The translations under genes and the position numbers were made by a program. This document shows, piece after piece, positions 1 to 64,000 of a DNA stretch of 64,000 nt. The stretch is from Thermosipho affectus (GTDB lineage: Bacteria > Thermotogota > Thermotogae > Thermotogales > Fervidobacteriaceae), in the NCBI RefSeq assembly GCF_001990485.1, contig NZ_LBFC01000022.1, positions 124,001-188,000 of the forward strand, given 5' to 3'. The notes beneath the pieces are model-generated. The model saw nothing but the letters and a program-made list of their open reading frames with translations. It was not told where the DNA came from and did no database searches. Numbering within the stretch: the first letter of the stretch is position 1; the number at the start of each line of letters is the position of its first letter.

Positions 1-387
1 TTTTTGGGAATTACATCTTTTTTAGTTTGTTTTGATGATCCATATACTTCGTTTACAATGGTTGAAAGTGTTGGATTCACAAGTGTGATAACATATTCCT
101 TAAAAATGATTATTGGTAGAGGAAGACCTAATAGTTATGAAAAACCATTTGTTTTTAATTTTTTTTCCTTCGAAGGTAAAAATCATTCATTTCCTTCGGG
201 ACATAGCGCATTTGCATGGGCACTTTTTACGCCAATTGCTGAAAGATATGGTGACTTTTTTTATTTAGTACCCTTTTTGTTTTCTTTTTCACGGTTAGTT
301 GGAAATTATCATTGGTTAAGTGATGTTGTTTTTGGGGCTTTAATAGGATATTCGATTGGTAAATCATTTTATATAACTTCCAGGTGA
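1..387 (+). CDS. PAP2 family phosphatase, C-terminal part
   Basis: Membrane acid phosphatase of the PAP2 superfamily, probably acting on lipid phosphates or undecaprenyl/phosphatidyl phosphates. The three family motifs are present: KxxxGRxRP (KMIIGRGRP), PSGH (PSGHSAFAW) and SRxxxxxHxxSD (SRLVGNYHWLSD), which carry the catalytic histidines. The reading frame is open to base 1 and PAP2 proteins normally have further N-terminal membrane helices, so the gene starts upstream of the window; the TTG at 4 is not a convincing start. The TGA stop lies inside the terminator hairpin that follows. The substrate cannot be told from the sequence. Confidence 0.85.
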   Translation, partial: FLGITSFLVCFDDPYTSFTMVESVGFTSVITYSLKMIIGRGRPNSYEKPFVFNFFSFEGKNHSFPSGHSAFAWALFTPIAERYGDFFYLVPFLFSFSRLVGNYHWLSDVVFGALIGYSIGKSFYITSR

Positions 388-410
388 GAACCTGGAAGTT
401 TTTTTATTTT
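375..410 (+). terminator. Rho-independent terminator after PAP2 gene
   Basis: Perfect 10-bp stem ACTTCCAGGT (376-385) pairing with 390-399 around a 4-nt loop, followed by a run of seven T. The PAP2 stop codon forms part of the left arm. Confidence 0.9.
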
Positions 411-453
411 AAGGTATAATTAGTTTGTAAAGCTAAATATAAGGAGAGATTAT

Positions 454-1605
454 ATGGCTATTGCGAATAGAATTATATTTTTTACTTTGATTAATGGGAT
501 TTCAAGAAATATTTATCAGGTGTTGTTTAATTTGTACTTAAAAAATTTAGGATATCAAAACGACATTATAGGAACCATAATGTCTGTTAATCTTTGGGGT
601 AGTGCCATTTTGGGTTTAATAATAGGAATTTTATCGGATAAATACGGTAGAAAAAAGATGTTATTTGTTGTTCAACCATTGGTTTCTCTTTTTGCTATAT
701 TACGTTTGAATCCTTCAAATTTAATGTTGCTTTATGTTTTTTCATTTTTATTTGGAGGTTTTAACGCTTCTATTAGACTTTTAACTGATGTATTTTTGGT
801 TGAAAATACGCATCATAAGAACAGAGCAAAGTATTTTGGATTGAATTTTGGGGTTAATATGTTTACGGGTGTTTTAGGAAATGGAATAGGCGGATTTTTA
901 GGTGATTTGTTAGGGTTTAGATTTACAATGATACTTGCTATGGTTTTAAGGGTTTTTTCGATTTTGCCAGTGATGAATATAATTGAAAATAAGGTGAAAG
1001 TTGAAAATGTTAAATTAAATGAGTTTCAAAAGAAAATATTTGCATTTTATATCTTTTCAACTGCGAGCGTAGGGTTTGGTGCAGGATTATTCATACATTT
1101 TGGAAATGTGATTTTTTACGATTTATTTTCTTTGACTGCTACTTTTATAGGTTTTATACTTGCATTGGCACAGCTAGGTACAAGTATTGGTTCAACTTTT
1201 TCGCATAAACTGGGTAAAAAATTTGGAGCTGCAAAGGTTTTAATGTTATCAAATATGGTTGTTCCTATTTTAATTTTATTATTAGCTTTTATAAGGGAAC
1301 CAATAACGTTTACAACAATTTATATAGGCAGATTTACTATTATGAATATGGTTAATCCTATTTTCAACACACTCGTATTATCTTATCTTCCATCCAATAT
1401 TTTAGCATCTAGTACTGGTATAAGGAATTTCGCAAATAACGTTAGTCGTGCATTTGCAGCAATATTGTTCTCTGTTTTAGCATTGTCAAGTAAAGGGTAT
1501 ATGATTATATTTTTAATAAGTTCAGTTTTTTATTTTATTAATGGTTTTTTGATGATTATTTTTTATAAAAATATGGTGGGAAAGGATAAAAGATTTTACG
1601 ACTAA
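454..1605 (+). CDS. MFS family transporter
   Basis: Major facilitator superfamily permease of 383 residues with about twelve hydrophobic segments. The conserved loop between helices 2 and 3 is visible at residues 58-69 (GILSDKYGRKKM, matching the G-x-x-x-D-x-x-G-R-K/R motif A). The start is ATG 454 behind AAGGAGAG. A TATAAT box at 415-420, just after the preceding terminator, suggests its own promoter. It is followed by two hydrolases and a glycerophosphodiesterase, but no substrate can be assigned; drug, sugar or metabolite efflux are all possible. Confidence 0.85.
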   Translation: MAIANRIIFFTLINGISRNIYQVLFNLYLKNLGYQNDIIGTIMSVNLWGSAILGLIIGILSDKYGRKKMLFVVQPLVSLFAILRLNPSNLMLLYVFSFLFGGFNASIRLLTDVFLVENTHHKNRAKYFGLNFGVNMFTGVLGNGIGGFLGDLLGFRFTMILAMVLRVFSILPVMNIIENKVKVENVKLNEFQKKIFAFYIFSTASVGFGAGLFIHFGNVIFYDLFSLTATFIGFILALAQLGTSIGSTFSHKLGKKFGAAKVLMLSNMVVPILILLLAFIREPITFTTIYIGRFTIMNMVNPIFNTLVLSYLPSNILASSTGIRNFANNVSRAFAAILFSVLALSSKGYMIIFLISSVFYFINGFLMIIFYKNMVGKDKRFYD

Positions 1606-1612
1606 ATTTTGG

Positions 1613-1618
1613 TATAAT
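1613..1618 (+). promoter_or_regulatory. -10 box 8 bp before an ATG (possible leaderless start)
   Basis: Perfect TATAAT in an extended context, between the MFS stop and the hydrolase ATG at 1626. A transcript starting 7 bp downstream would begin almost at the ATG. No Shine-Dalgarno sequence lies in 1606-1625. No good -35 box is seen. Confidence 0.5.
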
Positions 1619-1625
1619 ATAGTAA

Positions 1626-2525
1626 ATGATTAATATAAAAGCTTGGTTCAAATTTTTGGTATATTTGTCTTTGTTTGTAATCTCATTTTTTAACTTTACA
1701 ATTGCAATATTTATATTTTTTATATTACAAATACCAATTGTAAAAAGGTCTGTGTTGGGGAAACTACCTTTTAATTTAGATAGAAAAAGCTGGTTAAAAA
1801 AAGAAACTTATAAATATAAAGAAAATTTATGGTTAGATTTATATTATCCGAAAATTGAAACAAATAATGTGGTTTTATTTGCTCATGGCGGAGGATGGAT
1901 AAGTGGCTATAGAAGACAACCTAACAACGTTTCATGGTATAGATATTTGGTATCAAAAGGTTTTATCGTTGCAACAATTGATTATAGATATGGTTATTTA
2001 AATGAAATAGACGTATTGGTTGAGGATATTTTTGATGCTTATAGATTTATAAAAAAGATGTTTCCGTTGTCAAAAGTGAGTTTAATGGGATTATCTGCAG
2101 GTGGTCATCTTGCACTGTATTTTGGATTGAAATATAAACCTAGTGTGGAAAATATTGTTAGTTATTATACCCCATGTGATCTTTTAGATATTTGGAAAAG
2201 TTCGTCTTTGTTTGCAAGATTTGCCGTGTCAACTACGTTAAAGAGATTACCAGTAAAGTCTAAAGATGTGTATATAAAGTATTCCCCTATTACATATGTT
2301 AATAAAGATGCTCCTCCTATTTTACTTGTTCATGGTTTAAAAGATTCCGTTGTTCCATATTTTTCTTCTGTGAAAATGTATAAAAAGTTGAGAGAAAAAG
2401 GTAATAATGCCAAGCTATTATTACATCCATTTGGCGATCATGGCTTTGAATTTGTACTTAAAGATGAAAAAACTAAGGATATATTGGAAGAAACGATAAA
2501 ATTTTTGAGGGGAGATTTGAAATGA
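1626..2525 (+). CDS. Alpha/beta hydrolase (lipase/esterase, HGGG type)
   Basis: Membrane-anchored esterase or lipase of the hormone-sensitive-lipase-like alpha/beta hydrolase group, 299 residues. Residues 10-38 are hydrophobic and probably anchor the protein. The oxyanion motif HGGGW is at 87-91, the nucleophile elbow GLSAGG at 155-160 (Ser157), and an Asp (HGLKDSVVP) and His (FGDHGFEF) near the C-terminus complete a plausible triad. It overlaps the next hydrolase by ATGA, so the two are translationally coupled. There is no ribosome binding site and a TATAAT sits 8 bp before the ATG, so it may be translated from a leaderless mRNA. The substrate is unknown. Confidence 0.82.
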   Translation: MINIKAWFKFLVYLSLFVISFFNFTIAIFIFFILQIPIVKRSVLGKLPFNLDRKSWLKKETYKYKENLWLDLYYPKIETNNVVLFAHGGGWISGYRRQPNNVSWYRYLVSKGFIVATIDYRYGYLNEIDVLVEDIFDAYRFIKKMFPLSKVSLMGLSAGGHLALYFGLKYKPSVENIVSYYTPCDLLDIWKSSSLFARFAVSTTLKRLPVKSKDVYIKYSPITYVNKDAPPILLVHGLKDSVVPYFSSVKMYKKLREKGNNAKLLLHPFGDHGFEFVLKDEKTKDILEETIKFLRGDLK

Positions 2526-3511
2526 TAAATTTTGATTTTGACTTTAAAATGCCTGAGTATACATCTGGTTATATATTAAAGTCAAAAAGATTTAGAGTTT
2601 CGTATATTAAATTTCCTTCATTTTATAAAAATAGTGAAAAGGGGACTGAAATAGTTGAGACGTATCTTTTTGAACCAAAAAAAGATATAGGTGGAAGTTT
2701 AATGATTTTACATGGGCTTGGAACTAGTAATATTCCATTTTTGTTGTGGATGGGTACACATCTTGCAAATGCAGGGCTTAGAACTATTATTCCAATTTTA
2801 CCTGGAAATTTCACAAGGGTCCCACATAACTCGGTTAGTGGAAAAGGGTATTTTTCAACTGATGTGGAAAAAGCGACAAAGTTTTGGGAACATGCTGTAA
2901 TTGATATATTAAGTGTTTTAAAATTTTTTAAAACTTTGAATATGTGGCATGAAAATAACTGTTTATTGGGATTTTGTCTTGGAGGAATGATAAGTGTAAT
3001 TTTGAATTCAGTTACAGATGATTTTAAAAAGACAATATTAATGACTACCGGTGGAGATGTTGGAACTTTAATATGGTATTCCCCAACGCTAGCCTTTATG
3101 AGAAGGGATATAAAAAAGGGATTAGGTGGAGATATTAGGGAAAAGGAAAGGTTTTTAAATAGATTTAAAAATGATATTGAAAAATTGAGTAAGTTTAAAA
3201 CTGTAAAGGAAATGCAAAACAGTGATATTCATCCGTTTTTAAAAGTTGATCCAATTGCATATGCTAAATTTGTGAAAAAAGAAAGAGTTATATTTATTGA
3301 AGCATTATTTGATAAAGCACTTCCAAAACAAAGCAGAAGAATACTTTGGGAAATGCTTGGAAAACCAAGGCGACATGTTATTTTATCCGGACATGTAACT
3401 TGGCTTCCTTTTCAATATTTTCTTGCAAGATTTATATTAAAAGAAATGGATGTAAATGAATTTAGAAGGCAAGCAAGGCTAATGGAGAAGATAAAATATG
3501 AGGAAAAATAA
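2522..3511 (+). CDS. Alpha/beta hydrolase with a Cys nucleophile elbow (GFCLGG)
   Basis: Cytoplasmic-looking alpha/beta hydrolase of 329 residues, without signal peptide. HGLG at 64-67 fits the oxyanion loop. The nucleophile elbow is GFCLGG (150-155), so the nucleophile would be Cys152 rather than Ser, as in dienelactone hydrolase and PHA synthases (G-Y-C-L-G-G). A C-terminal Asp (EALFDKALP) and His (LSGHVTWLP) could complete the triad. It is coupled to the upstream hydrolase by a 4-nt overlap and followed by a glycerophosphodiesterase. Neither PhaC nor dienelactone hydrolase function can be claimed; length and flanking sequence do not clearly match either. Confidence 0.75.
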   Translation: MINFDFDFKMPEYTSGYILKSKRFRVSYIKFPSFYKNSEKGTEIVETYLFEPKKDIGGSLMILHGLGTSNIPFLLWMGTHLANAGLRTIIPILPGNFTRVPHNSVSGKGYFSTDVEKATKFWEHAVIDILSVLKFFKTLNMWHENNCLLGFCLGGMISVILNSVTDDFKKTILMTTGGDVGTLIWYSPTLAFMRRDIKKGLGGDIREKERFLNRFKNDIEKLSKFKTVKEMQNSDIHPFLKVDPIAYAKFVKKERVIFIEALFDKALPKQSRRILWEMLGKPRRHVILSGHVTWLPFQYFLARFILKEMDVNEFRRQARLMEKIKYEEK

Positions 3512-3527
3512 CAAAGGAGGTACAGTA

Positions 3528-4223
3528 ATGAAGATATTAGGACATAGAGGATATGCAGAAAAATTCACTGAAAATACGTTGGAATCTTTTGCTAAAGCTA
3601 TTAAATATGGTGCTGATGGAATAGAATTAGATGTTTATTATACAAAAGATGGAGAAGTTGTTGTTACACATGATGAAGATTTAAAAAGGGTTTTTAATAT
3701 AAATTTAAATGTAAAAAAATGCAACATAAAATCAATTAAAGAAAAAGCAGATGTCCCAACTTTAAATGAAGTTTTTGAAATTATACCTGAAGATAAGGTA
3801 ATAAATGTAGAGATAAAGGACTTTGAAAATGCAGAGGATATAGTTAAATATGTCATAAAAGAAAACAGAAAGCAAGAGATAATTTTTAGTTCATTTGAAC
3901 ATGAAGTTATAAAAGAACTTTCAAGCATATATAAGTCTGAAAAGTTTGGACTTTTATTTGATGAAAGACATAAAGATTTAACATTTGATGATATAAAAAA
4001 GTTATTTACAGAAACCAATATATACAGTGCACATATTCCCATAGATCTCTATTACATAGACAAGGAAAAATTTCTTTATTTAACTAATTTTTTAAGAAGT
4101 ATTGAGAAAAAAGTAGTTATTTGGACAGTTAATAAAATTGAGGAAATTGAGTTTTTACGCAAGTTGGCGGATTATGTTATAACTGATTGTGTAGAAACAA
4201 TTGTGAACTATTTAAAAAAGTAA
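3528..4223 (+). CDS. Glycerophosphodiester phosphodiesterase
   Basis: Hydrolyses glycerophosphodiesters to an alcohol and glycerol 3-phosphate. The N-terminus MKILGHRGYAEKFTENT carries the catalytic HRG and E-N-T signature of the GDPD TIM barrel, followed by DGIELDVYYTKDGEVVVTHD with the metal-binding E-x-D and the second catalytic His. The 231-residue length fits bacterial cytoplasmic GDPDs and no signal peptide is seen. An earlier in-frame ATG exists at 3498, but AAAGGAGGT lies just before ATG 3528, so that is the start. It is the last gene of a run with two hydrolases, suggesting lipid or phosphodiester breakdown, and is followed by a bidirectional terminator. Confidence 0.93.
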   Translation: MKILGHRGYAEKFTENTLESFAKAIKYGADGIELDVYYTKDGEVVVTHDEDLKRVFNINLNVKKCNIKSIKEKADVPTLNEVFEIIPEDKVINVEIKDFENAEDIVKYVIKENRKQEIIFSSFEHEVIKELSSIYKSEKFGLLFDERHKDLTFDDIKKLFTETNIYSAHIPIDLYYIDKEKFLYLTNFLRSIEKKVVIWTVNKIEEIEFLRKLADYVITDCVETIVNYLKK

Positions 4224-4226
4224 AAG

Positions 4227-4250
4227 CTGGCCTGTACAGGCCAGTTTGTT
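4227..4250. terminator. Bidirectional terminator between convergent genes
   Basis: Perfect palindrome CTGGCCTGTACAGGCCAG (4227-4244), with A-rich sequence on the left and T-rich on the right. It lies between the convergent GDPD and kbl genes and could serve both. Confidence 0.8.
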
Positions 4251-5425
4251 TATATTACATTGAGTTTTTTACCAACTTTTTCAAATTTTTCAAGTGCAAA
4301 ATCTAAATCTTCTTTTGTGTGTACGGCGCTTATCATAACTCTTATTCGTGCTTTACCTTTTGGGACAGTGGGGTAACCAATTGATTGTGCAAAAATTCCC
4401 TCTTCAAAAAGCTCCTTACTAAATTGTGTGGAAAGTTTTGCATCGTACAACATGACAGGAGTTATTGGAGTTTCACTTTCTCCGGTATCAAAACCCAATT
4501 TTTTCATTTCTTCTTTAAAATATTTTGCATTATCCCACAATCTTTTGACCCTTTCATCTGATTCTTGGAGTATTTTAGTTGCTTCTAATGCTGCCGCGGT
4601 ATCAGCTGGAGAAAGTGGACTGCTAAATAGGAAAGGTCTAGCTTTTTGTTTTAAATATTCAATTAATTCTTTTTTTCCGGCAACATAGCCGCCTAATACA
4701 CCAAATGCTTTAGATAGTGTCCCAATTTCAATGTCAACCCTTCCATGTAATCCAAAGTGATCAACAATTCCCCTTCCATGACTGCCTAATACGCCCTCTC
4801 CATGTGCGTCATCTACCATAACCATGGCATTGTATTTTTCTGCAAGTTCAACTATTTCCGATAGTGGTGCCAAGTCACCATCCATACTGAATACACCATC
4901 CGTTATAATTAGTCTTCTTCTTGCATTTTTGGCTTCTTTTAATTTTTCTTCTAAATCTTTTATATCGCGATGTTTCCATACGAATCTTTTTGCTTTTGAA
5001 AGTCTTACACCATCAATTATACTAGCGTGATTTAATTCATCAGAAAGGATTGCATCTTCTCCGCTGGTGATTGCAGGTATTACAGCTTGGTTTGCTACAA
5101 ATCCAGATTGTAAGAAAATGGTTGCATCAACTTTTTTAAATTTTGCTAATGTATCCTCAAGTTCGTTGTGGAGTGAAAATGTACCAGCTATAGTTCTTAC
5201 TGCACCTGGACCTACACCCCATTTTTCTATCGCATTTATTGCCGCTTTTTTCAATCTTTCTTCATTTGCAAATCCAAGATAATTATTTGAGCAAAGATTT
5301 AAAACTTTTTTTCCGTTTATGGTTAACCAAGCACCTTGTGGAGATTCAAGAGTTTTTATGTATGTGTATAGCCCTTGCTCTTTTAAATTTTCAAGTTCTT
5401 TTGCAAAAATACTGTAATCAAACAT
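4250..5425 (-). CDS. kbl: Glycine C-acetyltransferase (2-amino-3-ketobutyrate CoA ligase)
   Basis: PLP enzyme of the alpha-oxoamine synthase family that converts 2-amino-3-ketobutyrate and CoA to glycine and acetyl-CoA, the second step of threonine degradation. About 391 residues, the usual length. Visible motifs: LCSNNYLGF (44-52), DDAHGEG (205-211), and GTLSKAFG with the PLP lysine at about 239. The frame extends upstream into tdh, but AGGGGGTG precedes ATG 5425, which is the better start. It lies 13 bp after tdh, which makes its substrate, so the two form an operon. Related 8-amino-7-oxononanoate synthase (BioF) is less likely given this partner. Confidence 0.92.
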
Positions 5426-5438
5426 AATTTTACACCCC

Positions 5439-6470
5439 CTAATCAAGATTTAAAACTACTTTTCCGCATTTTTTATTCAACATAAGTTCAAATCCTTTTT
5501 CCCATTCATCAAAAGGAATAACATGTGTAACAACTTTCGAAAGATCAACTTTTTTGCTTTTAAGTAATTCATCGGCAACTTTCCATGTATCAAACATACG
5601 TCTTCCCGTAATTCCATATACGGTAATTCCTCTCATAATTACAAGAGAATCAAGGTTGATATCTATGCTACCACCGAATATACCTAATAATGATGCTTCA
5701 CCACCCATAGTGACACATTTTAAACCGTCTTCTAGTGCTTTCTTGTTACCGCTCATTTCAAGTAGAATATCTACACCATCTTCTGTTATAGTGTACACAC
5801 TTTTTATTAAATCCTGTTTTGTTGGATCTATGACTATATCTGCACCATTTTCCTTTGCCATTTTAATTCTTAAAGGATCAACTTCGGAGGTAATTACCAA
5901 ACTTGCACCAGCAGCTTTAGCAACTTGAATAGCCATTAATCCTATAGGACCTGCTCCTGTGATAAGTACTTTTTTCCCCGTTAAATCTGTTACCAAAGCG
6001 GTATGAATTGCATTTCCAAATGGTTCCATAACAGATGCAAAGTCTAAAGGAATTTCTTTTGAAAATTTCCACAGCACTGTTTCTGGAATAACAGCATATT
6101 CGGTAAAGACACCATTCCTATCCACACCTAATATTTCTAAATTCTTACAAACGTGCATTCTTCCAGTTTTACATTGATAACAATGTTCACATGGAATGTG
6201 CGTTTCAGCTGAAACTAAATCTCCCACTTTTACCTGTGTTACTGCTTCTCCTACTTCTACAACTTCCCCTGCCATTTCATGACCCACAATTAACGGCGGT
6301 TTGATCCTAGATTGAGACCATTCATCCCATTTGTAAATGTGGACATCTGTTCCACAAATAGAGGCACGACGTATCTTAACTAAGACGTCTCTTGGCCCTA
6401 ATTTTTGAGGTTTATCAACTTCTTTCATTATAAATCCTGGACCTGCATTTTCTTTTAATATAGCTTTCAT
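5439..6470 (-). CDS. tdh: L-threonine 3-dehydrogenase
   Basis: Zinc-dependent medium-chain dehydrogenase that oxidises L-threonine to 2-amino-3-ketobutyrate with NAD+. 343 residues. The catalytic zinc ligands are in [13 protein letters not shown] (Cys39) and GHE (64-65); four structural-zinc cysteines are in [15 protein letters not shown] (94-108). The Rossmann GAGPIG motif follows at about residue 171. The K-W-D-E-W stretch is typical of threonine dehydrogenases among the family. Start ATG 6470 has AAGGAGG 7 bases upstream. It is first in the tdh-kbl operon, with a promoter at 6503-6531. Confidence 0.94.
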
Positions 6471-6502
6471 ATTTATCCTCCTTCCATCTTAATCCATATT
6501 AA

Positions 6503-6531
6503 ATTATATTACTTTACCAAAGATAAGTAAA
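6503..6531 (-). promoter_or_regulatory. tdh-kbl promoter with inverted repeat in the spacer
   Basis: On the minus strand: TTTACT (6526-6531), a 17-bp spacer, TATAAT (6503-6508). The inverted repeat TTACTT-N10-AAGTAA occupies 6509-6530, covering the spacer and -35 box, and could be an operator. Confidence 0.6.
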
Positions 6532-6693
6532 AGAAAATAAGGGATTATTATGTGAAAATATTCTTTTTAAAATAACTTAAAGTTGTAATTACTTAGTCTT
6601 TTTTATATATCCCAAAAAGAATAGGGAAAACGTATAAAACCAATTTGTTAGCATATAAAATTATATCACGGTTTAAGTTTAATTAGATAAAGT

Positions 6694-6722
6694 TTGATAA
6701 CATTTGATTAAAATGTTATTAT
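6694..6722 (+). promoter_or_regulatory. Promoter of the MATE gene
   Basis: TTGATA (6694-6699), 17-bp spacer, TATTAT (6717-6722). Predicted start near 6729 gives a leader of about 25 nt containing the ribosome binding site. Confidence 0.65.
6697..6719. promoter_or_regulatory. Palindromic operator candidate in the MATE promoter
   Basis: Perfect 9-bp arms: ATAACATTT (6697-6705) and AAATGTTAT (6711-6719), separated by GATTA. The palindrome fills the region between -35 and -10 and covers part of both boxes, the classic place for a repressor dimer such as MarR or TetR. No regulator gene is adjacent. Confidence 0.6.
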
Positions 6723-6753
6723 TAAATTTGAAATACGAAACATGGAGGTTAAT

Positions 6754-8112
6754 ATGTCTGCAAAAGATTTATTCTATGGAAGTATTTTAAAGCAGATTAT
6801 AGTAATGGGACTCCCAACGGCTATTGGTTTTTCATTTCAAATGTTTTACGATTTAGTTGATCTTTACTGGATTGGTAAAATTTCAACGAGTGCGATTGCT
6901 GGGGTTGGAATTTTTTCCACTATTTTTTGGGTTGTAGAAGCTTTAAATGAAATAATAGGTGTTAGTTCTATTTCGTTGATTTCACAAAGTTATGGTAAAA
7001 GGAATTTTGAGAGAACAAATTCAGTTATTGAACAAACTATTGCTTTTAAATTTTTAGTTGCAATTGTAGGTAGTGTTATTTTACTTTTGTTTTTAAAACC
7101 TATATTTTGTTTGTTTACTAATGAAGGAAATGTTTTGGAATTGGGACTAAAGTATGGATATCTAAGAATATTTTTTCTACCAATAATGTTTTCGTCGTTT
7201 TCAATAAACACGGCATTTAGAAGTATTGGAGATTCAAAAACTCCAATGATTATAATGATAATATCCAGTATCTTAAATATTATTTTAGATCCCATTTTAA
7301 TGTTTGATAAAGTATTTATCTTTAGAGGATTTAATTTAGGCGTATCAGGCGCTGCCATTGCCACGATTATCTCACAAGTCTTTTCTTTTGTAGTTGGTTT
7401 TTATATATTGTTTAGTGGAGTTGAGGGAGTAAAACCTAGTATTAGTGAGTTGTTTAAATTAGATTTTGGGATTGACAAGAAATTAATTACTATAGGTCTT
7501 CCAAATGGTTTTGAAGTACTTATGAGAAATTTATCTGGAGTTATGATTTTATATTTTGTTTCAAAATATGGCAAAGAAGTTATATCTGCTTATACTATTG
7601 GAAATAGGATCTTTGGCTTTGTGTTTATGCCATTGTTTGGTATTTTAATGGGAAGTTCTGCAATAGTTGGACAAAGTTTAGGAGCAGAGAAGGTTGAAAG
7701 GGCAGAAAAAGTGTCAAAAATAGCGGGATGGTTAACTACAATTGTGTCGTTGATTTTTGTTTGTATAATAGTTATCTTTTCAGAGGAATTTATTAATTTA
7801 TTTTCGAATGATTATGAAGTGATTAGAAATGGTGTTTTATTTTTAAGGTACAGTGTATGGGGATTGTTATTTCTTGCATATGGTTTGGGAATTAGTATTG
7901 CTTTTACAGGTTCTGGTTATAATATTCCATTTCTGTTTATGAGTTTAATTTCTAGATGGATAGTTCAGATTCCTTTGATGTATTTTGTGGTAATGGTATT
8001 TAAATTGCCGGTGATTTGGCTTTGGATTAGTTTTGTATTTGGAGATTTTATGGAATACATAGTTTCCATTTACTTTTTCAATAAGGGAAAATGGAAAGTA
8101 GTGAGAGTATAA
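6754..8112 (+). CDS. MATE family efflux transporter
   Basis: Multidrug and toxic compound extrusion protein of about 452 residues with twelve predicted membrane helices in two homologous halves; it exports cationic compounds using Na+ or H+. Typical signs are the early G-x-P motif (MGLPTAIGFSFQ), the region FYDLVDLYWIG, and FRSIGDSKTPM at the end of the first half. An upstream in-frame ATG (6742) lies inside the ribosome binding site; GGAGG at 6745-6749 is correctly spaced for ATG 6754. A strong palindrome in its promoter suggests repressor control. It is followed after 13 bp by a DUF4438 gene with its own AGGAGGTG. Confidence 0.9.
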   Translation: MSAKDLFYGSILKQIIVMGLPTAIGFSFQMFYDLVDLYWIGKISTSAIAGVGIFSTIFWVVEALNEIIGVSSISLISQSYGKRNFERTNSVIEQTIAFKFLVAIVGSVILLLFLKPIFCLFTNEGNVLELGLKYGYLRIFFLPIMFSSFSINTAFRSIGDSKTPMIIMIISSILNIILDPILMFDKVFIFRGFNLGVSGAAIATIISQVFSFVVGFYILFSGVEGVKPSISELFKLDFGIDKKLITIGLPNGFEVLMRNLSGVMILYFVSKYGKEVISAYTIGNRIFGFVFMPLFGILMGSSAIVGQSLGAEKVERAEKVSKIAGWLTTIVSLIFVCIIVIFSEEFINLFSNDYEVIRNGVLFLRYSVWGLLFLAYGLGISIAFTGSGYNIPFLFMSLISRWIVQIPLMYFVVMVFKLPVIWLWISFVFGDFMEYIVSIYFFNKGKWKVVRV

Positions 8113-8125
8113 GGAGGTGTAATTT

Positions 8126-8974
8126 ATGATTTTAAACGACGGTAAAGTTGTGAAGTTATCACTTTTAGTTGAAATAGTCCATCCCATTGCGCGAATTCCT
8201 GTTTTAAACAATGATGGAAAGCCATATTATTTTCCCGGAGTTGGCGGTATTTCATATAACTTTGGGCTTGGTGATAATGTTTTTGAAATTTTTGGAGATC
8301 ATGTTGAACCAGATGTTTCGACTAAAAATAAAGATAAAGTATTTAATGATACGTGTATGAATCTTGCGTGTATAGGGAATAAGGCTGTAGTAGTATCAGG
8401 TGAAGCAAAAGGGATGGAAGGGTACGTGATTGGAAAACATGGTGGAGTGGATAATATTTTGATATATTTTCCACAAAAAGATAAATTAGTCATTGGAGAT
8501 AAGATTCAGATATGTGGATTTGGCCAAGGATTAGAGATAATAGATTATCCAGACTTGAAAGTTTTTAATATTGATCCTAATTTATTGAAAAAAATATCAA
8601 TTATTGAAAAAAATGGGAAATTAATTTTTCCGGTTAAAGCTATTGTTCCTTCTTATCTTATGGGATCAGGTGTGGGGGCATCAAATCCAACTGGAACGGA
8701 TTATGATATAAATACACATGATATGGACGAGATAAAGCGCCTTGGATTGGACAAACTAAAAATAGGGGATTTTGTTGCGATAAAAGATCATTATAATGGT
8801 TATGGTGTAGGTGGTTTTAGAAAGGGAGCAATTTCAATAGGTGTAGTTGTACATTCTAATTGTATAAAAACAGGCCATGGGCCTGGAATTGTAGTAGTAA
8901 TGACTGCAAATGACAACAATAAACTTGATATTGAATTAAAAGATGAAGTGAACTTAAAAATGTTTTTAGAATAA
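8126..8974 (+). CDS. DUF4438 domain protein
   Basis: Soluble 282-residue protein that I recognise as the DUF4438 family known from Thermotogales and some Firmicutes. Features are a Gly-rich conserved N-terminal block (residues 40-50, PGVGGISYNFGLGDN), EAKGMEGYVIGKHGG near 95-108, and GASNPTGTDYDINTHD near 190-205. No signal peptide or membrane helix is present. The biochemical role is not known to me. It may be co-transcribed with the MATE gene. Its stop overlaps the convergent ABC ATPase gene by 9 bp and there is no terminator between them. Confidence 0.75.
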   Translation: MILNDGKVVKLSLLVEIVHPIARIPVLNNDGKPYYFPGVGGISYNFGLGDNVFEIFGDHVEPDVSTKNKDKVFNDTCMNLACIGNKAVVVSGEAKGMEGYVIGKHGGVDNILIYFPQKDKLVIGDKIQICGFGQGLEIIDYPDLKVFNIDPNLLKKISIIEKNGKLIFPVKAIVPSYLMGSGVGASNPTGTDYDINTHDMDEIKRLGLDKLKIGDFVAIKDHYNGYGVGGFRKGAISIGVVVHSNCIKTGHGPGIVVVMTANDNNKLDIELKDEVNLKMFLE

Positions 8975-9772
8975 TCTTATTTTTTCTGTTCCATTTAAAT
9001 ATCCAACTACTATTTCGTTTAATTTTGGATATCTACCGATGTTTTCATCTGTTTTTACTAGTAAGTTTTTTCCTACAAGACCAATTATCGTGCCGGTTTT
9101 TGTTTCGTATTGTGCTTCTATTATTCTGTGTTTTTCTTTTGATGCATCGATATAGTCGTGAAAAATTACTTCACCATCTTTTATTATTGCAATTTTATCT
9201 GCGTATTCTTCTATCTCATATATTTCATGTGATGAAACGATAATGTATTTTCCAAGATCGGCATATTCTCTCATAATTTCCATTATTTCAACCCTTATTG
9301 TAGGATCTAAATGTTGTGTTGGCTCATCTAACAATAATATTTCTGCATTTGTGGATACGGCTAAGGCAACTAAGAATAGTGTTTTTAACCCTTGTGAGTA
9401 TTTTGAAACATTTTGGGAAAGATCCAAATGGTATTTTATGGCCATTTTTTCAAATAAGTTATTATTCCACAATGGATAAATAGAACTCCATATTTTTTGA
9501 TAATCATACCCAGTAAAGTTTTGAAAAACACATCTGTCTTCTGGAACATAGGATAATTTGTATTTCATTTTTTCCGTTAATTCTTCATCTTCAAAGGTTA
9601 TAGTTCCATAATCTTTTCTTAGTACATGTGATATACAATTTAGGGTTGTTGTCTTGCCAACACCATTTGGACCAATTAGTGCCAAAACTTCTCCTTTCTC
9701 TAATTCAAAAGATATATTAGTCAAAACTGGTTTATTTTTGAAAGCCTTTTTTAATTGTTTAATTTTTAACAT
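8966..9772 (-). CDS. ABC transporter ATP-binding protein (YtrB/EcsA-like)
   Basis: ATPase subunit of an ABC exporter, about 268 residues. Walker A GPNGVGKTT is at about 35-43, the signature is YSQGLK in place of LSGGQ, Walker B is ILLLDEPTQHLD, and the switch His is in VSSHEI. The first in-frame ATG (9787) is inside the preceding gene; GGAGGTGAAAGTT before ATG 9772 sets the start. It is the last gene of the operon toastrack protein - GntR - membrane protein - ATPase, overlapping the membrane gene by 14 bp. The pairing with a YtrA-type regulator suggests envelope-stress or antibiotic-sensing export; the substrate is unknown. Confidence 0.88.
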   Translation of the reverse strand: MLKIKQLKKAFKNKPVLTNISFELEKGEVLALIGPNGVGKTTTLNCISHVLRKDYGTITFEDEELTEKMKYKLSYVPEDRCVFQNFTGYDYQKIWSSIYPLWNNNLFEKMAIKYHLDLSQNVSKYSQGLKTLFLVALAVSTNAEILLLDEPTQHLDPTIRVEIMEIMREYADLGKYIIVSSHEIYEIEEYADKIAIIKDGEVIFHDYIDASKEKHRIIEAQYETKTGTIIGLVGKNLLVKTDENIGRYPKLNEIVVGYLNGTEKIRLF

Positions 9773-10304
9773 AACTTTCACCTCCAACGTAAACTCTGTA
9801 GGCTAAAAATAAAAGTAAAGCGGAAAAAAGTGCAGAATATAGTATATTTCCTTGATAAGTAGGACTAATTAAAAGATATGGATTAAAATTTATATCTAGT
9901 TGAAGACTGCCGATTTTTGTGAGTATAGAGTCTACAATTAAAAATATTATGGTAATTGCAAGATTGTCTATACCAAATGATGCGGCAATGGTTGCTAGTG
10001 AAAAGATAAATGTTGAAAATATTAGAAAATAGATCGCTTGGGAGTGTTCGATAAGTATTGTGACAGAACAAATGAGTAACATTAAAAATGTGTATAGATA
10101 AAGGAATACTTCTTTTTTTGTAAATGGAAGATAATAGAAAAGTTTGTCTTTTTTTGATTTTATTTTTGAACCTAAAACGAGGTTTGAGAGGAAAAATACT
10201 GAAAAAATATTCGTGTAAGGTATAAATAAAAGCAAAAACCAAAAGAACCAACTTCCACTCTTTTCTTTTATTATTATTTCAAATAGAGCTTCAACCTTTT
10301 TCAT
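9759..10304 (-). CDS. Small membrane protein, likely ABC permease subunit
   Basis: About 181 residues with five or six hydrophobic segments (for example FFWFLLLFIPYTNIFSVFFL near the N-terminus and LIFSTFIFSLATIAASFGI in the middle). It lies between a GntR regulator and an ABC ATPase and overlaps both, so it is probably the membrane partner of the ATPase. It is short for a full ABC-2 permease and has no sequence motif that I can assign. Start ATG 10304 follows GAGGAGGTG. Its product KMKKVEALFEIIIKEKSG begins with a basic cytoplasmic segment, consistent with a type ABC-2 half-permease. Confidence 0.65.
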   Translation of the reverse strand: MKKVEALFEIIIKEKSGSWFFWFLLLFIPYTNIFSVFFLSNLVLGSKIKSKKDKLFYYLPFTKKEVFLYLYTFLMLLICSVTILIEHSQAIYFLIFSTFIFSLATIAASFGIDNLAITIIFLIVDSILTKIGSLQLDINFNPYLLISPTYQGNILYSALFSALLLFLAYRVYVGGESYVKN

Positions 10305-10653
10305 TTTTCCACACCTCCTCAAATATTATAAAAATAGTTTGTATATCTATGTTTAACTTTTTAAGTTTTTTGACCACTTTTTTAATTTCCTCTATGGTAT
10401 CATCGTTAATTTTAATATCTTTATTTATGAAGTATCCAATTCCTTGTTCTGAGGAAATAATTCCTTCAATTTTTAACTTTTCCAACGCTTTAAGTACGGT
10501 ATTTATATTAACTTGGAATATTTCTTTAAGTTCTCTAACGGGCGGCAGTTGATCTCCTGGTGTGAATTTTCCAAGAATAATTTCAGATTTTATCATGTTT
10601 ATTATCTGGATATATGCGGGGATACCACTATGTTTGTCTACTTGTTTTAACAT
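10291..10653 (-). CDS. GntR family regulator, YtrA-type
   Basis: Short 120-residue GntR repressor. The winged-helix domain occupies residues 1-75 (GIPAYIQIINMIKSEI, GDQLPPVRELKE, NTVLKALEKLKIEGII); the remaining ~45 residues are helical, as in the YtrA subgroup, which dimerises through a short C-terminus instead of a ligand domain. AGGAGTGATGAT precedes ATG 10653. It overlaps the membrane gene downstream by 14 bp and lies 4 bp after the toastrack gene, so it likely controls its own operon through the inverted repeat at 11667-11690. Confidence 0.88.
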   Translation of the reverse strand: MLKQVDKHSGIPAYIQIINMIKSEIILGKFTPGDQLPPVRELKEIFQVNINTVLKALEKLKIEGIISSEQGIGYFINKDIKINDDTIEEIKKVVKKLKKLNIDIQTIFIIFEEVWKNEKG

Positions 10654-10657
10654 ATCA

Positions 10658-11644
10658 TCACTCCTGTTCAAAAGTGAGCCTTGGGCCTTTGATATCTAAA
10701 ACCGCTTTTTTGTAATTTTTAATTTTTATGTTCCCCGATGTACAGAGTATTTTAATTTGTGCTGGATTGTTTGAAATATCAATGCTTCCTATAATGGTAG
10801 TTGCATTAATTCTTGTATAGGTATTTTTTCTGCCTAATTTTATATCTACATTCATTCCTGTTCCATCAATTCTTATTTCTTCATAGTTTATCTTTGAGTC
10901 TATATTTATACCTGTACCATTTAAATTAAAATTTTTTCCACTAATGTACCCGTCGATGTTTATACCTGTTCCATCTATCTCAAAAAATTTTGAATTTATT
11001 TTTCCATCTATATTGATACCAGTTCCATTTAGTTTTAAATTTTCACATTCTATGTCCAAAGAATTAAAACTTATGGCAGTGGCATTTATTTTTAGTTCAT
11101 TTAACGTGGCTTTTCCAGATAATTTAACATTATTTGCGTTTATTTTCAGATATTTTAGGCTTTCAGTACCTATTTTAAGATAAAAAGAGTAATTATTTCC
11201 TTTATTAGTACTTATTTTGATAGTTTTTCCTTGTTCTATCTTTAATTTACTAGAATAACTTATATTATTTCCATCTGTAAATTCCAATATTAAATTTGAA
11301 TTTCCCATATCTATTAATACTTCATCGGTAAAAAGTTCAGTATTGGTATCTGGATATATTATATTTTTTTGATAGTTTTGTAAACGTCTTTGTGAGAAAT
11401 TTTCAATAAAATTGTTTAAAAAAAAAGGTCTAAGTTTTATGGTAAGTGTGGTTGGCAAGGAAAAAATTAAAACTAGAATAATAAATGCTATAGCTCCCCT
11501 TTTTATGATTGTTGAAAACACGAATACTCCTGCAAGAAAAATTATTATTTTAATACTCCATAGTGGGATTATAACACTTAAAATTCCCAGTAATAGCATT
11601 ATCAATAGTTTAGAAAATATAGGGTATTTTTTGAGAAAATCCAT
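10658..11644 (-). CDS. LiaF-like membrane protein with toastrack beta-repeat domain
   Basis: 328 residues. Residues 12-68 hold two or three hydrophobic helices. Residues ~95-328 form an all-beta region with a regular 21-22 residue repeat; the pattern GTGINIDGKI or a close variant occurs four times between about residues 205 and 275, followed by a variant (NATTIIGSIDI). This resembles the DUF4097/toastrack solenoid of LiaF-, LiaG- and PspC-type envelope stress proteins. It is first in an operon with a YtrA-type regulator and ABC genes, which supports a sensor or accessory role at the membrane. No catalytic motif is seen. Start ATG 11644 follows GGAGGTGACATT. Confidence 0.65.
   Translation of the reverse strand: MDFLKKYPIFSKLLIMLLLGILSVIIPLWSIKIIIFLAGVFVFSTIIKRGAIAFIILVLIFSLPTTLTIKLRPFFLNNFIENFSQRRLQNYQKNIIYPDTNTELFTDEVLIDMGNSNLILEFTDGNNISYSSKLKIEQGKTIKISTNKGNNYSFYLKIGTESLKYLKINANNVKLSGKATLNELKINATAISFNSLDIECENLKLNGTGINIDGKINSKFFEIDGTGINIDGYISGKNFNLNGTGINIDSKINYEEIRIDGTGMNVDIKLGRKNTYTRINATTIIGSIDISNNPAQIKILCTSGNIKIKNYKKAVLDIKGPRLTFEQE
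10850..11050. repeat. Tandem degenerate repeat inside the toastrack gene
   Basis: The plus-strand motif ATACCTGTTCCAT (with variants ATTCCTGTTCCAT, ATACCTGTACCAT, ATACCAGTTCCAT) recurs about every 63-66 bp. This is the DNA form of the GTGINID protein repeat, so the array arose by in-frame duplication. Confidence 0.7.
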
Positions 11645-11666
11645 AATGTCACCTCCATATTTATCT

Positions 11667-11690
11667 AGTGTTCTATATTAGTATAACACA
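11667..11690. promoter_or_regulatory. YtrA-like operator candidate
   Basis: Inverted repeat AGTGTT-N12-AACACA between the toastrack start codon and its likely promoter. On the minus strand it overlaps the proposed -10 region (TATAGA, 11672-11677), with TTGAAC at 11694-11699 as -35. It resembles the AGTGTA-N13-TACACT site that I recall for Bacillus YtrA. Confidence 0.5.
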
Positions 11691-11724
11691 TATGTTCAAA
11701 AAAACAAAAAAAATATTTAAAAAT

Positions 11725-13089
11725 TTAAAATCCCAATTTTGTTAAGTTTTTGGGGTCTATTTTTTCTAGAATGTTTTTTTTAGGTATATTGAATTTTTTT
11801 GAAAGTATTTCAATAGCTTTAAAGAAGTTATAATTTGCTTTTTTTATTGCATTTGCTACTTCTTCATAGCCAAATAAATTTATTAAAGGTGTTAAATTTG
11901 AAATGGATTTTTCCAAATTTTCTTTACATTTTTTCTCATTTGCCTCTATTTTAGAAATATATTTTGAAAGAGATATGCATGCATTTTTCAAAAGTTTTAA
12001 GGATTTTAATGTATAGTGAATAATTATTGGTGAAAATTGATTTAATTCTAGATTTCCTAATGAGGCAGCGTGGTTGATTAAACTATCATGTGAAAAGACA
12101 ATTAGAGATATTTGCATAACGTATTCTGGAATAACGGGGTTTATCTTTCCAGGCATTATAGAGCTTCCAATTTGTACCTTTGGAAGTATTAACTCACCAA
12201 TAGCGGTATTTGGTCCAGAACCAAGTAATCTTATATCGTTGGATATTTTATACAAGTTTACCGCAAGTGCTTTTAATAGTCCGTGTATTTCAGAGAAGAC
12301 GTCCATGTTTTGGGTAGTATCTATTAAATTTTCTGCTTTTGCAATTTTAACACAGCACGTTTCTCTCAAAGTATTTACTATTTTTAATATATATTCCTTT
12401 GGAGCACCAATACCAGTGCCAATAGCTGTTCCGCCTATATTTACATTTCTAATTCTTTCTTCTACTTTGTTTAGTCTCCATCTATCCCTTGCAAGTGCGT
12501 CGGCAAAGGCGCCAAATTCTTGTCCCAACATTATTGGAGGGCCATCCATTAATTGTGTTCTTCCAACTTTTCTAATACTATAATACTCTTTTTCTTTTTG
12601 CTGTATGATGTTTTGAAGGTTTATTATCTTATCTATTAATTCTCTTAAACGTACTATTATTGCTATTTTTCCTGCGGTTACGAATGTATCATTGGTTGAT
12701 TGATGCATATTTACATGTTCTAGGGGGTTTACAAATCCAAATTCTTTTCCCAAGATAATAGAAGCTTTATTTGCAATTACTTCATTAATATTCATATTAA
12801 CTGAGGTGCCTGCTCCGCCTGATAATGGATCTACAATTATATGTGGTAATAATTCTTCCCACTTGTCACATGCTTTCTCAATGGCATTTCCTATTTCTTT
12901 TTCAAGGTAACCAAGTTCTGTATTTAATTTTGCAGCGGCCTTTTTTATCATAAAATAGGCCCAAAGAAATTTTTTGTCAAATTTTTCATTTGTATTTGGA
13001 AATATTTGAGTTGCTCTTTTTGATGAGATGCCGTACAGTGCATTGTCTTCGATTTCGATTTCACCCAAGTAGTCTCTTTCTTTCCTCAT
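11725..13089 (-). CDS. aspA: Aspartate ammonia-lyase (aspartase/fumarase superfamily)
   Basis: 454-residue lyase of the aspartase/class II fumarase superfamily, which interconverts aspartate with fumarate and ammonia, or malate with fumarate. The superfamily signature GSSIMPGKINP is near residue 305, with GTSVNMNINEVIANKA near 95 and HVNMHQSTNDT near 125. The N-terminus RDYLGEIEIEDNALYGISSKRA fits either enzyme. I prefer aspartase because it lies 4 bp after hydF, and aspA-like genes commonly accompany hydrogenase maturation genes. It is slightly shorter than typical (about 465). Start ATG 13089 follows GAGGTG. Confidence 0.8.
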   Translation of the reverse strand: MRKERDYLGEIEIEDNALYGISSKRATQIFPNTNEKFDKKFLWAYFMIKKAAAKLNTELGYLEKEIGNAIEKACDKWEELLPHIIVDPLSGGAGTSVNMNINEVIANKASIILGKEFGFVNPLEHVNMHQSTNDTFVTAGKIAIIVRLRELIDKIINLQNIIQQKEKEYYSIRKVGRTQLMDGPPIMLGQEFGAFADALARDRWRLNKVEERIRNVNIGGTAIGTGIGAPKEYILKIVNTLRETCCVKIAKAENLIDTTQNMDVFSEIHGLLKALAVNLYKISNDIRLLGSGPNTAIGELILPKVQIGSSIMPGKINPVIPEYVMQISLIVFSHDSLINHAASLGNLELNQFSPIIIHYTLKSLKLLKNACISLSKYISKIEANEKKCKENLEKSISNLTPLINLFGYEEVANAIKKANYNFFKAIEILSKKFNIPKKNILEKIDPKNLTKLGF

Positions 13090-13093
13090 TTTT

Positions 13094-14284
13094 TCACCTC
13101 ATTAATGGCTTAATAGCTCTATCAAGCACACCGTGTAAATAAGATATTATAACTCCGTAATTTGTCATGGGAATGTCCAAACGCTTGAACATACGAACCC
13201 TTCTCATCATGTTATTTCTGTTCATTACACAACCACCACAGTGAATAACCAATTTTGCGTCTTCAATTTCAGAAAGTTCTGGAAGGTCCACCCCTGCCCA
13301 TACTTTAAAGTTTAATGCTGCTCCTGTGTGATTGGTTAACCACCTTGGAATTTTAACTCGTCCTATGTCTTCAGTAAGTGGCCTGTGGGTACAACCTTCC
13401 ATTATGATAACGGTATCTCCGTCTGATAGATTTTCAATTGCTTTTACGCTTTCAACAAAATATTCTAAATCACCTCTATACCTTGATTCAAGTATGGAAA
13501 AAGTAGTTAGATCTACATCATCAGGCACATCTGAAACGACTTTCATTACACTTTGAGAATCTGTAACAACTAGTCTAGGTTTTATTCCTATATTTTCAAT
13601 TGCATATCTTAATTCCCTTTCTTTTACCACTAATACTAACGATTCTCTGTCTAACCCCTCTCTTATTGCATGTACTTGTGGCATTATTAACCTACCTTTT
13701 GGTGCACCTAAATCGATTGGGACAACTAATATTACTAGATCTCCACCGTCTATTAAATCCGAAAGATAAGGTATTTCATCATCTTTTGGTAATAGTGAAT
13801 TTATTTTTTCTCCAATGTCCTCAAAGCCACTTTTTTTTAAAGCGGAAACCTTTATAATTGGGACATTATACTTTTTGTATGCTTTTTCTATTTTTTCTGG
13901 GTCTATTTTGTCTATTTTATTTATTACTATTAAATATGGAATTTCAAGTTCTTTAAAGAGGTTTATAATCTGTTCTTCAAAATCACCAGGTTTATTATCA
14001 ACTATTAAGATTCCGCAATCTGCTCTATACAAAGTTTTTTTTGCCTTTTTTATACGTTTTATTCCTAATTCTCCAATGTCATCAAGACCAGGAGTATCAA
14101 TTAGTGTAACAGGTCCAACAGGTGAAAGCTCCATACTTTTGAATACGGGATCTGTAGTAGTTCCTGCCACATTACTTACTATTGATACTTCTTGGCCAAT
14201 TAGTGCGTTCATAAACGAAGATTTTCCAACATTTCTCTTTCCGGTAATTGCAATATATTTTCTGAATCCTCCACTTGCTATCAT
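13094..14284 (-). CDS. hydF: [FeFe]-hydrogenase maturation GTPase HydF
   Basis: Scaffold GTPase that carries the precursor of the 2Fe subcluster and delivers it to apo-[FeFe]-hydrogenase. 396 residues in three parts: a Ras-like GTPase domain (Walker [10 protein letters not shown] at about 15-23, DTPG, NKID), a dimerisation region, and a C-terminal cluster-binding domain with GCTHRP and HCGGCVMN supplying the three cysteines that bind a 4Fe-4S cluster. Start ATG 14284 follows AGAGGTG. hydE and hydG are not in this window. It is first in an operon with the aspartase-like gene, under a promoter at 14318-14346. Confidence 0.95.
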
Positions 14285-14317
14285 GCTTACACCTCTTTTG
14301 TAAAATATTTCACTAAT

Positions 14318-14346
14318 ATTATATCAAAAAAATGTTGTTGAGTAAA
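14318..14346 (-). promoter_or_regulatory. hydF-aspA promoter
   Basis: Minus strand TTTACT (14341-14346), 17-bp spacer, TATAAT (14318-14323). The -35 sequence is identical to that of tdh. Confidence 0.6.
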
Positions 14347-14352
14347 TTAGAT

Positions 14353-14371
14353 TATACTAAGTTATAGTATA
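14353..14371. promoter_or_regulatory. Palindrome between divergent hydF and HEAT-repeat genes
   Basis: TATACTA (14353-14359) and TAGTATA (14365-14371) are perfect 7-bp arms around AGTTA. The site is upstream of the hydF -35 box and just before a TATAAT (14377-14382) reading toward the HEAT gene, so one regulator could affect both. Confidence 0.45.
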
Positions 14372-14419
14372 TGTGATATAATTATAAGCGGTAGAGTTCA
14401 TCAGTTTAGGAGGTTTATC

Positions 14420-15034
14420 ATGGAACGTGAAGAGTTAATAAAAAGAATAATAGATGAAAAGGGGAAGGAAGCTGTCGATGACTTAATTAAGCTATTAGAT
14501 GATGAGGATAGTCAAGTAAGAGAGATAGCTTCAGAGGCATTGTTTAAATTGCAAGAATATTCAAGAGAAAAGTTATTAGAGGAGTTTAAAAGTAGAGTTT
14601 TAGAAGCTAAAAAGAATGATATAACACTACTTTATGTAATAGATATTTTAGCTGATATTGGAGAAAAAAGTATCAAAAAGGACTTGTACAACGTTTTGTC
14701 ACTTTATAGCTTTGAAGAAGCGGAATTGATAATTTATGAAGCGATAGCCAAACTAGGTTACGGTGATGAAATTTACGATATACTTAAGTATTTTTTATTA
14801 GGAGATGCGGAAAGAAAAAAATTTGGTGCACAAGCTGCAATGGCCCTTTCATATGTGGATAGACCACAAGTTGTGAAGGATTTAGTAAGTGCAATTAACA
14901 GTGGAGATTTTGACGGAGAAGATTTGGAAATAATTAAAAAGGCTTTATCAAATATTGTGATGAAAAATTCTATGTACTATGATATATTAAAAAAACTAGT
15001 TGGTGAAGATGTTGAAAAGTACATGGGGGAATAA
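14420..15034 (+). CDS. HEAT-repeat protein
   Basis: 204-residue, wholly helical and highly charged protein. Residues 15-60 (EAVDDLIKLLDDEDSQVREIASEALFKL in outline) match the HEAT/armadillo pattern, and weaker repeats follow at about 70-110 and 130-190, including the PBS-lyase-like AAMALSYVD. Such proteins are usually protein-binding scaffolds with no enzymatic site. AGGAGG precedes ATG 14420. It ends 1 bp before the polyprenyl synthase gene, so they are co-transcribed, but that gives no functional clue. Confidence 0.75.
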   Translation: MEREELIKRIIDEKGKEAVDDLIKLLDDEDSQVREIASEALFKLQEYSREKLLEEFKSRVLEAKKNDITLLYVIDILADIGEKSIKKDLYNVLSLYSFEEAELIIYEAIAKLGYGDEIYDILKYFLLGDAERKKFGAQAAMALSYVDRPQVVKDLVSAINSGDFDGEDLEIIKKALSNIVMKNSMYYDILKKLVGEDVEKYMGE

Positions 15035-15035
15035 T

Positions 15036-16043
15036 ATGGATTTTGAAGTGTTTAGGAACGTTCATATTAAATATATAGAAAAAAATATAGAAGAAGTTAT
15101 AGACGAAAACAAATTAACAAATTCACAAGATTATCTTGTTGATGAATTAAAATTGTTTTGTTTAAGGTCTGGGAAGAGAATAAGGCCATTGTTATTTTTG
15201 TTAGGTGCAGAGAGTTTTGGGGCGAAAATTGATGAAAGGATTTATAAAGTTTCGGCGGTAATTGAAGTAATGCATTCTTTTTTATTAATACACGATGATA
15301 TTATGGATCAATCTGATAAAAGAAGAGGACTACCTTCTATGCATAGTCTTTTGTATGAAAAGTTTAAAGATTTGAATTTTAATCCAAGAATTGGAGAAAA
15401 TTTAGCGTTAGTGTTGGGAGATGTGTTGTTTTTTATAGCTTTAAGGGCTTTGAGTAAATTAGAATTGCCAAATGGTTTTTTAAAAGATTTTTCAGAATGT
15501 TACATAAATACTGGATATGGTCAAATCTTGGACGTTATTTATTCTATGAACAAAAAATATAAGGAGATTTTTGAAGAAAAGAAAATTTCTTTGGAAATTT
15601 CTAAATTAAAAACGGCTTATTATACCTTTTTTTATCCTTTTTATCTTGGAGCACTTTTTGGAAAAAGAAATGTTCCAAGGAGGGATTTGGAGGGTGTATT
15701 AATTCCTGCGGGGATAGCTTTTCAGATAAGAGATGATATATTAAGTACATTTGATGAAAATTCTGGAAAATCTAATCTTTCCGATATTTTGGAAGGAAAA
15801 GTAACGGCATTAATAGATTTTGGAAAATATGATGATAATTTTTTTGAGATGTATTTTAAACCTCGAAAAACGGACAAAGAAATAGGGTTTATAATTGATG
15901 CGATAAGAAAAAGTGGAGCTGTAGAAAGTGCTAAAATCGTGATGAACGAGTTGTTTGAGCTTTCGCTAAAGAATTTAGAAAAAATAGATATAAAGAACAA
16001 AGAGGTGCTAATGGATTTAATATTGAGATTAAGGAGAGATTAA
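15036..16043 (+). CDS. Polyprenyl diphosphate synthase
   Basis: Trans-isoprenyl diphosphate synthase that extends allylic diphosphates with isopentenyl diphosphate. 335 residues. The first Asp-rich motif is LLIHDDIMDQSDKRRG (DDIMD), the second FQIRDDILSTFD. GKRIRP near residue 50 binds isopentenyl diphosphate. Chain length cannot be set from sequence alone; geranylgeranyl or farnesyl diphosphate is the usual product for this length. The frame opens earlier (15000), but that part overlaps the HEAT gene; ATG 15036 with GGGGGAATAAT before it is more likely. Confidence 0.88.
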   Translation: MDFEVFRNVHIKYIEKNIEEVIDENKLTNSQDYLVDELKLFCLRSGKRIRPLLFLLGAESFGAKIDERIYKVSAVIEVMHSFLLIHDDIMDQSDKRRGLPSMHSLLYEKFKDLNFNPRIGENLALVLGDVLFFIALRALSKLELPNGFLKDFSECYINTGYGQILDVIYSMNKKYKEIFEEKKISLEISKLKTAYYTFFYPFYLGALFGKRNVPRRDLEGVLIPAGIAFQIRDDILSTFDENSGKSNLSDILEGKVTALIDFGKYDDNFFEMYFKPRKTDKEIGFIIDAIRKSGAVESAKIVMNELFELSLKNLEKIDIKNKEVLMDLILRLRRD

Positions 16044-16044
16044 G

Positions 16045-16590
16045 ATGCCAAATTTTGATTCTCATATAAGGGTTGGAATGTTTTTTTACCCAATTGTTTT
16101 GGGTGTTTATCTTTTTATTTTACATCTTTTAAATATGGGATATCCAGACGAGAAAGTTATAGCTTTTGGTTTTTTCCTTTTTGTTTTGTCATCTGATATG
16201 CCAGATATTGATCACAACCATTCTTTTTTACATAAATTTATAAGGTTACTTGTTATATCCTTTGTTATTTATTTCGAGTTTACAAAGAAAATTATTATAT
16301 CTTTTTTTGATTTAAATGTTGGATTGTATTTGAGATTTTTGATAGCGTTTTTGACGGGATTATTTTTTGGGATTTTGTTTGAGATTATTATTCCTAAACA
16401 TAGAGGGCCATTGCATACTTTTTGGGCTGCATTAATTTATGGTGGAATAATGTTTTCAGGTGCGTATTATTTGGGATTTAAGGCTGAAAATTCAGCTTTT
16501 CTTGGTATAATATCTACGATAGGATATCTTGTTCATATAATAATGGATATTTCTTTTGTTGAAAAAAATGGAAAATTAATTAAAAGGTGA
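16045..16590 (+). CDS. Membrane-bound metal-dependent hydrolase-like protein (YdjM/DUF457)
   Basis: 181-residue inner-membrane protein with about five helices. It carries the His/Asp pattern of the YdjM (DUF457) family: FDSHIRVG at the start, SSDMPDIDHNHSFLHK near residue 50, and KHRGPLHTFWAAL near 115. These are thought to be metal ligands; the substrate of the family is not established. It begins 1 bp after the polyprenyl synthase gene and ends 4 bp before the uridine kinase gene. A role with isoprenoid lipids is possible from position only. Confidence 0.75.
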   Translation: MPNFDSHIRVGMFFYPIVLGVYLFILHLLNMGYPDEKVIAFGFFLFVLSSDMPDIDHNHSFLHKFIRLLVISFVIYFEFTKKIIISFFDLNVGLYLRFLIAFLTGLFFGILFEIIIPKHRGPLHTFWAALIYGGIMFSGAYYLGFKAENSAFLGIISTIGYLVHIIMDISFVEKNGKLIKR

Positions 16591-16594
16591 TAGT

Positions 16595-17209
16595 ATGTTT
16601 GTTATTGGAATTGGTGGTGGCACAGGTTCTGGAAAAACTACGGTTGCGCAAAAGATCCATGAAATAATAGGCAAAGAAAATAGCGTAATTTTGCCTATGG
16701 ACAATTATTATAAAGATATGAGTCATATACCACTTGAGGAAAGAAAAAAGTATAACTATGACCATCCTGATATGATAGAGTCATCTTTGTTGGTGATGCA
16801 TTTAAATAAGTTGTTATCTTCAAAGAGTATAAAGTTACCGGAATATGATTTTAAGATTTATTCTAGGACAGAAAAGTTTACTATTTTAGAACCAAAACCT
16901 GTTATTATAGTAGAAGGAATTTTTGCACTTTATTATGAGGATTTGAGAAAGGTTTACGATTTATCAATTTTTGTCGATGCTGAAAGTGATGTGAGGTTTA
17001 TAAGGAGACTTGAAAGGGATATTAAAGAGAGAGGGCGGACTCTTGAAAGCGTTGTAGAGCAGTATTTGAATATGGTGAAACCTATGCATGATGCGTATGT
17101 GGAGCCTTCAAAAAAATATGCTGATTTGATTATACCCAAAGGTGGTTTTAATGAAAAAGCAATAGATGTTGTTGTGGAATTTATTTTTAAAAAGATGACT
17201 AATTTATGA
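16595..17209 (+). CDS. udk: Uridine kinase
   Basis: Phosphorylates uridine and cytidine to UMP and CMP in pyrimidine salvage. 204 residues, the usual length. P-loop GGGTGSGKTTVAQ is at 7-19, followed by MDNYYKD, YNYDHPD and IVEGIFALY, all typical of Udk, and the lid region RRLERDIKERGRT. Start ATG 16595 follows AAAAGGTGATA. It overlaps the start of the HD-protein frame slightly and is part of a compact co-directional run. Confidence 0.94.
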   Translation: MFVIGIGGGTGSGKTTVAQKIHEIIGKENSVILPMDNYYKDMSHIPLEERKKYNYDHPDMIESSLLVMHLNKLLSSKSIKLPEYDFKIYSRTEKFTILEPKPVIIVEGIFALYYEDLRKVYDLSIFVDAESDVRFIRRLERDIKERGRTLESVVEQYLNMVKPMHDAYVEPSKKYADLIIPKGGFNEKAIDVVVEFIFKKMTNL

Positions 17210-17223
17210 AAAGAGGTGTCTTT

Positions 17224-18729
17224 ATGTACCATAAAGTTTCAAGAGATCCCATTCATGCAGAAATTTTTATGTATCCTTTGGAAATCTTGGCATCTGATAC
17301 TAAGGCAATGCAAAGATTAAGATATTTGTCACAATTAGTAGGTTCAGAATATGTATATCCTTGTGCAACTCATACTAGATTTGCACATTCGTTAGGAGTA
17401 ATGCATATATCTGGTATGTATGCAAAGCATCTTTTTGAAGATAAAGCTAAAGTAAGAATTTTAAGATTAGCTGGATTATTACATGATATAGGTCATGGGC
17501 CATTTAGTCATCAATTCGATGAAGTGGTTTACAAGAATATGGGGTTAGATGATGGCCATGATGAATATAGAAATAAAATTTTAACAGAGTATATGCCAAA
17601 TGCCATGTTAAAGGTTTACGAAAGGGCTCCTGAAAAGTTACAAAAGGCAGTTTTAGAAGATGTTGAATTTGTTTTAGGAGGTATTTCAGATCTTTTAGAT
17701 GATTTTAGGAAGATAATGCAAATGGTGATAGATGTTTATGAGGGAGAAGAGTATGGAACAATAGAATTTGCAGTTATTCAAGGTCCCTTAGGAGCAGATA
17801 GAATGGACTTTGTCCTTAGAGATTCATACTTTGCAGGTACTAGAGGATTTGGGACTGGGTCTTTGGATAGACTTGTGAGAAATTCCATGATAATTGAAAA
17901 AGATGGAAAAAAACATTTGGCTTATAACATTAAGGTTATAGATGAGATTTATACTACGTTATTTGGCAGATTTATGATGTACAAAAATGTTTATTTCCAT
18001 AAGACTTCACGTGCCGCAGATTTAATGATCCAAGAGCTTTTAGAGTTAAGTTATAAACCTTTGAAGTTAAAAGAACGTGTTGAAAATTTAGGAACTTTCA
18101 TGGAATTAACCGATCAAAGAATTATAAATGAAATAGAAATTTACTTTAAGCAAATAGTTGAAGAGTACAATATTAGTTCATTTAAAGAGACAAAAGAAAA
18201 GATTTTAAATTATGAAATTGACCTACAACCTTTGGAATTGGATATTGTAATGGCATATGAGATAGTGGAGAGATTAAAAAATAGAGATTTTTGGAAGACT
18301 ATATTGGAAACGCCATTTTCCGTTGAGGGTATAGATCCTTCTGTTGCAAGTCAAGGATTTGCAATGGATGTTTTGAAAAAAATTAAGCTAAGATTGAAAA
18401 AGGCTATTGAAGGTGCAGATGAAGAGGATAAAAATGGACTTGCAGAGATACTTTCAAATTTTGATAATATATTTAAAGTAGATACGCCTTATAAACTTTC
18501 CTTAGTGCATCCGGAAGAATTTTTAAAAAGTAATATATATATTTACGATTTTTGGAAAAAACAAGTTTTGTCCTTTGATGAGTATGTAAAAGAATATCCC
18601 GCGTATAGACTCATGAGCAGTAATTTAATACAAATAGTGAGGTTTTATGTTACAAAAGATATAAGGAGTTTATTGGAAAAGTATAATGTAATACCAAAAG
18701 TGGACATGCAACTTACTACGAGGTGGTAA
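17224..18729 (+). CDS. HD domain phosphohydrolase (SAMHD1/dNTPase-like)
   Basis: About 501-residue HD-superfamily protein related to SAMHD1 and dGTP triphosphohydrolases. Metal-site residues are visible: THTRFAHSLGV (first His), LLHDIGHGPFSHQFD (the HD pair), and ADRMDFVLRDSYFAG (the distal Asp). After the N-terminal ~250 residues a helical C-terminal region of no known motif follows. It may hydrolyse dNTPs or another nucleotide. The first ATG of the frame (17206) overlaps udk; AGAGGTGTC before ATG 17224 fixes the start. Confidence 0.85.
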   Translation: MYHKVSRDPIHAEIFMYPLEILASDTKAMQRLRYLSQLVGSEYVYPCATHTRFAHSLGVMHISGMYAKHLFEDKAKVRILRLAGLLHDIGHGPFSHQFDEVVYKNMGLDDGHDEYRNKILTEYMPNAMLKVYERAPEKLQKAVLEDVEFVLGGISDLLDDFRKIMQMVIDVYEGEEYGTIEFAVIQGPLGADRMDFVLRDSYFAGTRGFGTGSLDRLVRNSMIIEKDGKKHLAYNIKVIDEIYTTLFGRFMMYKNVYFHKTSRAADLMIQELLELSYKPLKLKERVENLGTFMELTDQRIINEIEIYFKQIVEEYNISSFKETKEKILNYEIDLQPLELDIVMAYEIVERLKNRDFWKTILETPFSVEGIDPSVASQGFAMDVLKKIKLRLKKAIEGADEEDKNGLAEILSNFDNIFKVDTPYKLSLVHPEEFLKSNIYIYDFWKKQVLSFDEYVKEYPAYRLMSSNLIQIVRFYVTKDIRSLLEKYNVIPKVDMQLTTRW

Positions 18730-18730
18730 G

Positions 18731-19471
18731 ATGAAACTTCTTTTTGACGTAGGAAATACTCATACAACTATTGCACTTACGGATAATGGGAAGAAATTTA
18801 ATATAAAGCGCATATCGACGTATTCATTGCAAACAGAAGATGAATTATACGTTTATCTTAAAATGTTATTTAGTGAAAACTATGATCAAATAATAGTTTC
18901 TTCAGTTGTTCCTAATATTAACCATATTTTTGAGTTTTTTTCTAAAAAATATATAGGTAAAGATGCTGTGTTTTTAAATGCAAAATTATACAAGAATATA
19001 AAGTGGGATGTTAGAGTTCCTTCTGATATTGGTGCAGATAGAGTGGCAAATGTGATTGCAGCTGAAAAGGATTACGGTAATAACGCGATAATAGTAGATT
19101 TTGGTACGGCGATAACTATTGATGTTTTGAAAAATGGAATATATGAAGGAGGAGTTATAATTCCTGGATTTGGGATGATGGTTAATGCCTTGTTTAAAGG
19201 AACTGCAAAACTTCCAAAGGTGGAGTTAAAGCCATCAGATGTTTTTATTGGAAAAGATACAGAATCTAATATAAGAATAGGTGTGATTAATACAGTACTT
19301 GAAGGGATAATAAAAGTTGTTGAGAAAATAAAAAGTGAAACAGAAATTACCTCTGTTATATTCACAGGAGGACAATCAAAGATAATAATGGATTATAAAA
19401 AAGATGTTATTTACGATTTAGAATTAGGTCTTAGGGGGATTTATTACTTTTATGAAAGCACTATTAGTTAA
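18731..19471 (+). CDS. coaX: Type III pantothenate kinase
   Basis: Catalyses ATP-dependent phosphorylation of pantothenate, the first step of coenzyme A synthesis. 246 residues. The N-terminal phosphate motif is DVGNTHTTIAL (6-16), PSDIGADRVANVIAA lies near residue 97, and DFGTAITIDV near 118 completes the ASKHA-type ATP site. The Asp, Arg and Thr residues typical of CoaX are present. GAGGTGGTAAG precedes ATG 18731. The next gene starts inside its 3' end (20-bp overlap). Confidence 0.94.
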   Translation: MKLLFDVGNTHTTIALTDNGKKFNIKRISTYSLQTEDELYVYLKMLFSENYDQIIVSSVVPNINHIFEFFSKKYIGKDAVFLNAKLYKNIKWDVRVPSDIGADRVANVIAAEKDYGNNAIIVDFGTAITIDVLKNGIYEGGVIIPGFGMMVNALFKGTAKLPKVELKPSDVFIGKDTESNIRIGVINTVLEGIIKVVEKIKSETEITSVIFTGGQSKIIMDYKKDVIYDLELGLRGIYYFYESTIS

Positions 19472-20801
19472 TCCTTGGATTGAAGATTTTGCAGCATATG
19501 ATTTTTGGCTTAAACCGTTAGGCCTGTTATATGTGGCATCTTATTTAGATAAATTAGGGTTTGAAGTCTATCTTGTTGATTTAATGAATAGACACGATAT
19601 TGATTTAAAAAGATTCGTAAATGTTCCTAGGGATAAGTTTTATGGCACAGGAAAATTTCCATTTGTTGAAGTAAAAAAACCAGATGTGTTAAAATTTATT
19701 CCGAGAAAATACAAAAGATACGGAGCACCCAAAGAGTTTTTTTATTACAAATTAAAAGATATAGGAAAAGTTGATATAATTTTTGTTACTTCTACGTTGA
19801 CTTATTGGTATCCAGGTTATTGGGATACTATTTCTTTTTTAAAGAGTTATTATGGAAATAACGTACCTATTGTATTTGGTGGCTTTTATGTTAGAAATAT
19901 ACCGTCTCATGCGAGAAAGACTGGAGTACATATCTTTCCGAGTAATGATTTAAATAGATTGCCAAAGTTTTTAGAACAAGTAACAGGAAAAGAAATTAAA
20001 TCTAAAAATATAGATTGGTTTATGCTTCCACCCATGTATGAGCTTTACAATAATTTGGGATATTTAGTTTTTTTAACTACTTTAGGATGTCCTTATAAGT
20101 GTTCGTATTGTATTGCTCATAGGATATGGGATGGAATAAAATTTAAACCTCCGGAAGTTGTGGTTTTTGAAATTGAAAAATACGTTGAAACATTTAACGT
20201 AAAAGATATAGTATTTTTTGATGATGCAATTTTGGTAAATTCCAAAAAGCATTTTAAAGTAATTTTAAAGAAGTTGTTGGAAAAAGGGTATTCAAAGTAT
20301 AGGTTTCACCTTCCAAATGGAATACATGCTAGACTGATAGACGAAGAAATAGCGGAATTGATGAAGGAATTAAATTTTAAAACTATAAAACTTGGGTATG
20401 AAACTTCTGGAGAACTCCAGTTAAAAACGGGAGGTAAGGTCGTAGATAAAGATTTGGTAAGAGCTGCGCGTATTTTTAGAAAAAAAGGTTTTACCGAAAG
20501 AGAAGTTTCAGCGTATATTATGGTAAATATCCCTGGGCAAAGTGTTGAAGATGTAAAAAATGCTATTAATTTTTGTAAAACTGAAGGTATAGGATTTTCT
20601 ATTAATGAATTTACTCCAATAATAGGTACAGATGATTGGATAAATTTGGTAAATGAAGGAAAATTAACTGGATTAGAGGATCCTTTGTTGCTCAATAATA
20701 CCGTTTTACCTTTTTGGTGGAAATTTGGAATGAGTGAAAATGTGGTACAATATTTAAAGATGTATGCAAGAAAGGTAAAAGAAGGTGAAAATTACGATTG
20801 A
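19452..20801 (+). CDS. B12-binding-domain radical SAM protein
   Basis: 449-residue radical SAM enzyme. The N-terminal ~150 residues look like a cobalamin-binding Rossmann domain (MKALLVNPWIEDFAAYDFW, PLGLLYVASYLDKLGFEV), then the cluster motif CPYKCSYC (C-x3-C-x2-C) near residue 215 binds 4Fe-4S and SAM. The C-terminal part has the family GYETSGE and NIPGQ elements. The reaction is unknown; relatives carry out methylations or hopanoid and tetrapyrrole chemistry. It overlaps coaX by 20 bp at the start and the next gene by 17 bp. Confidence 0.85.
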   Translation: MKALLVNPWIEDFAAYDFWLKPLGLLYVASYLDKLGFEVYLVDLMNRHDIDLKRFVNVPRDKFYGTGKFPFVEVKKPDVLKFIPRKYKRYGAPKEFFYYKLKDIGKVDIIFVTSTLTYWYPGYWDTISFLKSYYGNNVPIVFGGFYVRNIPSHARKTGVHIFPSNDLNRLPKFLEQVTGKEIKSKNIDWFMLPPMYELYNNLGYLVFLTTLGCPYKCSYCIAHRIWDGIKFKPPEVVVFEIEKYVETFNVKDIVFFDDAILVNSKKHFKVILKKLLEKGYSKYRFHLPNGIHARLIDEEIAELMKELNFKTIKLGYETSGELQLKTGGKVVDKDLVRAARIFRKKGFTEREVSAYIMVNIPGQSVEDVKNAINFCKTEGIGFSINEFTPIIGTDDWINLVNEGKLTGLEDPLLLNNTVLPFWWKFGMSENVVQYLKMYARKVKEGENYD

Positions 20802-21405
20802 TCTGATACAATATTTAGTAACTGGATTTTTTGCTGTAATTTTAGTTATTTTTCCGCGTGAGGTTATAAAAGCTTACTTGATAGTTTTATCAGGGGATAA
20901 TACGCCCAAGAAATTGAAGAGAACATCATTAAATCCATTTGTTCATCTGGATCCCATTGGGACGGTTGCATTTATTTTGTTTGATTTTGGTTGGGCAAGA
21001 CCTGTTCCAGTTTTTCCACTGAAAAATAAAAATGTTAGAAAAATTCTGATTTTTTCATCGATGATTGGTCCAATTTTGGGAGGGTTTTTTTTTATTCTAT
21101 ACGGTTTGTTGGCAAAAAGTTTTTTTGAATATAAAATAATGTATGAAGTTTTTTATAAGGCGTGCAAATGGAGTCTTACATATGCAATATTTTCACTCTT
21201 ACCAGTTCCACCACTTGATGGTTCAAGGCTTCTTGGTGCCTTTTTGCCAGATGATTATTGGGATTGGTATATAAAATATGAAATATATGGTATACTATTT
21301 TTGTTGGGAATTTTACTGCTTTGGATATTACCGCTTATAATGGAACCTTTTGTTATATTGATAAATAATCTGACAAATTTTATAATACTAGGAAAAGGGG
21401 GATAA
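20785..21405 (+). CDS. Degenerate site-2-protease (M50) family membrane protein
   Basis: 206-residue membrane protein clearly built like the short M50 rhomboid-independent site-2 protease subfamily: LNPFVHLDPIGT (49-60) and LPVPPLDGSRLL (139-150), the latter with the third metal ligand Asp145. The HExxH motif expected near residue 25 is replaced by REVIK (25-29): the Glu is kept but both His are lost. It is therefore probably inactive as a protease, perhaps a binding or regulatory protein. Start GTG 20785 overlaps the radical SAM gene. It is followed 1 bp later by a coiled-coil protein and ZapA. Confidence 0.75.
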   Translation: MKITIDLIQYLVTGFFAVILVIFPREVIKAYLIVLSGDNTPKKLKRTSLNPFVHLDPIGTVAFILFDFGWARPVPVFPLKNKNVRKILIFSSMIGPILGGFFFILYGLLAKSFFEYKIMYEVFYKACKWSLTYAIFSLLPVPPLDGSRLLGAFLPDDYWDWYIKYEIYGILFLLGILLLWILPLIMEPFVILINNLTNFIILGKGG

Positions 21406-21406
21406 C

Positions 21407-21652
21407 ATGGAAGAAAAAATAAGAGAACTTGAACAACTTTTTGATGATTTGATTAAGAAATACGAAGAACTTAAGAAAGAAAATAAAGAACTTTGGAAGG
21501 AATTAAATGCTGCTATTGAAAGGGCTAATCAGCTTGAGCAAGAAAACAATGCATTAAAAGAGCAAATTTATGGAACATTTGAAAAATTATTGGGAAAAAT
21601 AAAAAATGTTGTTGAGACATCAGCGGAGATAAATGGTGAAGAAAACGCTTGA
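21407..21652 (+). CDS. Small coiled-coil protein (ZapB-like partner of ZapA)
   Basis: 81-residue protein that is almost entirely one heptad-repeat coiled coil (residues 1-65: EELKKENKELWKELNAAIERA, then QLEQENNALKEQI), highly acidic and lysine rich. It has no signal peptide. It overlaps the start of zapA by about 20 bp and ends with a short tail. The size, coiled-coil nature and position beside ZapA recall ZapB of enterobacteria, but sequence homology cannot be shown for such a composition. AAAGGGGGATAAC precedes ATG 21407. Confidence 0.65.
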   Translation: MEEKIRELEQLFDDLIKKYEELKKENKELWKELNAAIERANQLEQENNALKEQIYGTFEKLLGKIKNVVETSAEINGEENA

Positions 21653-21893
21653 GTTTAATGGTAAAAAATTTATTGTTGAATCTGATGTTGAAGAAGAGAT
21701 ATTAAATTATATCGAACAAAGATTAGTTAAATTAAACAAAAAGTATGATAATCTTTCATCGTTAGATGAAAGATTTCTTGCAATGTTGTGTGATGTGATT
21801 GAAAATGAATTTAAATGTTTGGATGAAATTTCAAAATTAAGTGAAAAGTTAAAAAATATGGAGGAACCTAACGTTGAAAATAGGTCTATTTGA
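21633..21893 (+). CDS. zapA: Cell division protein ZapA
   Basis: FtsZ-associated protein of 86 residues that cross-links FtsZ protofilaments at midcell. The N-terminal part (TLEFNGKKFIVESDVEEEI) and the segment LSSLDERFLAMLCDVIENEF, with the helical dimerisation region following, match the ZapA/YgfE domain. It ends overlapping murI. The start is either ATG 21633 or GTG 21636; GGAG at 21625-21628 favours the GTG by spacing. The reading frame is coupled to the coiled-coil gene upstream. Confidence 0.8.
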   Translation: MVKKTLEFNGKKFIVESDVEEEILNYIEQRLVKLNKKYDNLSSLDERFLAMLCDVIENEFKCLDEISKLSEKLKNMEEPNVENRSI

Positions 21894-22665
21894 TTCAGGG
21901 ATTGGGGGAATTTCTGTTTTAAAAAAGCTTGCATATGTAAATGGAGCACATTATATTTATATTGCGGATACCGAAAGGGCTCCATATGGATTAAGGACTC
22001 CGGAAGTCCTTGAGTCTTTTGTTTGGGAATTTGTAGAGTTTTTTCATAAGAAGAGAGTTAATGAGATTTTTGCAGCTTGTAATACTACAGATTCAATTAT
22101 ATTGGAAAGAAATTTGGATTTAGGGATAAAATATAATAGTATAATTAAAGCCGGTATAAATGCGATAAAAGCCGATAGGATTGGAGTTATAGGCACAAAT
22201 GTTACTATAAAAAATGGTAGTTATAAACGTTATTTGGAAATGATGGGTAAAGAGGTTTATCAAAAATCTACACAATTATTTGTTTCTATAGTTGAAGAAG
22301 GGGTTTTTTACGGCAGAATGGTTGAAGCTATTGCAAATTATTATTTGCTTTCTTTAAGAAAGGAGAATATTAGAGAATTGATATTGGGTTGTACACATTT
22401 TCCTTTCTTAAAGGGAATAATTTCAAGGGTTTTACCTAAGGTTAGAATAATTGACCCAGCCGAAGAGCTGTCAAAATTAGTACCAAAAGATAATTCGAAA
22501 AAACCGTTTGTTGAGTTTTATGTAACAGGAGATCCGGTAATTTTTGAAAGAAAATTAAAAAGAATAAATTTTAGAGTTCCGTATACTGTTAATAAGTTTA
22601 GAGTTAGAAAGGTGATATCCATTGAAAAATTTAGTGATTTTAACGGGATTATCGGGAGCAGGTAA
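21874..22665 (+). CDS. murI: Glutamate racemase
   Basis: Supplies D-glutamate for peptidoglycan. 263 residues, the usual length. The phosphate-binding-like N-terminus GLFDSGIGGISVLKKL is typical of MurI. The two catalytic cysteines lie in AACNTTDS (near residue 70) and LGCTHFPF (near 173), each followed by Thr. The start is TTG 21874, preceded by GGAGG at about 8 bp, which overlaps the end of zapA. It overlaps rapZ by 44 bp at its 3' end. Neighbours ZapA and peptidoglycan-linked genes fit an envelope growth role. Confidence 0.93.
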   Translation: MKIGLFDSGIGGISVLKKLAYVNGAHYIYIADTERAPYGLRTPEVLESFVWEFVEFFHKKRVNEIFAACNTTDSIILERNLDLGIKYNSIIKAGINAIKADRIGVIGTNVTIKNGSYKRYLEMMGKEVYQKSTQLFVSIVEEGVFYGRMVEAIANYYLLSLRKENIRELILGCTHFPFLKGIISRVLPKVRIIDPAEELSKLVPKDNSKKPFVEFYVTGDPVIFERKLKRINFRVPYTVNKFRVRKVISIEKFSDFNGIIGSR

Positions 22666-23461
22666 ATCTACAGCACTTGGATTATTAGAAGATATGGGAT
22701 TTTATTGTATAGATAATTTGCCTGTAAATTTAATTGAGCAGATAATACCCATAATATCTATTAATGTAGAAAATTTGGCCTTGGTTATAGATTCAAGAAG
22801 TGGGAATCTGGAAGATATGTATTTAGTTATTGAAAATTTAAAGAAGAAGTATTTAAAGGAAATTAAAATAATATTTTTGAATGCAAAGGATAGTGTGTTA
22901 ATAAATAGATTTGCACACACTCGAAGAAATCACCCTTTGCTTAAGGTTTCTAATTCGTTGGAAAAAGCAATTGAAAATGAAAGAAATTCGTTTACAAAAA
23001 TTTTGGAGATATCAGATATAGTTATTGATACTTCTAATCTAAATCCACATCAATTGAGGGAAAGATTAGTAGAAATATTGACAAGTGTAGAGAAGAAATT
23101 TTTATTGCGTATTCTAAGTTTTGGATTTAAATATGGAGTGCCATTAGATGTTGATTTTGTGTTTGATGTTCGTTTTTTTCCTAACCCATTTTATGTAGTG
23201 GGTTTAAGAAATAAAACTGGAAAAGACAAAGAGGTTAAAGAATTTTTATACAATACACAGGGTGTAAGTGATTTTATTGATATGTTGAAACAAGTTATTG
23301 ATTTTGCGATTTCAAGATATGAAAATGAGGGAAGAATGGAGTTAAGTGTTGGAATTGGGTGTACTGGTGGTCAACACCGCTCTGTATTCTTTGCTGAAGA
23401 GCTTGCAAAATTTTATCTGGAAGCTTGCAAAGTTTTATTGGAGCATAGGGACGTGAAGTAA
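22622..23461 (+). CDS. rapZ: RapZ/YvcJ family nucleotide-binding protein
   Basis: P-loop protein of the RapZ family; E. coli RapZ guides RNase E to small RNAs, while B. subtilis YvcJ influences competence. 279 residues. Walker A GLSGAGKSTAL is at 8-18, followed by FYCIDNLPVNL. The C-terminal domain has DVRFFPNPF and the family signature GIGCTGGQHRSVFFAEEL. Start TTG 22622 lies after GGTGAT. It sits in the rapZ-yvcK-whiA order that is widespread in Gram-positive bacteria and is conserved here. Which of the two described roles applies is not known. Confidence 0.92.
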   Translation: MKNLVILTGLSGAGKSTALGLLEDMGFYCIDNLPVNLIEQIIPIISINVENLALVIDSRSGNLEDMYLVIENLKKKYLKEIKIIFLNAKDSVLINRFAHTRRNHPLLKVSNSLEKAIENERNSFTKILEISDIVIDTSNLNPHQLRERLVEILTSVEKKFLLRILSFGFKYGVPLDVDFVFDVRFFPNPFYVVGLRNKTGKDKEVKEFLYNTQGVSDFIDMLKQVIDFAISRYENEGRMELSVGIGCTGGQHRSVFFAEELAKFYLEACKVLLEHRDVK

Positions 23462-24387
23462 TGAATTTTGTAGTAGTTGGAGGCGGAACAGGAGTTTCAA
23501 CTTTGTTAAGAGGTCTGAAATACTTTAAGGGTATTGATTTAAAAGCTATTATTACCGTTACAGATGAAGGAGGAAGTTCTGGAGTTTTAAGAAGAGAATA
23601 CAATATTATACCTCCGGGAGATATTAGAAACAATTTAGTTGCACTTGCAAAAGATGAGGAGATACTGGGGAAGTTATTTTCGTATAGATTTTCAAATGGT
23701 TTTTTGTTGGGACATACAGTTGGGAACATAATTTTAACCGCACTTACAAAAATGTTAGGTAGTTTTACAAAAGCAGTAGAGTATATTTCAGAGGTATTAG
23801 CTATAAATGGTAAGGTAATTCCAGTATCTGAAGATTTAGTAAGACTTGTTGCATTTTACGAAGATGGAACTGTTGCTCATGGTGAAAGTGAAATAATGAA
23901 AGTTGTAAAAAAGAAAATTATTAAAATATCTTTAGATAAAGAAACTTATATTAACAAAGAAGCAGATTGTGCAATTAAAAATGCCGATGTTATTATACTT
24001 GGCCCCGGGAGCATTTATACAAGTATTATACCTAATTTACTAGTAAATGGATTTTACGAGAGTTTAAACAAATCAAAGGCAAAAGTTGTATATGTTTCCA
24101 ATTTAATGACTCAACCATCAGAGTCATATAATTTTACTCTTAGTGACCATGTGACAACAATTGAAAGATATTTAAAAAGAAAAGTTGATTATATTATTGT
24201 ATCTTATTCTAATATTTGTGAAAGTGTTTTGAGACGGTATTTAGAAAATGGTTCAGTTCCAGTTGAAGTAGATATGAATGATGAAAGAATTATAATAGAT
24301 GATTTAATTGAAATGAAAGATAATGATGGGAGAATAAGGCATAATCCTTTGAGACTTGCGAGTTTAATTATTGATTTGATCAGGTGA
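23461..24387 (+). CDS. yvcK: YvcK/CofD-like protein (gluconeogenesis factor)
   Basis: 308-residue protein related to CofD (2-phospho-L-lactate transferase) that in B. subtilis is needed for growth on gluconeogenic carbon and binds UDP-sugars. The N-terminal GGGTGVSTLLRGLK (8-21), TDEGGSSGVLR, and LGPGSIYTSIIPNL near residue 180 are all family motifs. It overlaps rapZ by one base at its start and is followed 4 bp later by whiA. The DPPGDIRN-like motif (IPPGDIRNNLVAL) is also present. Confidence 0.92.
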   Translation: MNFVVVGGGTGVSTLLRGLKYFKGIDLKAIITVTDEGGSSGVLRREYNIIPPGDIRNNLVALAKDEEILGKLFSYRFSNGFLLGHTVGNIILTALTKMLGSFTKAVEYISEVLAINGKVIPVSEDLVRLVAFYEDGTVAHGESEIMKVVKKKIIKISLDKETYINKEADCAIKNADVIILGPGSIYTSIIPNLLVNGFYESLNKSKAKVVYVSNLMTQPSESYNFTLSDHVTTIERYLKRKVDYIIVSYSNICESVLRRYLENGSVPVEVDMNDERIIIDDLIEMKDNDGRIRHNPLRLASLIIDLIR

Positions 24388-24391
24388 TAAA

Positions 24392-25306
24392 ATGCTTTAT
24401 ACTTTTTCAGAAGATGTTAAGGGGGAGCTTTGTCATTTAAAAATAAATAGCGCGGAAGAAGCAAGGTCAGAACTTTCAGGATTCTTAAAATCAAAAGGAG
24501 TTCTTATTAAAACACACGTAGATTTGTTTGTGAAATTAGAGGTTGGCTTTATCCCTGCTGCACGTAGAATAATGAATTTGATGAATCAAGTGGAAGTTGA
24601 TAAAAAAAAGTTAACTTTGATAAAAAATAAATTGAAGAAAAAGAGAGTACAAATTTTTATACCTTTTTCTATAATGGAAAAGCTTGAGATAGATGTTCTG
24701 GAAATACCAAGTTATATTTTTGAAGATTTGAGTTATTTTTCTGCATTTTTAAGAGGACTTTTTATTGCAAGTGGTTCGGTTACTGATCCTGTGAAAAGTT
24801 ATCATTTTGAAATAATTTCGCACAATGAAAGTTTACTAAATATTATAAAAAATTTTCTTGTAAAAAATTTGGGTGTTGAAGGAAAGATTTCAAAGTTTAA
24901 TAATAATTTTAGGTATTATGTGAAAAAATCACGCGAAATTGTTGAATTGCTTAATTTTTTAGGAGCACAAAGAAATGCAGATAAGATGGAAAAGATAGTT
25001 AATTCAAGGGAAATAAAAAGTGATTTTAATCGTTCTTTGAATTTTTTAAGTGCGAATGCAAAAAGGGTAGGAGAGAGTAATGCAAAACAAATAAAAATCA
25101 TAAGAAATTTAATTGAAAAGTATGGGTATGAAGTTTTATCAGAAGAATTAAAAAAATTAGCAATCTTGCGACTGGAAAATGAAGATTTAAGCTTATCGGA
25201 TTTGGGAAAACTTTTTGAACCACCGTTGAGTAAAAGCATGGTTTACAATAGAGTAAGAAAGATTTTTAAAATTTATGAGAATTTGGAAGGTAAAAAAGTG
25301 GAGTGA
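24392..25306 (+). CDS. whiA: WhiA family DNA-binding protein
   Basis: Regulator known in Actinobacteria for sporulation and in Firmicutes as a chromosome segregation and division-linked protein. 304 residues with a LAGLIDADG-like N-terminal region ([27 protein letters not shown]) and a C-terminal helix-turn-helix ([16 protein letters not shown]-type segment, [12 protein letters not shown]). The homing-endonuclease-like fold is not expected to be catalytic. It is in the usual position after yvcK. CAGGTGATAAA precedes ATG 24392; the stop is 5 bp before the nrdR ATG. Confidence 0.9.
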
Positions 25307-25311
25307 TATTT

Positions 25312-25767
25312 ATGAAATGTCCATATTGTGGATATGAAGATACGAAAGTATTGGATTCTCGTGTGGATTCATCTGGTTTAACGGTAAGAAGAAGGAGAGA
25401 ATGTATAAAGTGCAAGGGAAGGTTTACGACGTATGAAAGATATGAAGTTGGTCCTGTATTTGTCGTTAAAAGAGATGGAAAGAGGGAAAAGTTTGATAGG
25501 AATAAGATTTTGAATGGGATAATGAAAGCATGTGAAAAGACAAATGTTACGTTAGATGAAATGGAAAAATTAGTGGATGATGTGGTAAACGAAATACAAA
25601 AATCTGGAAATTTGGAGGTATCAACATTAAAAATAGGAAGATTGGTCATGGAAAAGCTGAAAAAATTAAATGGGGTAGCTTATGTAAGATTTGCATCGGT
25701 TTATAAAGATTTTAGAGAAGTTGAGCAATTTTTAGAAGTTGTGGAAGAATTGAAAAAAGAAAAATAG
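25312..25767 (+). CDS. nrdR: Transcriptional repressor NrdR
   Basis: Zinc-ribbon/ATP-cone repressor of ribonucleotide reductase genes. 151 residues, the usual length. The zinc ribbon is [13 protein letters not shown]...[13 protein letters not shown] with four cysteines, and the ATP-cone begins near residue 50 ([16 protein letters not shown]) and ends with [11 protein letters not shown]. An upstream GTG (25303) belongs to the frame, but GGAGTGATATTT before ATG 25312 marks the start. Regulated genes would carry NrdR boxes; none is seen in this window. Confidence 0.94.
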
Positions 25768-25783
25768 TATTGGAGGTGTATTA

Positions 25784-26254
25784 ATGAAAAAAGAGGTTAT
25801 TTATTTAACCAAAGAAGGATACGAAAAATTAAAAGCCGAGCTCGATCAATTAAAGCAAAAGCTTATGTTTGAAATTGCTGAAAGGATTAAAGAGGCAAGA
25901 GAGTTGGGTGATTTGTCTGAGAATTCTGAATATCAAGAGGCGAAAAACGAACAAGGTAGAATTGCCGCAAGAATTAACGAACTTGAAAATATGCTTTCAA
26001 AGGCAGAAGTTATTGAAGGGTTAGATACTAACGTAATCAACATTGGAAATTGGGTTATTATTAAAAATATTGAAACTGGTGAAGAAAAGACTATACAAAT
26101 TGTAACTCCACATGAAGCAGATGTTTTCAGCAATAAGATAAGTATTGAATCTCCTGTGGGAAGAATTCTGGTTGGAAAAAAGGTAGGCGAAATAGTTAAA
26201 ATTAAATCACCAAAAGGTGTTTTTAAATATCAGATTTTGGGAATAAAAGTTTAG
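25784..26254 (+). CDS. greA: Transcription elongation factor GreA
   Basis: Rescues backtracked RNA polymerase by stimulating transcript cleavage. 156 residues, standard length. The N-terminal coiled-coil finger (residues 1-75, EAYEKLKAELDQLKQKL-like pattern) carries the acidic tip ARELGDLSENSEYQEAK, with the catalytic D-L-S-E-N-S-E motif; the C-terminal FKBP-like domain ends in KSPKGVFKYQILGI. GGAGGTG precedes ATG 25784. It is followed after 6-12 bp by lysS, as in other Thermotogales and many Firmicutes. Confidence 0.95.
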   Translation: MKKEVIYLTKEGYEKLKAELDQLKQKLMFEIAERIKEARELGDLSENSEYQEAKNEQGRIAARINELENMLSKAEVIEGLDTNVINIGNWVIIKNIETGEEKTIQIVTPHEADVFSNKISIESPVGRILVGKKVGEIVKIKSPKGVFKYQILGIKV

Positions 26255-26266
26255 GAGGGATTGAAG

Positions 26267-27775
26267 TTGTTAAAGGAATTTAGAGAACAAAGAATAAAGG
26301 AAATAAATCAATTAAGAACTGAAGGGGTCAATCCATATCCAAATAAGTTTGACAAAACACATACTAGTGAAATGATAAAAAAAGAATTTGGAGATTTAAA
26401 ACCAGGAGAGGTAAAAGAAAATGCATTTGTATCTACTGCTGGAAGGATAATGTCTTTAAGAAAACATGGAAAAAGTGCGTTTTTCCATATTAAAGATTTT
26501 TATGGAAGAATACAAGCATATATTAGAAAAGACATTGTTGGAGACAAATTATATAACTTCTTTACAGAGTATATTTCAATTGGTGATATTGTAGGTGTTA
26601 AAGGAAGTGTGTTTAAAAGTAAAACAGGTGAAATTACAATTCTTGTAAAGGAAATAGAGCTTTTGAATAAACCTTTAAGGCCTATGCCTGAAAAGTGGCA
26701 TGGTATTAAGGATAAAGAGTTATTGTATAGACAAAGATATGTTGATATGATTGCAAATGATGAAACGTTGAATAGATTTAGGATTAGGTTTGAAGTAATA
26801 AAATTAATTAGAGAATTTTTGAATTCAAAAGGATTTATTGAAGTTGAAACACCAATTTTGGAATATGTGACTGGTGGTGCATCAGCAAGACCTTTTGTGA
26901 CACATTTGAATGTTTTTGATATTGATATGTATATGAGAATTGCAACGGAATTGTATTTAAAAAGATTTATTGTAGGTGGATTTGAAAGGATATATGAAAT
27001 TGGTAAAAATTTTCGTAATGAAGGGTTATCGTATAAACATCATCCTGAGTTTACTTCAATTGAAGTTTATCAGGCTTATGCTGATTATGAAGATATGATG
27101 AATCTTACAGAGGAATTATTTGTTTTTATAGTTGAAAGGATATTTGGAACCACAAAGATAAGATATCAAGATATTGAGCTTGATTTTTCCAGACCTTGGA
27201 GAAGGGTGAAGATGAGAGATTTTATTAGAGAACATTTAAACGTAGATATATTAGAAGATTCTACAGATAAAATGATTGAAGTTTTAAAAGCACGTGAAGT
27301 AGAAGTGGAAATAAAAGACAGGGGACATATAATAGAGAAACTTTGGGATCTTGTCGAAGATAAAGTTGTTCAACCTACATTTTTATTGGAACATCCAGTT
27401 GAAATTTCACCACTTGCAAAAAAGCATAGAGAAGATCCACGTGTTACAGAAAGGTTTGAGTTAATAATCTTTGGAAGGGAAATGGCAAATGCATTTAGTG
27501 AGTTGAACGATCCAGTTGATCAATATGAAAGATTTTTAAAGCAAGTTGAGTTAAGAGAAGCAGGAGACGAAGAAGCTCAAATGATGGATAAAGATTTTGT
27601 AAGGGCACTTGAGTATGGAATGCCACCTACTGGTGGATTGGGAATAGGAATAGACAGACTTGTAATGTTGTTGACTAATTCACCTACAATTAGAGATGTT
27701 ATAGCTTTCCCACTTGTTAGACCAAAATCTTTTGAAGAAGAAGAGCTAGATATAGAAGGGGGTTCGCAAGAATGA
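26267..27775 (+). CDS. lysS: Lysyl-tRNA synthetase (class II)
   Basis: Charges tRNA-Lys. About 502 residues, the usual length. The N-terminal OB-fold ([20 protein letters not shown]) leads to the class II core: motif 1 [21 protein letters not shown], motif 2 [28 protein letters not shown], and motif 3 [13 protein letters not shown]. The frame starts with TTG 26261, only one base after AGGAGGG; the second TTG at 26267 has the normal spacing and is preferred. It overlaps the SurA-like gene by 4 bp at its end. Confidence 0.94.
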
Positions 27776-29382
27776 GAAAATGGTTTGAAAAGGCACACGG
27801 TGTAATTATTTGGACTATTGCTATTGCTTTTGTGGCTGGTATAGTAATTTGGTCTTTAACCTCTTATTTTTCTGCAAGGAAAAGTAAAATTGAATATTCT
27901 TTGAGTGATTCAGTAGCATTTTTAACAAAAGATGGAACAGCTTTAAATTCGGATTATTGGATTTTTCCATGGGATTTAGAAAAGTCATATAGTCAAGCAT
28001 TATCTTACTACAAATTGACTGATGTTGATCCAGTTTTTGAAGAACCAATGTTAAAAACATCACTTTTGAATGACTTAATAGATACAAAAGTGGTGCTTTA
28101 TTATGCGGAAATTAGCAATATTAGACCAAGTAAAAGCGAAATTAAAGATGAACTTGAAAAACAAGTAAGTAAGATAAAGGAAAATGAAAACCTTTTGAAA
28201 TATGTTGAACAAAATTTTGGTGGTTTGGAAAATTACAAAAAATCTATAGAAGCTGATATTATTAAGTATTTAACTATTTCAAAAGTTAAAAATAAAATTG
28301 CCAAAATTGATGAGAAACAAATGGAAGAATACTATGAAAGTCACAAAGAGGAATTAATGAATAAGTATGATTCTGCAAATGTTGATTTTGTAAGTTTTTC
28401 AACCCAAGCTAGTGCAAATAATTTTATTACAAAAGCACTTATAGATGGTTTTGAAAAAGCTGCAACAGATCTGAATGTTTCTATTCAAAAGTATCCAAAC
28501 CTTAAGAGGGGAATTTTGGACAAAAAATTTGAAGAAACGATTTTTTCTACACCAAATACTGTAGTAGGTCCAGTTCCTTTGGGGAGTAATTTTTTTGTAT
28601 TTTATGTAAATGATTTAACTAATGTAGATACATTTGAAAAATTTTCGCTTTCGCAAGGTTATCAAGATGTTTTAAATCAGCTTCAGGGTGAAAAGTTTAG
28701 AAATGAGATTGAAAAGTTCAAAAAGGATAATAACGTTGGGGTTGTTATAAATAACGAAGTTTATAGGGTATGGAACGAAGTTTTAACAAAATCAGGAACT
28801 GATTTATTGAATGTGTATAAGAATTTGAATGGTATGGTATTTGATTTTAATTCAAACATGGTAAAAGAAGATGTTCCTGTTGAGATAAAAGCTGCATTTG
28901 TGACTTTGGTTGATAAGATGATAAAAGATGCGTCATTTACTAATAGTGAAATTATTGATGATGCTAAAAAAGAGTCAGATATTGTTTTGAAGAGTGTTTA
29001 TAAAGATTATCCTGAATCATTTATTGCAACAAAAAAGATGAAAGAACAATATCCAGATAGAAAAGATGTATTGTTTAATTATTATACAAAGTTGTATTCT
29101 AAGATTAAACCGTATATAGAATATGGAATGCTTCAAAATGTTATGAATGATTTTATTGATTTATACGGTGGTTTGACAACTTTATCTGAAGCAACGGATA
29201 TTTCATTAAATCAGAAAGCAGAAGTTCTTTATAATTTGTATGAAATAAATAAGATGCTTAAGGATGCGACAACTGCTAAGCAGTATCTTGAAAAATTAAA
29301 AGAAGCAACACCTACATATATGGATTTTGATGCGGCATTTAACGAACTTAATTTTATGAAAAACGCAACAAGCACTAATTAA
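27772..29382 (+). CDS. SurA-N-domain periplasmic chaperone/PPIase-like protein
   Basis: 536-residue envelope protein anchored by a single N-terminal helix (residues 12-33, [19 protein letters not shown]). A SurA_N-type chaperone region follows (about 100-200, [20 protein letters not shown]), then a short region that resembles a parvulin-type PPIase (about 200-285, [32 protein letters not shown]). The remaining C-terminal part is helical, TPR-like. Catalytic activity of the degenerate parvulin region is doubtful. It is the last gene of the operon, overlapping lysS by 4 bp and followed by a terminator. Confidence 0.78.
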
Positions 29383-29404
29383 GTAAAAAGAAATAAAAAT
29401 CAAG

Positions 29405-29434
29405 TTCAAGCCCATTAATGGGCTTGAATTTTTT
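29405..29434 (+). terminator. Rho-independent terminator after the SurA-like gene
   Basis: Stem TTCAAGCCCAT (29405-29415) pairing with ATGGGCTTGAA (29418-29428) around a 2-nt loop, followed by six T. Confidence 0.9.
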
Positions 29435-29479
29435 AGCACAACGAACTATTTATGGTATAATTTTTCAAGGGGTGATATT

Positions 29480-29719
29480 TTGCGGTTAGATAAATTTTTA
29501 AAGGAAACACGTATAATTAAAAGACGAACAATAGCACAGCAGCTTGCAAAAAATGGAAAGATTATTAGAAATAATATAGCATTAAAACCGGCCTCTGAGA
29601 TAAGAAGTGGTGATGAACTTGAACTTTTTCTAAGGAGTAGGTTTTTAAAAATTAAAGTCTTAAGTGAGAAAGAATATGAAGTAATTGAAGAAAAAAAGAT
29701 TTGGGGGGATGAAATATGA
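29480..29719 (+). CDS. S4-domain RNA-binding protein (RqcP/YabO-like)
   Basis: 79-residue protein consisting of one S4 domain: MRLDKFLKETRIIKRRTIAQ at the start, NGKIIRNN in the middle, with the C-terminal strand DELELFLRSRFLKIKVL. This matches RqcP/Hsp15-type proteins, which bind the tRNA or 23S rRNA of blocked large subunits; the ribosome quality control role is the established one for RqcP in Firmicutes. The start is TTG 29480 after GGGGTGATATT, and a TATAAT-like box at 29455-29460 may drive it. It overlaps the GAF gene by 4 bp. Confidence 0.85.
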   Translation: MRLDKFLKETRIIKRRTIAQQLAKNGKIIRNNIALKPASEIRSGDELELFLRSRFLKIKVLSEKEYEVIEEKKIWGDEI

Positions 29720-30624
29720 GAAATATTGTAGAAAATCACGTAGAAGAAATGCTTGAGTTTTTAAGGTATGATAAGTCTCAATGGGGAAATATATGGGAAA
29801 AATTAAAATCCAAATTTTCAATTCTAGGAGAAATTGAAAAGAGTTTAGGTACTCCAAATTTTGATAAATTAGAAAGGAGAAATTTTGATAAATTTTTGTA
29901 TGATTATAGAGAACTGGTGGGGAAGGATTCAATTGCAAAAAGAATCAGGCAACACTCAAAAGAATTAGATTTAAAAAGAGAAGATTTTATAACATTTTTG
30001 GGAGTTTTTCCAAAAAGTGTGGATTGGATTGTTGTAGAAGAAAATGAAAAAAAAGTTGTATTTGAAAATTTGTATTCATTATGGGAAAAAGGAGAACTTA
30101 ATAAAGTTTCCGAAGCTGTGTTTCAATCTATTGTACATTTTAGAAAAGGAGAGTTAATGGGAAATTTTTACAATAAAGAGAAAATTTTTGAAGAAATAAA
30201 TGAATTTTTGGCAAAAAAAGAAAAAGATAAGAGTTTTATGAAGTGCATTTGCGAAATTTTATATGAAAAAGTTCCATATTATGATTGGGTGGGATTTTAT
30301 ATGATAAATGATGAGGGGGTTTTAGAGTTAGGTGATTTTGTAGGTGAACCTACAGAACATGTAAAAATAAAAATTGGAGAGGGAATATGTGGTCAGGCAG
30401 CCGATTTGAAAAAAACATTTATAGTTCAGAATGTTTTAAAAGAGACAAATTATTTGTCATGTAGTCCAAAGGTGAAAAGCGAAATTGTAGTTCCTATATT
30501 TAAAAATAAAGAGGTTATTGGTGAGATAGATATAGATAGTCATTATGTTTCACCGTTTGATGAAAGGGATAAAAAATTTTTAGAGGGAATATGTAGTATG
30601 GTTTCAGATTATCTTGATAAATAA
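29716..30624 (+). CDS. GAF-domain protein with fRMsr-like C-terminus
   Basis: 302 residues. The C-terminal 145 residues are a GAF domain of the free methionine-(R)-sulfoxide reductase type: WVGFYMI, GEGICGQAA with Cys225, and YLSCSPKVKSEIVVP with Cys249, then EIDIDSHYVSPFDERD. The third redox cysteine of classical fRMsr is missing. The N-terminal ~155 residues (charged, helical, tryptophans near 23, 27 and 104) match nothing I know. It could be a fused redox repair enzyme or a GAF sensor. ATG 29716 overlaps the S4 gene. GGGGGGATGAAAT precedes the start. Confidence 0.7.
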   Translation: MRNIVENHVEEMLEFLRYDKSQWGNIWEKLKSKFSILGEIEKSLGTPNFDKLERRNFDKFLYDYRELVGKDSIAKRIRQHSKELDLKREDFITFLGVFPKSVDWIVVEENEKKVVFENLYSLWEKGELNKVSEAVFQSIVHFRKGELMGNFYNKEKIFEEINEFLAKKEKDKSFMKCICEILYEKVPYYDWVGFYMINDEGVLELGDFVGEPTEHVKIKIGEGICGQAADLKKTFIVQNVLKETNYLSCSPKVKSEIVVPIFKNKEVIGEIDIDSHYVSPFDERDKKFLEGICSMVSDYLDK

Positions 30625-30639
30625 TGGAGGAGAAAATAT

Positions 30640-32376
30640 ATGAAGCAGCTTTTAAGGCTCCTAAAATATGCAAAGCCATACATGGCTTTATTTATAATAG
30701 CTATTTTGGTTGTTATTTCTCTCACCTTTGTTACTTTGTTACCTCCACAAATTGTAAGAAGTGCTGTAAACAACTACATTACAAATGATGGCTTACCTAC
30801 ATCAGAAAGGTTTTCTGGTATTTTTAAAATGGCAGTGTATTTTATTATTTCTACATCTTTAATATTTGTTTTTGAATATATTTCAATTTTGATTACCACT
30901 TACCTTGGCGGAAAAATAGTTTATGACATAAGACGAGATTTGTTTCGTCATGTTTTAAAACTTCCTATGTCTTTTTTTGACAAACATCCAAGTGGTCAGA
31001 TTACGACACGAATAGCAAATGATACTCAAAATGTTATGGAATTTTTTACATCTGTGGTTACAAGTGTATTTAATGATTTATTTTTGCTAACAGGAGTAAT
31101 TATAATGATGTTAAGTGTAAGTAAGAATTTATTTTTAAATATTTCTTTCGTTTTTCCTGTCTTGATAGTTGCAATGCTTTTATTTAGATATTTTGATTTA
31201 AAGGCGTATAGAACTGTTAGAACGAGTATATCCAAAGTTAATGCTTATTTGGCAGAACATATTGCTGGGATGCCAGTTGTCAAATTATTTAATGCTGAAG
31301 ATTTTGAAAGAAAAGAATTTGATAAGGTTAATAAGGATTTGTACAATGCTAGGATAAAACAGATGTATGTTTTTGCTATTTTTAGACCTACCGTTAGTAC
31401 TTTATATAGGTTGGCAATTGCTGCGATAATTTGGATGGGAGCAAAGTATATTATTTTAAGAACTTTAAATTTTGGCGATTTATACGCGTTTATTGCTTAT
31501 TTAGAATTGTTTATGAAACCACTTGAAGATTTATCCGAAAAGTACGATATTATTCAAAATACGGTAGCAAGTGCTGAAAAGATATTTACGTTGATGGATG
31601 AAGAGGAAGAACATTTTGGCGCTGAGAATGGTAAAAGGGAAATTGAAAAAGGTGTAGTTGAATTTAAAAATGTTTGGTTTAGATACAATGAAGAAAGGTG
31701 GATACTAAAAGATATAAATTTAAAATTTGAACCTGGAAAATTAATAGCTGTAGTTGGAGAAACTGGTGCGGGAAAAACTTCAATAATGAACTTAGTTAAT
31801 GGGATGTATAGACTGCAAAAAGGTAAAATATTAATTGATAATTTAGAACTTGAAAAGTATAATATTCATTATTTACGTAAGAATATTTCTGCGGTTCCAC
31901 AGGATGTAGTATTGTTTTCGGGGAGTTTACTTGATAATGTGAGACTTTTTCATAAAGAAATATCTGAGGAAGAAGTTATTGAAGCTTTAAAAAAGGTGTA
32001 TGTCTGGGATTTAATAGAAAGATTACCCAAGGGATTAAAAACAGAAATAATTGAAAGAGGAAAAGGAATTTCTGCGGGTGAAAGACAACTAATTGCACTA
32101 GCACGTTCTGTATTGTTTGATGCTAAAATATTTATACTTGATGAAGCAACAAGCAATATTGATGTGCAAACTGAAGAAAGGATACAAAAAGCTGTTAGAA
32201 AATTATCGAAAGAAAAAACAGTCGTTATGATCGCGCATAGGCTTGCGACAGTTGTAAGTGCAGATGTTATATTCGTAATACATGATGGTAAAGTAGTGGA
32301 AAAAGGAACTCATAAAGAATTGATGAAAAAGAAGGGAATGTATTATAAACTTTATGAAGTGCAATTCAAAAAATAA
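30640..32376 (+). CDS. ABC transporter, fused permease and ATPase (MsbA-like)
   Basis: Half-transporter of 578 residues, working as a homodimer or a heterodimer with another half. The N-terminal ~310 residues are the six-helix exporter membrane domain. The ATPase part has Walker A VGETGAGKTS (near 370), signature ISAGERQLIALAR in place of LSGGQ, Walker B IFILDEATSN, and the H-switch IAHRLATV. Substrates may be lipids, peptides or drugs. GGAGGAG precedes ATG 30640. The SRP RNA gene ends against its 3' end on the other strand. Confidence 0.92.
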   Translation: MKQLLRLLKYAKPYMALFIIAILVVISLTFVTLLPPQIVRSAVNNYITNDGLPTSERFSGIFKMAVYFIISTSLIFVFEYISILITTYLGGKIVYDIRRDLFRHVLKLPMSFFDKHPSGQITTRIANDTQNVMEFFTSVVTSVFNDLFLLTGVIIMMLSVSKNLFLNISFVFPVLIVAMLLFRYFDLKAYRTVRTSISKVNAYLAEHIAGMPVVKLFNAEDFERKEFDKVNKDLYNARIKQMYVFAIFRPTVSTLYRLAIAAIIWMGAKYIILRTLNFGDLYAFIAYLELFMKPLEDLSEKYDIIQNTVASAEKIFTLMDEEEEHFGAENGKREIEKGVVEFKNVWFRYNEERWILKDINLKFEPGKLIAVVGETGAGKTSIMNLVNGMYRLQKGKILIDNLELEKYNIHYLRKNISAVPQDVVLFSGSLLDNVRLFHKEISEEEVIEALKKVYVWDLIERLPKGLKTEIIERGKGISAGERQLIALARSVLFDAKIFILDEATSNIDVQTEERIQKAVRKLSKEKTVVMIAHRLATVVSADVIFVIHDGKVVEKGTHKELMKKKGMYYKLYEVQFKK

Positions 32377-32378
32377 AA

Positions 32379-32649
32379 GGTGCCGTGCACCCCTGCTTCG
32401 ATTCTCTGAGACCTGAGCGTATCTCCACATCAGACTCAGGTCGAGTACCCCCACGGCACACACTTGCCTGCTTAGGGCTGCTTCCTTCCGGACCTGACCC
32501 GGTTCACAGGTAGTTGTTGCGTGGGACTCGGCCTTCAACGTCTTAGTGAAAACCGTTTTCAGACCTCAGATACCTCAGCAGGGGAATTAAGCCCCGCTAG
32601 GTGGATTTCGGGTTCAGGGGACCACCAACCCCCCGCTTAGCACGGCACC
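32379..32649 (-). ncRNA. ffs: Signal recognition particle RNA, large type
   Basis: About 271-nt SRP RNA. The minus strand contains the universally conserved domain IV loop region CAGGTCCGGAAGGAAGCAGCC in outline (plus 32476-32496), which binds Ffh. The two ends, GGTGCCGTGC and its complement, pair to form the terminal helix, so the complete RNA with an Alu domain is present, as known for Thermotoga and Bacillus. It is GC-rich against its AT-rich surroundings, as expected for a structured RNA in a thermophile. A strong promoter is at 32657-32685. Confidence 0.95.
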
Positions 32650-32656
32650 ACATGAT

Positions 32657-32685
32657 ATTTTAACACTATTATTTATAATTGTCAA
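32657..32685 (-). promoter_or_regulatory. SRP RNA promoter
   Basis: Minus strand consensus TTGACA (32680-32685), 17-bp spacer, TAAAAT (32657-32662). The predicted start lies 7 bp on, at the first base of the terminal helix. Confidence 0.85.
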
Positions 32686-32714
32686 AGATTCATCTTTAAG
32701 AATATTGATGAAAG

Positions 32715-32742
32715 TTGAAAAAAAATAATAATGTGGTATTCT
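32715..32742 (+). promoter_or_regulatory. Candidate promoter of peptide-transport operon
   Basis: TTGAAA (32715-32720), 16-bp spacer, TATTCT (32737-32742), reading toward the gene at 32781. Confidence 0.5.
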
Positions 32743-32780
32743 AAATATTTGTAAAAAAAGTGATAAATGGAGGGGAAAAT

Positions 32781-33377
32781 ATTAGGAGAAATTGGAATGT
32801 AATCTTTATAGTGCTTTTGATAGCTGTTTTTGCATTCTTTTTTAATTTTAATTCAGCAAAAAAGATATATATAAAAGGTGATAAATATTATGTATCAAAA
32901 TTTCTAGATTTTTTGAATAAAAATGGTTTAAAATATACTTTGGTAGACGAGGAAAATGCAGGCTTTATTATTGATTTAGATAACCTGGAAGTGGTTAATA
33001 ACGATGGATTGGAATTTAACATAAGGTATAGTGATGAATTAATCAATAAAGTTTTGAAAAAGCTGTTTGAAGATGATTGTAAATATTTAATTTTGAATAA
33101 CAACTTTTACCATGAAAATGCGTATTTTTACAAACACTTTACATTTGAAACAACTTGTGGTATAACTGTAATGGTGTTACCAGTGGAGTATGGGAGTTTG
33201 GAAATGTTTGTATTCCGAACTATTTTGAACATTATAAACAGAAATTATGTTTCATTTGAAAATGGGTATCTTGTTACAAGTATGAATTTATATAAAGTCA
33301 GTAGAGAAAGGAAGCTAATTGGTATATATGATCCGATTTTGGATACTATGGAAATAATAGCCGATGAAAAAAACTAG
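32781..33377 (+). CDS. Unknown membrane-anchored protein, apparently with ATT start
   Basis: About 199 residues, N-terminal hydrophobic anchor (NVIFIVLLIAVFAFFFNF), then a soluble part with KKIYIKGDKYYVSKFLDFL and DNLEVVNNDGLEF; I recognise no family. It precedes the peptide ABC importer by 19 bp and may be co-transcribed. The frame begins with GTG 32760 lacking a ribosome binding site, whereas GGAGGGG at 32769-32775 is spaced for codon ATT 32781, giving IRRNWNVIF; no ATG or TTG is available nearby. GTG 32760 remains the alternative. Confidence 0.55.
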   Translation: MRRNWNVIFIVLLIAVFAFFFNFNSAKKIYIKGDKYYVSKFLDFLNKNGLKYTLVDEENAGFIIDLDNLEVVNNDGLEFNIRYSDELINKVLKKLFEDDCKYLILNNNFYHENAYFYKHFTFETTCGITVMVLPVEYGSLEMFVFRTILNIINRNYVSFENGYLVTSMNLYKVSRERKLIGIYDPILDTMEIIADEKN

Positions 33378-33396
33378 TTAAGAGAGGTGAAAACTT

Positions 33397-34407
33397 TTGG
33401 AACCTATATTATCCGTTAGAAACCTAAGTACATGGTTTTATATGGAAGAGGGTGTTGTTAAAGCTGTTAACGATGTTTCGTTTGATTTACATGAGGATGA
33501 GGTTGTTGGAATTGTTGGAGAAACAGGTTCGGGAAAGAGTGTTACAGTAAAATCTATTATGAGGCTTATCCATAAGCCAGGGAAAATTGTTGGTGGTGAA
33601 ATTATTTATAGAGGTAGGGGGAAAGAAGAAGATATTTTAAAGTTGTCTGTAGAAGAGATGTCCAAAATTAGAGGAAAAGAGATTAGTATGGTTTTCCAAG
33701 ATCCACTTACCTCGTTAAATCCTCTATATACAATAGGTGATCAATTAACAGAAACGATAATTAGGCACCAAAATGTTGACAGAAGGACTGCGTGGGAAAT
33801 CGGAATTGAAATGCTTAAAAAAGTTCAAATTCCCGAAGCAGAGAAGAGAATGGTTGCATATCCATTTGAATTTAGTGGTGGTATGAGGCAACGTGCAATT
33901 ATTGCTATTGCACTTTCGTGTAATCCAAAAGTTTTAATTGCAGATGAGCCAACAACTGCTTTAGATGTTACAATTCAAGCACAGATTCTTGATTTGATGA
34001 AAGATTTGCAAAAGGAATTTAAAACAGGACTGCTGTTTATAACGCATGATTTGGGAGTTATTGCTTCTATGGCTGATAGAATAATTGTTATGTATGGAAG
34101 TAGGCAAATGGAAATAGCTTCTGCAGAAGATATATTCTACAAGCCAACACATCCATATACGCATATGTTGTTGCGTGCTATTCCAAGGCTTGATATGAAA
34201 CAGGATAGATTAGAAGCAATTCCGGGGCAACCTCCGAGAATGATAGATGTACCTAATGTTTGTCCATTTGCACCAAGGTGTCCAAGGCGTTTGGATAAAT
34301 GTTCTAAAGAACTTCCAGAGCTTACAGAAATTGAACCAGGACACTTTGTGAGATGTTTCAATCCCGTTCTAGATAGGAAAGAATCGGAGGCGATGAGGAA
34401 TGAATGA
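33397..34407 (+). CDS. oppD: Oligopeptide ABC transporter ATP-binding protein (OppD-like)
   Basis: First ATPase of a peptide or oligosaccharide importer of the Opp/Dpp family. 336 residues. Walker A GETGSGKS (near 42-49), signature FSGGMRQR, Walker B VLIADEPTTALD. C-terminal cysteine-rich extension NVCPFAPRCPRRLDKC is typical of the oligopeptide subgroup. Start TTG 33397 follows AGAGGTGAAAAC. In Thermotogales, members of this family often bind oligosaccharides instead of peptides, so the substrate is open. Confidence 0.9.
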   Translation: MEPILSVRNLSTWFYMEEGVVKAVNDVSFDLHEDEVVGIVGETGSGKSVTVKSIMRLIHKPGKIVGGEIIYRGRGKEEDILKLSVEEMSKIRGKEISMVFQDPLTSLNPLYTIGDQLTETIIRHQNVDRRTAWEIGIEMLKKVQIPEAEKRMVAYPFEFSGGMRQRAIIAIALSCNPKVLIADEPTTALDVTIQAQILDLMKDLQKEFKTGLLFITHDLGVIASMADRIIVMYGSRQMEIASAEDIFYKPTHPYTHMLLRAIPRLDMKQDRLEAIPGQPPRMIDVPNVCPFAPRCPRRLDKCSKELPELTEIEPGHFVRCFNPVLDRKESEAMRNE

Positions 34408-35407
34408 AGTAATAAAAAATGACCCCATAATAAAAGTGGAGAATTTGAAAAAATATTTCCCCATTTCAAAAGGTTTCTTGGTAAAGAAACACGTGGGAGA
34501 TGTGAAAGCGGTTGATGATGTTTCGTTTGAAGTGAAAAAGAAGGAAACATTTGCGTTAGTGGGAGAATCAGGTTGTGGTAAGACAACTACCGCAAGGACA
34601 ATGCTTAGATTGATTAATCCAACGGGTGGAAAAATAAAGGTGTTTGGAAAAGATATTTCAAATCTTAGCAGAAAAGAGTTGCTTCCATTTAGAAGAAAAA
34701 TGCAAATAGTTTTTCAAAACCCAATAGGTTCACTAAATCCAAGAATGACAATAGGACAAATTTTGACGGAACCCTTATTATTTCACAAGATAGTATCTGA
34801 TAAAAAAGAAGCCTATGATAGAGCTGTGGAAATCTTAAGAATGGTGGGATTAAAGCCATATCATATGGATAGGTATCCTCACCAGTTTAGTGGAGGACAA
34901 AAACAAAGAATAGCTATTGCAAGGGCTTTATCAGTTGATCCGGAAATTATATTTTTAGATGAGCCAACTTCTGCATTAGATGTTTCAGTTCAAGCACAGA
35001 TAATTAATTTGTTTTTGAAATTCCAGGAAGAGCTTAATCTTACTTATGTTTTTATTTCTCATGATTTATCACTTGTAAGATTTATAAGCGATAAGGTTGC
35101 CGTTATGTATTTGGGGAAAATTGTTGAAATGGGTGATGTTGATGAAGTATTCGAAAATCCAATTCACCCATATACAAAGGCTTTATTATCTGCATCTCCG
35201 ATACCTGATCCAAAGGTTGAGAAAAATAGAAAAAGGATAATTTTAAGTGGAAATGTCCCAAGTCCGATTGCAAGACCGAGTGGATGTTTCTTCCATCCGA
35301 GATGTCCATATAAAACGGAAAAATGTGAAAAAGAATATCCAAATATGTATAAAATTTCTGAAAATCACCAGGTATCATGTTACCTGGTAGAAAACGAGGG
35401 GGTGTGA
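34400..35407 (+). CDS. oppF: Oligopeptide ABC transporter ATP-binding protein (OppF-like)
   Basis: Second ATPase of the importer. 335 residues. Walker A GESGCGKTTTAR (near 54-65), signature FSGGQKQRIAIARAL, Walker B IIFLDEPTSALDVS, C-terminal GCFFHPRCPYKTEKC. Its start overlaps oppD by 8 bp, so translation is coupled. The internal PNPKIE-type segment and the length fit OppF/DppF. Confidence 0.9.
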   Translation: MNEVIKNDPIIKVENLKKYFPISKGFLVKKHVGDVKAVDDVSFEVKKKETFALVGESGCGKTTTARTMLRLINPTGGKIKVFGKDISNLSRKELLPFRRKMQIVFQNPIGSLNPRMTIGQILTEPLLFHKIVSDKKEAYDRAVEILRMVGLKPYHMDRYPHQFSGGQKQRIAIARALSVDPEIIFLDEPTSALDVSVQAQIINLFLKFQEELNLTYVFISHDLSLVRFISDKVAVMYLGKIVEMGDVDEVFENPIHPYTKALLSASPIPDPKVEKNRKRIILSGNVPSPIARPSGCFFHPRCPYKTEKCEKEYPNMYKISENHQVSCYLVENEGV

Positions 35408-35411
35408 GTTT

Positions 35412-37151
35412 ATGAAGAAGCTCGCAGTATTTTTGGTGGTATTGGCAGTGGTGTTTTCATTTGCTGCTCAACTTCCTTATATAGGTGCTGATGCAAACGG
35501 TAAGCCAGGTGGACAGTTTGTCTTGGGAACACTGAGTGGGCCAAAGACCGTTAATGATGTTACCGCAAAAGAAACAAGTTCTACAGATGTTATTGAGATG
35601 TTTATGAGTTATGGTGGAACACTTATTGAAAGACATGGTGTAGATATGAAATTTTATCCTGCAATTGCTGAAAGTTGGGAAGGACCCAGGTTGACAGCAG
35701 ATGGTGGTATGGAAGTTATTTGGCATATTAGAAAAGGGGTAAAATTTAGCGATGGTCAACCACTTACAGCTGATGATATTGTCTTTACATTAAACGAAAT
35801 TTATACAAATCCTGATATTCCAAGTTCAATGCAAGATGTTTTGAAAAGTACAAATGGTTATTTGCCAAAAGCAGAAAAAATTGATGATTATACTGTAAGA
35901 ATGTACTACCCTGAACCATTTAGGCTTGCATTTAGATACTTAGGTGGAATGTATATTTTCCCAAAACACATTGCAGAAGAATATGTAAAAAATGGAAACT
36001 TCCAAGAATTTTGGACAGTTGATTCAATTAACAAAGGGGAAGTTGTAGGGCTTGGTCCATATATTCCCGTGGAATATGTTCCCGATCAATACATAAAGTT
36101 TGTAAAAAATCCATATTACTGGAAAAAGGATGCTAATGGAAATCCTCTTCCGTACTTTGATGAGGTAATTTATAAGATAATTTCCAACCAAGATGCAATG
36201 AGACTTGCGTTTGAAAATGGTGAAATAGATGTTTATGGACCCAGAGGAACAGAATTTGCAGAATTAAAGGAAAAAGAAAAAGAGCTTAACATAGTAGTGA
36301 CAACAGCAGGACCAGCATTTGGAACATTGTTTATTACATTTAATTGGAATACACCAGATCCAATCAAGAGAAAATGGTTTAGAAACGAGTACTTCAGAAA
36401 AGCAGTAGCATATGCAATAGATAAGGAATCTATAATTGATACTCTTTACAACGGACTTGCTATTCCACAATGGTCACCTGTATCCATGAGTTCTCCATAT
36501 TACAACGAAGATGTTGTAACAAAATACGAATTTGATCTTGATCTTGCAAGGGCTATGCTTGAAATGGGTGGATTTACATGGGATGAAAATGGTCAACTTA
36601 TCGACGAAAACGGAAATCCTGTGAAGTTTTTACTCACAACTAATGCAGGAAATAGAGTTAGAGAAGGAGCGGCAAATATAATTCAAGATGCATTGAAAAA
36701 ATTAGGTATGGATGTTACATTTACACCAATTGATTTCAATACATTGGTACAAAAATTATTAAATACAGGTGATTGGGAGTCAATAATTATAGGATTAACA
36801 GGTAATGACGAACCGCAAGGTGGTGCAAATGTATGGAAAGTAGATGCAGGATTGCATTTCTGGAATTACTCACCAGATACTGCAGAATATGTAGATAAAA
36901 ATGATTATTATTTACCAGATTGGGAACTTGAAATTGATAAGATTTTCAAAGAAAATGTGGCAATTTTGGATGAAAATATTGTAAAGGATTACTTTGCAAG
37001 ATTCCAACAATTGGTATCCGAGCATTTACCATTGATTTATACTGTAAACCAATTAAGGATGTACGCATATAGAGCAAACTTGAGAAATGTTAAGATAGGA
37101 CCACTTGGTGGAACAACCTGGAATATTTATGAAGAATGGAGAGAACAATAA
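35412..37151 (+). CDS. oppA: Extracellular solute-binding protein, family 5 (peptide/oligosaccharide)
   Basis: 579-residue periplasmic binding protein of family 5. Signal peptide MKKLAVFLVVLAVVFSFAA, with no lipobox Cys, so it is soluble. Typical elements: ESWEGPRLTADGGMEVIWHI, VKFSDGQPLTADDIVFTL, and the C-terminal TGDWESIIIGLTG. The ligand may be an oligopeptide or an oligosaccharide; in Thermotoga several members bind glucans or mannans. It is separated from the permeases by a strong hairpin that probably lowers their expression. Confidence 0.9.
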   Translation: MKKLAVFLVVLAVVFSFAAQLPYIGADANGKPGGQFVLGTLSGPKTVNDVTAKETSSTDVIEMFMSYGGTLIERHGVDMKFYPAIAESWEGPRLTADGGMEVIWHIRKGVKFSDGQPLTADDIVFTLNEIYTNPDIPSSMQDVLKSTNGYLPKAEKIDDYTVRMYYPEPFRLAFRYLGGMYIFPKHIAEEYVKNGNFQEFWTVDSINKGEVVGLGPYIPVEYVPDQYIKFVKNPYYWKKDANGNPLPYFDEVIYKIISNQDAMRLAFENGEIDVYGPRGTEFAELKEKEKELNIVVTTAGPAFGTLFITFNWNTPDPIKRKWFRNEYFRKAVAYAIDKESIIDTLYNGLAIPQWSPVSMSSPYYNEDVVTKYEFDLDLARAMLEMGGFTWDENGQLIDENGNPVKFLLTTNAGNRVREGAANIIQDALKKLGMDVTFTPIDFNTLVQKLLNTGDWESIIIGLTGNDEPQGGANVWKVDAGLHFWNYSPDTAEYVDKNDYYLPDWELEIDKIFKENVAILDENIVKDYFARFQQLVSEHLPLIYTVNQLRMYAYRANLRNVKIGPLGGTTWNIYEEWREQ

Positions 37152-37162
37152 TATTTTATAGC

Positions 37163-37192
37163 AGCAGGCGCGTCCTGCGCCTGCTTTCTTAT
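37163..37192 (+). terminator. Hairpin between oppA and the permease genes
   Basis: Perfect GC-rich stem AGCAGGCGC (37163-37171) and GCGCCTGCT (37177-37185) with loop GTCCT, then TTCTTATT. The U tract is broken by a C, so it should be a partial terminator or an mRNA 3'-end stabiliser for oppA. Confidence 0.75.
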
Positions 37193-37218
37193 TAAAATTC
37201 AAAGAGAGGTGACTGAGA

Positions 37219-38184
37219 TTGCTAAGGTATATAGCACGTAGATTAATTATATTGATTCCAGAACTTTTTATAATTTCTTTGTTGGTTTTTTTGATAATGC
37301 AAGCAGCACCTGGGGATTTTTTAGATCAATACAGGCTTGATCCATCTGTGTCTAAAGAATTTATTAAATCTCTCGAGGAACAGTATGGTCTTAATAAGCC
37401 TATTTTGACTCAATATTTTTTGTGGTTGAAAGGATTATTTAAAGGAGATTTTGGATATTCATTTTATTATAGAAGACCTGTTATGGATTTGATTGGAGAA
37501 AGGGTTTTAGCCACGTTGATATTGTCGTTATATTCTTTTGTTATTTCGTGGATTGTGGGTATTATATTGGGAATTGTTTCAGCTTTAAAGAAATACTCTT
37601 TTTGGGATAAGTTTTTGACAATAATAGCATTTACTGGAATTGCGATACCTGGTTTCTTTTTAGCGCTTTTGTTGCTTTATATGGCAGCAAAGACTGGGTG
37701 GTTCCCAGTAGCAGGTATGTACGATGTTAATCATGGGAAAATGACTGTTTGGGAAGGTTTTAAAGATATTTTCTGGCATATGCAGCTTCCAGCGTTTACC
37801 TTAACATTTGGTGGTTTCGCAGGATTAATGAGGTATATGAGGGGTAGTTTACTTGATGTTTTAAACGAAGATTATGTTGAATTTGCAAGGGCGAAAGGTA
37901 TGCCTGAACGCGTAGTTATCTTTAAACACGCAGTTAGGAATGCAATAAATCCTTTGATAACGATGTTTGGTTTTAGTTTATCTGGACTCCTTGGAGGAGC
38001 CGTAATTACGGAAACGATCTTTTCGTGGCCAGGACTTGGAAGATTAGTTTATCAAGCATTGCAACAACAAGATATGTACGTTGTTATGGCAAGTACGGTA
38101 ATAAGTGTTATTATGTTGATCATAGGTAATTTGGTTGGTGATATTTTATTAGCAGCAGTTGATCCAAGAATTAGGTTGGAATAG
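37219..38184 (+). CDS. oppB: Peptide ABC transporter permease (OppB/DppB-like)
   Basis: Inner-membrane subunit of 321 residues with six helices. The ATPase contact (EAA) loop reads EFARAKGMPERVVIFKHAVRNAINPLIT near residue 225-250. N-terminal YIARRLIILIPELFIISLLVF is characteristic of OppB/DppB. Start TTG 37219 after GAGGTGACTGAGA. It follows the oppA hairpin. Confidence 0.9.
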   Translation: MLRYIARRLIILIPELFIISLLVFLIMQAAPGDFLDQYRLDPSVSKEFIKSLEEQYGLNKPILTQYFLWLKGLFKGDFGYSFYYRRPVMDLIGERVLATLILSLYSFVISWIVGIILGIVSALKKYSFWDKFLTIIAFTGIAIPGFFLALLLLYMAAKTGWFPVAGMYDVNHGKMTVWEGFKDIFWHMQLPAFTLTFGGFAGLMRYMRGSLLDVLNEDYVEFARAKGMPERVVIFKHAVRNAINPLITMFGFSLSGLLGGAVITETIFSWPGLGRLVYQALQQQDMYVVMASTVISVIMLIIGNLVGDILLAAVDPRIRLE

Positions 38185-38197
38185 GAGGTAGTAGTTA

Positions 38198-39823
38198 ATG
38201 GCGAAAAAAGAAGAAATAAAGAAGAAAAATAATAATGAAAATATAGATTTTGAGGAAGTGTATCTTACAAGAGGTCAATTAATGTGGCGAGCTTTTAAAA
38301 AGAACAAACTTGCGATGGTAGGATTATGGACATTAATTGTTTTATATGTTATGATGTTTGCAGCTGATTTCTTGTCACCGTATAATCCTTTTGAGCAAAG
38401 TCTGAAACATTCATATGCACCTCCAACAGATGTTTCTTCTGTGTATAAAGTGGGAGATTTTGAGAAAAAAGTGGGTTTATATGTTTTACCATATATAAGT
38501 TATGTTGATAAATTGGATTATACGAGAAAGACTAGAGAATTGATTTTTCCAAGTAGGATAACATTTGAGTATAAAGGCGAATTAATCACGTTGGTGTTAA
38601 ATAATGCAAAATATTTGCCAAGGGATAACTTTGGAGGTAAAGTTATAAAGGTTAATGATCTAGAATTTACTTTAAAAAGAGAAGAGTATGCGTTTGTAAA
38701 TGGCGAATGGAAAAAGGTTGCATCCTCAAGTGAAAAAACTGATTATTTTGTAAGAGGTATTAACGATGATGTGTTATTAAAAGGTGAAGCGTTTTTAGAG
38801 AACAATAGTTCAACAGCAAAGAGTGTTTTATTTGGAAAATATGGTTTTAAATTAGGTGTTTTAAATGAAAAAGAAATTGACAAGGTAGGATTAAAGTACA
38901 CGATTAATTATATTAAATACGAGGATGAAAATGGAAAAAAACATATATTGTTTGGAAAAAATTTAAAAATAAAAGATTATGATTATAAATATTATCCTGT
39001 AAAGTGGTTTGTAAAAAGTTGGGGACCGAAGAGAAAAGACTATGGAAGAGTTGGTTATGTCTTTTGGATAATACCGCTGAAATATCATTTATATGGCGTA
39101 GATAATTATGATAATAATGAATTTGTAAGATTATATATAATGGGTTCTGATGAATTTGGAAGAGATGTTTGGTCAAGGTTAATTTTTGCATCGAGAATAT
39201 CGCTTTCAATAGGTTTTATAGGATTAGCTATTACGTTGACATTATCCTTATTCTTTGGCGGAATCGCAGGTTATTATGGTGGGGTTGCCGATGAGTTATT
39301 GATGAGATTTACAGAGATTATAATGGCAATTCCAGGATTTTATTTATTGATTTTGCTAAGGTCATTGTTGCCAATGGATATCCCATCTTCTCAAGTTTAC
39401 ATTTTGCTTGTATTTATTTTGTCGTTTATTGGATGGGCGGGACGTGCAAGGATTATTAGAGGAATGGTATTATCGATAAAGAGAAATGAATTTGTTGAAG
39501 CAGCCTATGCACTTGGGTATCCCGATTCAAAGATTTTGTGGAAGCATGTTATCCCCAATACAATGACGTATATGATAGTGACTTCGACTCTTGCAATTCC
39601 AGGTTATATCTTGGGTGAAGCAGGATTGTCATTCCTTGGACTTGGAATTAGGGAACCGTCTGCATCGTGGGGATTGATGATGGCAAGAGCACAAGATATA
39701 TACGTATTACAAAATGCCCCATGGCTTTTGATACCAGGTATATTTATATTTGTGACTGTTTTAGCTTTCAATTTCGTTGGTGATGGATTAAGAGATGCGT
39801 TTGATCCAAGGGCACTAGGATAA
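38198..39823 (+). CDS. oppC: Peptide ABC transporter permease (OppC-like) with large insert
   Basis: 541 residues, against about 290-300 usual for OppC. TM1 is at about 37-60 (AMVGLWTLIVLYVMMFAADFL); then about 230 residues (77-305) form an insert of hydrophilic, beta-rich sequence; the permease core follows with GSDEFGRDVWSRLIF and EAAYALGYPDSKILWKHVIPN (EAA loop). The insert should face the extracytoplasmic side and could contact the binding protein or envelope. AGGAGG precedes ATG 38198. It ends the operon before the terminator at 39849. Confidence 0.88.
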   Translation: MAKKEEIKKKNNNENIDFEEVYLTRGQLMWRAFKKNKLAMVGLWTLIVLYVMMFAADFLSPYNPFEQSLKHSYAPPTDVSSVYKVGDFEKKVGLYVLPYISYVDKLDYTRKTRELIFPSRITFEYKGELITLVLNNAKYLPRDNFGGKVIKVNDLEFTLKREEYAFVNGEWKKVASSSEKTDYFVRGINDDVLLKGEAFLENNSSTAKSVLFGKYGFKLGVLNEKEIDKVGLKYTINYIKYEDENGKKHILFGKNLKIKDYDYKYYPVKWFVKSWGPKRKDYGRVGYVFWIIPLKYHLYGVDNYDNNEFVRLYIMGSDEFGRDVWSRLIFASRISLSIGFIGLAITLTLSLFFGGIAGYYGGVADELLMRFTEIIMAIPGFYLLILLRSLLPMDIPSSQVYILLVFILSFIGWAGRARIIRGMVLSIKRNEFVEAAYALGYPDSKILWKHVIPNTMTYMIVTSTLAIPGYILGEAGLSFLGLGIREPSASWGLMMARAQDIYVLQNAPWLLIPGIFIFVTVLAFNFVGDGLRDAFDPRALG

Positions 39824-39848
39824 AAAGTTTTTCTTAGTTTTTTAAATA

Positions 39849-39900
39849 AGAAACACCCCCGAAGTGATAAAGTAAACCAACACTAGGGGGTGTTTCTTTT
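39849..39900 (+). terminator. Terminator of the peptide-transport operon
   Basis: Stem AGAAACACCCCC (39849-39860) with GGGGGTGTTTCT (39886-39897), 25-nt loop, followed by T-rich TTT. The remaining 39901-40012 holds no open frame or RNA that I can identify. Confidence 0.85.
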
Positions 39901-40012
39901 TGGAAAAAGAAATGGTGAAAAATGGTGAAAGCTTGATAAAAATAGTGTTTATAAATATTATCGCATTTAAAAGCAAATAATGTGGTATTAGAGGTAAAAT
40001 CACCTCAATATA

Positions 40013-40041
40013 ATAAAAGCAGGGAATTTCCCTGCTTTTTA
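40013..40041 (-). terminator. Terminator of tRNA-Ser(UGA)
   Basis: Stem AAAAGCAGGGA / TCCCTGCTTTT with a short AAT-type loop and flanking A and T runs on both sides. On the minus strand it immediately follows the tRNA CCA end; it could also stop plus-strand readthrough. Confidence 0.8.
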
Positions 40042-40132
40042 TGGCGGAGGCGGTGGGACTCGAACCCACACGGGGGTGTAACCCCCACCGGTTTTCAAGA
40101 CCGGCCCCTTAGCCAATTCGGAACACGCCTCC
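40042..40132 (-). tRNA. tRNA-Ser (anticodon UGA)
   Basis: 91-nt class II tRNA with long variable arm. Minus strand acceptor GGAGGCG pairs with CGCCTCC, discriminator G, CCA encoded. The anticodon loop CTTGAAA reads TGA, decoding UCA/UCG. T arm GTGGGTTCGAGTCCCAC is intact. Confidence 0.95.
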
Positions 40133-40139
40133 ACTGAAC

Positions 40140-40167
40140 ATTATAACATATGTTTGGAAAAATTCAA
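40140..40167 (-). promoter_or_regulatory. tRNA-Ser(UGA) promoter inside the yqeG 3' end
   Basis: Minus strand TTGAAT (40162-40167), 16-bp spacer, TATAAT (40140-40145), 8 bp before the tRNA 5' end. It overlaps the last codons of yqeG. Confidence 0.65.
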
Positions 40168-40611
40168 GAGTATTTTTTCGAATTTTCTGAGAATTTTTGT
40201 TACAAAAAATTCGTGGTTTGTATCTATTGGATTTACTTTTATTAAATATGCTTTTATAAAAAGGCCAAATAACATATCGGTAAATATTTGATCACCAATC
40301 ATTGCAAATTTAAAATTATTTTTCTTTCCATAATTGCTTACTATATATTTTTTAAATTTAAATGGCAAAGGTTTTTTTGCAAGCCATATGGTTTCTATAT
40401 CGTAATTTATGGGTCTAGGTTTTCCGTTGGATAAGATTAAGATTTTGGCATTTTTCTTTTTCAAAAATTCAAATATTTCAATAATTTTGTTGGGAATCTC
40501 TTTTTCTTTCCAAGTGTTTATTGTGTTATCAAAATCGAATATAAAAAAATTAAATCCTTTATCAAGAAGTTTGTTAAAATCTATGTCGGTAACCTTTTTT
40601 AAAATTTCCAT
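40141..40611 (-). CDS. yqeG: YqeG family HAD phosphatase
   Basis: 156-residue HAD subclass IIIA phosphatase. The N-terminal motif is FIFDFDNTINTW (D-x-D-N-T), motif II ILILSNGKPRP, motif III/IV IGDQIFTDMLFG. In Firmicutes YqeG sits near ribosome-assembly genes; the substrate is not known, though phosphatidylglycerophosphate has been proposed for related PgpB/Gep4-like proteins. GGAGGTTTAAA precedes ATG 40611. The product terminates in the promoter of the tRNA-Ser gene. Confidence 0.88.
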   Translation of the reverse strand: MEILKKVTDIDFNKLLDKGFNFFIFDFDNTINTWKEKEIPNKIIEIFEFLKKKNAKILILSNGKPRPINYDIETIWLAKKPLPFKFKKYIVSNYGKKNNFKFAMIGDQIFTDMLFGLFIKAYLIKVNPIDTNHEFFVTKILRKFEKILLNFSKHML

Positions 40612-40623
40612 TTTAAACCTCCA

Positions 40624-41127
40624 TTAGAAATGTTCTGAAAGACCCAAACCTACAAAAAGCTTTTGTTTAGCGTAGTTAAAAATTATAAATAGATCATCTT
40701 TCCACTTTTTTCTTGGATCGGGTGGTGGAACAATATATTTGAATGAAATGTAAAGTGAATTTTCAAGAAAATAGCTATTAGAATTAAAAGGATATGTTAA
40801 TAATAAAGATATAAGATATCTATTTTGGTTAAGTGAAGCTTTTATTCCTCCTTCAATTAAAGGAAAATCAATACTTTTTGTATTATAAATGAATAAAGTA
40901 GGTGAAATTGAAAAGTTATTAATGTTTAAAAATAAGGCATCAAGATAAATTTTGTGTACAAAATTTCCTAGAGGATTAAAAATCCAAGTTATGTTAAAAA
41001 AATCCTCAGAATATCCGAGCAACATTTGATAGGAATCACCAAAACTCCAGCCAAGTCCGAAATCTATTGAAGTTGATAAAATAAATATTGATAGAAGTAT
41101 AAAAAGAAAAGTTGAAATTTTTTTCAT
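40624..41127 (-). CDS. Unknown secreted protein, possible small outer-membrane barrel
   Basis: 167 residues. Residues 1-20 are a signal peptide (KKISTFLFILLSIFILSTS). The rest shows alternating hydrophobic and polar residues with many aromatics (LGWSFGDSYQMLLGY, SLYISFKYIV, KLFVGLGLSEHF), as in beta strands of an outer-membrane barrel, and ends in an aromatic residue. I recognise no family. Start ATG 41127 follows AAGGGGGATTATAA. It overlaps the upstream gene by 4 bp and lies at the end of the envelope gene run. Confidence 0.5.
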   Translation of the reverse strand: MKKISTFLFILLSIFILSTSIDFGLGWSFGDSYQMLLGYSEDFFNITWIFNPLGNFVHKIYLDALFLNINNFSISPTLFIYNTKSIDFPLIEGGIKASLNQNRYLISLLLTYPFNSNSYFLENSLYISFKYIVPPPDPRKKWKDDLFIIFNYAKQKLFVGLGLSEHF

Positions 41128-41708
41128 TTATAATCCCCCTTCAAAATTTCAAATTTTTCAAATTTTACTGATATACTTTCAGTACTTTTATCAGTAGTAA
41201 AAAGTATTTCTTTTAATTTATTGTTGTTGAATTTAACTAATATTTTTGTTGGTTCAAGACCCAAACGTTTTAAAAAAGTATAACCTGCAGGTATCAAGGA
41301 TAAATTATCTCCTTTTTCAAATATAGTAAAAAGTGATGAAGACAAGAAACTTGAAGTAGTCATGATAATTTCGTATACAAGGTTTATATCGAAGTCAGAA
41401 ATATTGGAAATTGTATAATTTTTGTATTTATAGTATGTTGCTGAATTTAATGTGTTTGCTTCAATATTTATATCTTTTAAGAACTCAGGAGACTTTATAA
41501 GGATATCAAAATGTTCGAGATTGAGTATTGTTGCTTCAAATGATATGTTATTCTTAAAATTTGTTCCATTTTTGTCTATTACATCAAAATTTACAGAAAC
41601 ATCCACAAAAAAATCTCTAAATCCCGATGTGTTTTCAACAAATTCAAAAATTCCAGAAAAAGATATTGAAATCAAAAAGAAAGTTATTAAAATAGTAATT
41701 TTTTTTAT
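41124..41708 (-). CDS. Unknown secreted protein (LolA-like), apparently ATA start
   Basis: About 195 residues. A signal peptide (residues 1-19, KKITILITFFLISISFSG) is followed by a beta-rich region (NFDVIDKNGTNFKNNISFEATI, LEHFDILIKSPEF) that recalls LolA/outer-membrane lipoprotein carrier folds, without a certain match. The frame begins with GTG 41717, overlapping the TPR stop, but GAGGTGA (41714-41720) lies 5 bp before ATA 41708, which would give MKKITIL; no ATG, GTG or TTG is in the correct place. GTG 41717 is the alternative. Confidence 0.5.
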   Translation of the reverse strand: MKKITILITFFLISISFSGIFEFVENTSGFRDFFVDVSVNFDVIDKNGTNFKNNISFEATILNLEHFDILIKSPEFLKDINIEANTLNSATYYKYKNYTISNISDFDINLVYEIIMTTSSFLSSSLFTIFEKGDNLSLIPAGYTFLKRLGLEPTKILVKFNNNKLKEILFTTDKSTESISVKFEKFEILKGDYK

Positions 41709-41713
41709 ATAAA

Positions 41714-42862
41714 TCACCTCATTTCTTCGTGTGATAACATAAGGTCTTTTAGTGATTTTGAAATAATTTTTAAATCAAATTCGTCAAATTCTTCCTTCTC
41801 ATCAAGTAATTTTAAACTTTCATCCGACGAAAGTGTAGAAAATTCTTCAAGTCTTTCAATAGGAATTTCATCGGTGGTATTTTCAAATTTCATACTATTT
41901 AACTGTTCAATAAGAGAATTCTCAACTATATCTTTGTCTTCATTTGAGTTTGAGACGATTTCTTCGATTTCATCTATTTCTTCGAGTATCTCATTTATCT
42001 CTTCTTCAGAGGATTTTTCTTTTTCTTCTTCTTCTTTTACAACTTGTATATAGTCTTCTAATGTCTCATTATTTATTTCATCTTTTTCTTCTTTAATGTT
42101 GTTAGATTTTTCAACTTTGTTAATTGTGTCTTTTGATTCTGTTGATTTTTCAACAAGGGTATTTTCAACTGGTTTTTCTGGTTCTTTATCTAATTCTTGT
42201 TTGGATGTATCATCGAAGAATTCAGATAAGAATGAAAGATCTTTATTAATCAAATCTTCAAAATTAATTGTAGCCTTTGTGTTTTCAGGGAAAAGTTCTT
42301 CAGTATTTTCGACAATTATACTTGGAGTCTTTATAGGTTCAGGTTTTATTTCTTCTACAGCTACAGGATAAGTTTTTTTGGCTTTCCATACCCTAATTTC
42401 CATAAACAAAAGTATTGCAAAAGATAAAGAGAAAGTTATTAAGAAAAGAATAAGTTTGAAATTACTTTTATTATTTGTAGTATTTGTGGAAACTGGTACT
42501 TCTGTTGGATGGTATTTTTTTATCCAGTTACTCCACTCAGAAGTTTCAGTAGATTCTTTTTGTATCGAGCTTAGGAATTTACCTACAACAGGGTTATCTT
42601 TATAGTTTGAAAGATATGCCTTTGCTTTATCATAGTTTCCAATCATAAATGCACTGATTCCCGCCTTAAATTTCAAAGAATTATCGTATCCTTCTATTGA
42701 AGGATCAAGAACAAGAGCTTTTTCAAAGTACTCTAGTGCTTTTTTGTAGTTATCTTGCTGATAGGCATTTAACCCTGCTTGATAATATTCAATTGCTTCT
42801 TTTTGAAAACCAAAAATGGTCAATGCAAAAAATAAAATGAAAATTGCAGAGATTTTCTTCAT
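41714..42862 (-). CDS. TPR protein with membrane anchor and acidic tail
   Basis: 382 residues. A signal peptide (1-18, MKKISAIFILFFALTIFG) leads into two or three TPR-like helices (22-90; AIEYYQAGLNAYQQDNYKKALEYFEKAL), a membrane helix (about 135-155), and a long glutamate-rich, low-complexity C-terminal half (200-382) that would lie in the cytoplasm. The layout suggests a periplasmic TPR sensor or scaffold with a cytosolic binding tail. GGGGAGTTAAA precedes ATG 42862. It starts 1 bp after rho on the same strand, but a functional link is not known. Confidence 0.65.
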   Translation of the reverse strand: MKKISAIFILFFALTIFGFQKEAIEYYQAGLNAYQQDNYKKALEYFEKALVLDPSIEGYDNSLKFKAGISAFMIGNYDKAKAYLSNYKDNPVVGKFLSSIQKESTETSEWSNWIKKYHPTEVPVSTNTTNNKSNFKLILFLITFSLSFAILLFMEIRVWKAKKTYPVAVEEIKPEPIKTPSIIVENTEELFPENTKATINFEDLINKDLSFLSEFFDDTSKQELDKEPEKPVENTLVEKSTESKDTINKVEKSNNIKEEKDEINNETLEDYIQVVKEEEEKEKSSEEEINEILEEIDEIEEIVSNSNEDKDIVENSLIEQLNSMKFENTTDEIPIERLEEFSTLSSDESLKLLDEKEEFDEFDLKIISKSLKDLMLSHEEMR

Positions 42863-42863
42863 T

Positions 42864-44135
42864 TTAACTCCCCTTTTGAGAATCTATTAAAGCAAGGAAG
42901 TCATCGTTTGATTTTGTTTCTTTTAGTTTATTGAGTATTAACTTTAACCCTTCTTCTTCATTCATAGAAGAAAGCATTTTTCTTAAAAGCCATATTTTTT
43001 TTATTTGTTCCATTGAGAGCAACAATTCTTCTTTTCTAGTACCAGATAATGTAATGTTTATTGCTGGAAAAATCCGTTTGTTAGCAAGTTGTCTTGAGAG
43101 TACAAGTTCCATATTTCCCGTTCCTTTGAATTCTTCAAATATTACTTCATCCATTTTAGACCCAGTTTCTATTAAAGAAGTTGCAATTATTGTCAAACTT
43201 CCTCCTTCTTTTATATTCCTGGCAGCACCAAAGAAGTGTTTAGGTTTGTATAGTGCAGCAGGGTCAACACCTCCACTTAATAGTTTCCCACTTGGTGGAA
43301 CGTTAATATTATAAACTCTTGCAAGTCTTGTTAGACTGTCAAGTAATATTACAACATCGTGACCGTATTCAACAAGTCTTTTAGCCATTTCAAGTGTTAA
43401 TTCTGCTTTTTTGATTTGTTTATCAGGTGGCATGTCAAAGGGTGCAGCAATAACTTTTGCGTTTACCGATTCCTTAATATCTGTTACTTCTTCAGGCCGT
43501 TCATCAATAAGCAGAACTATTCTAATGGTATCTGGATAATTTCTAGCAATCCCATTTGCGATTTCTTTTAAAATAGTTGTTTTACCAGCTTTAGGTGGTG
43601 CTACAATCATTCCCCTTTGACCTTTCCCAATAGGTGAAAAGAGATCAATTATTCTCGTTGAAAGTGTATCTTTATCTGTTTCCAGGATGTATTGGGTATC
43701 CGGGTAAGAAGGTGTTAGGTTTTCAAAATTAACTCTTTCATTTGCAAGTTCTGGATCTTTATAATTGATTGCTTCAATTTTAATCATAGCGAAAAATCTT
43801 TCATTTTCTTTTGGAGGACGAATAACTCCAGAAATTATATCTCCTGTGTTTAAATTGAATTTTCTTATTTGTGAATTAGAAATATATATATCTTTTGAAC
43901 TTGGAAGCATACTTTCCATACTCCTTAAAAATCCAAAACCATCAGGGTGTACTTCCAGTACTCCTTCTCCAAAAAAGTAACCTTCAGATTGGGCTCTTGC
44001 TTCCAAAATGGCAAATATCAAATCTTGTTTGCGCATTGAGGTATATCTTGCAATATCGTATTCTTTTGCTAACTTATATAATTCTTTAATTGTCATCTTT
44101 TCCAAATCTTTTATGTTGAAGGTTTCAACATTCAA
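42864..44135 (-). CDS. rho: Transcription termination factor Rho
   Basis: Hexameric RNA helicase for factor-dependent termination. 423 residues. The N-terminal Rho domain and OB-fold (FGEGVLEVHPDGFGFLR; RNA-binding) precede the ATPase: Walker A GQRGMIVAPPKAGKTTILKE region, DERPEEVTDI, and DSLTRLARVYN with the Q-loop following. Start TTG 44135 follows GGAGGGATATAA. It is part of a minus-strand cluster with upp and prfA upstream. Confidence 0.96.
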   Translation of the reverse strand: MNVETFNIKDLEKMTIKELYKLAKEYDIARYTSMRKQDLIFAILEARAQSEGYFFGEGVLEVHPDGFGFLRSMESMLPSSKDIYISNSQIRKFNLNTGDIISGVIRPPKENERFFAMIKIEAINYKDPELANERVNFENLTPSYPDTQYILETDKDTLSTRIIDLFSPIGKGQRGMIVAPPKAGKTTILKEIANGIARNYPDTIRIVLLIDERPEEVTDIKESVNAKVIAAPFDMPPDKQIKKAELTLEMAKRLVEYGHDVVILLDSLTRLARVYNINVPPSGKLLSGGVDPAALYKPKHFFGAARNIKEGGSLTIIATSLIETGSKMDEVIFEEFKGTGNMELVLSRQLANKRIFPAINITLSGTRKEELLLSMEQIKKIWLLRKMLSSMNEEEGLKLILNKLKETKSNDDFLALIDSQKGS

Positions 44136-44146
44136 TTATATCCCTC

Positions 44147-45820
<1,674 letters not shown>

Positions 45821-45839
<19 letters not shown>

Positions 45840-46888
45840 CCTAGCTTTTTAGACACCTCCTCAACATTACGAGCATTTTCAAAAACAGTTTCTTTTGTAA
45901 TTAATCCTTTTAAGAAAGCTTGAATAAGTGCATCGTCAAATAAAATATTACCTTGTTTTTGGCTTGTTTGCATTATACCTTCGATTTGATGGAGTTTGTT
46001 TTCCCTGATAAGATTTTTGATGGCTGGTGTTGCAATCATTATTTCATCAATAGCAACTACTCCAAAGTCTTTTTTTGGAACAAGCCTTTGAAATACAGTT
46101 GCGATTAGTGTGTTTGCAAGTTGAAGCGCAATTTGTTTTTGCTGATGCGCTGGAAAAACATCTATTATTCTTTCTGGAGCTGCGGCAGCTGAATTTGTGT
46201 GTATAGTTGCAAAGACAAGATGGCCTGTTTCTGCGGCTGTGAGTGCTAGTGAAATGGTTTCTAAATCTCTCATTTCTCCAACTAGTATTACATCAGGATC
46301 TTGTCGCAGTGCGTATTTTAAACCATTTGTAAAACTTTCTGTGTCCGTTCCCACTTCCCTTTGATGTATTAATGATCTTTTTGATTCGAAAACATATTCT
46401 ACAGGATCTTCTATTGTGATTATGTGATAAGCATATCTTGTGTTTATATGTTCCACCATAGCAGCTAGTGTTGTTGATTTTCCACTTCCTGTTGGTCCAG
46501 CGACAAGAACAAGTCCGTGGTCCTTTTCAGAAAAATCCTTTAGGATTTCTGGCAATCCAAGTTCGTCAATTGTCCTTATTTTTTTTGTAATGAGTCTCAA
46601 TGCAAGAGTTGGATTTTTTCTTTCAAAATAAAAGTTTGCTCTAATCCTTAAATCATGCATTGAAAAAGAAAAATCTATTTCTTTTTTATTTATTTTTATT
46701 CCCAAGTCTAAAAAAATGTTATCGACTGTGTTTTTGATTTCTTCTGCGGTTGGAATGGGAAATGTTTTTAAGGAAATTAATTTTCCATCTACCCTTGTCA
46801 TGATGGGCAGTCCAGAAGTTATGTGTACATCAGATGCTCTTAATTCTTTTGCTTTTAGAATTACTTCATCTAAGTTTAACCCCAGCAT
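45821..46888 (-). CDS. pilT: Type IV pilus retraction ATPase PilT
   Basis: Hexameric AAA-like ATPase that depolymerises type IV pili, driving twitching motility and DNA uptake. 355 residues. Walker [15 protein letters not shown] near residue 132, Asp box [10 protein letters not shown], Walker [18 protein letters not shown], His box [10 protein letters not shown], and the late PilT motif near [23 protein letters not shown] precedes ATG 46888. It suggests type IV pili or a competence pseudopilus, and fits the comEC gene at 58700. Confidence 0.93.
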
Positions 46889-46889
46889 G

Positions 46890-48302
46890 TTAATCCCCCT
46901 CTATTTTGTAGTTTTTTCCAAATAAAAATGATAACTTTTTTAGAGTTTCGTCCTCGGTAGAATTTGACAGAATTACCTCAATTTCCTTAGTTATACCAAA
47001 TTTTCTTTTAATATATTGTTCAAGGAAGCTTTTTTTGTCTTTAATTAGCTCAAAATGTAGTTTTTTGCTGTAAGGAAATATCAGTTTTATTTTGTCTGAT
47101 CCTTCTTGGATTTTTGCAAATGAAAGCCCAATATACAACGAAAGATCACCATTTATCTTAAGGTCTTCTAGAACTTCATCAAATTTGGGTATGTCTTTTT
47201 CCATAACTTCAGTTTTTTCTGATTCGATATTTTCTTCTATTTTTTCACTTTCTTTTTTGATATTTTCTAATACTTTGTTTGTAGTTTTGTTGTTGTTTTC
47301 TTTAAAATTTATAAGATTTAAAAACCCGAGTTTTACAAGAATAATCTTTTCTTCAGAATATTTTATGTCTTTTAAGATATCGGATAAAGGTTTTAGAAGA
47401 TTAATAAATTCAGTGTTGTTATTTTCTTCAATTAACAATAGTATTTTTTCAATTGTTTGAAATAAGAACGTTTCAAAATCTCTTCCGCTATAGTATACTT
47501 CGTCTATTATTTTTAAAATATTAATAATATTACCTTCTTTGATGTTTTTTAATAAATTATCTATAAGTTCTTCTGAAACTAAACCTAATGTATTTCTTAC
47601 ATCATTTATGTCAATATTATTTTTCGACGATTTAGCTACTTGTTCTAAAATTGTGAGTGCATCTCTGAGTCCACCGTTTGCGCGTTTTGCTATCTCTATA
47701 AGGGCATCTTTTGTGGCATTGAATTTTTCTTTTTGGCATACAAATTCCAATCTATCTACTATATCTTTTAATGGTATATTTTTGAAATCTATAACTTGAC
47801 ATCTCGAAATAATTGTTTGTGGTATTTTTTCAGGATTTGTCGTTGCAAGTATGAAAACAACATTTGATGGAGGTTCTTCCAGGGTCTTTAGAAGGGCGTT
47901 AAATGCCTCCCTTGTGAGCATGTGTGCCTCATCTATGATATATACTTTATATTTTCCTTGAGCAGTGTGATATCCTACTGTTTCTCTTATTTTTCTAATT
48001 TCATCTATTCCTCTATTTGAAGCCGCATCAATTTCAAGAACATCCATAAAATTTCCTTTATCTATTGAAATGCAAGAGTTACATACATTACAAGGTTCTG
48101 CATCTTTTCTATTTTCACAATTTAAAGATTTTGATAAAATTCTTGCGATAGTTGTTTTACCAGTGCCTCGTGGGCCTGCAAATATATATGCATGTGAAAC
48201 ATTGTTATTTTTTATGGAATTAATAAATAGTGTTTTAACGTGTTTTTGGCCAACTATTTCCGAAAATCTTTTTGGTCTGTATTTTCTGTAAAGAGTTTCC
48301 AT
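46890..48302 (-). CDS. dnaX: DNA polymerase III subunit gamma/tau
   Basis: Clamp-loader ATPase. 470 residues. N-terminal AAA+ domain with YRPKRFSEIVGQ (8-19), Walker A GPRGTGKTT (43-51), a zinc module of four Cys (CENRKDAEPCNVCNSC), DEAHML and the TTNPEKIPQTIISRCQ sensor region. The C-terminal part is short and acidic, so this is close to a gamma-like length; no classical A-rich frameshift site is obvious. The frame extends upstream to 48377, but GAGGTGTAAAT precedes ATG 48302, which overlaps the end of miaA. Confidence 0.94.
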   Translation of the reverse strand: METLYRKYRPKRFSEIVGQKHVKTLFINSIKNNNVSHAYIFAGPRGTGKTTIARILSKSLNCENRKDAEPCNVCNSCISIDKGNFMDVLEIDAASNRGIDEIRKIRETVGYHTAQGKYKVYIIDEAHMLTREAFNALLKTLEEPPSNVVFILATTNPEKIPQTIISRCQVIDFKNIPLKDIVDRLEFVCQKEKFNATKDALIEIAKRANGGLRDALTILEQVAKSSKNNIDINDVRNTLGLVSEELIDNLLKNIKEGNIINILKIIDEVYYSGRDFETFLFQTIEKILLLIEENNNTEFINLLKPLSDILKDIKYSEEKIILVKLGFLNLINFKENNNKTTNKVLENIKKESEKIEENIESEKTEVMEKDIPKFDEVLEDLKINGDLSLYIGLSFAKIQEGSDKIKLIFPYSKKLHFELIKDKKSFLEQYIKRKFGITKEIEVILSNSTEDETLKKLSFLFGKNYKIEGD

Positions 48303-48304
48303 AT

Positions 48305-49210
48305 TTACACCTCGTTTATGAATTTTTCTATTTTTTCTAGTGCTTCTTTTCTCGAAAGCTCGGATAGATTTATCCACAGGGCATTTTTATATCGTCTCAA
48401 CCATATTATTTGTCTTCTGGCAAAATGTCTAGTGTTTCTTTTAATCAAATGTATAGCGGTTTTAATATCGTATTTTTTTTCAAAGAAATTTATTAGTTCT
48501 TTGTACCCAATTGTTTGAAAGGCATTAATATCTTTGGAGTATTTTTCGGTTAACATTTTTACTTCGTCGATTAATCCATTTTTTATCATTAAATCAACTC
48601 TATAGTTTATTCTTTCATATAATTCATCTCTGTTTCTTGTTAATATTAGTATTTTGTAATCATTTGAAATTTTATCTTGTTTGTGCAAATCCGAGATTTT
48701 CTTTCCTGTTTTAAAAAAAACCTCAAGTGCTCTAATGGTACGTTTCAAATCACAAGGATGAATTTTTGCTGCATATTCAGGATCGTATTTTAGAAGCATT
48801 GTCCTCAAAATACCGGGTTCATTTTTTTCAAGTTCATTTAATTTTTTTCTTATATTTTCATCTCTTGGTGCTCCTTCAAAGAATCCCTTTACTAATGCGT
48901 CGATATATAATCCTGTGCCACCTACAAATAATGGCAGAATACCTTTTTCTTCTAATTTATTTTTGATTTCCAGAGCTTCCTGTCTAAAATAAAATGCATT
49001 ATAATATTCATCTGGATAGATATGGTCTATTAAATGGTGTTTTACTTTTTGCTGTTCTTCTTTAGAAGGTTTTGCTGTTCCGATATCCATTAATTTGTAG
49101 ATTTGTCTAGAATCAAGGGAAATAATGTGGGCACCTAATTTTGTGGAAATTTCGATTAACAAATCTGTTTTTCCAACAGCGGTTGGACCTGTAATTATAC
49201 TATATTTCAT
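48305..49210 (-). CDS. miaA: tRNA dimethylallyltransferase
   Basis: Adds a dimethylallyl group to A37 of tRNAs that read UNN codons. 301 residues. P-loop GPTAVGKTDL (8-17), DSRQIYKLMDIGTAKPS (D-S-R-Q-I-Y), and LFVGGTGLYIDALV are family hallmarks, as is QIIWLRRYKNALW near the C-terminus. GGTGGAGTGAGAT precedes ATG 49210. It is in a row with dnaX and the lptA-like gene, 3 bp away from each. Confidence 0.95.
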   Translation of the reverse strand: MKYSIITGPTAVGKTDLLIEISTKLGAHIISLDSRQIYKLMDIGTAKPSKEEQQKVKHHLIDHIYPDEYYNAFYFRQEALEIKNKLEEKGILPLFVGGTGLYIDALVKGFFEGAPRDENIRKKLNELEKNEPGILRTMLLKYDPEYAAKIHPCDLKRTIRALEVFFKTGKKISDLHKQDKISNDYKILILTRNRDELYERINYRVDLMIKNGLIDEVKMLTEKYSKDINAFQTIGYKELINFFEKKYDIKTAIHLIKRNTRHFARRQIIWLRRYKNALWINLSELSRKEALEKIEKFINEV

Positions 49211-49213
49211 ATC

Positions 49214-49837
49214 TCACTCCACCAATATCTCAATTTTAACATCTTCACCTTTCATGTTATTTGTTTCTGTAAATATCACAACTTTTTTTGCTAAAAGTTT
49301 TATTTTCTTTTTATTGTCTTTTAAATCAACATTTTCTTCCAGAGTAATTTCACCTTTAGTTCTATTATAGTAGAACTTAAAAGCTTTTGCAACAATACTA
49401 CCTTTACTGATGAATATTTTATCGTTTTTTCCTGTTCCACGGAAATCTTTTTCTTTAAGATTAAATTCAAGGTTTTCACATTTTATTGAAATGGTTTCCG
49501 TACTTTTAGAATCGTGGATTGTTAATGAAGCATCTTTAAGTGTTCCAACTTGTGTTTCAACATTATAATTCAAATTTGTTCCTTCGATTATTCCATTTTC
49601 AAATTCTATCTTTACGTTATTTTCTGCGACTAATGTGCTCCACTTGTTGTTTATTTTTTTTATAGCCATCTTTTGAGTTAAGAGTTTGAGATTATCTTCA
49701 TCAATTCTTAATAAAATACTTCCTTTATATTTTATTAAGTTGTCAGTTGGTTCAATATAATCGGAAGAAACGTGTATAGTTTTTGTAAAAAAGATGAGTG
49801 AAACTATTAAAAAAAAGAATATTGCAATTTTTTTCAT
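49214..49837 (-). CDS. LptA/OstA-like secreted protein
   Basis: 207 residues. Signal peptide or anchor at 1-20 (KKIAIFFFLIVSLIFFT), then repeated short beta strands with the jellyroll pattern of OstA/LptA/LptC: LIKYKGSILLRIDEDNLKLLTQKMAIKK, NNVKIEFENGIIEGTNLNYN, and GEITLEENVDLKD. LptA carries lipopolysaccharide through the periplasm; Thermotogales have an outer toga but no classical LPS, so the cargo is uncertain. GGAGGTACTTTTC precedes ATG 49837. It lies between miaA and a patatin-like pair. Confidence 0.65.
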   Translation of the reverse strand: MKKIAIFFFLIVSLIFFTKTIHVSSDYIEPTDNLIKYKGSILLRIDEDNLKLLTQKMAIKKINNKWSTLVAENNVKIEFENGIIEGTNLNYNVETQVGTLKDASLTIHDSKSTETISIKCENLEFNLKEKDFRGTGKNDKIFISKGSIVAKAFKFYYNRTKGEITLEENVDLKDNKKKIKLLAKKVVIFTETNNMKGEDVKIEILVE

Positions 49838-50565
49838 GAAAAGTACCTCCTTAAATATTCCTGTGACATTTTAAAAATCTCTGTGGAAATTTCAAATGGA
49901 TTTAACGAATTAGTCTGATATATAATTTTGTGAGGAGCCTTTTCTAATCGATTATTTGTAATTTTATTTGTTCTTGATATTGTTGAAAAAATCATATAGT
50001 CAACAGCATTTTTTAAATTAGTTTGAAAGTTCGAGCTTATATAAAACAAAAAATCGGCTTCTGGTATTCCGTATACCCAACTCCCAGAAATATAATTTTC
50101 AAAAGGTTTAAATTCTATTGGGAAAGTTAATGTTTTTATCATTGCCTCCCGAATGGAGCCTTTTAATATTTCATCGTTAAAAGTATTCAAATTGAAGGCA
50201 TGTATCTTCATCTTGCCTGGAATTTCCTCATCAGGAAAGTGTTTTTTTACAAAGTTTATTAATGTTTTTTGAGATTTGAATCCATCTATTCCTTTAGAAG
50301 CTTTATAAAGTGTTCTTAGTTGTTCAACAATTCCAAAAAGTGATAGACCATATAAAAAATGGAATGTTTTTTTTATTTCGGGGAATAGTTTCTTGGTCTT
50401 AAGGTATGATATGTTATATGAACCTGTTTTAAGATAAAAATACACAGGTATACAGGAAAAACCTGTACAATGTATTTCATTAAACAAGTCATATTTTTCA
50501 GATACGTTAAAGAATGCCGGAATAGATAGGTATAATACTGAATCACCACCAAAAGCGAGGGTCAA
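49834..50565 (-). CDS. Degenerate patatin-like protein
   Basis: About 244 residues. It begins like a patatin (TLAFGGDSVLYLSIPAFF against the GLSLAAGGVKGFSHIATL of its neighbour), and the nucleophile elbow is GFSCI in place of GASAG, so Ser37 is kept but the second Gly is not. The second catalytic residue (Asp of DGG) is absent; the aligned stretch reads YISGSWVYG. It is probably a non-catalytic paralogue of the adjacent gene. The frame starts at 50583, but AAGGAG precedes TTG 50565, which is preferred; it overlaps the upstream gene by 23 bp. Confidence 0.6.
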   Translation of the reverse strand: MTLAFGGDSVLYLSIPAFFNVSEKYDLFNEIHCTGFSCIPVYFYLKTGSYNISYLKTKKLFPEIKKTFHFLYGLSLFGIVEQLRTLYKASKGIDGFKSQKTLINFVKKHFPDEEIPGKMKIHAFNLNTFNDEILKGSIREAMIKTLTFPIEFKPFENYISGSWVYGIPEADFLFYISSNFQTNLKNAVDYMIFSTISRTNKITNNRLEKAPHKIIYQTNSLNPFEISTEIFKMSQEYLRRYFS

Positions 50566-51337
50566 ATTCTTTTCTCCTTTCATATATAAATTTTAAAGAA
50601 TGTTCGTATATCTCTTTGTAGAGGTTGAATTGATACCAGAAATAAGGAATCCTATAATATATTACCACATTTGCTTTTTCTAAATCAACATACTCAAGTT
50701 CTATCTCTTTCCATGTGTCTATGTAGTACATAAGTTCCATTTGATCTTTCGGAAAATCATTCGGTTTTCTTTCAAAAGTGCTTGCAACTACAAAATCAGC
50801 CCCCATTTCTATTGCTTCACTTACTGGAGTAGGAGATAAAACACCACCATCTGTATTTTGTGTTCCAGCTATCCATAGTGGTGAAAAAACACCTGGTACG
50901 GAGGAACTAGCCATTACGGCATCTACTAAGAATCCTTCTGTAATAAGCAGAGATTTTCCTTCTAATGTATCAAACGTTATTATTCCAATTTTATATTTTA
51001 GATCACTAAATTTTTTTCTTTCAAAAAGATATCTAAAAAATTTGTAATATTGATCAATAGGTACTAATGCTCTTTGGAAGATTGACCAAATGCTTGATTT
51101 TTCAAGTTTTTCGGTATATGTTTTGAAATCTGGCAAAAACTTTTCTATACCTTCGGAAAATTTTTCGTACACAATTTGACTATTACCGTATAGACCATAT
51201 AATGCTGCGATAATTGCACCAGCAGAAGCTCCCGTTATTATATCAGGTTTTACATTATATTCCTCTAAAAATTTAAGTGTCGCAATATGTGAAAACCCCT
51301 TTACACCACCTGCGGCAAGAGAGAGTCCTATATTCAT
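50543..51337 (-). CDS. Patatin-like phospholipase
   Basis: 264-residue lipid acyl hydrolase. Patatin motifs are complete: glycine-rich oxyanion loop LAAGGVKGFSH (7-17), GASAGA with the nucleophile Ser38, and the catalytic Asp163 in NTDGGVLSPTPVS. No signal peptide is visible, so it is cytoplasmic or peripheral. GGAGTGAAACA precedes ATG 51337; it overlaps nfo by 4 bp and its degenerate paralogue by 23 bp. Membrane-lipid turnover is likely. Confidence 0.88.
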   Translation of the reverse strand: MNIGLSLAAGGVKGFSHIATLKFLEEYNVKPDIITGASAGAIIAALYGLYGNSQIVYEKFSEGIEKFLPDFKTYTEKLEKSSIWSIFQRALVPIDQYYKFFRYLFERKKFSDLKYKIGIITFDTLEGKSLLITEGFLVDAVMASSSVPGVFSPLWIAGTQNTDGGVLSPTPVSEAIEMGADFVVASTFERKPNDFPKDQMELMYYIDTWKEIELEYVDLEKANVVIYYRIPYFWYQFNLYKEIYEHSLKFIYERRKEFDPRFWW

Positions 51338-52185
51338 TGTTTCACTCCTATTATTTTAAATACTTCTTTAATATCATTTTTATGTATTTCATTATCTCCA
51401 GGGGTTTCCAAAATCCATGGTATGTTTTGAATTATTTTGTTTTCTAGAAAGATTTTGAGTCCTTCTTTACCGATTTTTCCCTTTCCAATATTTTCATGTC
51501 TATCTTTGTTAGAGCCAAGTTCATTTTTTGAGTCGTTTAAATGTATAAACTTTAGTTTTTCAATTGAAAATAACTTATCTATTTTTTTTAAGAACTTTTC
51601 CAATTCTTCCTTGTTTGCTATGTTATATCCTGCGTCCCACGCATGGCATGTATCTATTGTTATTCCAACTCTTTCAGGATGTTTAACTTTTTCGATTATA
51701 CTATTTAACTCCTCCAAAGTTGAACCAATATTTCCCCCTTTTTTAGTTACATTTTCCAATAGTATGAAAGTTTCACTTTCCTCATCCATTGCAATATTAA
51801 GAGCTTCTACTATTTTAATTATTCCACTTTCTATACCACTTTTTAAATGGCTTCCTGGGTGTATGTTTAGGTATTTTACCCCCAGAGTCTTACATATATG
51901 CATTTCAAGGATTAGAAGTTCTAGCGATTTTTTCCAAGTTTCTTCGTTTGGGCTTGCAATGTTAATGAGATAACCACTATGACATAGCATAGATTCTATT
52001 TCGATATTGTACATTTTTATGCGTTCTTTAAAGATTTTTATATCCTCTTCATTTGGTAATTTGGCTCGCCATTGGCGTGGATTATGTGGGAATATTTGAA
52101 AAGCATTTGCACCAATTTCATAAGTTTCTTTTGGAACCCTCTTAAATCCACCACCTATTGGCATATGTGCACCTATCATGATCAT
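51334..52185 (-). CDS. nfo: Deoxyribonuclease IV (AP endonuclease)
   Basis: Zinc endonuclease that cuts at abasic sites. 283 residues, typical length. Metal ligands in GAHMPIGGG, HSGYLINIASP, NIHPGSH, LLENVTKKG, GITIDTCHAWDAGYN and HLNDSKNELGSNKDRHENIGKGKIG. It is first in the minus-strand run leading into patatin genes. AAAGGAG lies about 10 bp before ATG 52185. Confidence 0.95.
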   Translation of the reverse strand: MIMIGAHMPIGGGFKRVPKETYEIGANAFQIFPHNPRQWRAKLPNEEDIKIFKERIKMYNIEIESMLCHSGYLINIASPNEETWKKSLELLILEMHICKTLGVKYLNIHPGSHLKSGIESGIIKIVEALNIAMDEESETFILLENVTKKGGNIGSTLEELNSIIEKVKHPERVGITIDTCHAWDAGYNIANKEELEKFLKKIDKLFSIEKLKFIHLNDSKNELGSNKDRHENIGKGKIGKEGLKIFLENKIIQNIPWILETPGDNEIHKNDIKEVFKIIGVKQ

Positions 52186-52287
52186 TTTTGTCCATCTCCT
52201 TTAATTATAACTAGTTTCTTGTTATCGATTCAGATTAGAGCAGTTGAAATGTTTATTATTTTATTACGAAAAATTAGAACAATATTT

Positions 52288-54009
52288 CTACCATTCTTTG
52301 TATTGATTTGTAATTGGCATACGTCTGTCTTTTCCAAAGGATCTCTCCGTTACCTTAACGCCAATTACACCTTGCCTTCTTTTATATTCGTTTTTATCTA
52401 CTAATTTTGCAACGTATTTTACTGTGTTTAAGTCGTATTTTTCCGATATTTCCTCAACTGATAGTTCTTTTTCAATATATAATTTTAATATTTCGTCTAA
52501 TATTTCATAAGGTGGTAATGTATCTTGATCCTTTTGATCAGGTCTTAATTCTGCACTTGGTGGTTTTATGAAGACATTGTGTGGTATTATTTCTTTTCCC
52601 TTGTATTCATTATACCATTTTGCAATTTTATATACTTCTGTTTTGTATACGTCTTTAATTGGCGAAAAACCTCCAACCATATCACCGTAGAGTGTAGAAT
52701 ATCCTGTTGCTATTTCACTTTTGTTTCCTGTTGCAAGCACTATGTATCCAAATTTGTTTGATAAGGCCATTAAAAGTGTTCCACGAATTCTTGCTTGTAT
52801 ATTTTCTTCTGTTATGTCTTCGGGATGATCTTTAAAGATGTCTTTTAACTCACTCATGAAAGAATAGTATATATCTGTTATCTTTAATGTATGATATTTA
52901 ATCCCAAGATTTTCCGCTAAAGCAATGGCATCTTTTATGCTGTGTTCGCTACTATACATTGATGGCATTAAAATACCTACAACATTTTCTTTTCCAAAGG
53001 CTTCCGTTGCAATTGCCGCAACAAGTGATGAATCCATTCCACCACTAAGTCCAATTACTACTTTTTTAAATCCATTTTTCTTGATATAGTCCTTTAGACC
53101 TAATGTGATTGCCTTGAATATTTCATTTTCTTTATTGAGATTATAGGTAATTTTTGAAAGTTTTAGTTTTTTTCTTTTGGGTTGTATATTTGAGATTTTA
53201 ATTATTTTGACATCTTTTTTTTCGAGTTCTATATATCTTCTTCTAGGATCTTGTAGATTTGTTCTTAAGTTTTCTTCTATAGGAATGTCAATCGTTATAA
53301 TTTCTTCATCAAAAGGTTTGCATTCGTATAATATATCCCCCTTAGATGTTGTTACTATACTGCCTCCATCGAAAACTACTTCATCCTGTCCACCTATCAA
53401 GTTACAGTACACTATAGGGCAATGGTAATCATATGATTTGGTTGAAAGATACTGTTTTCGTAAAGTGCGCTTTCCATAGTAATAAGGAGAAGCAGATGCA
53501 TTTAAGATTAGTTGAGCACCGTTTAATACTTGATAGTGTAATGGGCCAATAGGGCTCCAGATATCTTCGCATATGTTTAGACCAACTTTGATGCTGTTAT
53601 ATTCTATAATAACAGTTTCTTTACCTGGTTTAAAATACCTGTGTTCGTCAAAGACACTGTAATTTGGTAGTAATTGTTTACGATATTTTCCCAAAAATTT
53701 TCCATGATGAATTATGGATACAGAATTGTAAGCATCTTCTTCCACGTCTATGTATCCGAGTAAAATTACAACATTTTTATTTTTAGAGTATGAAATAACT
53801 TTTTCCAAATATTTAATATTTTTCTTTAAAAAAGAAGTTCTTAAGATTAAGTCTTCTGGTGGATAACCTGTAAGAAATAATTCAGGAAATATTACAAAAT
53901 CTGCTTTGTTTTTTTCTGCGATATCTACTGCTTTATATATTTTTTTTAAGTTTTCATCAAAATTTCCTAAATGAGAATTTAATTGTGCAATAGTTACCCT
54001 TATGTACAC
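52288..54009 (-). CDS. nadE: NAD+ synthase, glutamine-hydrolysing
   Basis: Makes NAD from deamido-NAD, using glutamine through an N-terminal nitrilase domain. 573 residues. The nitrilase triad is visible: FPELFLTGY (Glu), KYRKQLLPN (Lys), GLNICEDIWSP (Cys). The synthase domain (from ~300) has the PP-loop GLSGGMDSSLVAAIA, ATGNKSEIATGYSTLYGD, and the C-terminal YKRRQGVIGVKVTERSFGKDRR. Start GTG 54009 follows AGGAGGGATTAAA. The region 52186-52287 before nfo contains no ORF. Confidence 0.94.
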   Translation of the reverse strand: MYIRVTIAQLNSHLGNFDENLKKIYKAVDIAEKNKADFVIFPELFLTGYPPEDLILRTSFLKKNIKYLEKVISYSKNKNVVILLGYIDVEEDAYNSVSIIHHGKFLGKYRKQLLPNYSVFDEHRYFKPGKETVIIEYNSIKVGLNICEDIWSPIGPLHYQVLNGAQLILNASASPYYYGKRTLRKQYLSTKSYDYHCPIVYCNLIGGQDEVVFDGGSIVTTSKGDILYECKPFDEEIITIDIPIEENLRTNLQDPRRRYIELEKKDVKIIKISNIQPKRKKLKLSKITYNLNKENEIFKAITLGLKDYIKKNGFKKVVIGLSGGMDSSLVAAIATEAFGKENVVGILMPSMYSSEHSIKDAIALAENLGIKYHTLKITDIYYSFMSELKDIFKDHPEDITEENIQARIRGTLLMALSNKFGYIVLATGNKSEIATGYSTLYGDMVGGFSPIKDVYKTEVYKIAKWYNEYKGKEIIPHNVFIKPPSAELRPDQKDQDTLPPYEILDEILKLYIEKELSVEEISEKYDLNTVKYVAKLVDKNEYKRRQGVIGVKVTERSFGKDRRMPITNQYKEW

Positions 54010-54101
54010 TTTAATCCCTCCTGTTTTTCTTTATTTAATTATACATTATTTTGAGATAAATAGAACTATTTATGTGATATAATTTTTTTGGAGGGGATAA
54101 A

Positions 54102-54728
54102 ATGGTAAAAATAGATGCATTAAAATTTTTTCAACCTACACCTGAATATAGAAAGTTGTTGATTTTGGAGTCAATAAATAAAGATAGTGAAATATCACAA
54201 AAGAATCTTTCAAGTTTAGTCGGTATTGTTCCATCGTTAGTTAATAAGTACTTAAATGAGTTAAGGGAAAGAGGATTAATTAAAGTGGAAAATTTGGGGA
54301 AAAAATTGAGATATTTTTTAACTGAAGAAGGGATTTCTGAGCTTTATTATTTAAAGTTAGCATTTTTCAATGACATAGTTTCACTTTCTATGAAAATTGA
54401 ATCACATCTTGAAAATATATTTCTAAAGTTAAAATCTAAAAATTTTATTGGTATTTATGGGGCAGGTTTAGTAGGAAGAACTTTAGCACAACTTTTGTTG
54501 AATAGGGGCTTTAATGTGGTAGTATTTTTTGATGATAATACACAGAAAATTGGAAATAGATATTTTGGCATACCGGTTATAAGCATTAAAGATAAAGCAG
54601 AAATTGATGCTATAATTGTAGCGTCAATAAAAAATTCCAAGATTATGGTTAGTAAAGCAAAAAAGTATCAACATAGTGATATTTATGTTTTCAATACAGA
54701 GGAGTTTAAAATAAAATGGCATGGTTAA
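54102..54728 (+). CDS. Winged-helix regulator fused to Rossmann-like nucleotide-binding domain
   Basis: 208 residues. The N-terminal ~75 residues form a winged-helix domain (SQKNLSSLVGIVPSLVNKYLNELRERGLIKVE), followed by a helical linker and from about 110 a Rossmann-like fold (FIGIYGAGLVGRTLAQLLLNRGFNVVVFFDDN; G-x-G-x-x-G) similar to the PglD N-terminal or CoA-binding class. It may be a nucleotide- or redox-responsive repressor, in the manner of Rex, but without strong similarity to Rex. GGAGGGGATAAA precedes ATG 54102; the gene overlaps the next one by 13 bp. Confidence 0.7.
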   Translation: MVKIDALKFFQPTPEYRKLLILESINKDSEISQKNLSSLVGIVPSLVNKYLNELRERGLIKVENLGKKLRYFLTEEGISELYYLKLAFFNDIVSLSMKIESHLENIFLKLKSKNFIGIYGAGLVGRTLAQLLLNRGFNVVVFFDDNTQKIGNRYFGIPVISIKDKAEIDAIIVASIKNSKIMVSKAKKYQHSDIYVFNTEEFKIKWHG

Positions 54729-55318
54729 AAATTGCATCATTATTTTTCTTATTTATAATACTTTTTATGTTTTTATTTAATTACAGTAATTATAGTGTTG
54801 ATTTCAGTAAGTTAGGGTATGTAGATAATTTTGTTGCAGAAATTTACTTGAAAAATAGGTTGTATGATACAGTATTTGAGGTGTTGGTGTTTTCTTTAGC
54901 AGCGTTAGGTATTTTTTTGTTTAACTATTCGGAGGAGAAAAAGAATCTTTTTTTACACGAGAACCATATTAGAATTTTTTTAAGATTTTTGAGCTATTTT
55001 GTAATTTTGCTGTCTTTTTATCTTGCATATTTTGGGCATAAAAGTCCTGGAGGAGGTTTTTCGGCAGGAGTTGCAGGTGGAACAGGTTTGCTTTTGTATG
55101 CGTTAAGTACTACGATTAATGAATTTGAATATCTATTCAGCAAGTACAAGGTAAAGATTGTTGAAAAATGGATTTTGCTTTTAATATATGTATTCTCAGT
55201 AGTTTCGTTAATGGGGGAAAACAATATTGTATTGTTAAATATCTTAATTTATTTTAAGGTTATGTTTGGTACGTGGATAATACTGTATAGTTTTATAAAA
55301 CACAGAGGTATAATATAG
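54716..55318 (+). CDS. Mrp/Mbh antiporter subunit, E-F fusion
   Basis: 200-residue membrane protein combining two subunits of multisubunit cation/proton antiporters. Residues ~35-75 resemble the MrpA C-terminal/MbhE segment (LYDTVFEVLVFSLAALGIF), and residues ~85-200 the MrpB/MnhB/MbhF subunit (YLAYFGHKSPGGGFSAGVAGG). No other antiporter subunit is in the window, so it is an orphan, coupled to the wHTH/Rossmann regulator by overlap. Function without partners is uncertain; it may assemble with subunits encoded elsewhere. ATG 54716. Confidence 0.75.
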   Translation: MAWLKIASLFFLFIILFMFLFNYSNYSVDFSKLGYVDNFVAEIYLKNRLYDTVFEVLVFSLAALGIFLFNYSEEKKNLFLHENHIRIFLRFLSYFVILLSFYLAYFGHKSPGGGFSAGVAGGTGLLLYALSTTINEFEYLFSKYKVKIVEKWILLLIYVFSVVSLMGENNIVLLNILIYFKVMFGTWIILYSFIKHRGII

Positions 55319-55327
55319 GAGGCGATT

Positions 55328-56626
55328 ATGTATTTTGAAAATCTTTTAAAAGGGGTTTCAAAAGATTTGGCAAAAGAAGTTGTTAGTGCGAAGATAGCAT
55401 TGGAGAAAAATTTTAATGATTCAACTATTAAAAGGAATTTTATTGGAATTGTATGGAAATTGTATGAGTATCTTTGTAGGAATATAACAGAAGACTATGA
55501 AATTGAAAAAAGATTATTTTTAAGATTTGGATTACTAGAACCAAAATATTTAAGTACAAGTGATGTTCAGAAAATTAGAAAAATACCATTTGTTGAAGAA
55601 GTGGAAAATGTGTTTTATGTTGATGAATGGTTACTAGCTGTGAAAAATGGTAAAATTAATCCAAGTAGTTATCTTGAAACTATAGAACAGCCCAGGGTTT
55701 TAACGAGTAATGTTTCTTCTTTTACGAAAGCATTTGAAGAAAAAATTTCGGAAAGAAAAAAGTATGAAAAAGAAGTTCTAGAGATTGTAAAGAATATATC
55801 TTTCGAAGATAAACCATATAATAAAGCGGTTTTATCGTTGATAGATCAAGCAATTGAAAGGTTAAAAAAATTAAAACAGTTGAATAGAGAGGTTGAGATA
55901 CTTTATAATCAAATAGAGGATTTAGAAAAAAAACAATTATCTGATGAAAAAATTGAGAATAAAAAAGAGTTTACAGAATACATGGTTATAAAACAAATGT
56001 TGAATAAATCTGTCGGAAGGCTTGGAAACAGGTTTTTGGTATTATCTTCTATATTTTTGACAAATGCTTTTATGTTAACGAAAGAGGTTTTGAAAAATAA
56101 GATTGAAGAAGTTGAAAAAATAGATTATAAAATTTTTCAAAGGAGTATTAAGGGGGTAAATATAAGGTTTTTGCCATACTTTATAATTGTTCCAGGGTAT
56201 GGTGATTATGGATTTTGTTGGGAACCTTTTGAGGGATTGAATTTTTTAAGTGGAAGAGGAAGAGTTGTTATTCCTATGTTTCCAAAAAATTTAGATATAG
56301 CTATTTTACGTGCTTTAGGAGATTACAGATGGAAAGTTTCTAAAGAGCTTTCATTTGGACATTGGATGGAGGAAGGATTAACAGGTGAATTTTATAACTA
56401 CATGTTGGACAATAAGATAAAAGAGAGACCTGATGAGTATTTCTTGAAAAATTATATACTTTGGATTTTAAAAGAATCAAAGGGTGTGCAAAAATTGGAA
56501 AAAGAAGTGAGAGAAATTTTTTGGAGATATTTGGAATTTCCAGAGGATATAAAAATAAAATTATCAAATTTGAGTTATGTTTACAAAAATCTTTATGAAA
56601 AAGACAAGAGGAGGAAGAGACGTTGA
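55328..56626 (+). CDS. Unknown 432-residue cytoplasmic protein
   Basis: I recognise no family. No signal peptide or membrane helix is visible. The middle (180-225) is a charged coiled coil (LIDQAIERLKKLKQLNREVEI); then a more hydrophobic, aromatic part (285-330, FLPYFIIVPGYGDYGFCW, GRGRVVIPMFPK) with glycines may be a globular domain; the C-terminus (KDKRRKRR) is basic. AGGAGGCG precedes ATG 55328. It overlaps lgt by 4 bp, and is downstream of the MrpEF-like gene. An RNA- or membrane-linked role cannot be argued from this alone. Confidence 0.7.
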   Translation: MYFENLLKGVSKDLAKEVVSAKIALEKNFNDSTIKRNFIGIVWKLYEYLCRNITEDYEIEKRLFLRFGLLEPKYLSTSDVQKIRKIPFVEEVENVFYVDEWLLAVKNGKINPSSYLETIEQPRVLTSNVSSFTKAFEEKISERKKYEKEVLEIVKNISFEDKPYNKAVLSLIDQAIERLKKLKQLNREVEILYNQIEDLEKKQLSDEKIENKKEFTEYMVIKQMLNKSVGRLGNRFLVLSSIFLTNAFMLTKEVLKNKIEEVEKIDYKIFQRSIKGVNIRFLPYFIIVPGYGDYGFCWEPFEGLNFLSGRGRVVIPMFPKNLDIAILRALGDYRWKVSKELSFGHWMEEGLTGEFYNYMLDNKIKERPDEYFLKNYILWILKESKGVQKLEKEVREIFWRYLEFPEDIKIKLSNLSYVYKNLYEKDKRRKRR

Positions 56627-57492
56627 AGAAGTTTTTAATCTTTATCGTAAGTGTTTTAGTTGTAATATTTCTCTTTTGGTTTTTGAGTAATGTTTTTTCT
56701 GGGAAAATTTTACTTAAGAGATATATATTTAAAATAGGAATGTTTGAACTACGTTGGTATAGTTTTTTGATAGTTTTAGGTATTGTTATTTCTTATTATT
56801 TGGTTAAAAGAAGGCTTGGGATTTTTGGGATTGAGCCTGAACATTTTGATGAAGCAGTATTTTGGGGAATAATTTTTTCAATAATTGGCGCAAGGGTTTA
56901 TTACGTAATTTTTATGTGGGATGAATTTTATTCAAAATATCCAGATGAAATTGTAAAAATTTGGCATGGAGGGCTTGCAATACATGGAGCAATAATTGGT
57001 GCTATTTTGTCAACATATATTTATACGAAGGTGAAAAAAAATTGTTCTTTTAGTTTTTTGCAGGGAACTGATCTTTTGACAAGTGTTTTGCCTTTAGGAC
57101 AAGCCCTTGGACGTTGGGGAAACTTTTTTAATTATGAGGCTTATGGAGGACCTACAAACTTACCGTGGAAGATGTATGTTCCACCTTCAAATAGGATGCC
57201 GGGTTTTGAAAAATTTTCATATTTTCATCCTACATTTTTGTATGAAAGTATTATCGATTTCTTAATATTTTTGTTCCTATACAATTATGATTTAAAGAAG
57301 AATAAACACGGAGAAACTACAGCATTATATTTTATTTTGTATTCAATTAATAGGTTTTGGATTGAATCATTAAGAACGGATAGTCTGTATTTTGGGAAAA
57401 TAAGGGTTGCTCAACTTGTGAGCTTATTACTGATAGTTTTTGGTATTTTTATGTTTATTTATATTAGAAAACATTCGGAGGTGGTAAAATGA
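56623..57492 (+). CDS. lgt: Prolipoprotein diacylglyceryl transferase
   Basis: Transfers diacylglycerol from phosphatidylglycerol to the Cys of prolipoproteins. 289 residues, about seven membrane helices. The signature GRWGNFFNYEAYGG near residue 165 includes the essential Arg and Asn; also ARVYYVIFMWDEF and HGGLAIHGAIIG. Start TTG 56623 follows GAGGAAGAGAC and overlaps the unknown gene by 4 bp. It overlaps apgM by 4 bp at its end. Confidence 0.94.
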   Translation: MKKFLIFIVSVLVVIFLFWFLSNVFSGKILLKRYIFKIGMFELRWYSFLIVLGIVISYYLVKRRLGIFGIEPEHFDEAVFWGIIFSIIGARVYYVIFMWDEFYSKYPDEIVKIWHGGLAIHGAIIGAILSTYIYTKVKKNCSFSFLQGTDLLTSVLPLGQALGRWGNFFNYEAYGGPTNLPWKMYVPPSNRMPGFEKFSYFHPTFLYESIIDFLIFLFLYNYDLKKNKHGETTALYFILYSINRFWIESLRTDSLYFGKIRVAQLVSLLLIVFGIFMFIYIRKHSEVVK

Positions 57493-58697
57493 TTGATAGA
57501 CAAAGAGTTATTGGTGATTTAATTACGCCTAACAACTCTAAAATTATATTATTAGTTATGGATGGTATTGGAGATATTCCAGGAGATAAAGGTTTAACAC
57601 CATTGCAAGAAGCTAACACTCCAAATTTAGATTCTTTGGCCCAAAAAAGTGATCTAGGTCAAACCATCCCTGTTTTACCTGGTATAACCCCTGGAAGTGG
57701 GCCTGGACATCTTGGAATTTTTGGTTATGATCCTTTGAAATATCAGATTGGAAGAGGAATTTTAGAAGCACTTGGTATTGATGTAGAAGTAGGAGAAAAA
57801 GATTTGGTTGCAAGGGGAAATTTTGCAACTTTAGATGATGATATAATTGTTGATAGAAGAGCGGGAAGGCCTTCATCGGAGGAAAGCGCAAAAATAGTGG
57901 AGATTTTAAACGAGAACATCAAGCAAATAGAAGATGTAGAAGTTAGATTTTATCCTGGAAAAGAGCATAGATTTGTAGTAAAGTTAACGGGAGAAGGATT
58001 ACATGATAAATTAGAGGATGCCGATCCACAAAAAGAAGGGAAACCTATAAAATATACAAAAGCATTAGATGAAGCTTCAAAAAAGTCAGAGAAAATTATT
58101 AATATGTTGATTGATAAAATAAAAGAAGTATTAAAGGATCAACCAAAAATGAATTTTGCACTTTTAAGGGGATTTTCAAAGTATCCAAATCTTCCACAAT
58201 TTGGAGAAGTGTATAAATTAAAACCAGCTGCTGTTGCAGTTTATCCAATGTATAAAGGACTTGCAAAGTTAGTAGGTATGGAAATTTTGAAAGCAGGTCA
58301 AACAATTGAAGACGAATTTAACACTGTTAAAGAAACTTGGGAGAAATACGATTTCTTTTACGTTCATATTAAAAAGACGGATTCATATGGAGAAGACGGT
58401 AACTTTGATTCAAAGGTTAAAGTAATTGAAGAAGTAGATAAAAACCTTCCAATATTATTGGATTTAAATCCAGATGTATTAGTTGTAATAGGTGATCACT
58501 CTACCCCTTGTGCAATGAAAGGTCATTCATTTCACCCTGTACCATTGATGGTTTATTCCAAATTTACTAGAAAAGGATTATCGAAATTGTATAATGAATT
58601 CGAATGTGCACGTGGAACTTTGGGAACTATTTACGCCGTTGATGTTATGCCACTTGCATTAGGGTATGCTGGAAGGTTAGAAAAGTACGGTGCGTAA
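57489..58697 (+). CDS. apgM: Phosphoglycerate mutase, 2,3-BPG-independent, archaeal type
   Basis: Interconverts 3- and 2-phosphoglycerate using two Mn ions. 402 residues. N-terminal VMDGIGD, LTPLQEANTPNLDSLA, PGSGPGHLGIFGYDP with the catalytic Ser; VIGDHSTPCAMKGHS supplies further metal ligands near the C-terminus. ApgM is typical of Archaea and Thermotogales, unlike the longer GpmI of other bacteria. GGAGGTGGTAAA precedes ATG 57489. Confidence 0.94.
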   Translation: MIDRQRVIGDLITPNNSKIILLVMDGIGDIPGDKGLTPLQEANTPNLDSLAQKSDLGQTIPVLPGITPGSGPGHLGIFGYDPLKYQIGRGILEALGIDVEVGEKDLVARGNFATLDDDIIVDRRAGRPSSEESAKIVEILNENIKQIEDVEVRFYPGKEHRFVVKLTGEGLHDKLEDADPQKEGKPIKYTKALDEASKKSEKIINMLIDKIKEVLKDQPKMNFALLRGFSKYPNLPQFGEVYKLKPAAVAVYPMYKGLAKLVGMEILKAGQTIEDEFNTVKETWEKYDFFYVHIKKTDSYGEDGNFDSKVKVIEEVDKNLPILLDLNPDVLVVIGDHSTPCAMKGHSFHPVPLMVYSKFTRKGLSKLYNEFECARGTLGTIYAVDVMPLALGYAGRLEKYGA

Positions 58698-58699
58698 AG

Positions 58700-59914
58700 A
58701 TGTTTTTAATTTTATTTTTTGTAGGATTAATAGGGGCATTACTTGCTCCTATTTTTTCTGTGCCAAAACTTTTTTTATTTATTCCATTTTTGTTTTGGAA
58801 AAATAAAAAAATATTTTTTATACTCTTTGTGTTTTTAATAATTAATTTTTATGGCGGATTAAAAGTTTTTGGAACGTTTGAATATGTTGGACGGGTTATT
58901 CAAACTAATGATAATTATTCTCTTGTTTTTGGAAAAATTTTTTTTGAAAATAAATGGATAAGTTTAAGAATGTTAGTAGGGATTAACGAAGAATTACCAC
59001 TGGGGGATATTGTTTATTATTACGGGGATATGGAGGTGGATAATTTTTCATATCCCAAAGTAAAATTAGATAAAAATAGGGTGATTTCATCACCCTATTT
59101 TTCGATTTTTAGGAATATTTACATGATTTCAGAGAATTTTAGAAAAAAACTTCTAAAATTTAGCGAGATCTATTATGGATTGTTTGGTGGAAAGGTAAAA
59201 AGAGATTATATAAAAAAAAGTGGTATGTATCATTTTTTTAGCATATCCGGTATGCATATATCGATAATTTATGCATTTTTTCTTTTCCTTTTTTCAAAGT
59301 TTGAGTTGAAAGAATACCTTTCTTTGGCTTTTAGTTTTCTGTTTCTTATTGCAACAGGTATTAATTTACCAGCGCTAAGGGCATTTTTACTTATATTCTT
59401 TTCTACCATTTTTGAAGGAAAAATGTTTAATAAAATTGATATACTTTGTGTTATTGGATTATTGTTTTTGTTTATTGAGCCTGCTTTGGCATTTTCTCTT
59501 TCTTTTTATATGAGTTTTTTTAGTACATTTGGAATATTATTTGTTGAGAACAAATATTTAAAAATGGTGTCTGCTTTCTTAGGTAGTGCACCATTTTTGG
59601 CGCTGTTTACAAATATTAATCTTTTTTCAATTATAGGGACTTTCATTTTAGTGATTCCATTTCAGATATTGCTTTTTGTTTTATTAATTGCTTTTGTTTT
59701 TGAATTATTTTCTTTAAGCATAATATCAGAGTTTCTTTTAAAATTATTTCTTTCTCTTACAAATATTATTGAATCAACATTAAAGATTTTTGCAACCTTT
59801 CCTAAAGTACCCGGTGGTATCTATACTTATTTATTATTTGAACTTTTTTTCTTTGTTTTTTTACTACATTTTGGGCATATCCCATATATTTTGAAATCGA
59901 AATCTTCAAATTGA
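58700..59914 (+). CDS. Short ComEC/Rec2-like competence protein
   Basis: 404 residues with an N-terminal OB-like part (about 60-115, FEYVGRVIQTNDNYSLVF) and the competence channel domain (FSISGMHISIIYAF near 185-200, then seven or eight helices). The C-terminal metallo-beta-lactamase domain of full ComEC (usually 700 or more residues) is missing. It may be a DNA uptake channel relying on a separate nuclease. ATG 58700 has a weak ribosome binding site. Its last 88 bp overlap the convergent fur gene. Confidence 0.8.
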   Translation: MFLILFFVGLIGALLAPIFSVPKLFLFIPFLFWKNKKIFFILFVFLIINFYGGLKVFGTFEYVGRVIQTNDNYSLVFGKIFFENKWISLRMLVGINEELPLGDIVYYYGDMEVDNFSYPKVKLDKNRVISSPYFSIFRNIYMISENFRKKLLKFSEIYYGLFGGKVKRDYIKKSGMYHFFSISGMHISIIYAFFLFLFSKFELKEYLSLAFSFLFLIATGINLPALRAFLLIFFSTIFEGKMFNKIDILCVIGLLFLFIEPALAFSLSFYMSFFSTFGILFVENKYLKMVSAFLGSAPFLALFTNINLFSIIGTFILVIPFQILLFVLLIAFVFELFSLSIISEFLLKLFLSLTNIIESTLKIFATFPKVPGGIYTYLLFELFFFVFLLHFGHIPYILKSKSSN

Positions 59915-60279
59915 AATCCTTGTTCAAGAAGTTCTTTTTTTATTATATTAAGGTGTTTTTCTTCGATCTCGTATATTTTACCACAGACATTACAAATAAA
60001 ATGATGATGCATTTTTTCTTTTTTTGCAAGTTCATATCGATAGATACCATCACCAAAATCGATTTTTCTCAAAAGTCCAAAGTTCACTAAAAGTTCAATG
60101 GTTCTATAAACTGTGGCTTTACTTACTGTGTGTTTGTTGGAAAATAAAATTCTATACACATCTTCTGCACCAAGGTGTTTTGATTCATTATCTATAAAGA
60201 CTTTTAAAACCAATTCTCTTTGTGGTGTCATTCTGTATTTTTTGTTTTTTAGTTCTTTTTTTAGTGTTTCTATATACAT
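59827..60279 (-). CDS. Fur family transcriptional regulator
   Basis: 150-residue metal- or peroxide-responsive repressor. The DNA-binding winged helix is at 10-80 (MTPQRELVLKVF, SKATVYRTIELLVNFGLL), followed by the metal region HHHFICNVCGKIYEIEEKHL, with a C-terminal CPKC making a structural zinc site (C-x2-C twice). It may be a Fur, PerR or Zur. The frame opens upstream, but AAAGGAGGCTAACC precedes ATG 60279. It is the last gene of rimP-nusA-fur. Confidence 0.88.
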   Translation of the reverse strand: MYIETLKKELKNKKYRMTPQRELVLKVFIDNESKHLGAEDVYRILFSNKHTVSKATVYRTIELLVNFGLLRKIDFGDGIYRYELAKKEKMHHHFICNVCGKIYEIEEKHLNIIKKELLEQGFQFEDFDFKIYGICPKCSKKTKKKSSNNK

Positions 60280-60292
60280 GGTTAGCCTCCTT

Positions 60293-61327
60293 TTATACAT
60301 TCATAAGTGGTTTGATGTCTATTTTCCAACCTGTTAATTTAGCTGCAAGTCTAGCGTTTTGGCCACCTTTTCCTATTGCAAGTGAAAGTTGATTTGGTGG
60401 TACTATAACTCTTGAAGCTTTATTTTCAAGATCAAGTATTTCGACTTCAACAACATTTGCCGGTTGTAAAGCACTTGCAATTAATTCTTTTGGATCTTCT
60501 GCCCATTTTATTATATCCAACTTCTCACCTTTTAATTCTTTGAGAATAGCAGCTATTCTGATTCCTTCTTCACCAATACATGCACCTACAGGGTCAACTT
60601 TCGGATTATTTGATTTTACTGCAACTTTAGTTCTTATTCCAGGTTCTCTGACCAATTTTACAATTTCAACAACTTTTGATTCAATTTCGGGTACTTCAAG
60701 TTCAAGTAAACCTTTGACAAATTCTTCATTTGTTCTTGTGACAAGTATTTTAGGTCCTTTTTTGTCTTTTTTTACATCTTTAACGTATACTTTAATGAGT
60801 GATGAAGGTTCAATGTTTTCACCTGGAATCCATTCCTTTTTTGGAAGCCTTGTTTCCAGTTTTCCTATTCTAATGTCTGCCCAATCTTTGGTTACTCTAA
60901 TTACCTCTGCGGTTGTAATTTTGCTTGCAAGTTCTGAATACTTTTCAAATTGCTTTTCTTTTTCGATTTCTCTTATTTTTTGAATTAACACCTGTTTGGC
61001 CGTTTGTGCGGCAATTCTTCCAAATTTCTTTACATTAATTCTTTTTTTTATGATATCACCAATTTGTGCGTTTGATTTAATCTTTAATGCTTCTTCTAGA
61101 GAAATTTGGGTTGTTTCTTTTTCTACATTGTCTACTACTTCTAAGAGTTGAGAAGCTTCAATTTCACCAGTTTGTCTGTTGATGATTATTTCAACGTTTT
61201 TTTCGCCACCAAAGTTTTTTTTGTATGCACTTATCAAAGCTTTTTCAATTATTGGGATGATTTCGTCAACTTTTATTCCTTTTTCTTCCTCAAGTTGTTC
61301 TAGAGCTTGTAAAAAATCCAAATTCAT
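60293..61327 (-). CDS. nusA: Transcription termination/antitermination factor NusA
   Basis: 344 residues, fitting the short Thermotoga NusA (without the C-terminal acidic repeats). N-terminal domain (FLQALEQLEEEKGI), S1 domain (IGDIIKKRINVKKFGRIA), KH1 and KH2 (ACIGEEGIRIAAILKEL; AIGKGGQNARLAAKLTGW). The GTG at 61336 is an alternative start; AGGAGGTGAAAGAT before ATG 61327 is better. It lies in the rimP-nusA order, but infB does not follow; a fur gene does. Confidence 0.95.
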   Translation of the reverse strand: MNLDFLQALEQLEEEKGIKVDEIIPIIEKALISAYKKNFGGEKNVEIIINRQTGEIEASQLLEVVDNVEKETTQISLEEALKIKSNAQIGDIIKKRINVKKFGRIAAQTAKQVLIQKIREIEKEKQFEKYSELASKITTAEVIRVTKDWADIRIGKLETRLPKKEWIPGENIEPSSLIKVYVKDVKKDKKGPKILVTRTNEEFVKGLLELEVPEIESKVVEIVKLVREPGIRTKVAVKSNNPKVDPVGACIGEEGIRIAAILKELKGEKLDIIKWAEDPKELIASALQPANVVEVEILDLENKASRVIVPPNQLSLAIGKGGQNARLAAKLTGWKIDIKPLMNV

Positions 61328-61339
61328 ATCTTTCACCTC

Positions 61340-61783
61340 CTAAAAATCTATTTCTAAATTTGCATTTTTAATTTCTTCAAATTTTATTTCAATTTTTTTT
61401 CCGTTTACATCTATTGCTATAATATTGTTTTTAATGTTTTTTATGTAGCCAATATATGAATTTGTTTGAGTTTTTATTTTGACTTTGTGATTTATAAATC
61501 TTTCAAAATCATTAATATTTCTAAGTGGTCTGTCTAGTCCTGGGGATGAAACAGTTAAATAATATTTACTTGGAATTATGTCTATTTTGTCTAATTCATA
61601 TTCAAGAGCCCTTGAAACTTTTTCACAATCTTTAGTACTTACATAATCATACGGATTATCAATTATCACTTCTAAAAACCATCTACCAGATTTATTGTAG
61701 TATTTTACATCGAACAATTCTAATTGTAATTCTTTGCAAATTTTTTCAGATATCTTTTTTACTTGAGAGACTATATCTCTCAT
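61340..61783 (-). CDS. rimP: Ribosome maturation factor RimP
   Basis: 147 residues, needed for 30S maturation. RimP_N (ELFDVKYYNKSGRWFLEVIID) with the signature YYLTVSSPGLDRPL near 95, and a C-terminal Sm-like domain. It precedes nusA by 12 bp as usual. GAGGTGAAAAA precedes ATG 61783; the tRNA terminator hairpin is just upstream. Confidence 0.94.
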   Translation of the reverse strand: MRDIVSQVKKISEKICKELQLELFDVKYYNKSGRWFLEVIIDNPYDYVSTKDCEKVSRALEYELDKIDIIPSKYYLTVSSPGLDRPLRNINDFERFINHKVKIKTQTNSYIGYIKNIKNNIIAIDVNGKKIEIKFEEIKNANLEIDF

Positions 61784-61810
61784 TTTTTCACCTCACCTAT
61801 ACAAATATTA

Positions 61811-61839
61811 AACCGGGACTTGTTATGTCCCGGTTTTTC
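61811..61839 (-). terminator. Hairpin between tRNA-Ser(GGA) and rimP
   Basis: Stem AACCGGGAC (61811-61819) with GTCCCGGTT (61827-61835). On the minus strand it follows the tRNA; its T-tract is better on the plus strand (TTTTT), so minus-strand termination may be partial, letting tRNA transcripts run into rimP-nusA. Confidence 0.6.
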
Positions 61840-61930
61840 TGGCGGAGAGGGTGGGATTTGAACCCACGGACGCCTTATGGGCGTCACACGCTCTCCAGGC
61901 GTGCGCCTTCGACCCCTCGGCCACCTCTCC
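61840..61930 (-). tRNA. tRNA-Ser (anticodon GGA)
   Basis: 91-nt class II tRNA. Minus strand GGAGAGG acceptor pairs with CCTCTCC, discriminator G, encoded CCA. Anticodon loop CTGGAGA gives GGA for UCC/UCU. Long variable arm is present. Confidence 0.95.
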
Positions 61931-61946
61931 AAAACAACCAATTAAG

Positions 61947-61974
61947 ATTCTACCATAAATTTAAGATTTTGCAA
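61947..61974 (-). promoter_or_regulatory. Candidate promoter of tRNA-Ser(GGA)
   Basis: Minus strand TTGCAA (61969-61974), 16-bp spacer, TAGAAT (61947-61952), followed by the tRNA 16 bp on. The 144-bp gap to tRNA-Phe fits a separate promoter. Confidence 0.5.
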
Positions 61975-62074
61975 TACTTTATTTCAACTTCAAATATATG
62001 AATAGAAATAAACATACGTTGATTTTAGGATTTTTGGATCGAAGCAAAGACGTAATTTTGAGTAAATAAACAAC

Positions 62075-62150
62075 TGGTGGCGAGGGACGGAATCGAACCG
62101 TCGACACGTGGATTTTCAGTCCACTGCTCTACCAACTGAGCTACCTCGCC
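62075..62150 (-). tRNA. tRNA-Phe (anticodon GAA)
   Basis: 76 nt with encoded CCA. Minus strand acceptor GGCGAGG pairs with CCTCGCC, discriminator A. Anticodon loop CTGAAAA gives GAA. Confidence 0.96.
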
Positions 62151-62166
62151 ACCATTATAACTAATA

Positions 62167-62241
62167 TGGTGGGTGCGGCAGGACTTGAACCTACGACCTC
62201 CTGCTTGTAAGGCAGGCGCTCTCCCACTGAGCTACGCACCC
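62167..62241 (-). tRNA. tRNA-Val (anticodon UAC)
   Basis: 75 nt with encoded CCA. Minus strand acceptor GGGTGCG pairs with CGCACCC. Anticodon loop CTTACAA gives TAC. Confidence 0.96.
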
Positions 62242-62247
62242 ATTTCC

Positions 62248-62323
62248 TGGCGCCCCCAACGGGATTCGAACCCGTGCCTCTGGCTTGAAAGGCCAGTGTC
62301 CTAGACCGCTAGACGATGGGGGC
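62248..62323 (-). tRNA. tRNA-Glu (anticodon UUC)
   Basis: 76 nt with encoded CCA. Minus strand acceptor GCCCCCA pairs with TGGGGGC, discriminator G. Anticodon loop CTTTCAA gives TTC. First of the tRNA cluster, 36 bp after its promoter. Confidence 0.96.
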
Positions 62324-62358
62324 ATTTCTTATTTGTTTTTCAAAATCGACCGTAATCA

Positions 62359-62387
62359 ATGATATCAAAAATTATTTTCTTTGTCAA
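62359..62387 (-). promoter_or_regulatory. tRNA-Glu/Val/Phe promoter
   Basis: Minus strand consensus TTGACA (62382-62387), 17-bp spacer, TATCAT (62359-62364). Confidence 0.8.
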
Positions 62388-62432
62388 CTGTTATTTTTGT
62401 AACTTTTATCTGACAGGTGAAAAAATATGGTG

Positions 62433-62461
62433 TTAACTAAAATTCGTGTGTTATATATATT
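62433..62461 (+). promoter_or_regulatory. Weak candidate promoter of flhA
   Basis: TTAACT (62433-62438), 17-bp spacer, TATATT (62456-62461). No sigma-28 type flagellar promoter was seen. Confidence 0.3.
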
Positions 62462-62507
62462 AAAAATATGGTAAAATATATAAAGAAAGCTTTTTAGAGG
62501 TGATTTA

Positions 62508-64000
62508 ATGAATAAAGGTGCTGATGTAATTGTTGCAATAATGGTTGCGGCTATTGTTTTATTGATGGTTTTACCGATACCTGGTTTTTTACTGGATTTT
62601 TTCCAACTTTTGAATATTTCCCTTTCATTAGTTATTTTATTTTCTACAATGTATATAAGAAAAGCTCTAGAACTTTCATCTTTTCCTACAATTCTTTTGG
62701 TTGTCACATTATTTAGGCTCGGACTCAATGTTGCGTCAACAAGGCTTATACTACTGCAAGGTCCAAAATTTTCAGGTAAAGTTATTCGGGCATTTGGAGA
62801 TTTTGTTGTAGGTGGAAATTACGTTGTAGGACTTGTAGTATTTCTAATTTTAGTTATCATCCAATTTATTGTCATTACAAGAGGTTCGGAAAGAATTGCA
62901 GAAGTAGCAGCAAGGTTTACTTTAGATGCAATGCCTGGTAAACAAATGAGTGTTGATGCTGACTTAAACGCAGGATTGATAACAGAAGAAGAAGCAAGAA
63001 AGAGGAGAGAAGAGATAAGGAGAGAAGCAGATTTTTATGGTGCTATGGATGGAGCCTCTAAATTTGTTAGAGGGGATGCAATTGCAAGTATTATTATTGT
63101 TCTTGTAAACATAATTGGTGGATTAATTATAGGTATTCTTACTCATAAAATGACAATTAATGAAGCTGCACAAACATTTACACTTTTTACAGTTGGTGAT
63201 GGACTTGTAACACAAATCCCAGCATTAATGGTTTCAACTGCAACTGGTATTTTAGTTTCTCGGGCTGCTTCTGAAGATAACTTAGGAAATGAACTTATTA
63301 AGGAACTTGGAAGTGAAAAGAAAGTAATAATTTTAACAGGAACAATATTAATGTTTTTGGGAATATTTACTCCTATACCACTTACTGCTGTGCTTATTGG
63401 TTTACTATTTTTAATTACTGGAATATTAATTAAAGGTAATCAAGAACCAGAACTTCAAACTACAGAGTATAGTGGTGAAATGTACACGGAAAAAAGTTTA
63501 GGGCCTGTACTTTCTACTCCGCAAGAAGTTTCGGAAATACTTCAAACTGATACAGTAGAAATAGAAATAGGATATGGGTTAATTCCACTTGCAGATACTT
63601 CTCAAGGTGGAGATTTACTTGAAAGGGTTACGATGGTAAGAAAACAGCTGGCATATGAATTAGGGCTTGTTGTTTCGCCAATACGGGTACGTGATAGTGT
63701 TTTATTAAATTCAAATGAATACGCCATATTTATTAGAGGAGCGGAAGTGGCAAAGTATGAGCTATTACCCAATAGATTACTTGCAATTAATCCGGGTACT
63801 GTGATAGAAAAAATACCTGGAATTGAAACCAAAGAACCTGCTTTTGGATTACAAGCATTTTGGATTGATGAGAGTAAAAAAGAAGAAGCAAGTAGATTGG
63901 GATATACCGTTGTTGATCCACCGACGGTTTTTGCAACTCATTTAACAGAAGTTTTAAAGCGGCATGCTCATGAACTGTTGGGAAGCAAAGAGTTTGATTT
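62508..64000 (+). CDS. flhA: Flagellar biosynthesis protein FlhA, N-terminal part
   Basis: Core export-gate protein of the flagellar type III secretion system; the frame stays open to the window end (497 codons seen of about 680). Eight hydrophobic segments occupy roughly the first 315 residues; conserved loops include LFRLGLNVASTRLIL and FVVGGNYVVGL, then the FHIPEP-like cytoplasmic element ARFTLDAMPGKQMSVDADLNAGLI and RREADFYGAMDGASKFVRGDAIA. The cytoplasmic domain begins near 330 and is cut. AGAGGTGATTTA precedes ATG 62508. No flhB or flhF is visible in the window upstream. Confidence 0.95.
   Translation, partial: MNKGADVIVAIMVAAIVLLMVLPIPGFLLDFFQLLNISLSLVILFSTMYIRKALELSSFPTILLVVTLFRLGLNVASTRLILLQGPKFSGKVIRAFGDFVVGGNYVVGLVVFLILVIIQFIVITRGSERIAEVAARFTLDAMPGKQMSVDADLNAGLITEEEARKRREEIRREADFYGAMDGASKFVRGDAIASIIIVLVNIIGGLIIGILTHKMTINEAAQTFTLFTVGDGLVTQIPALMVSTATGILVSRAASEDNLGNELIKELGSEKKVIILTGTILMFLGIFTPIPLTAVLIGLLFLITGILIKGNQEPELQTTEYSGEMYTEKSLGPVLSTPQEVSEILQTDTVEIEIGYGLIPLADTSQGGDLLERVTMVRKQLAYELGLVVSPIRVRDSVLLNSNEYAIFIRGAEVAKYELLPNRLLAINPGTVIEKIPGIETKEPAFGLQAFWIDESKKEEASRLGYTVVDPPTVFATHLTEVLKRHAHELLGSKEFD

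Follow-up and report, generated by a model that had tools for sequence, protein, structure and literature searches.

Organization of the four-gene unit

Four minus-strand genes in the ORF list, running from 11644 to 8966 of the 64,000-nucleotide stretch of DNA analysed here (the window), make up one unit. An earlier note, made from the letters alone, had proposed a four-gene cassette at this place; the cassette is real, with minus-strand ORFs throughout and a conserved gene order. The genes and the features upstream of them are:

10658..11644, minus strand: toastrack protein, 328 aa (ORF, alignment, AlphaFold model, fold matches and charge bias)
10291..10653, minus strand: YtrA-type GntR regulator, 120 aa, ATG start (Pfam, alignment and small YtrA-like structures)
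9759..10304, minus strand: small ABC-2 permease, 181 aa, about six TM helices (ABC2_membrane_5 matches of relatives, model and fold matches)
8966..9772, minus strand: ABC ATPase, 268 aa (Pfam, NCBIfam and motifs read in the sequence)
11668..11689, minus strand: palindrome GTGTTATACTAATATAGAACAC, 22 bp, likely GntR operator (conservation and position)
11680..11685, minus strand: probable -10 box TATACT within the palindrome (read in the sequence; comparative)
11702..11707, minus strand: possible weak -35 box TTGTTT, with a 16-nt spacer (read in the sequence)

Start codons were picked by eye, as an ATG with a Shine-Dalgarno-like sequence ahead, and the listed TTG start of the GntR gene at 10671 is probably too early. 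The genes had been described as tightly overlapping, which holds for three of the four, with overlaps of 14 bp at both the GntR/permease and permease/ATPase junctions, but not for the toastrack and GntR genes, which nearly touch across a gap of 4 bp. At its 3' end the unit is convergent with a DUF4438 gene; its upstream neighbours, on the same strand, are a Lyase_1 gene and hydF. The lyase gene, of the fumarate/aspartase type, adjoins hydF (window 11725-14284) in a layout also seen in the close relatives L034-L036, L038 and L042. Elsewhere in the window, a selenocysteine tRNA match at 40046-40132 (54.6 bits, above the gathering score) suggests selenoprotein synthesis.

The regulator matched the Pfam GntR model at 2.5e-16. 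Its GntR domain is followed by about 45 residues that form a short helical C-terminal part, and this combination of a GntR winged helix with a short helical C-terminal part is the feature of the YtrA subfamily. The structures matched (3neu, 4ham, 3by6 and 4r1h) are likewise small and YtrA-like, in agreement with the earlier identification of a YtrA-type regulator. The ATPase matched ABC_tran at 8.8e-26, and Walker A (GPNGVGKTT), signature-like (YSQGL), Walker B (LLLDEP) and H-loop (SSH) motifs could be read in its sequence.

As single sequences, neither the toastrack protein nor the permease gave a credible match in Pfam or NCBIfam, and a profile search of PDB sequences returned nothing usable for either, and their identities were assigned through relatives and structure models. 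ABC2_membrane_5 was matched by 11 of 33 permease relatives, and the permease model has a mean pLDDT of 92.1. Fold scores for the permease (Z about 10-13) lie in the range that helical bundles reach through arrangement alone, so that the family assignment leans on the Pfam matches of its relatives. A six-TM ABC-2 permease thus adjoins an ABC ATPase, the arrangement of the small ABC exporter that had been suggested.

Predicted fold and membrane side of the toastrack protein

The AlphaFold model of the toastrack protein (mean pLDDT 89.2, solenoid mostly above 95) consists of three TM helices (about residues 8-66), a helical linker and a beta-solenoid (about residues 95-328). Its top Foldseek match was 4opw_A (E 1.3e-4, probability 1.00, TM 0.34/0.42), a structure that Ravi et al. 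2024 (PMC11237479) name as a toastrack example, followed by further entries annotated as putative adhesins. Over the solenoid the model gave VIA Z scores of 15.1 to 4opw, 16.4 to 3lyc and 8.9 to 4qrk. Since unrelated beta-solenoids also reach Z 12-15 with this model, the toastrack call rests on the Foldseek and VIA lists taken together with weak matches among 37 relatives, two of which match DUF4097 (best 1.5e-3) and two DUF2807 (best 1.2e-4); the window protein as a single sequence matched none of the Pfam models DUF4097, DUF2807 and DUF2154. Structure prediction therefore agrees with the beta-solenoid of toastrack type that had been read from the sequence, the model being confident and its best Foldseek matches being toastracks.

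The further label LiaF-like was too specific. We rejected membership of the LiaF family, as both the alignment and the model show three TM helices in place of the four-TM LiaI-LiaF-TM domain, no LiaF domain was matched in Pfam, and the operon has no kinase.

Lysine and arginine are crowded at the N-terminus (0.23 per residue) and in loop 2, between TM2 and TM3 (0.29), and are thin in loop 1 (0.11) and above all after TM3 (0.05). This distribution predicts an N-in/C-out orientation, which would place the solenoid outside the membrane. The charge bias favoured C-out in 33 of 37 toastrack proteins and was tied in the other 4; a nearly invariant lysine in loop 1 counts against the prediction. In the passages of Ravi et al. 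2024 (PMC11237479) on which we draw, toastracks are argued to be intracellular, and by that published proposal the solenoid would be a cytoplasmic, sub-membrane platform for docking proteins. A platform of this kind could coexist with some of the other readings discussed below. For the present protein we regard it as improbable given the three TM helices and a positive-inside bias that points to C-out in 33 of the 37 proteins, and the solenoid side in this family appears to differ from the cytoplasmic proposal.

Conservation, likely operator and partial losses

Of 101 Thermotogota genomes, 57 gave a toastrack match in a single-sequence search; with family profiles the count was 69 for the toastrack protein and 66 for the permease. 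We read 77 loci that have a permease relative, from many Thermotogota families and from thermophilic Clostridia. The order toastrack-GntR-permease-ATPase occurs at 57 of these, and at another 5 that carry an additional toastrack or have the permease ORF split (62 of 77 in total), so the order is conserved well beyond one species, as the earlier note had asked to see checked; GntR comes last at 3 of the 77. In the first 40 Thermotogota loci read, the order was conserved in all but one, where GntR was last. Identity to the window proteins falls to about 19-30% for the toastrack protein and permease and to 50% for GntR, so the conserved order is not due to recent common ancestry, and the flanking genes are common to near relatives only. 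The toastrack gene is duplicated at four loci (L054, L055, L057, L060), the additional copy following the ATPase or standing in tandem upstream with an operator copy of its own.

Upstream of the toastrack genes we found the consensus TGTT[A/C]TA-N6-TA[T/G]AACA, usually inside GTGTT...AACAC. Of 53 toastrack genes, 46 have the core ahead of them, where dinucleotide shuffles gave an expectation of 0; it usually lies 19-40 bp from the start codon and overlaps the -10 hexamer. In 20 of 36 loci a TTGACA-like box lies a further 16-18 nt upstream, versus 5 at control spacings, and the relatives carry better TTGACA-like matches than the TTGTTT of the window. The pattern had been derived from these same loci, so a whole-genome scan served as the independent test. 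The exact pattern occurred in 46 of 101 genomes, about once in each and nearly always at the toastrack operon, while a reversed control pattern in the same scan was nearly empty; in the genome of the window the only perfect match is 11668-11689. The site has the form expected for YtrA regulators, a long palindrome with GT/AC far from its centre (GTG-N16-CAC) at the regulator's own ABC operon, and GTG-N16-CAC is also the site geometry quoted for a YtrA-like regulator of Xanthomonas. The 22-bp palindrome over the promoter is likely the GntR operator.

We do not claim a wider regulon, as extra operator matches barely exceed those of the control pattern, and for several the nearest start codon is a long way off. 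In single genomes such matches were found near VanZ, two outer-membrane efflux genes, a BcrA-like ABC ATPase, a glycosyltransferase and a hydrolase. At L111:3856-5574, in one incomplete genome, a perfect operator stands about 33 bp before a BcrA-like ABC ATPase gene and a membrane gene; it could be chance. Operator copies also stand ahead of truncated or decayed toastrack pieces (L116:539-748 and L107:5163-5482).

Parts of the unit are absent in two genera. Two of the three genomes read in one genus (G067 and G089, loci L202 and L203) have an operon of toastrack, permease and ATPase that lacks GntR, which the third (G059) has. A genome search placed GntR in the operon of G094 as well. Genomes without GntR in the operon carry other YtrA-like regulators elsewhere, which might act on these operons in trans. 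In seven genomes of another genus (loci L193, L195, L196, L198, L200, L211 and L214), a stub of 74-76 aa with three TM helices lies beside a divergent permease and ATPase; the stub aligns only to the toastrack anchor, and solenoid, GntR and operator are all absent. In the stub loci read, a STAS-domain gene often lies just upstream. Solenoid and GntR are not strictly lost together, since the solenoid persists without GntR in two genomes.

What persists most is the set of anchor, permease and ATPase, and this leads us to lean toward the toastrack protein as a partner of the pump, although a sensing role is also compatible. Loci L202 and L203 and the seven stub genomes count for such a partner, and the YtrA-like regulators elsewhere in the GntR-less genomes count against our favoured reading. 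If the toastrack were mainly a sensor, its solenoid would detect envelope damage and signal through the TM helices to GntR, which would then free the operator. The adjacency of the toastrack and GntR genes at most loci would fit this, as would a stub genus that lacks solenoid, GntR and operator together, consistent with a shared signalling role, and the ties of toastracks to envelope stress in Lia/Psp systems. We nevertheless consider it doubtful, for a full toastrack is kept in two genomes without GntR in the operon, the predicted topology puts solenoid and GntR on opposite sides of the membrane, and the operon has no known cytoplasmic relay. The toastrack protein looks like a transporter partner and is perhaps also a sensor.

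In a scan of named genomes the operon was found in Thermosipho, Fervidobacterium, Pseudothermotoga, Petrotoga-like, Mesoaciditoga-like and Athalassotoga records, in the thermophilic Clostridia Carboxydothermus, Caldanaerobacter, Thermoanaerobacter, Thermoanaerobacterium and Caldicoprobacter, and in one Atribacteria bin. In a tree of permease plus ATPase, the Clostridial copies group in one clade, with Thermosipho as the nearest rows (support 99/97), which suggests a single transfer. The source was probably Thermotogota, a direction we infer from a tree whose root is drawn at the midpoint only.

This distribution bears on whether the unit could instead be a housekeeping transporter for a lipid or envelope precursor, with GntR only tuning its level, and not an exporter for stress or drugs. 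Many families have one copy per genome, and GntR is dispensable in some lineages, as such a role would allow. Many complete genomes of the phylum lack the operon, however, including most of one family, and transfer to Clostridia would fit a niche-adaptive module; moreover, Pmt is one of the small YtrA-type exporters that deal with membrane-active peptides. On this evidence a housekeeping role seems unlikely.

Proposed working and comparison with known systems

Gene order, fold model, operator conservation, predicted topology and co-occurrence were computed here. From these we favour, over the sensor and housekeeping roles and with a probability of about 0.5, a self-repressed ABC-2 exporter whose toastrack subunit is anchored in the membrane and lies outside the cytoplasm. 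To judge from the position and conservation of the palindrome, a GntR dimer would bind it over the -10 box and silence the single promoter of all four genes. By its family, the pump would be built from two permeases and two ATPases. The toastrack protein would stand beside it through its three TM helices, with the solenoid outside, where it may bind or shield an envelope-associated and probably amphipathic substrate. By analogy with PmtR and phenol-soluble modulins, the inducer would most likely act on GntR itself. More tentatively, the unit may be an example of a single-membrane ABC-2 exporter with a beta-solenoid subunit of its own outside the cell that binds the substrate and perhaps reports on it; if so, the role of toastracks would extend beyond that of cytoplasmic scaffolds to that of transporter ectodomains outside the cell.

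The earlier note had considered the system undescribed, a view that falls to Ravi et al. 2024 (PMC11237479), the only literature we found on this combination. As far as the part of that article drawn on here goes, operons combining a membrane-anchored toastrack, an ABC ATPase, a permease and GntR are described (e.g. AJI31452.1), and their GntR has a distinct helical C-terminal part, as here. Their operon differs in having a DUF2884 lipoprotein, which a Pfam scan did not find among the four window genes or the immediate neighbours scanned; Thermotogota are not named in its main text, and the passages drawn on here mention no operator. Our additions are the likely operator, the predicted membrane side of the solenoid, the pattern of partial loss and the suggested transfer to Clostridia. 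Toastracks are widespread in bacteria, with their membrane side and task unsettled, and this operon offers a small setting for one: one repressor, one site, one minimal pump and no kinase. The likely repressor site and the predicted outward-facing solenoid make its working directly testable, and the lineages with and without GntR or solenoid serve as natural deletions.

Thermotogae YtrA regulators, 14 in the set, were analysed by Suvorova et al. 2015 (PMC4494728), and the operator of the window may already be in their data or supplement. In the sections of that article considered here, YtrA regulons mostly consist of one ABC operon with one site; like them, the present operon appears as a single autoregulated ABC operon with one long palindrome. 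A toastrack, present here, is not mentioned with the regulons in those sections.

In the PmtR-PmtABCD system of Staphylococcus aureus (PMC5080381), exported peptides release a YtrA-type repressor that, like the GntR described here, overlaps an ABC exporter operon; its site is at the promoter, where the likely GntR site also lies. PmtA was the top NCBIfam model for the window ATPase, and PmtCD were among the fold matches of the permease. Pmt has two ATPases and two permeases and no toastrack, whereas the present operon has one gene of each and a toastrack. We rejected membership of the Pmt family because the scores fall far short of the NCBIfam cut-offs, at 138.9 of 350 bits for PmtA and 41.6 of 200 bits for PmtR.

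LiaF of the LiaFSR system is, like the window protein, a membrane-anchored toastrack. It differs in having the four-TM LiaI-LiaF-TM domain and in acting together with a kinase and a response regulator, both absent from the window operon; Pfam found no two-component system or histidine kinase among the four genes, just as had been remarked from the sequence. A second toastrack context does occur in Thermotogota at L197:769-4389 and, in similar form, at L194, L199, L207, L208, L209 and L210. There a short-anchored toastrack gene is grouped with genes for a small Gly-rich, secreted-looking protein, another small protein, a LytS-type histidine kinase (His_kinase, 2.7e-25) and a response regulator of the LytTR type (1.7e-25); an ABC gene often comes next.
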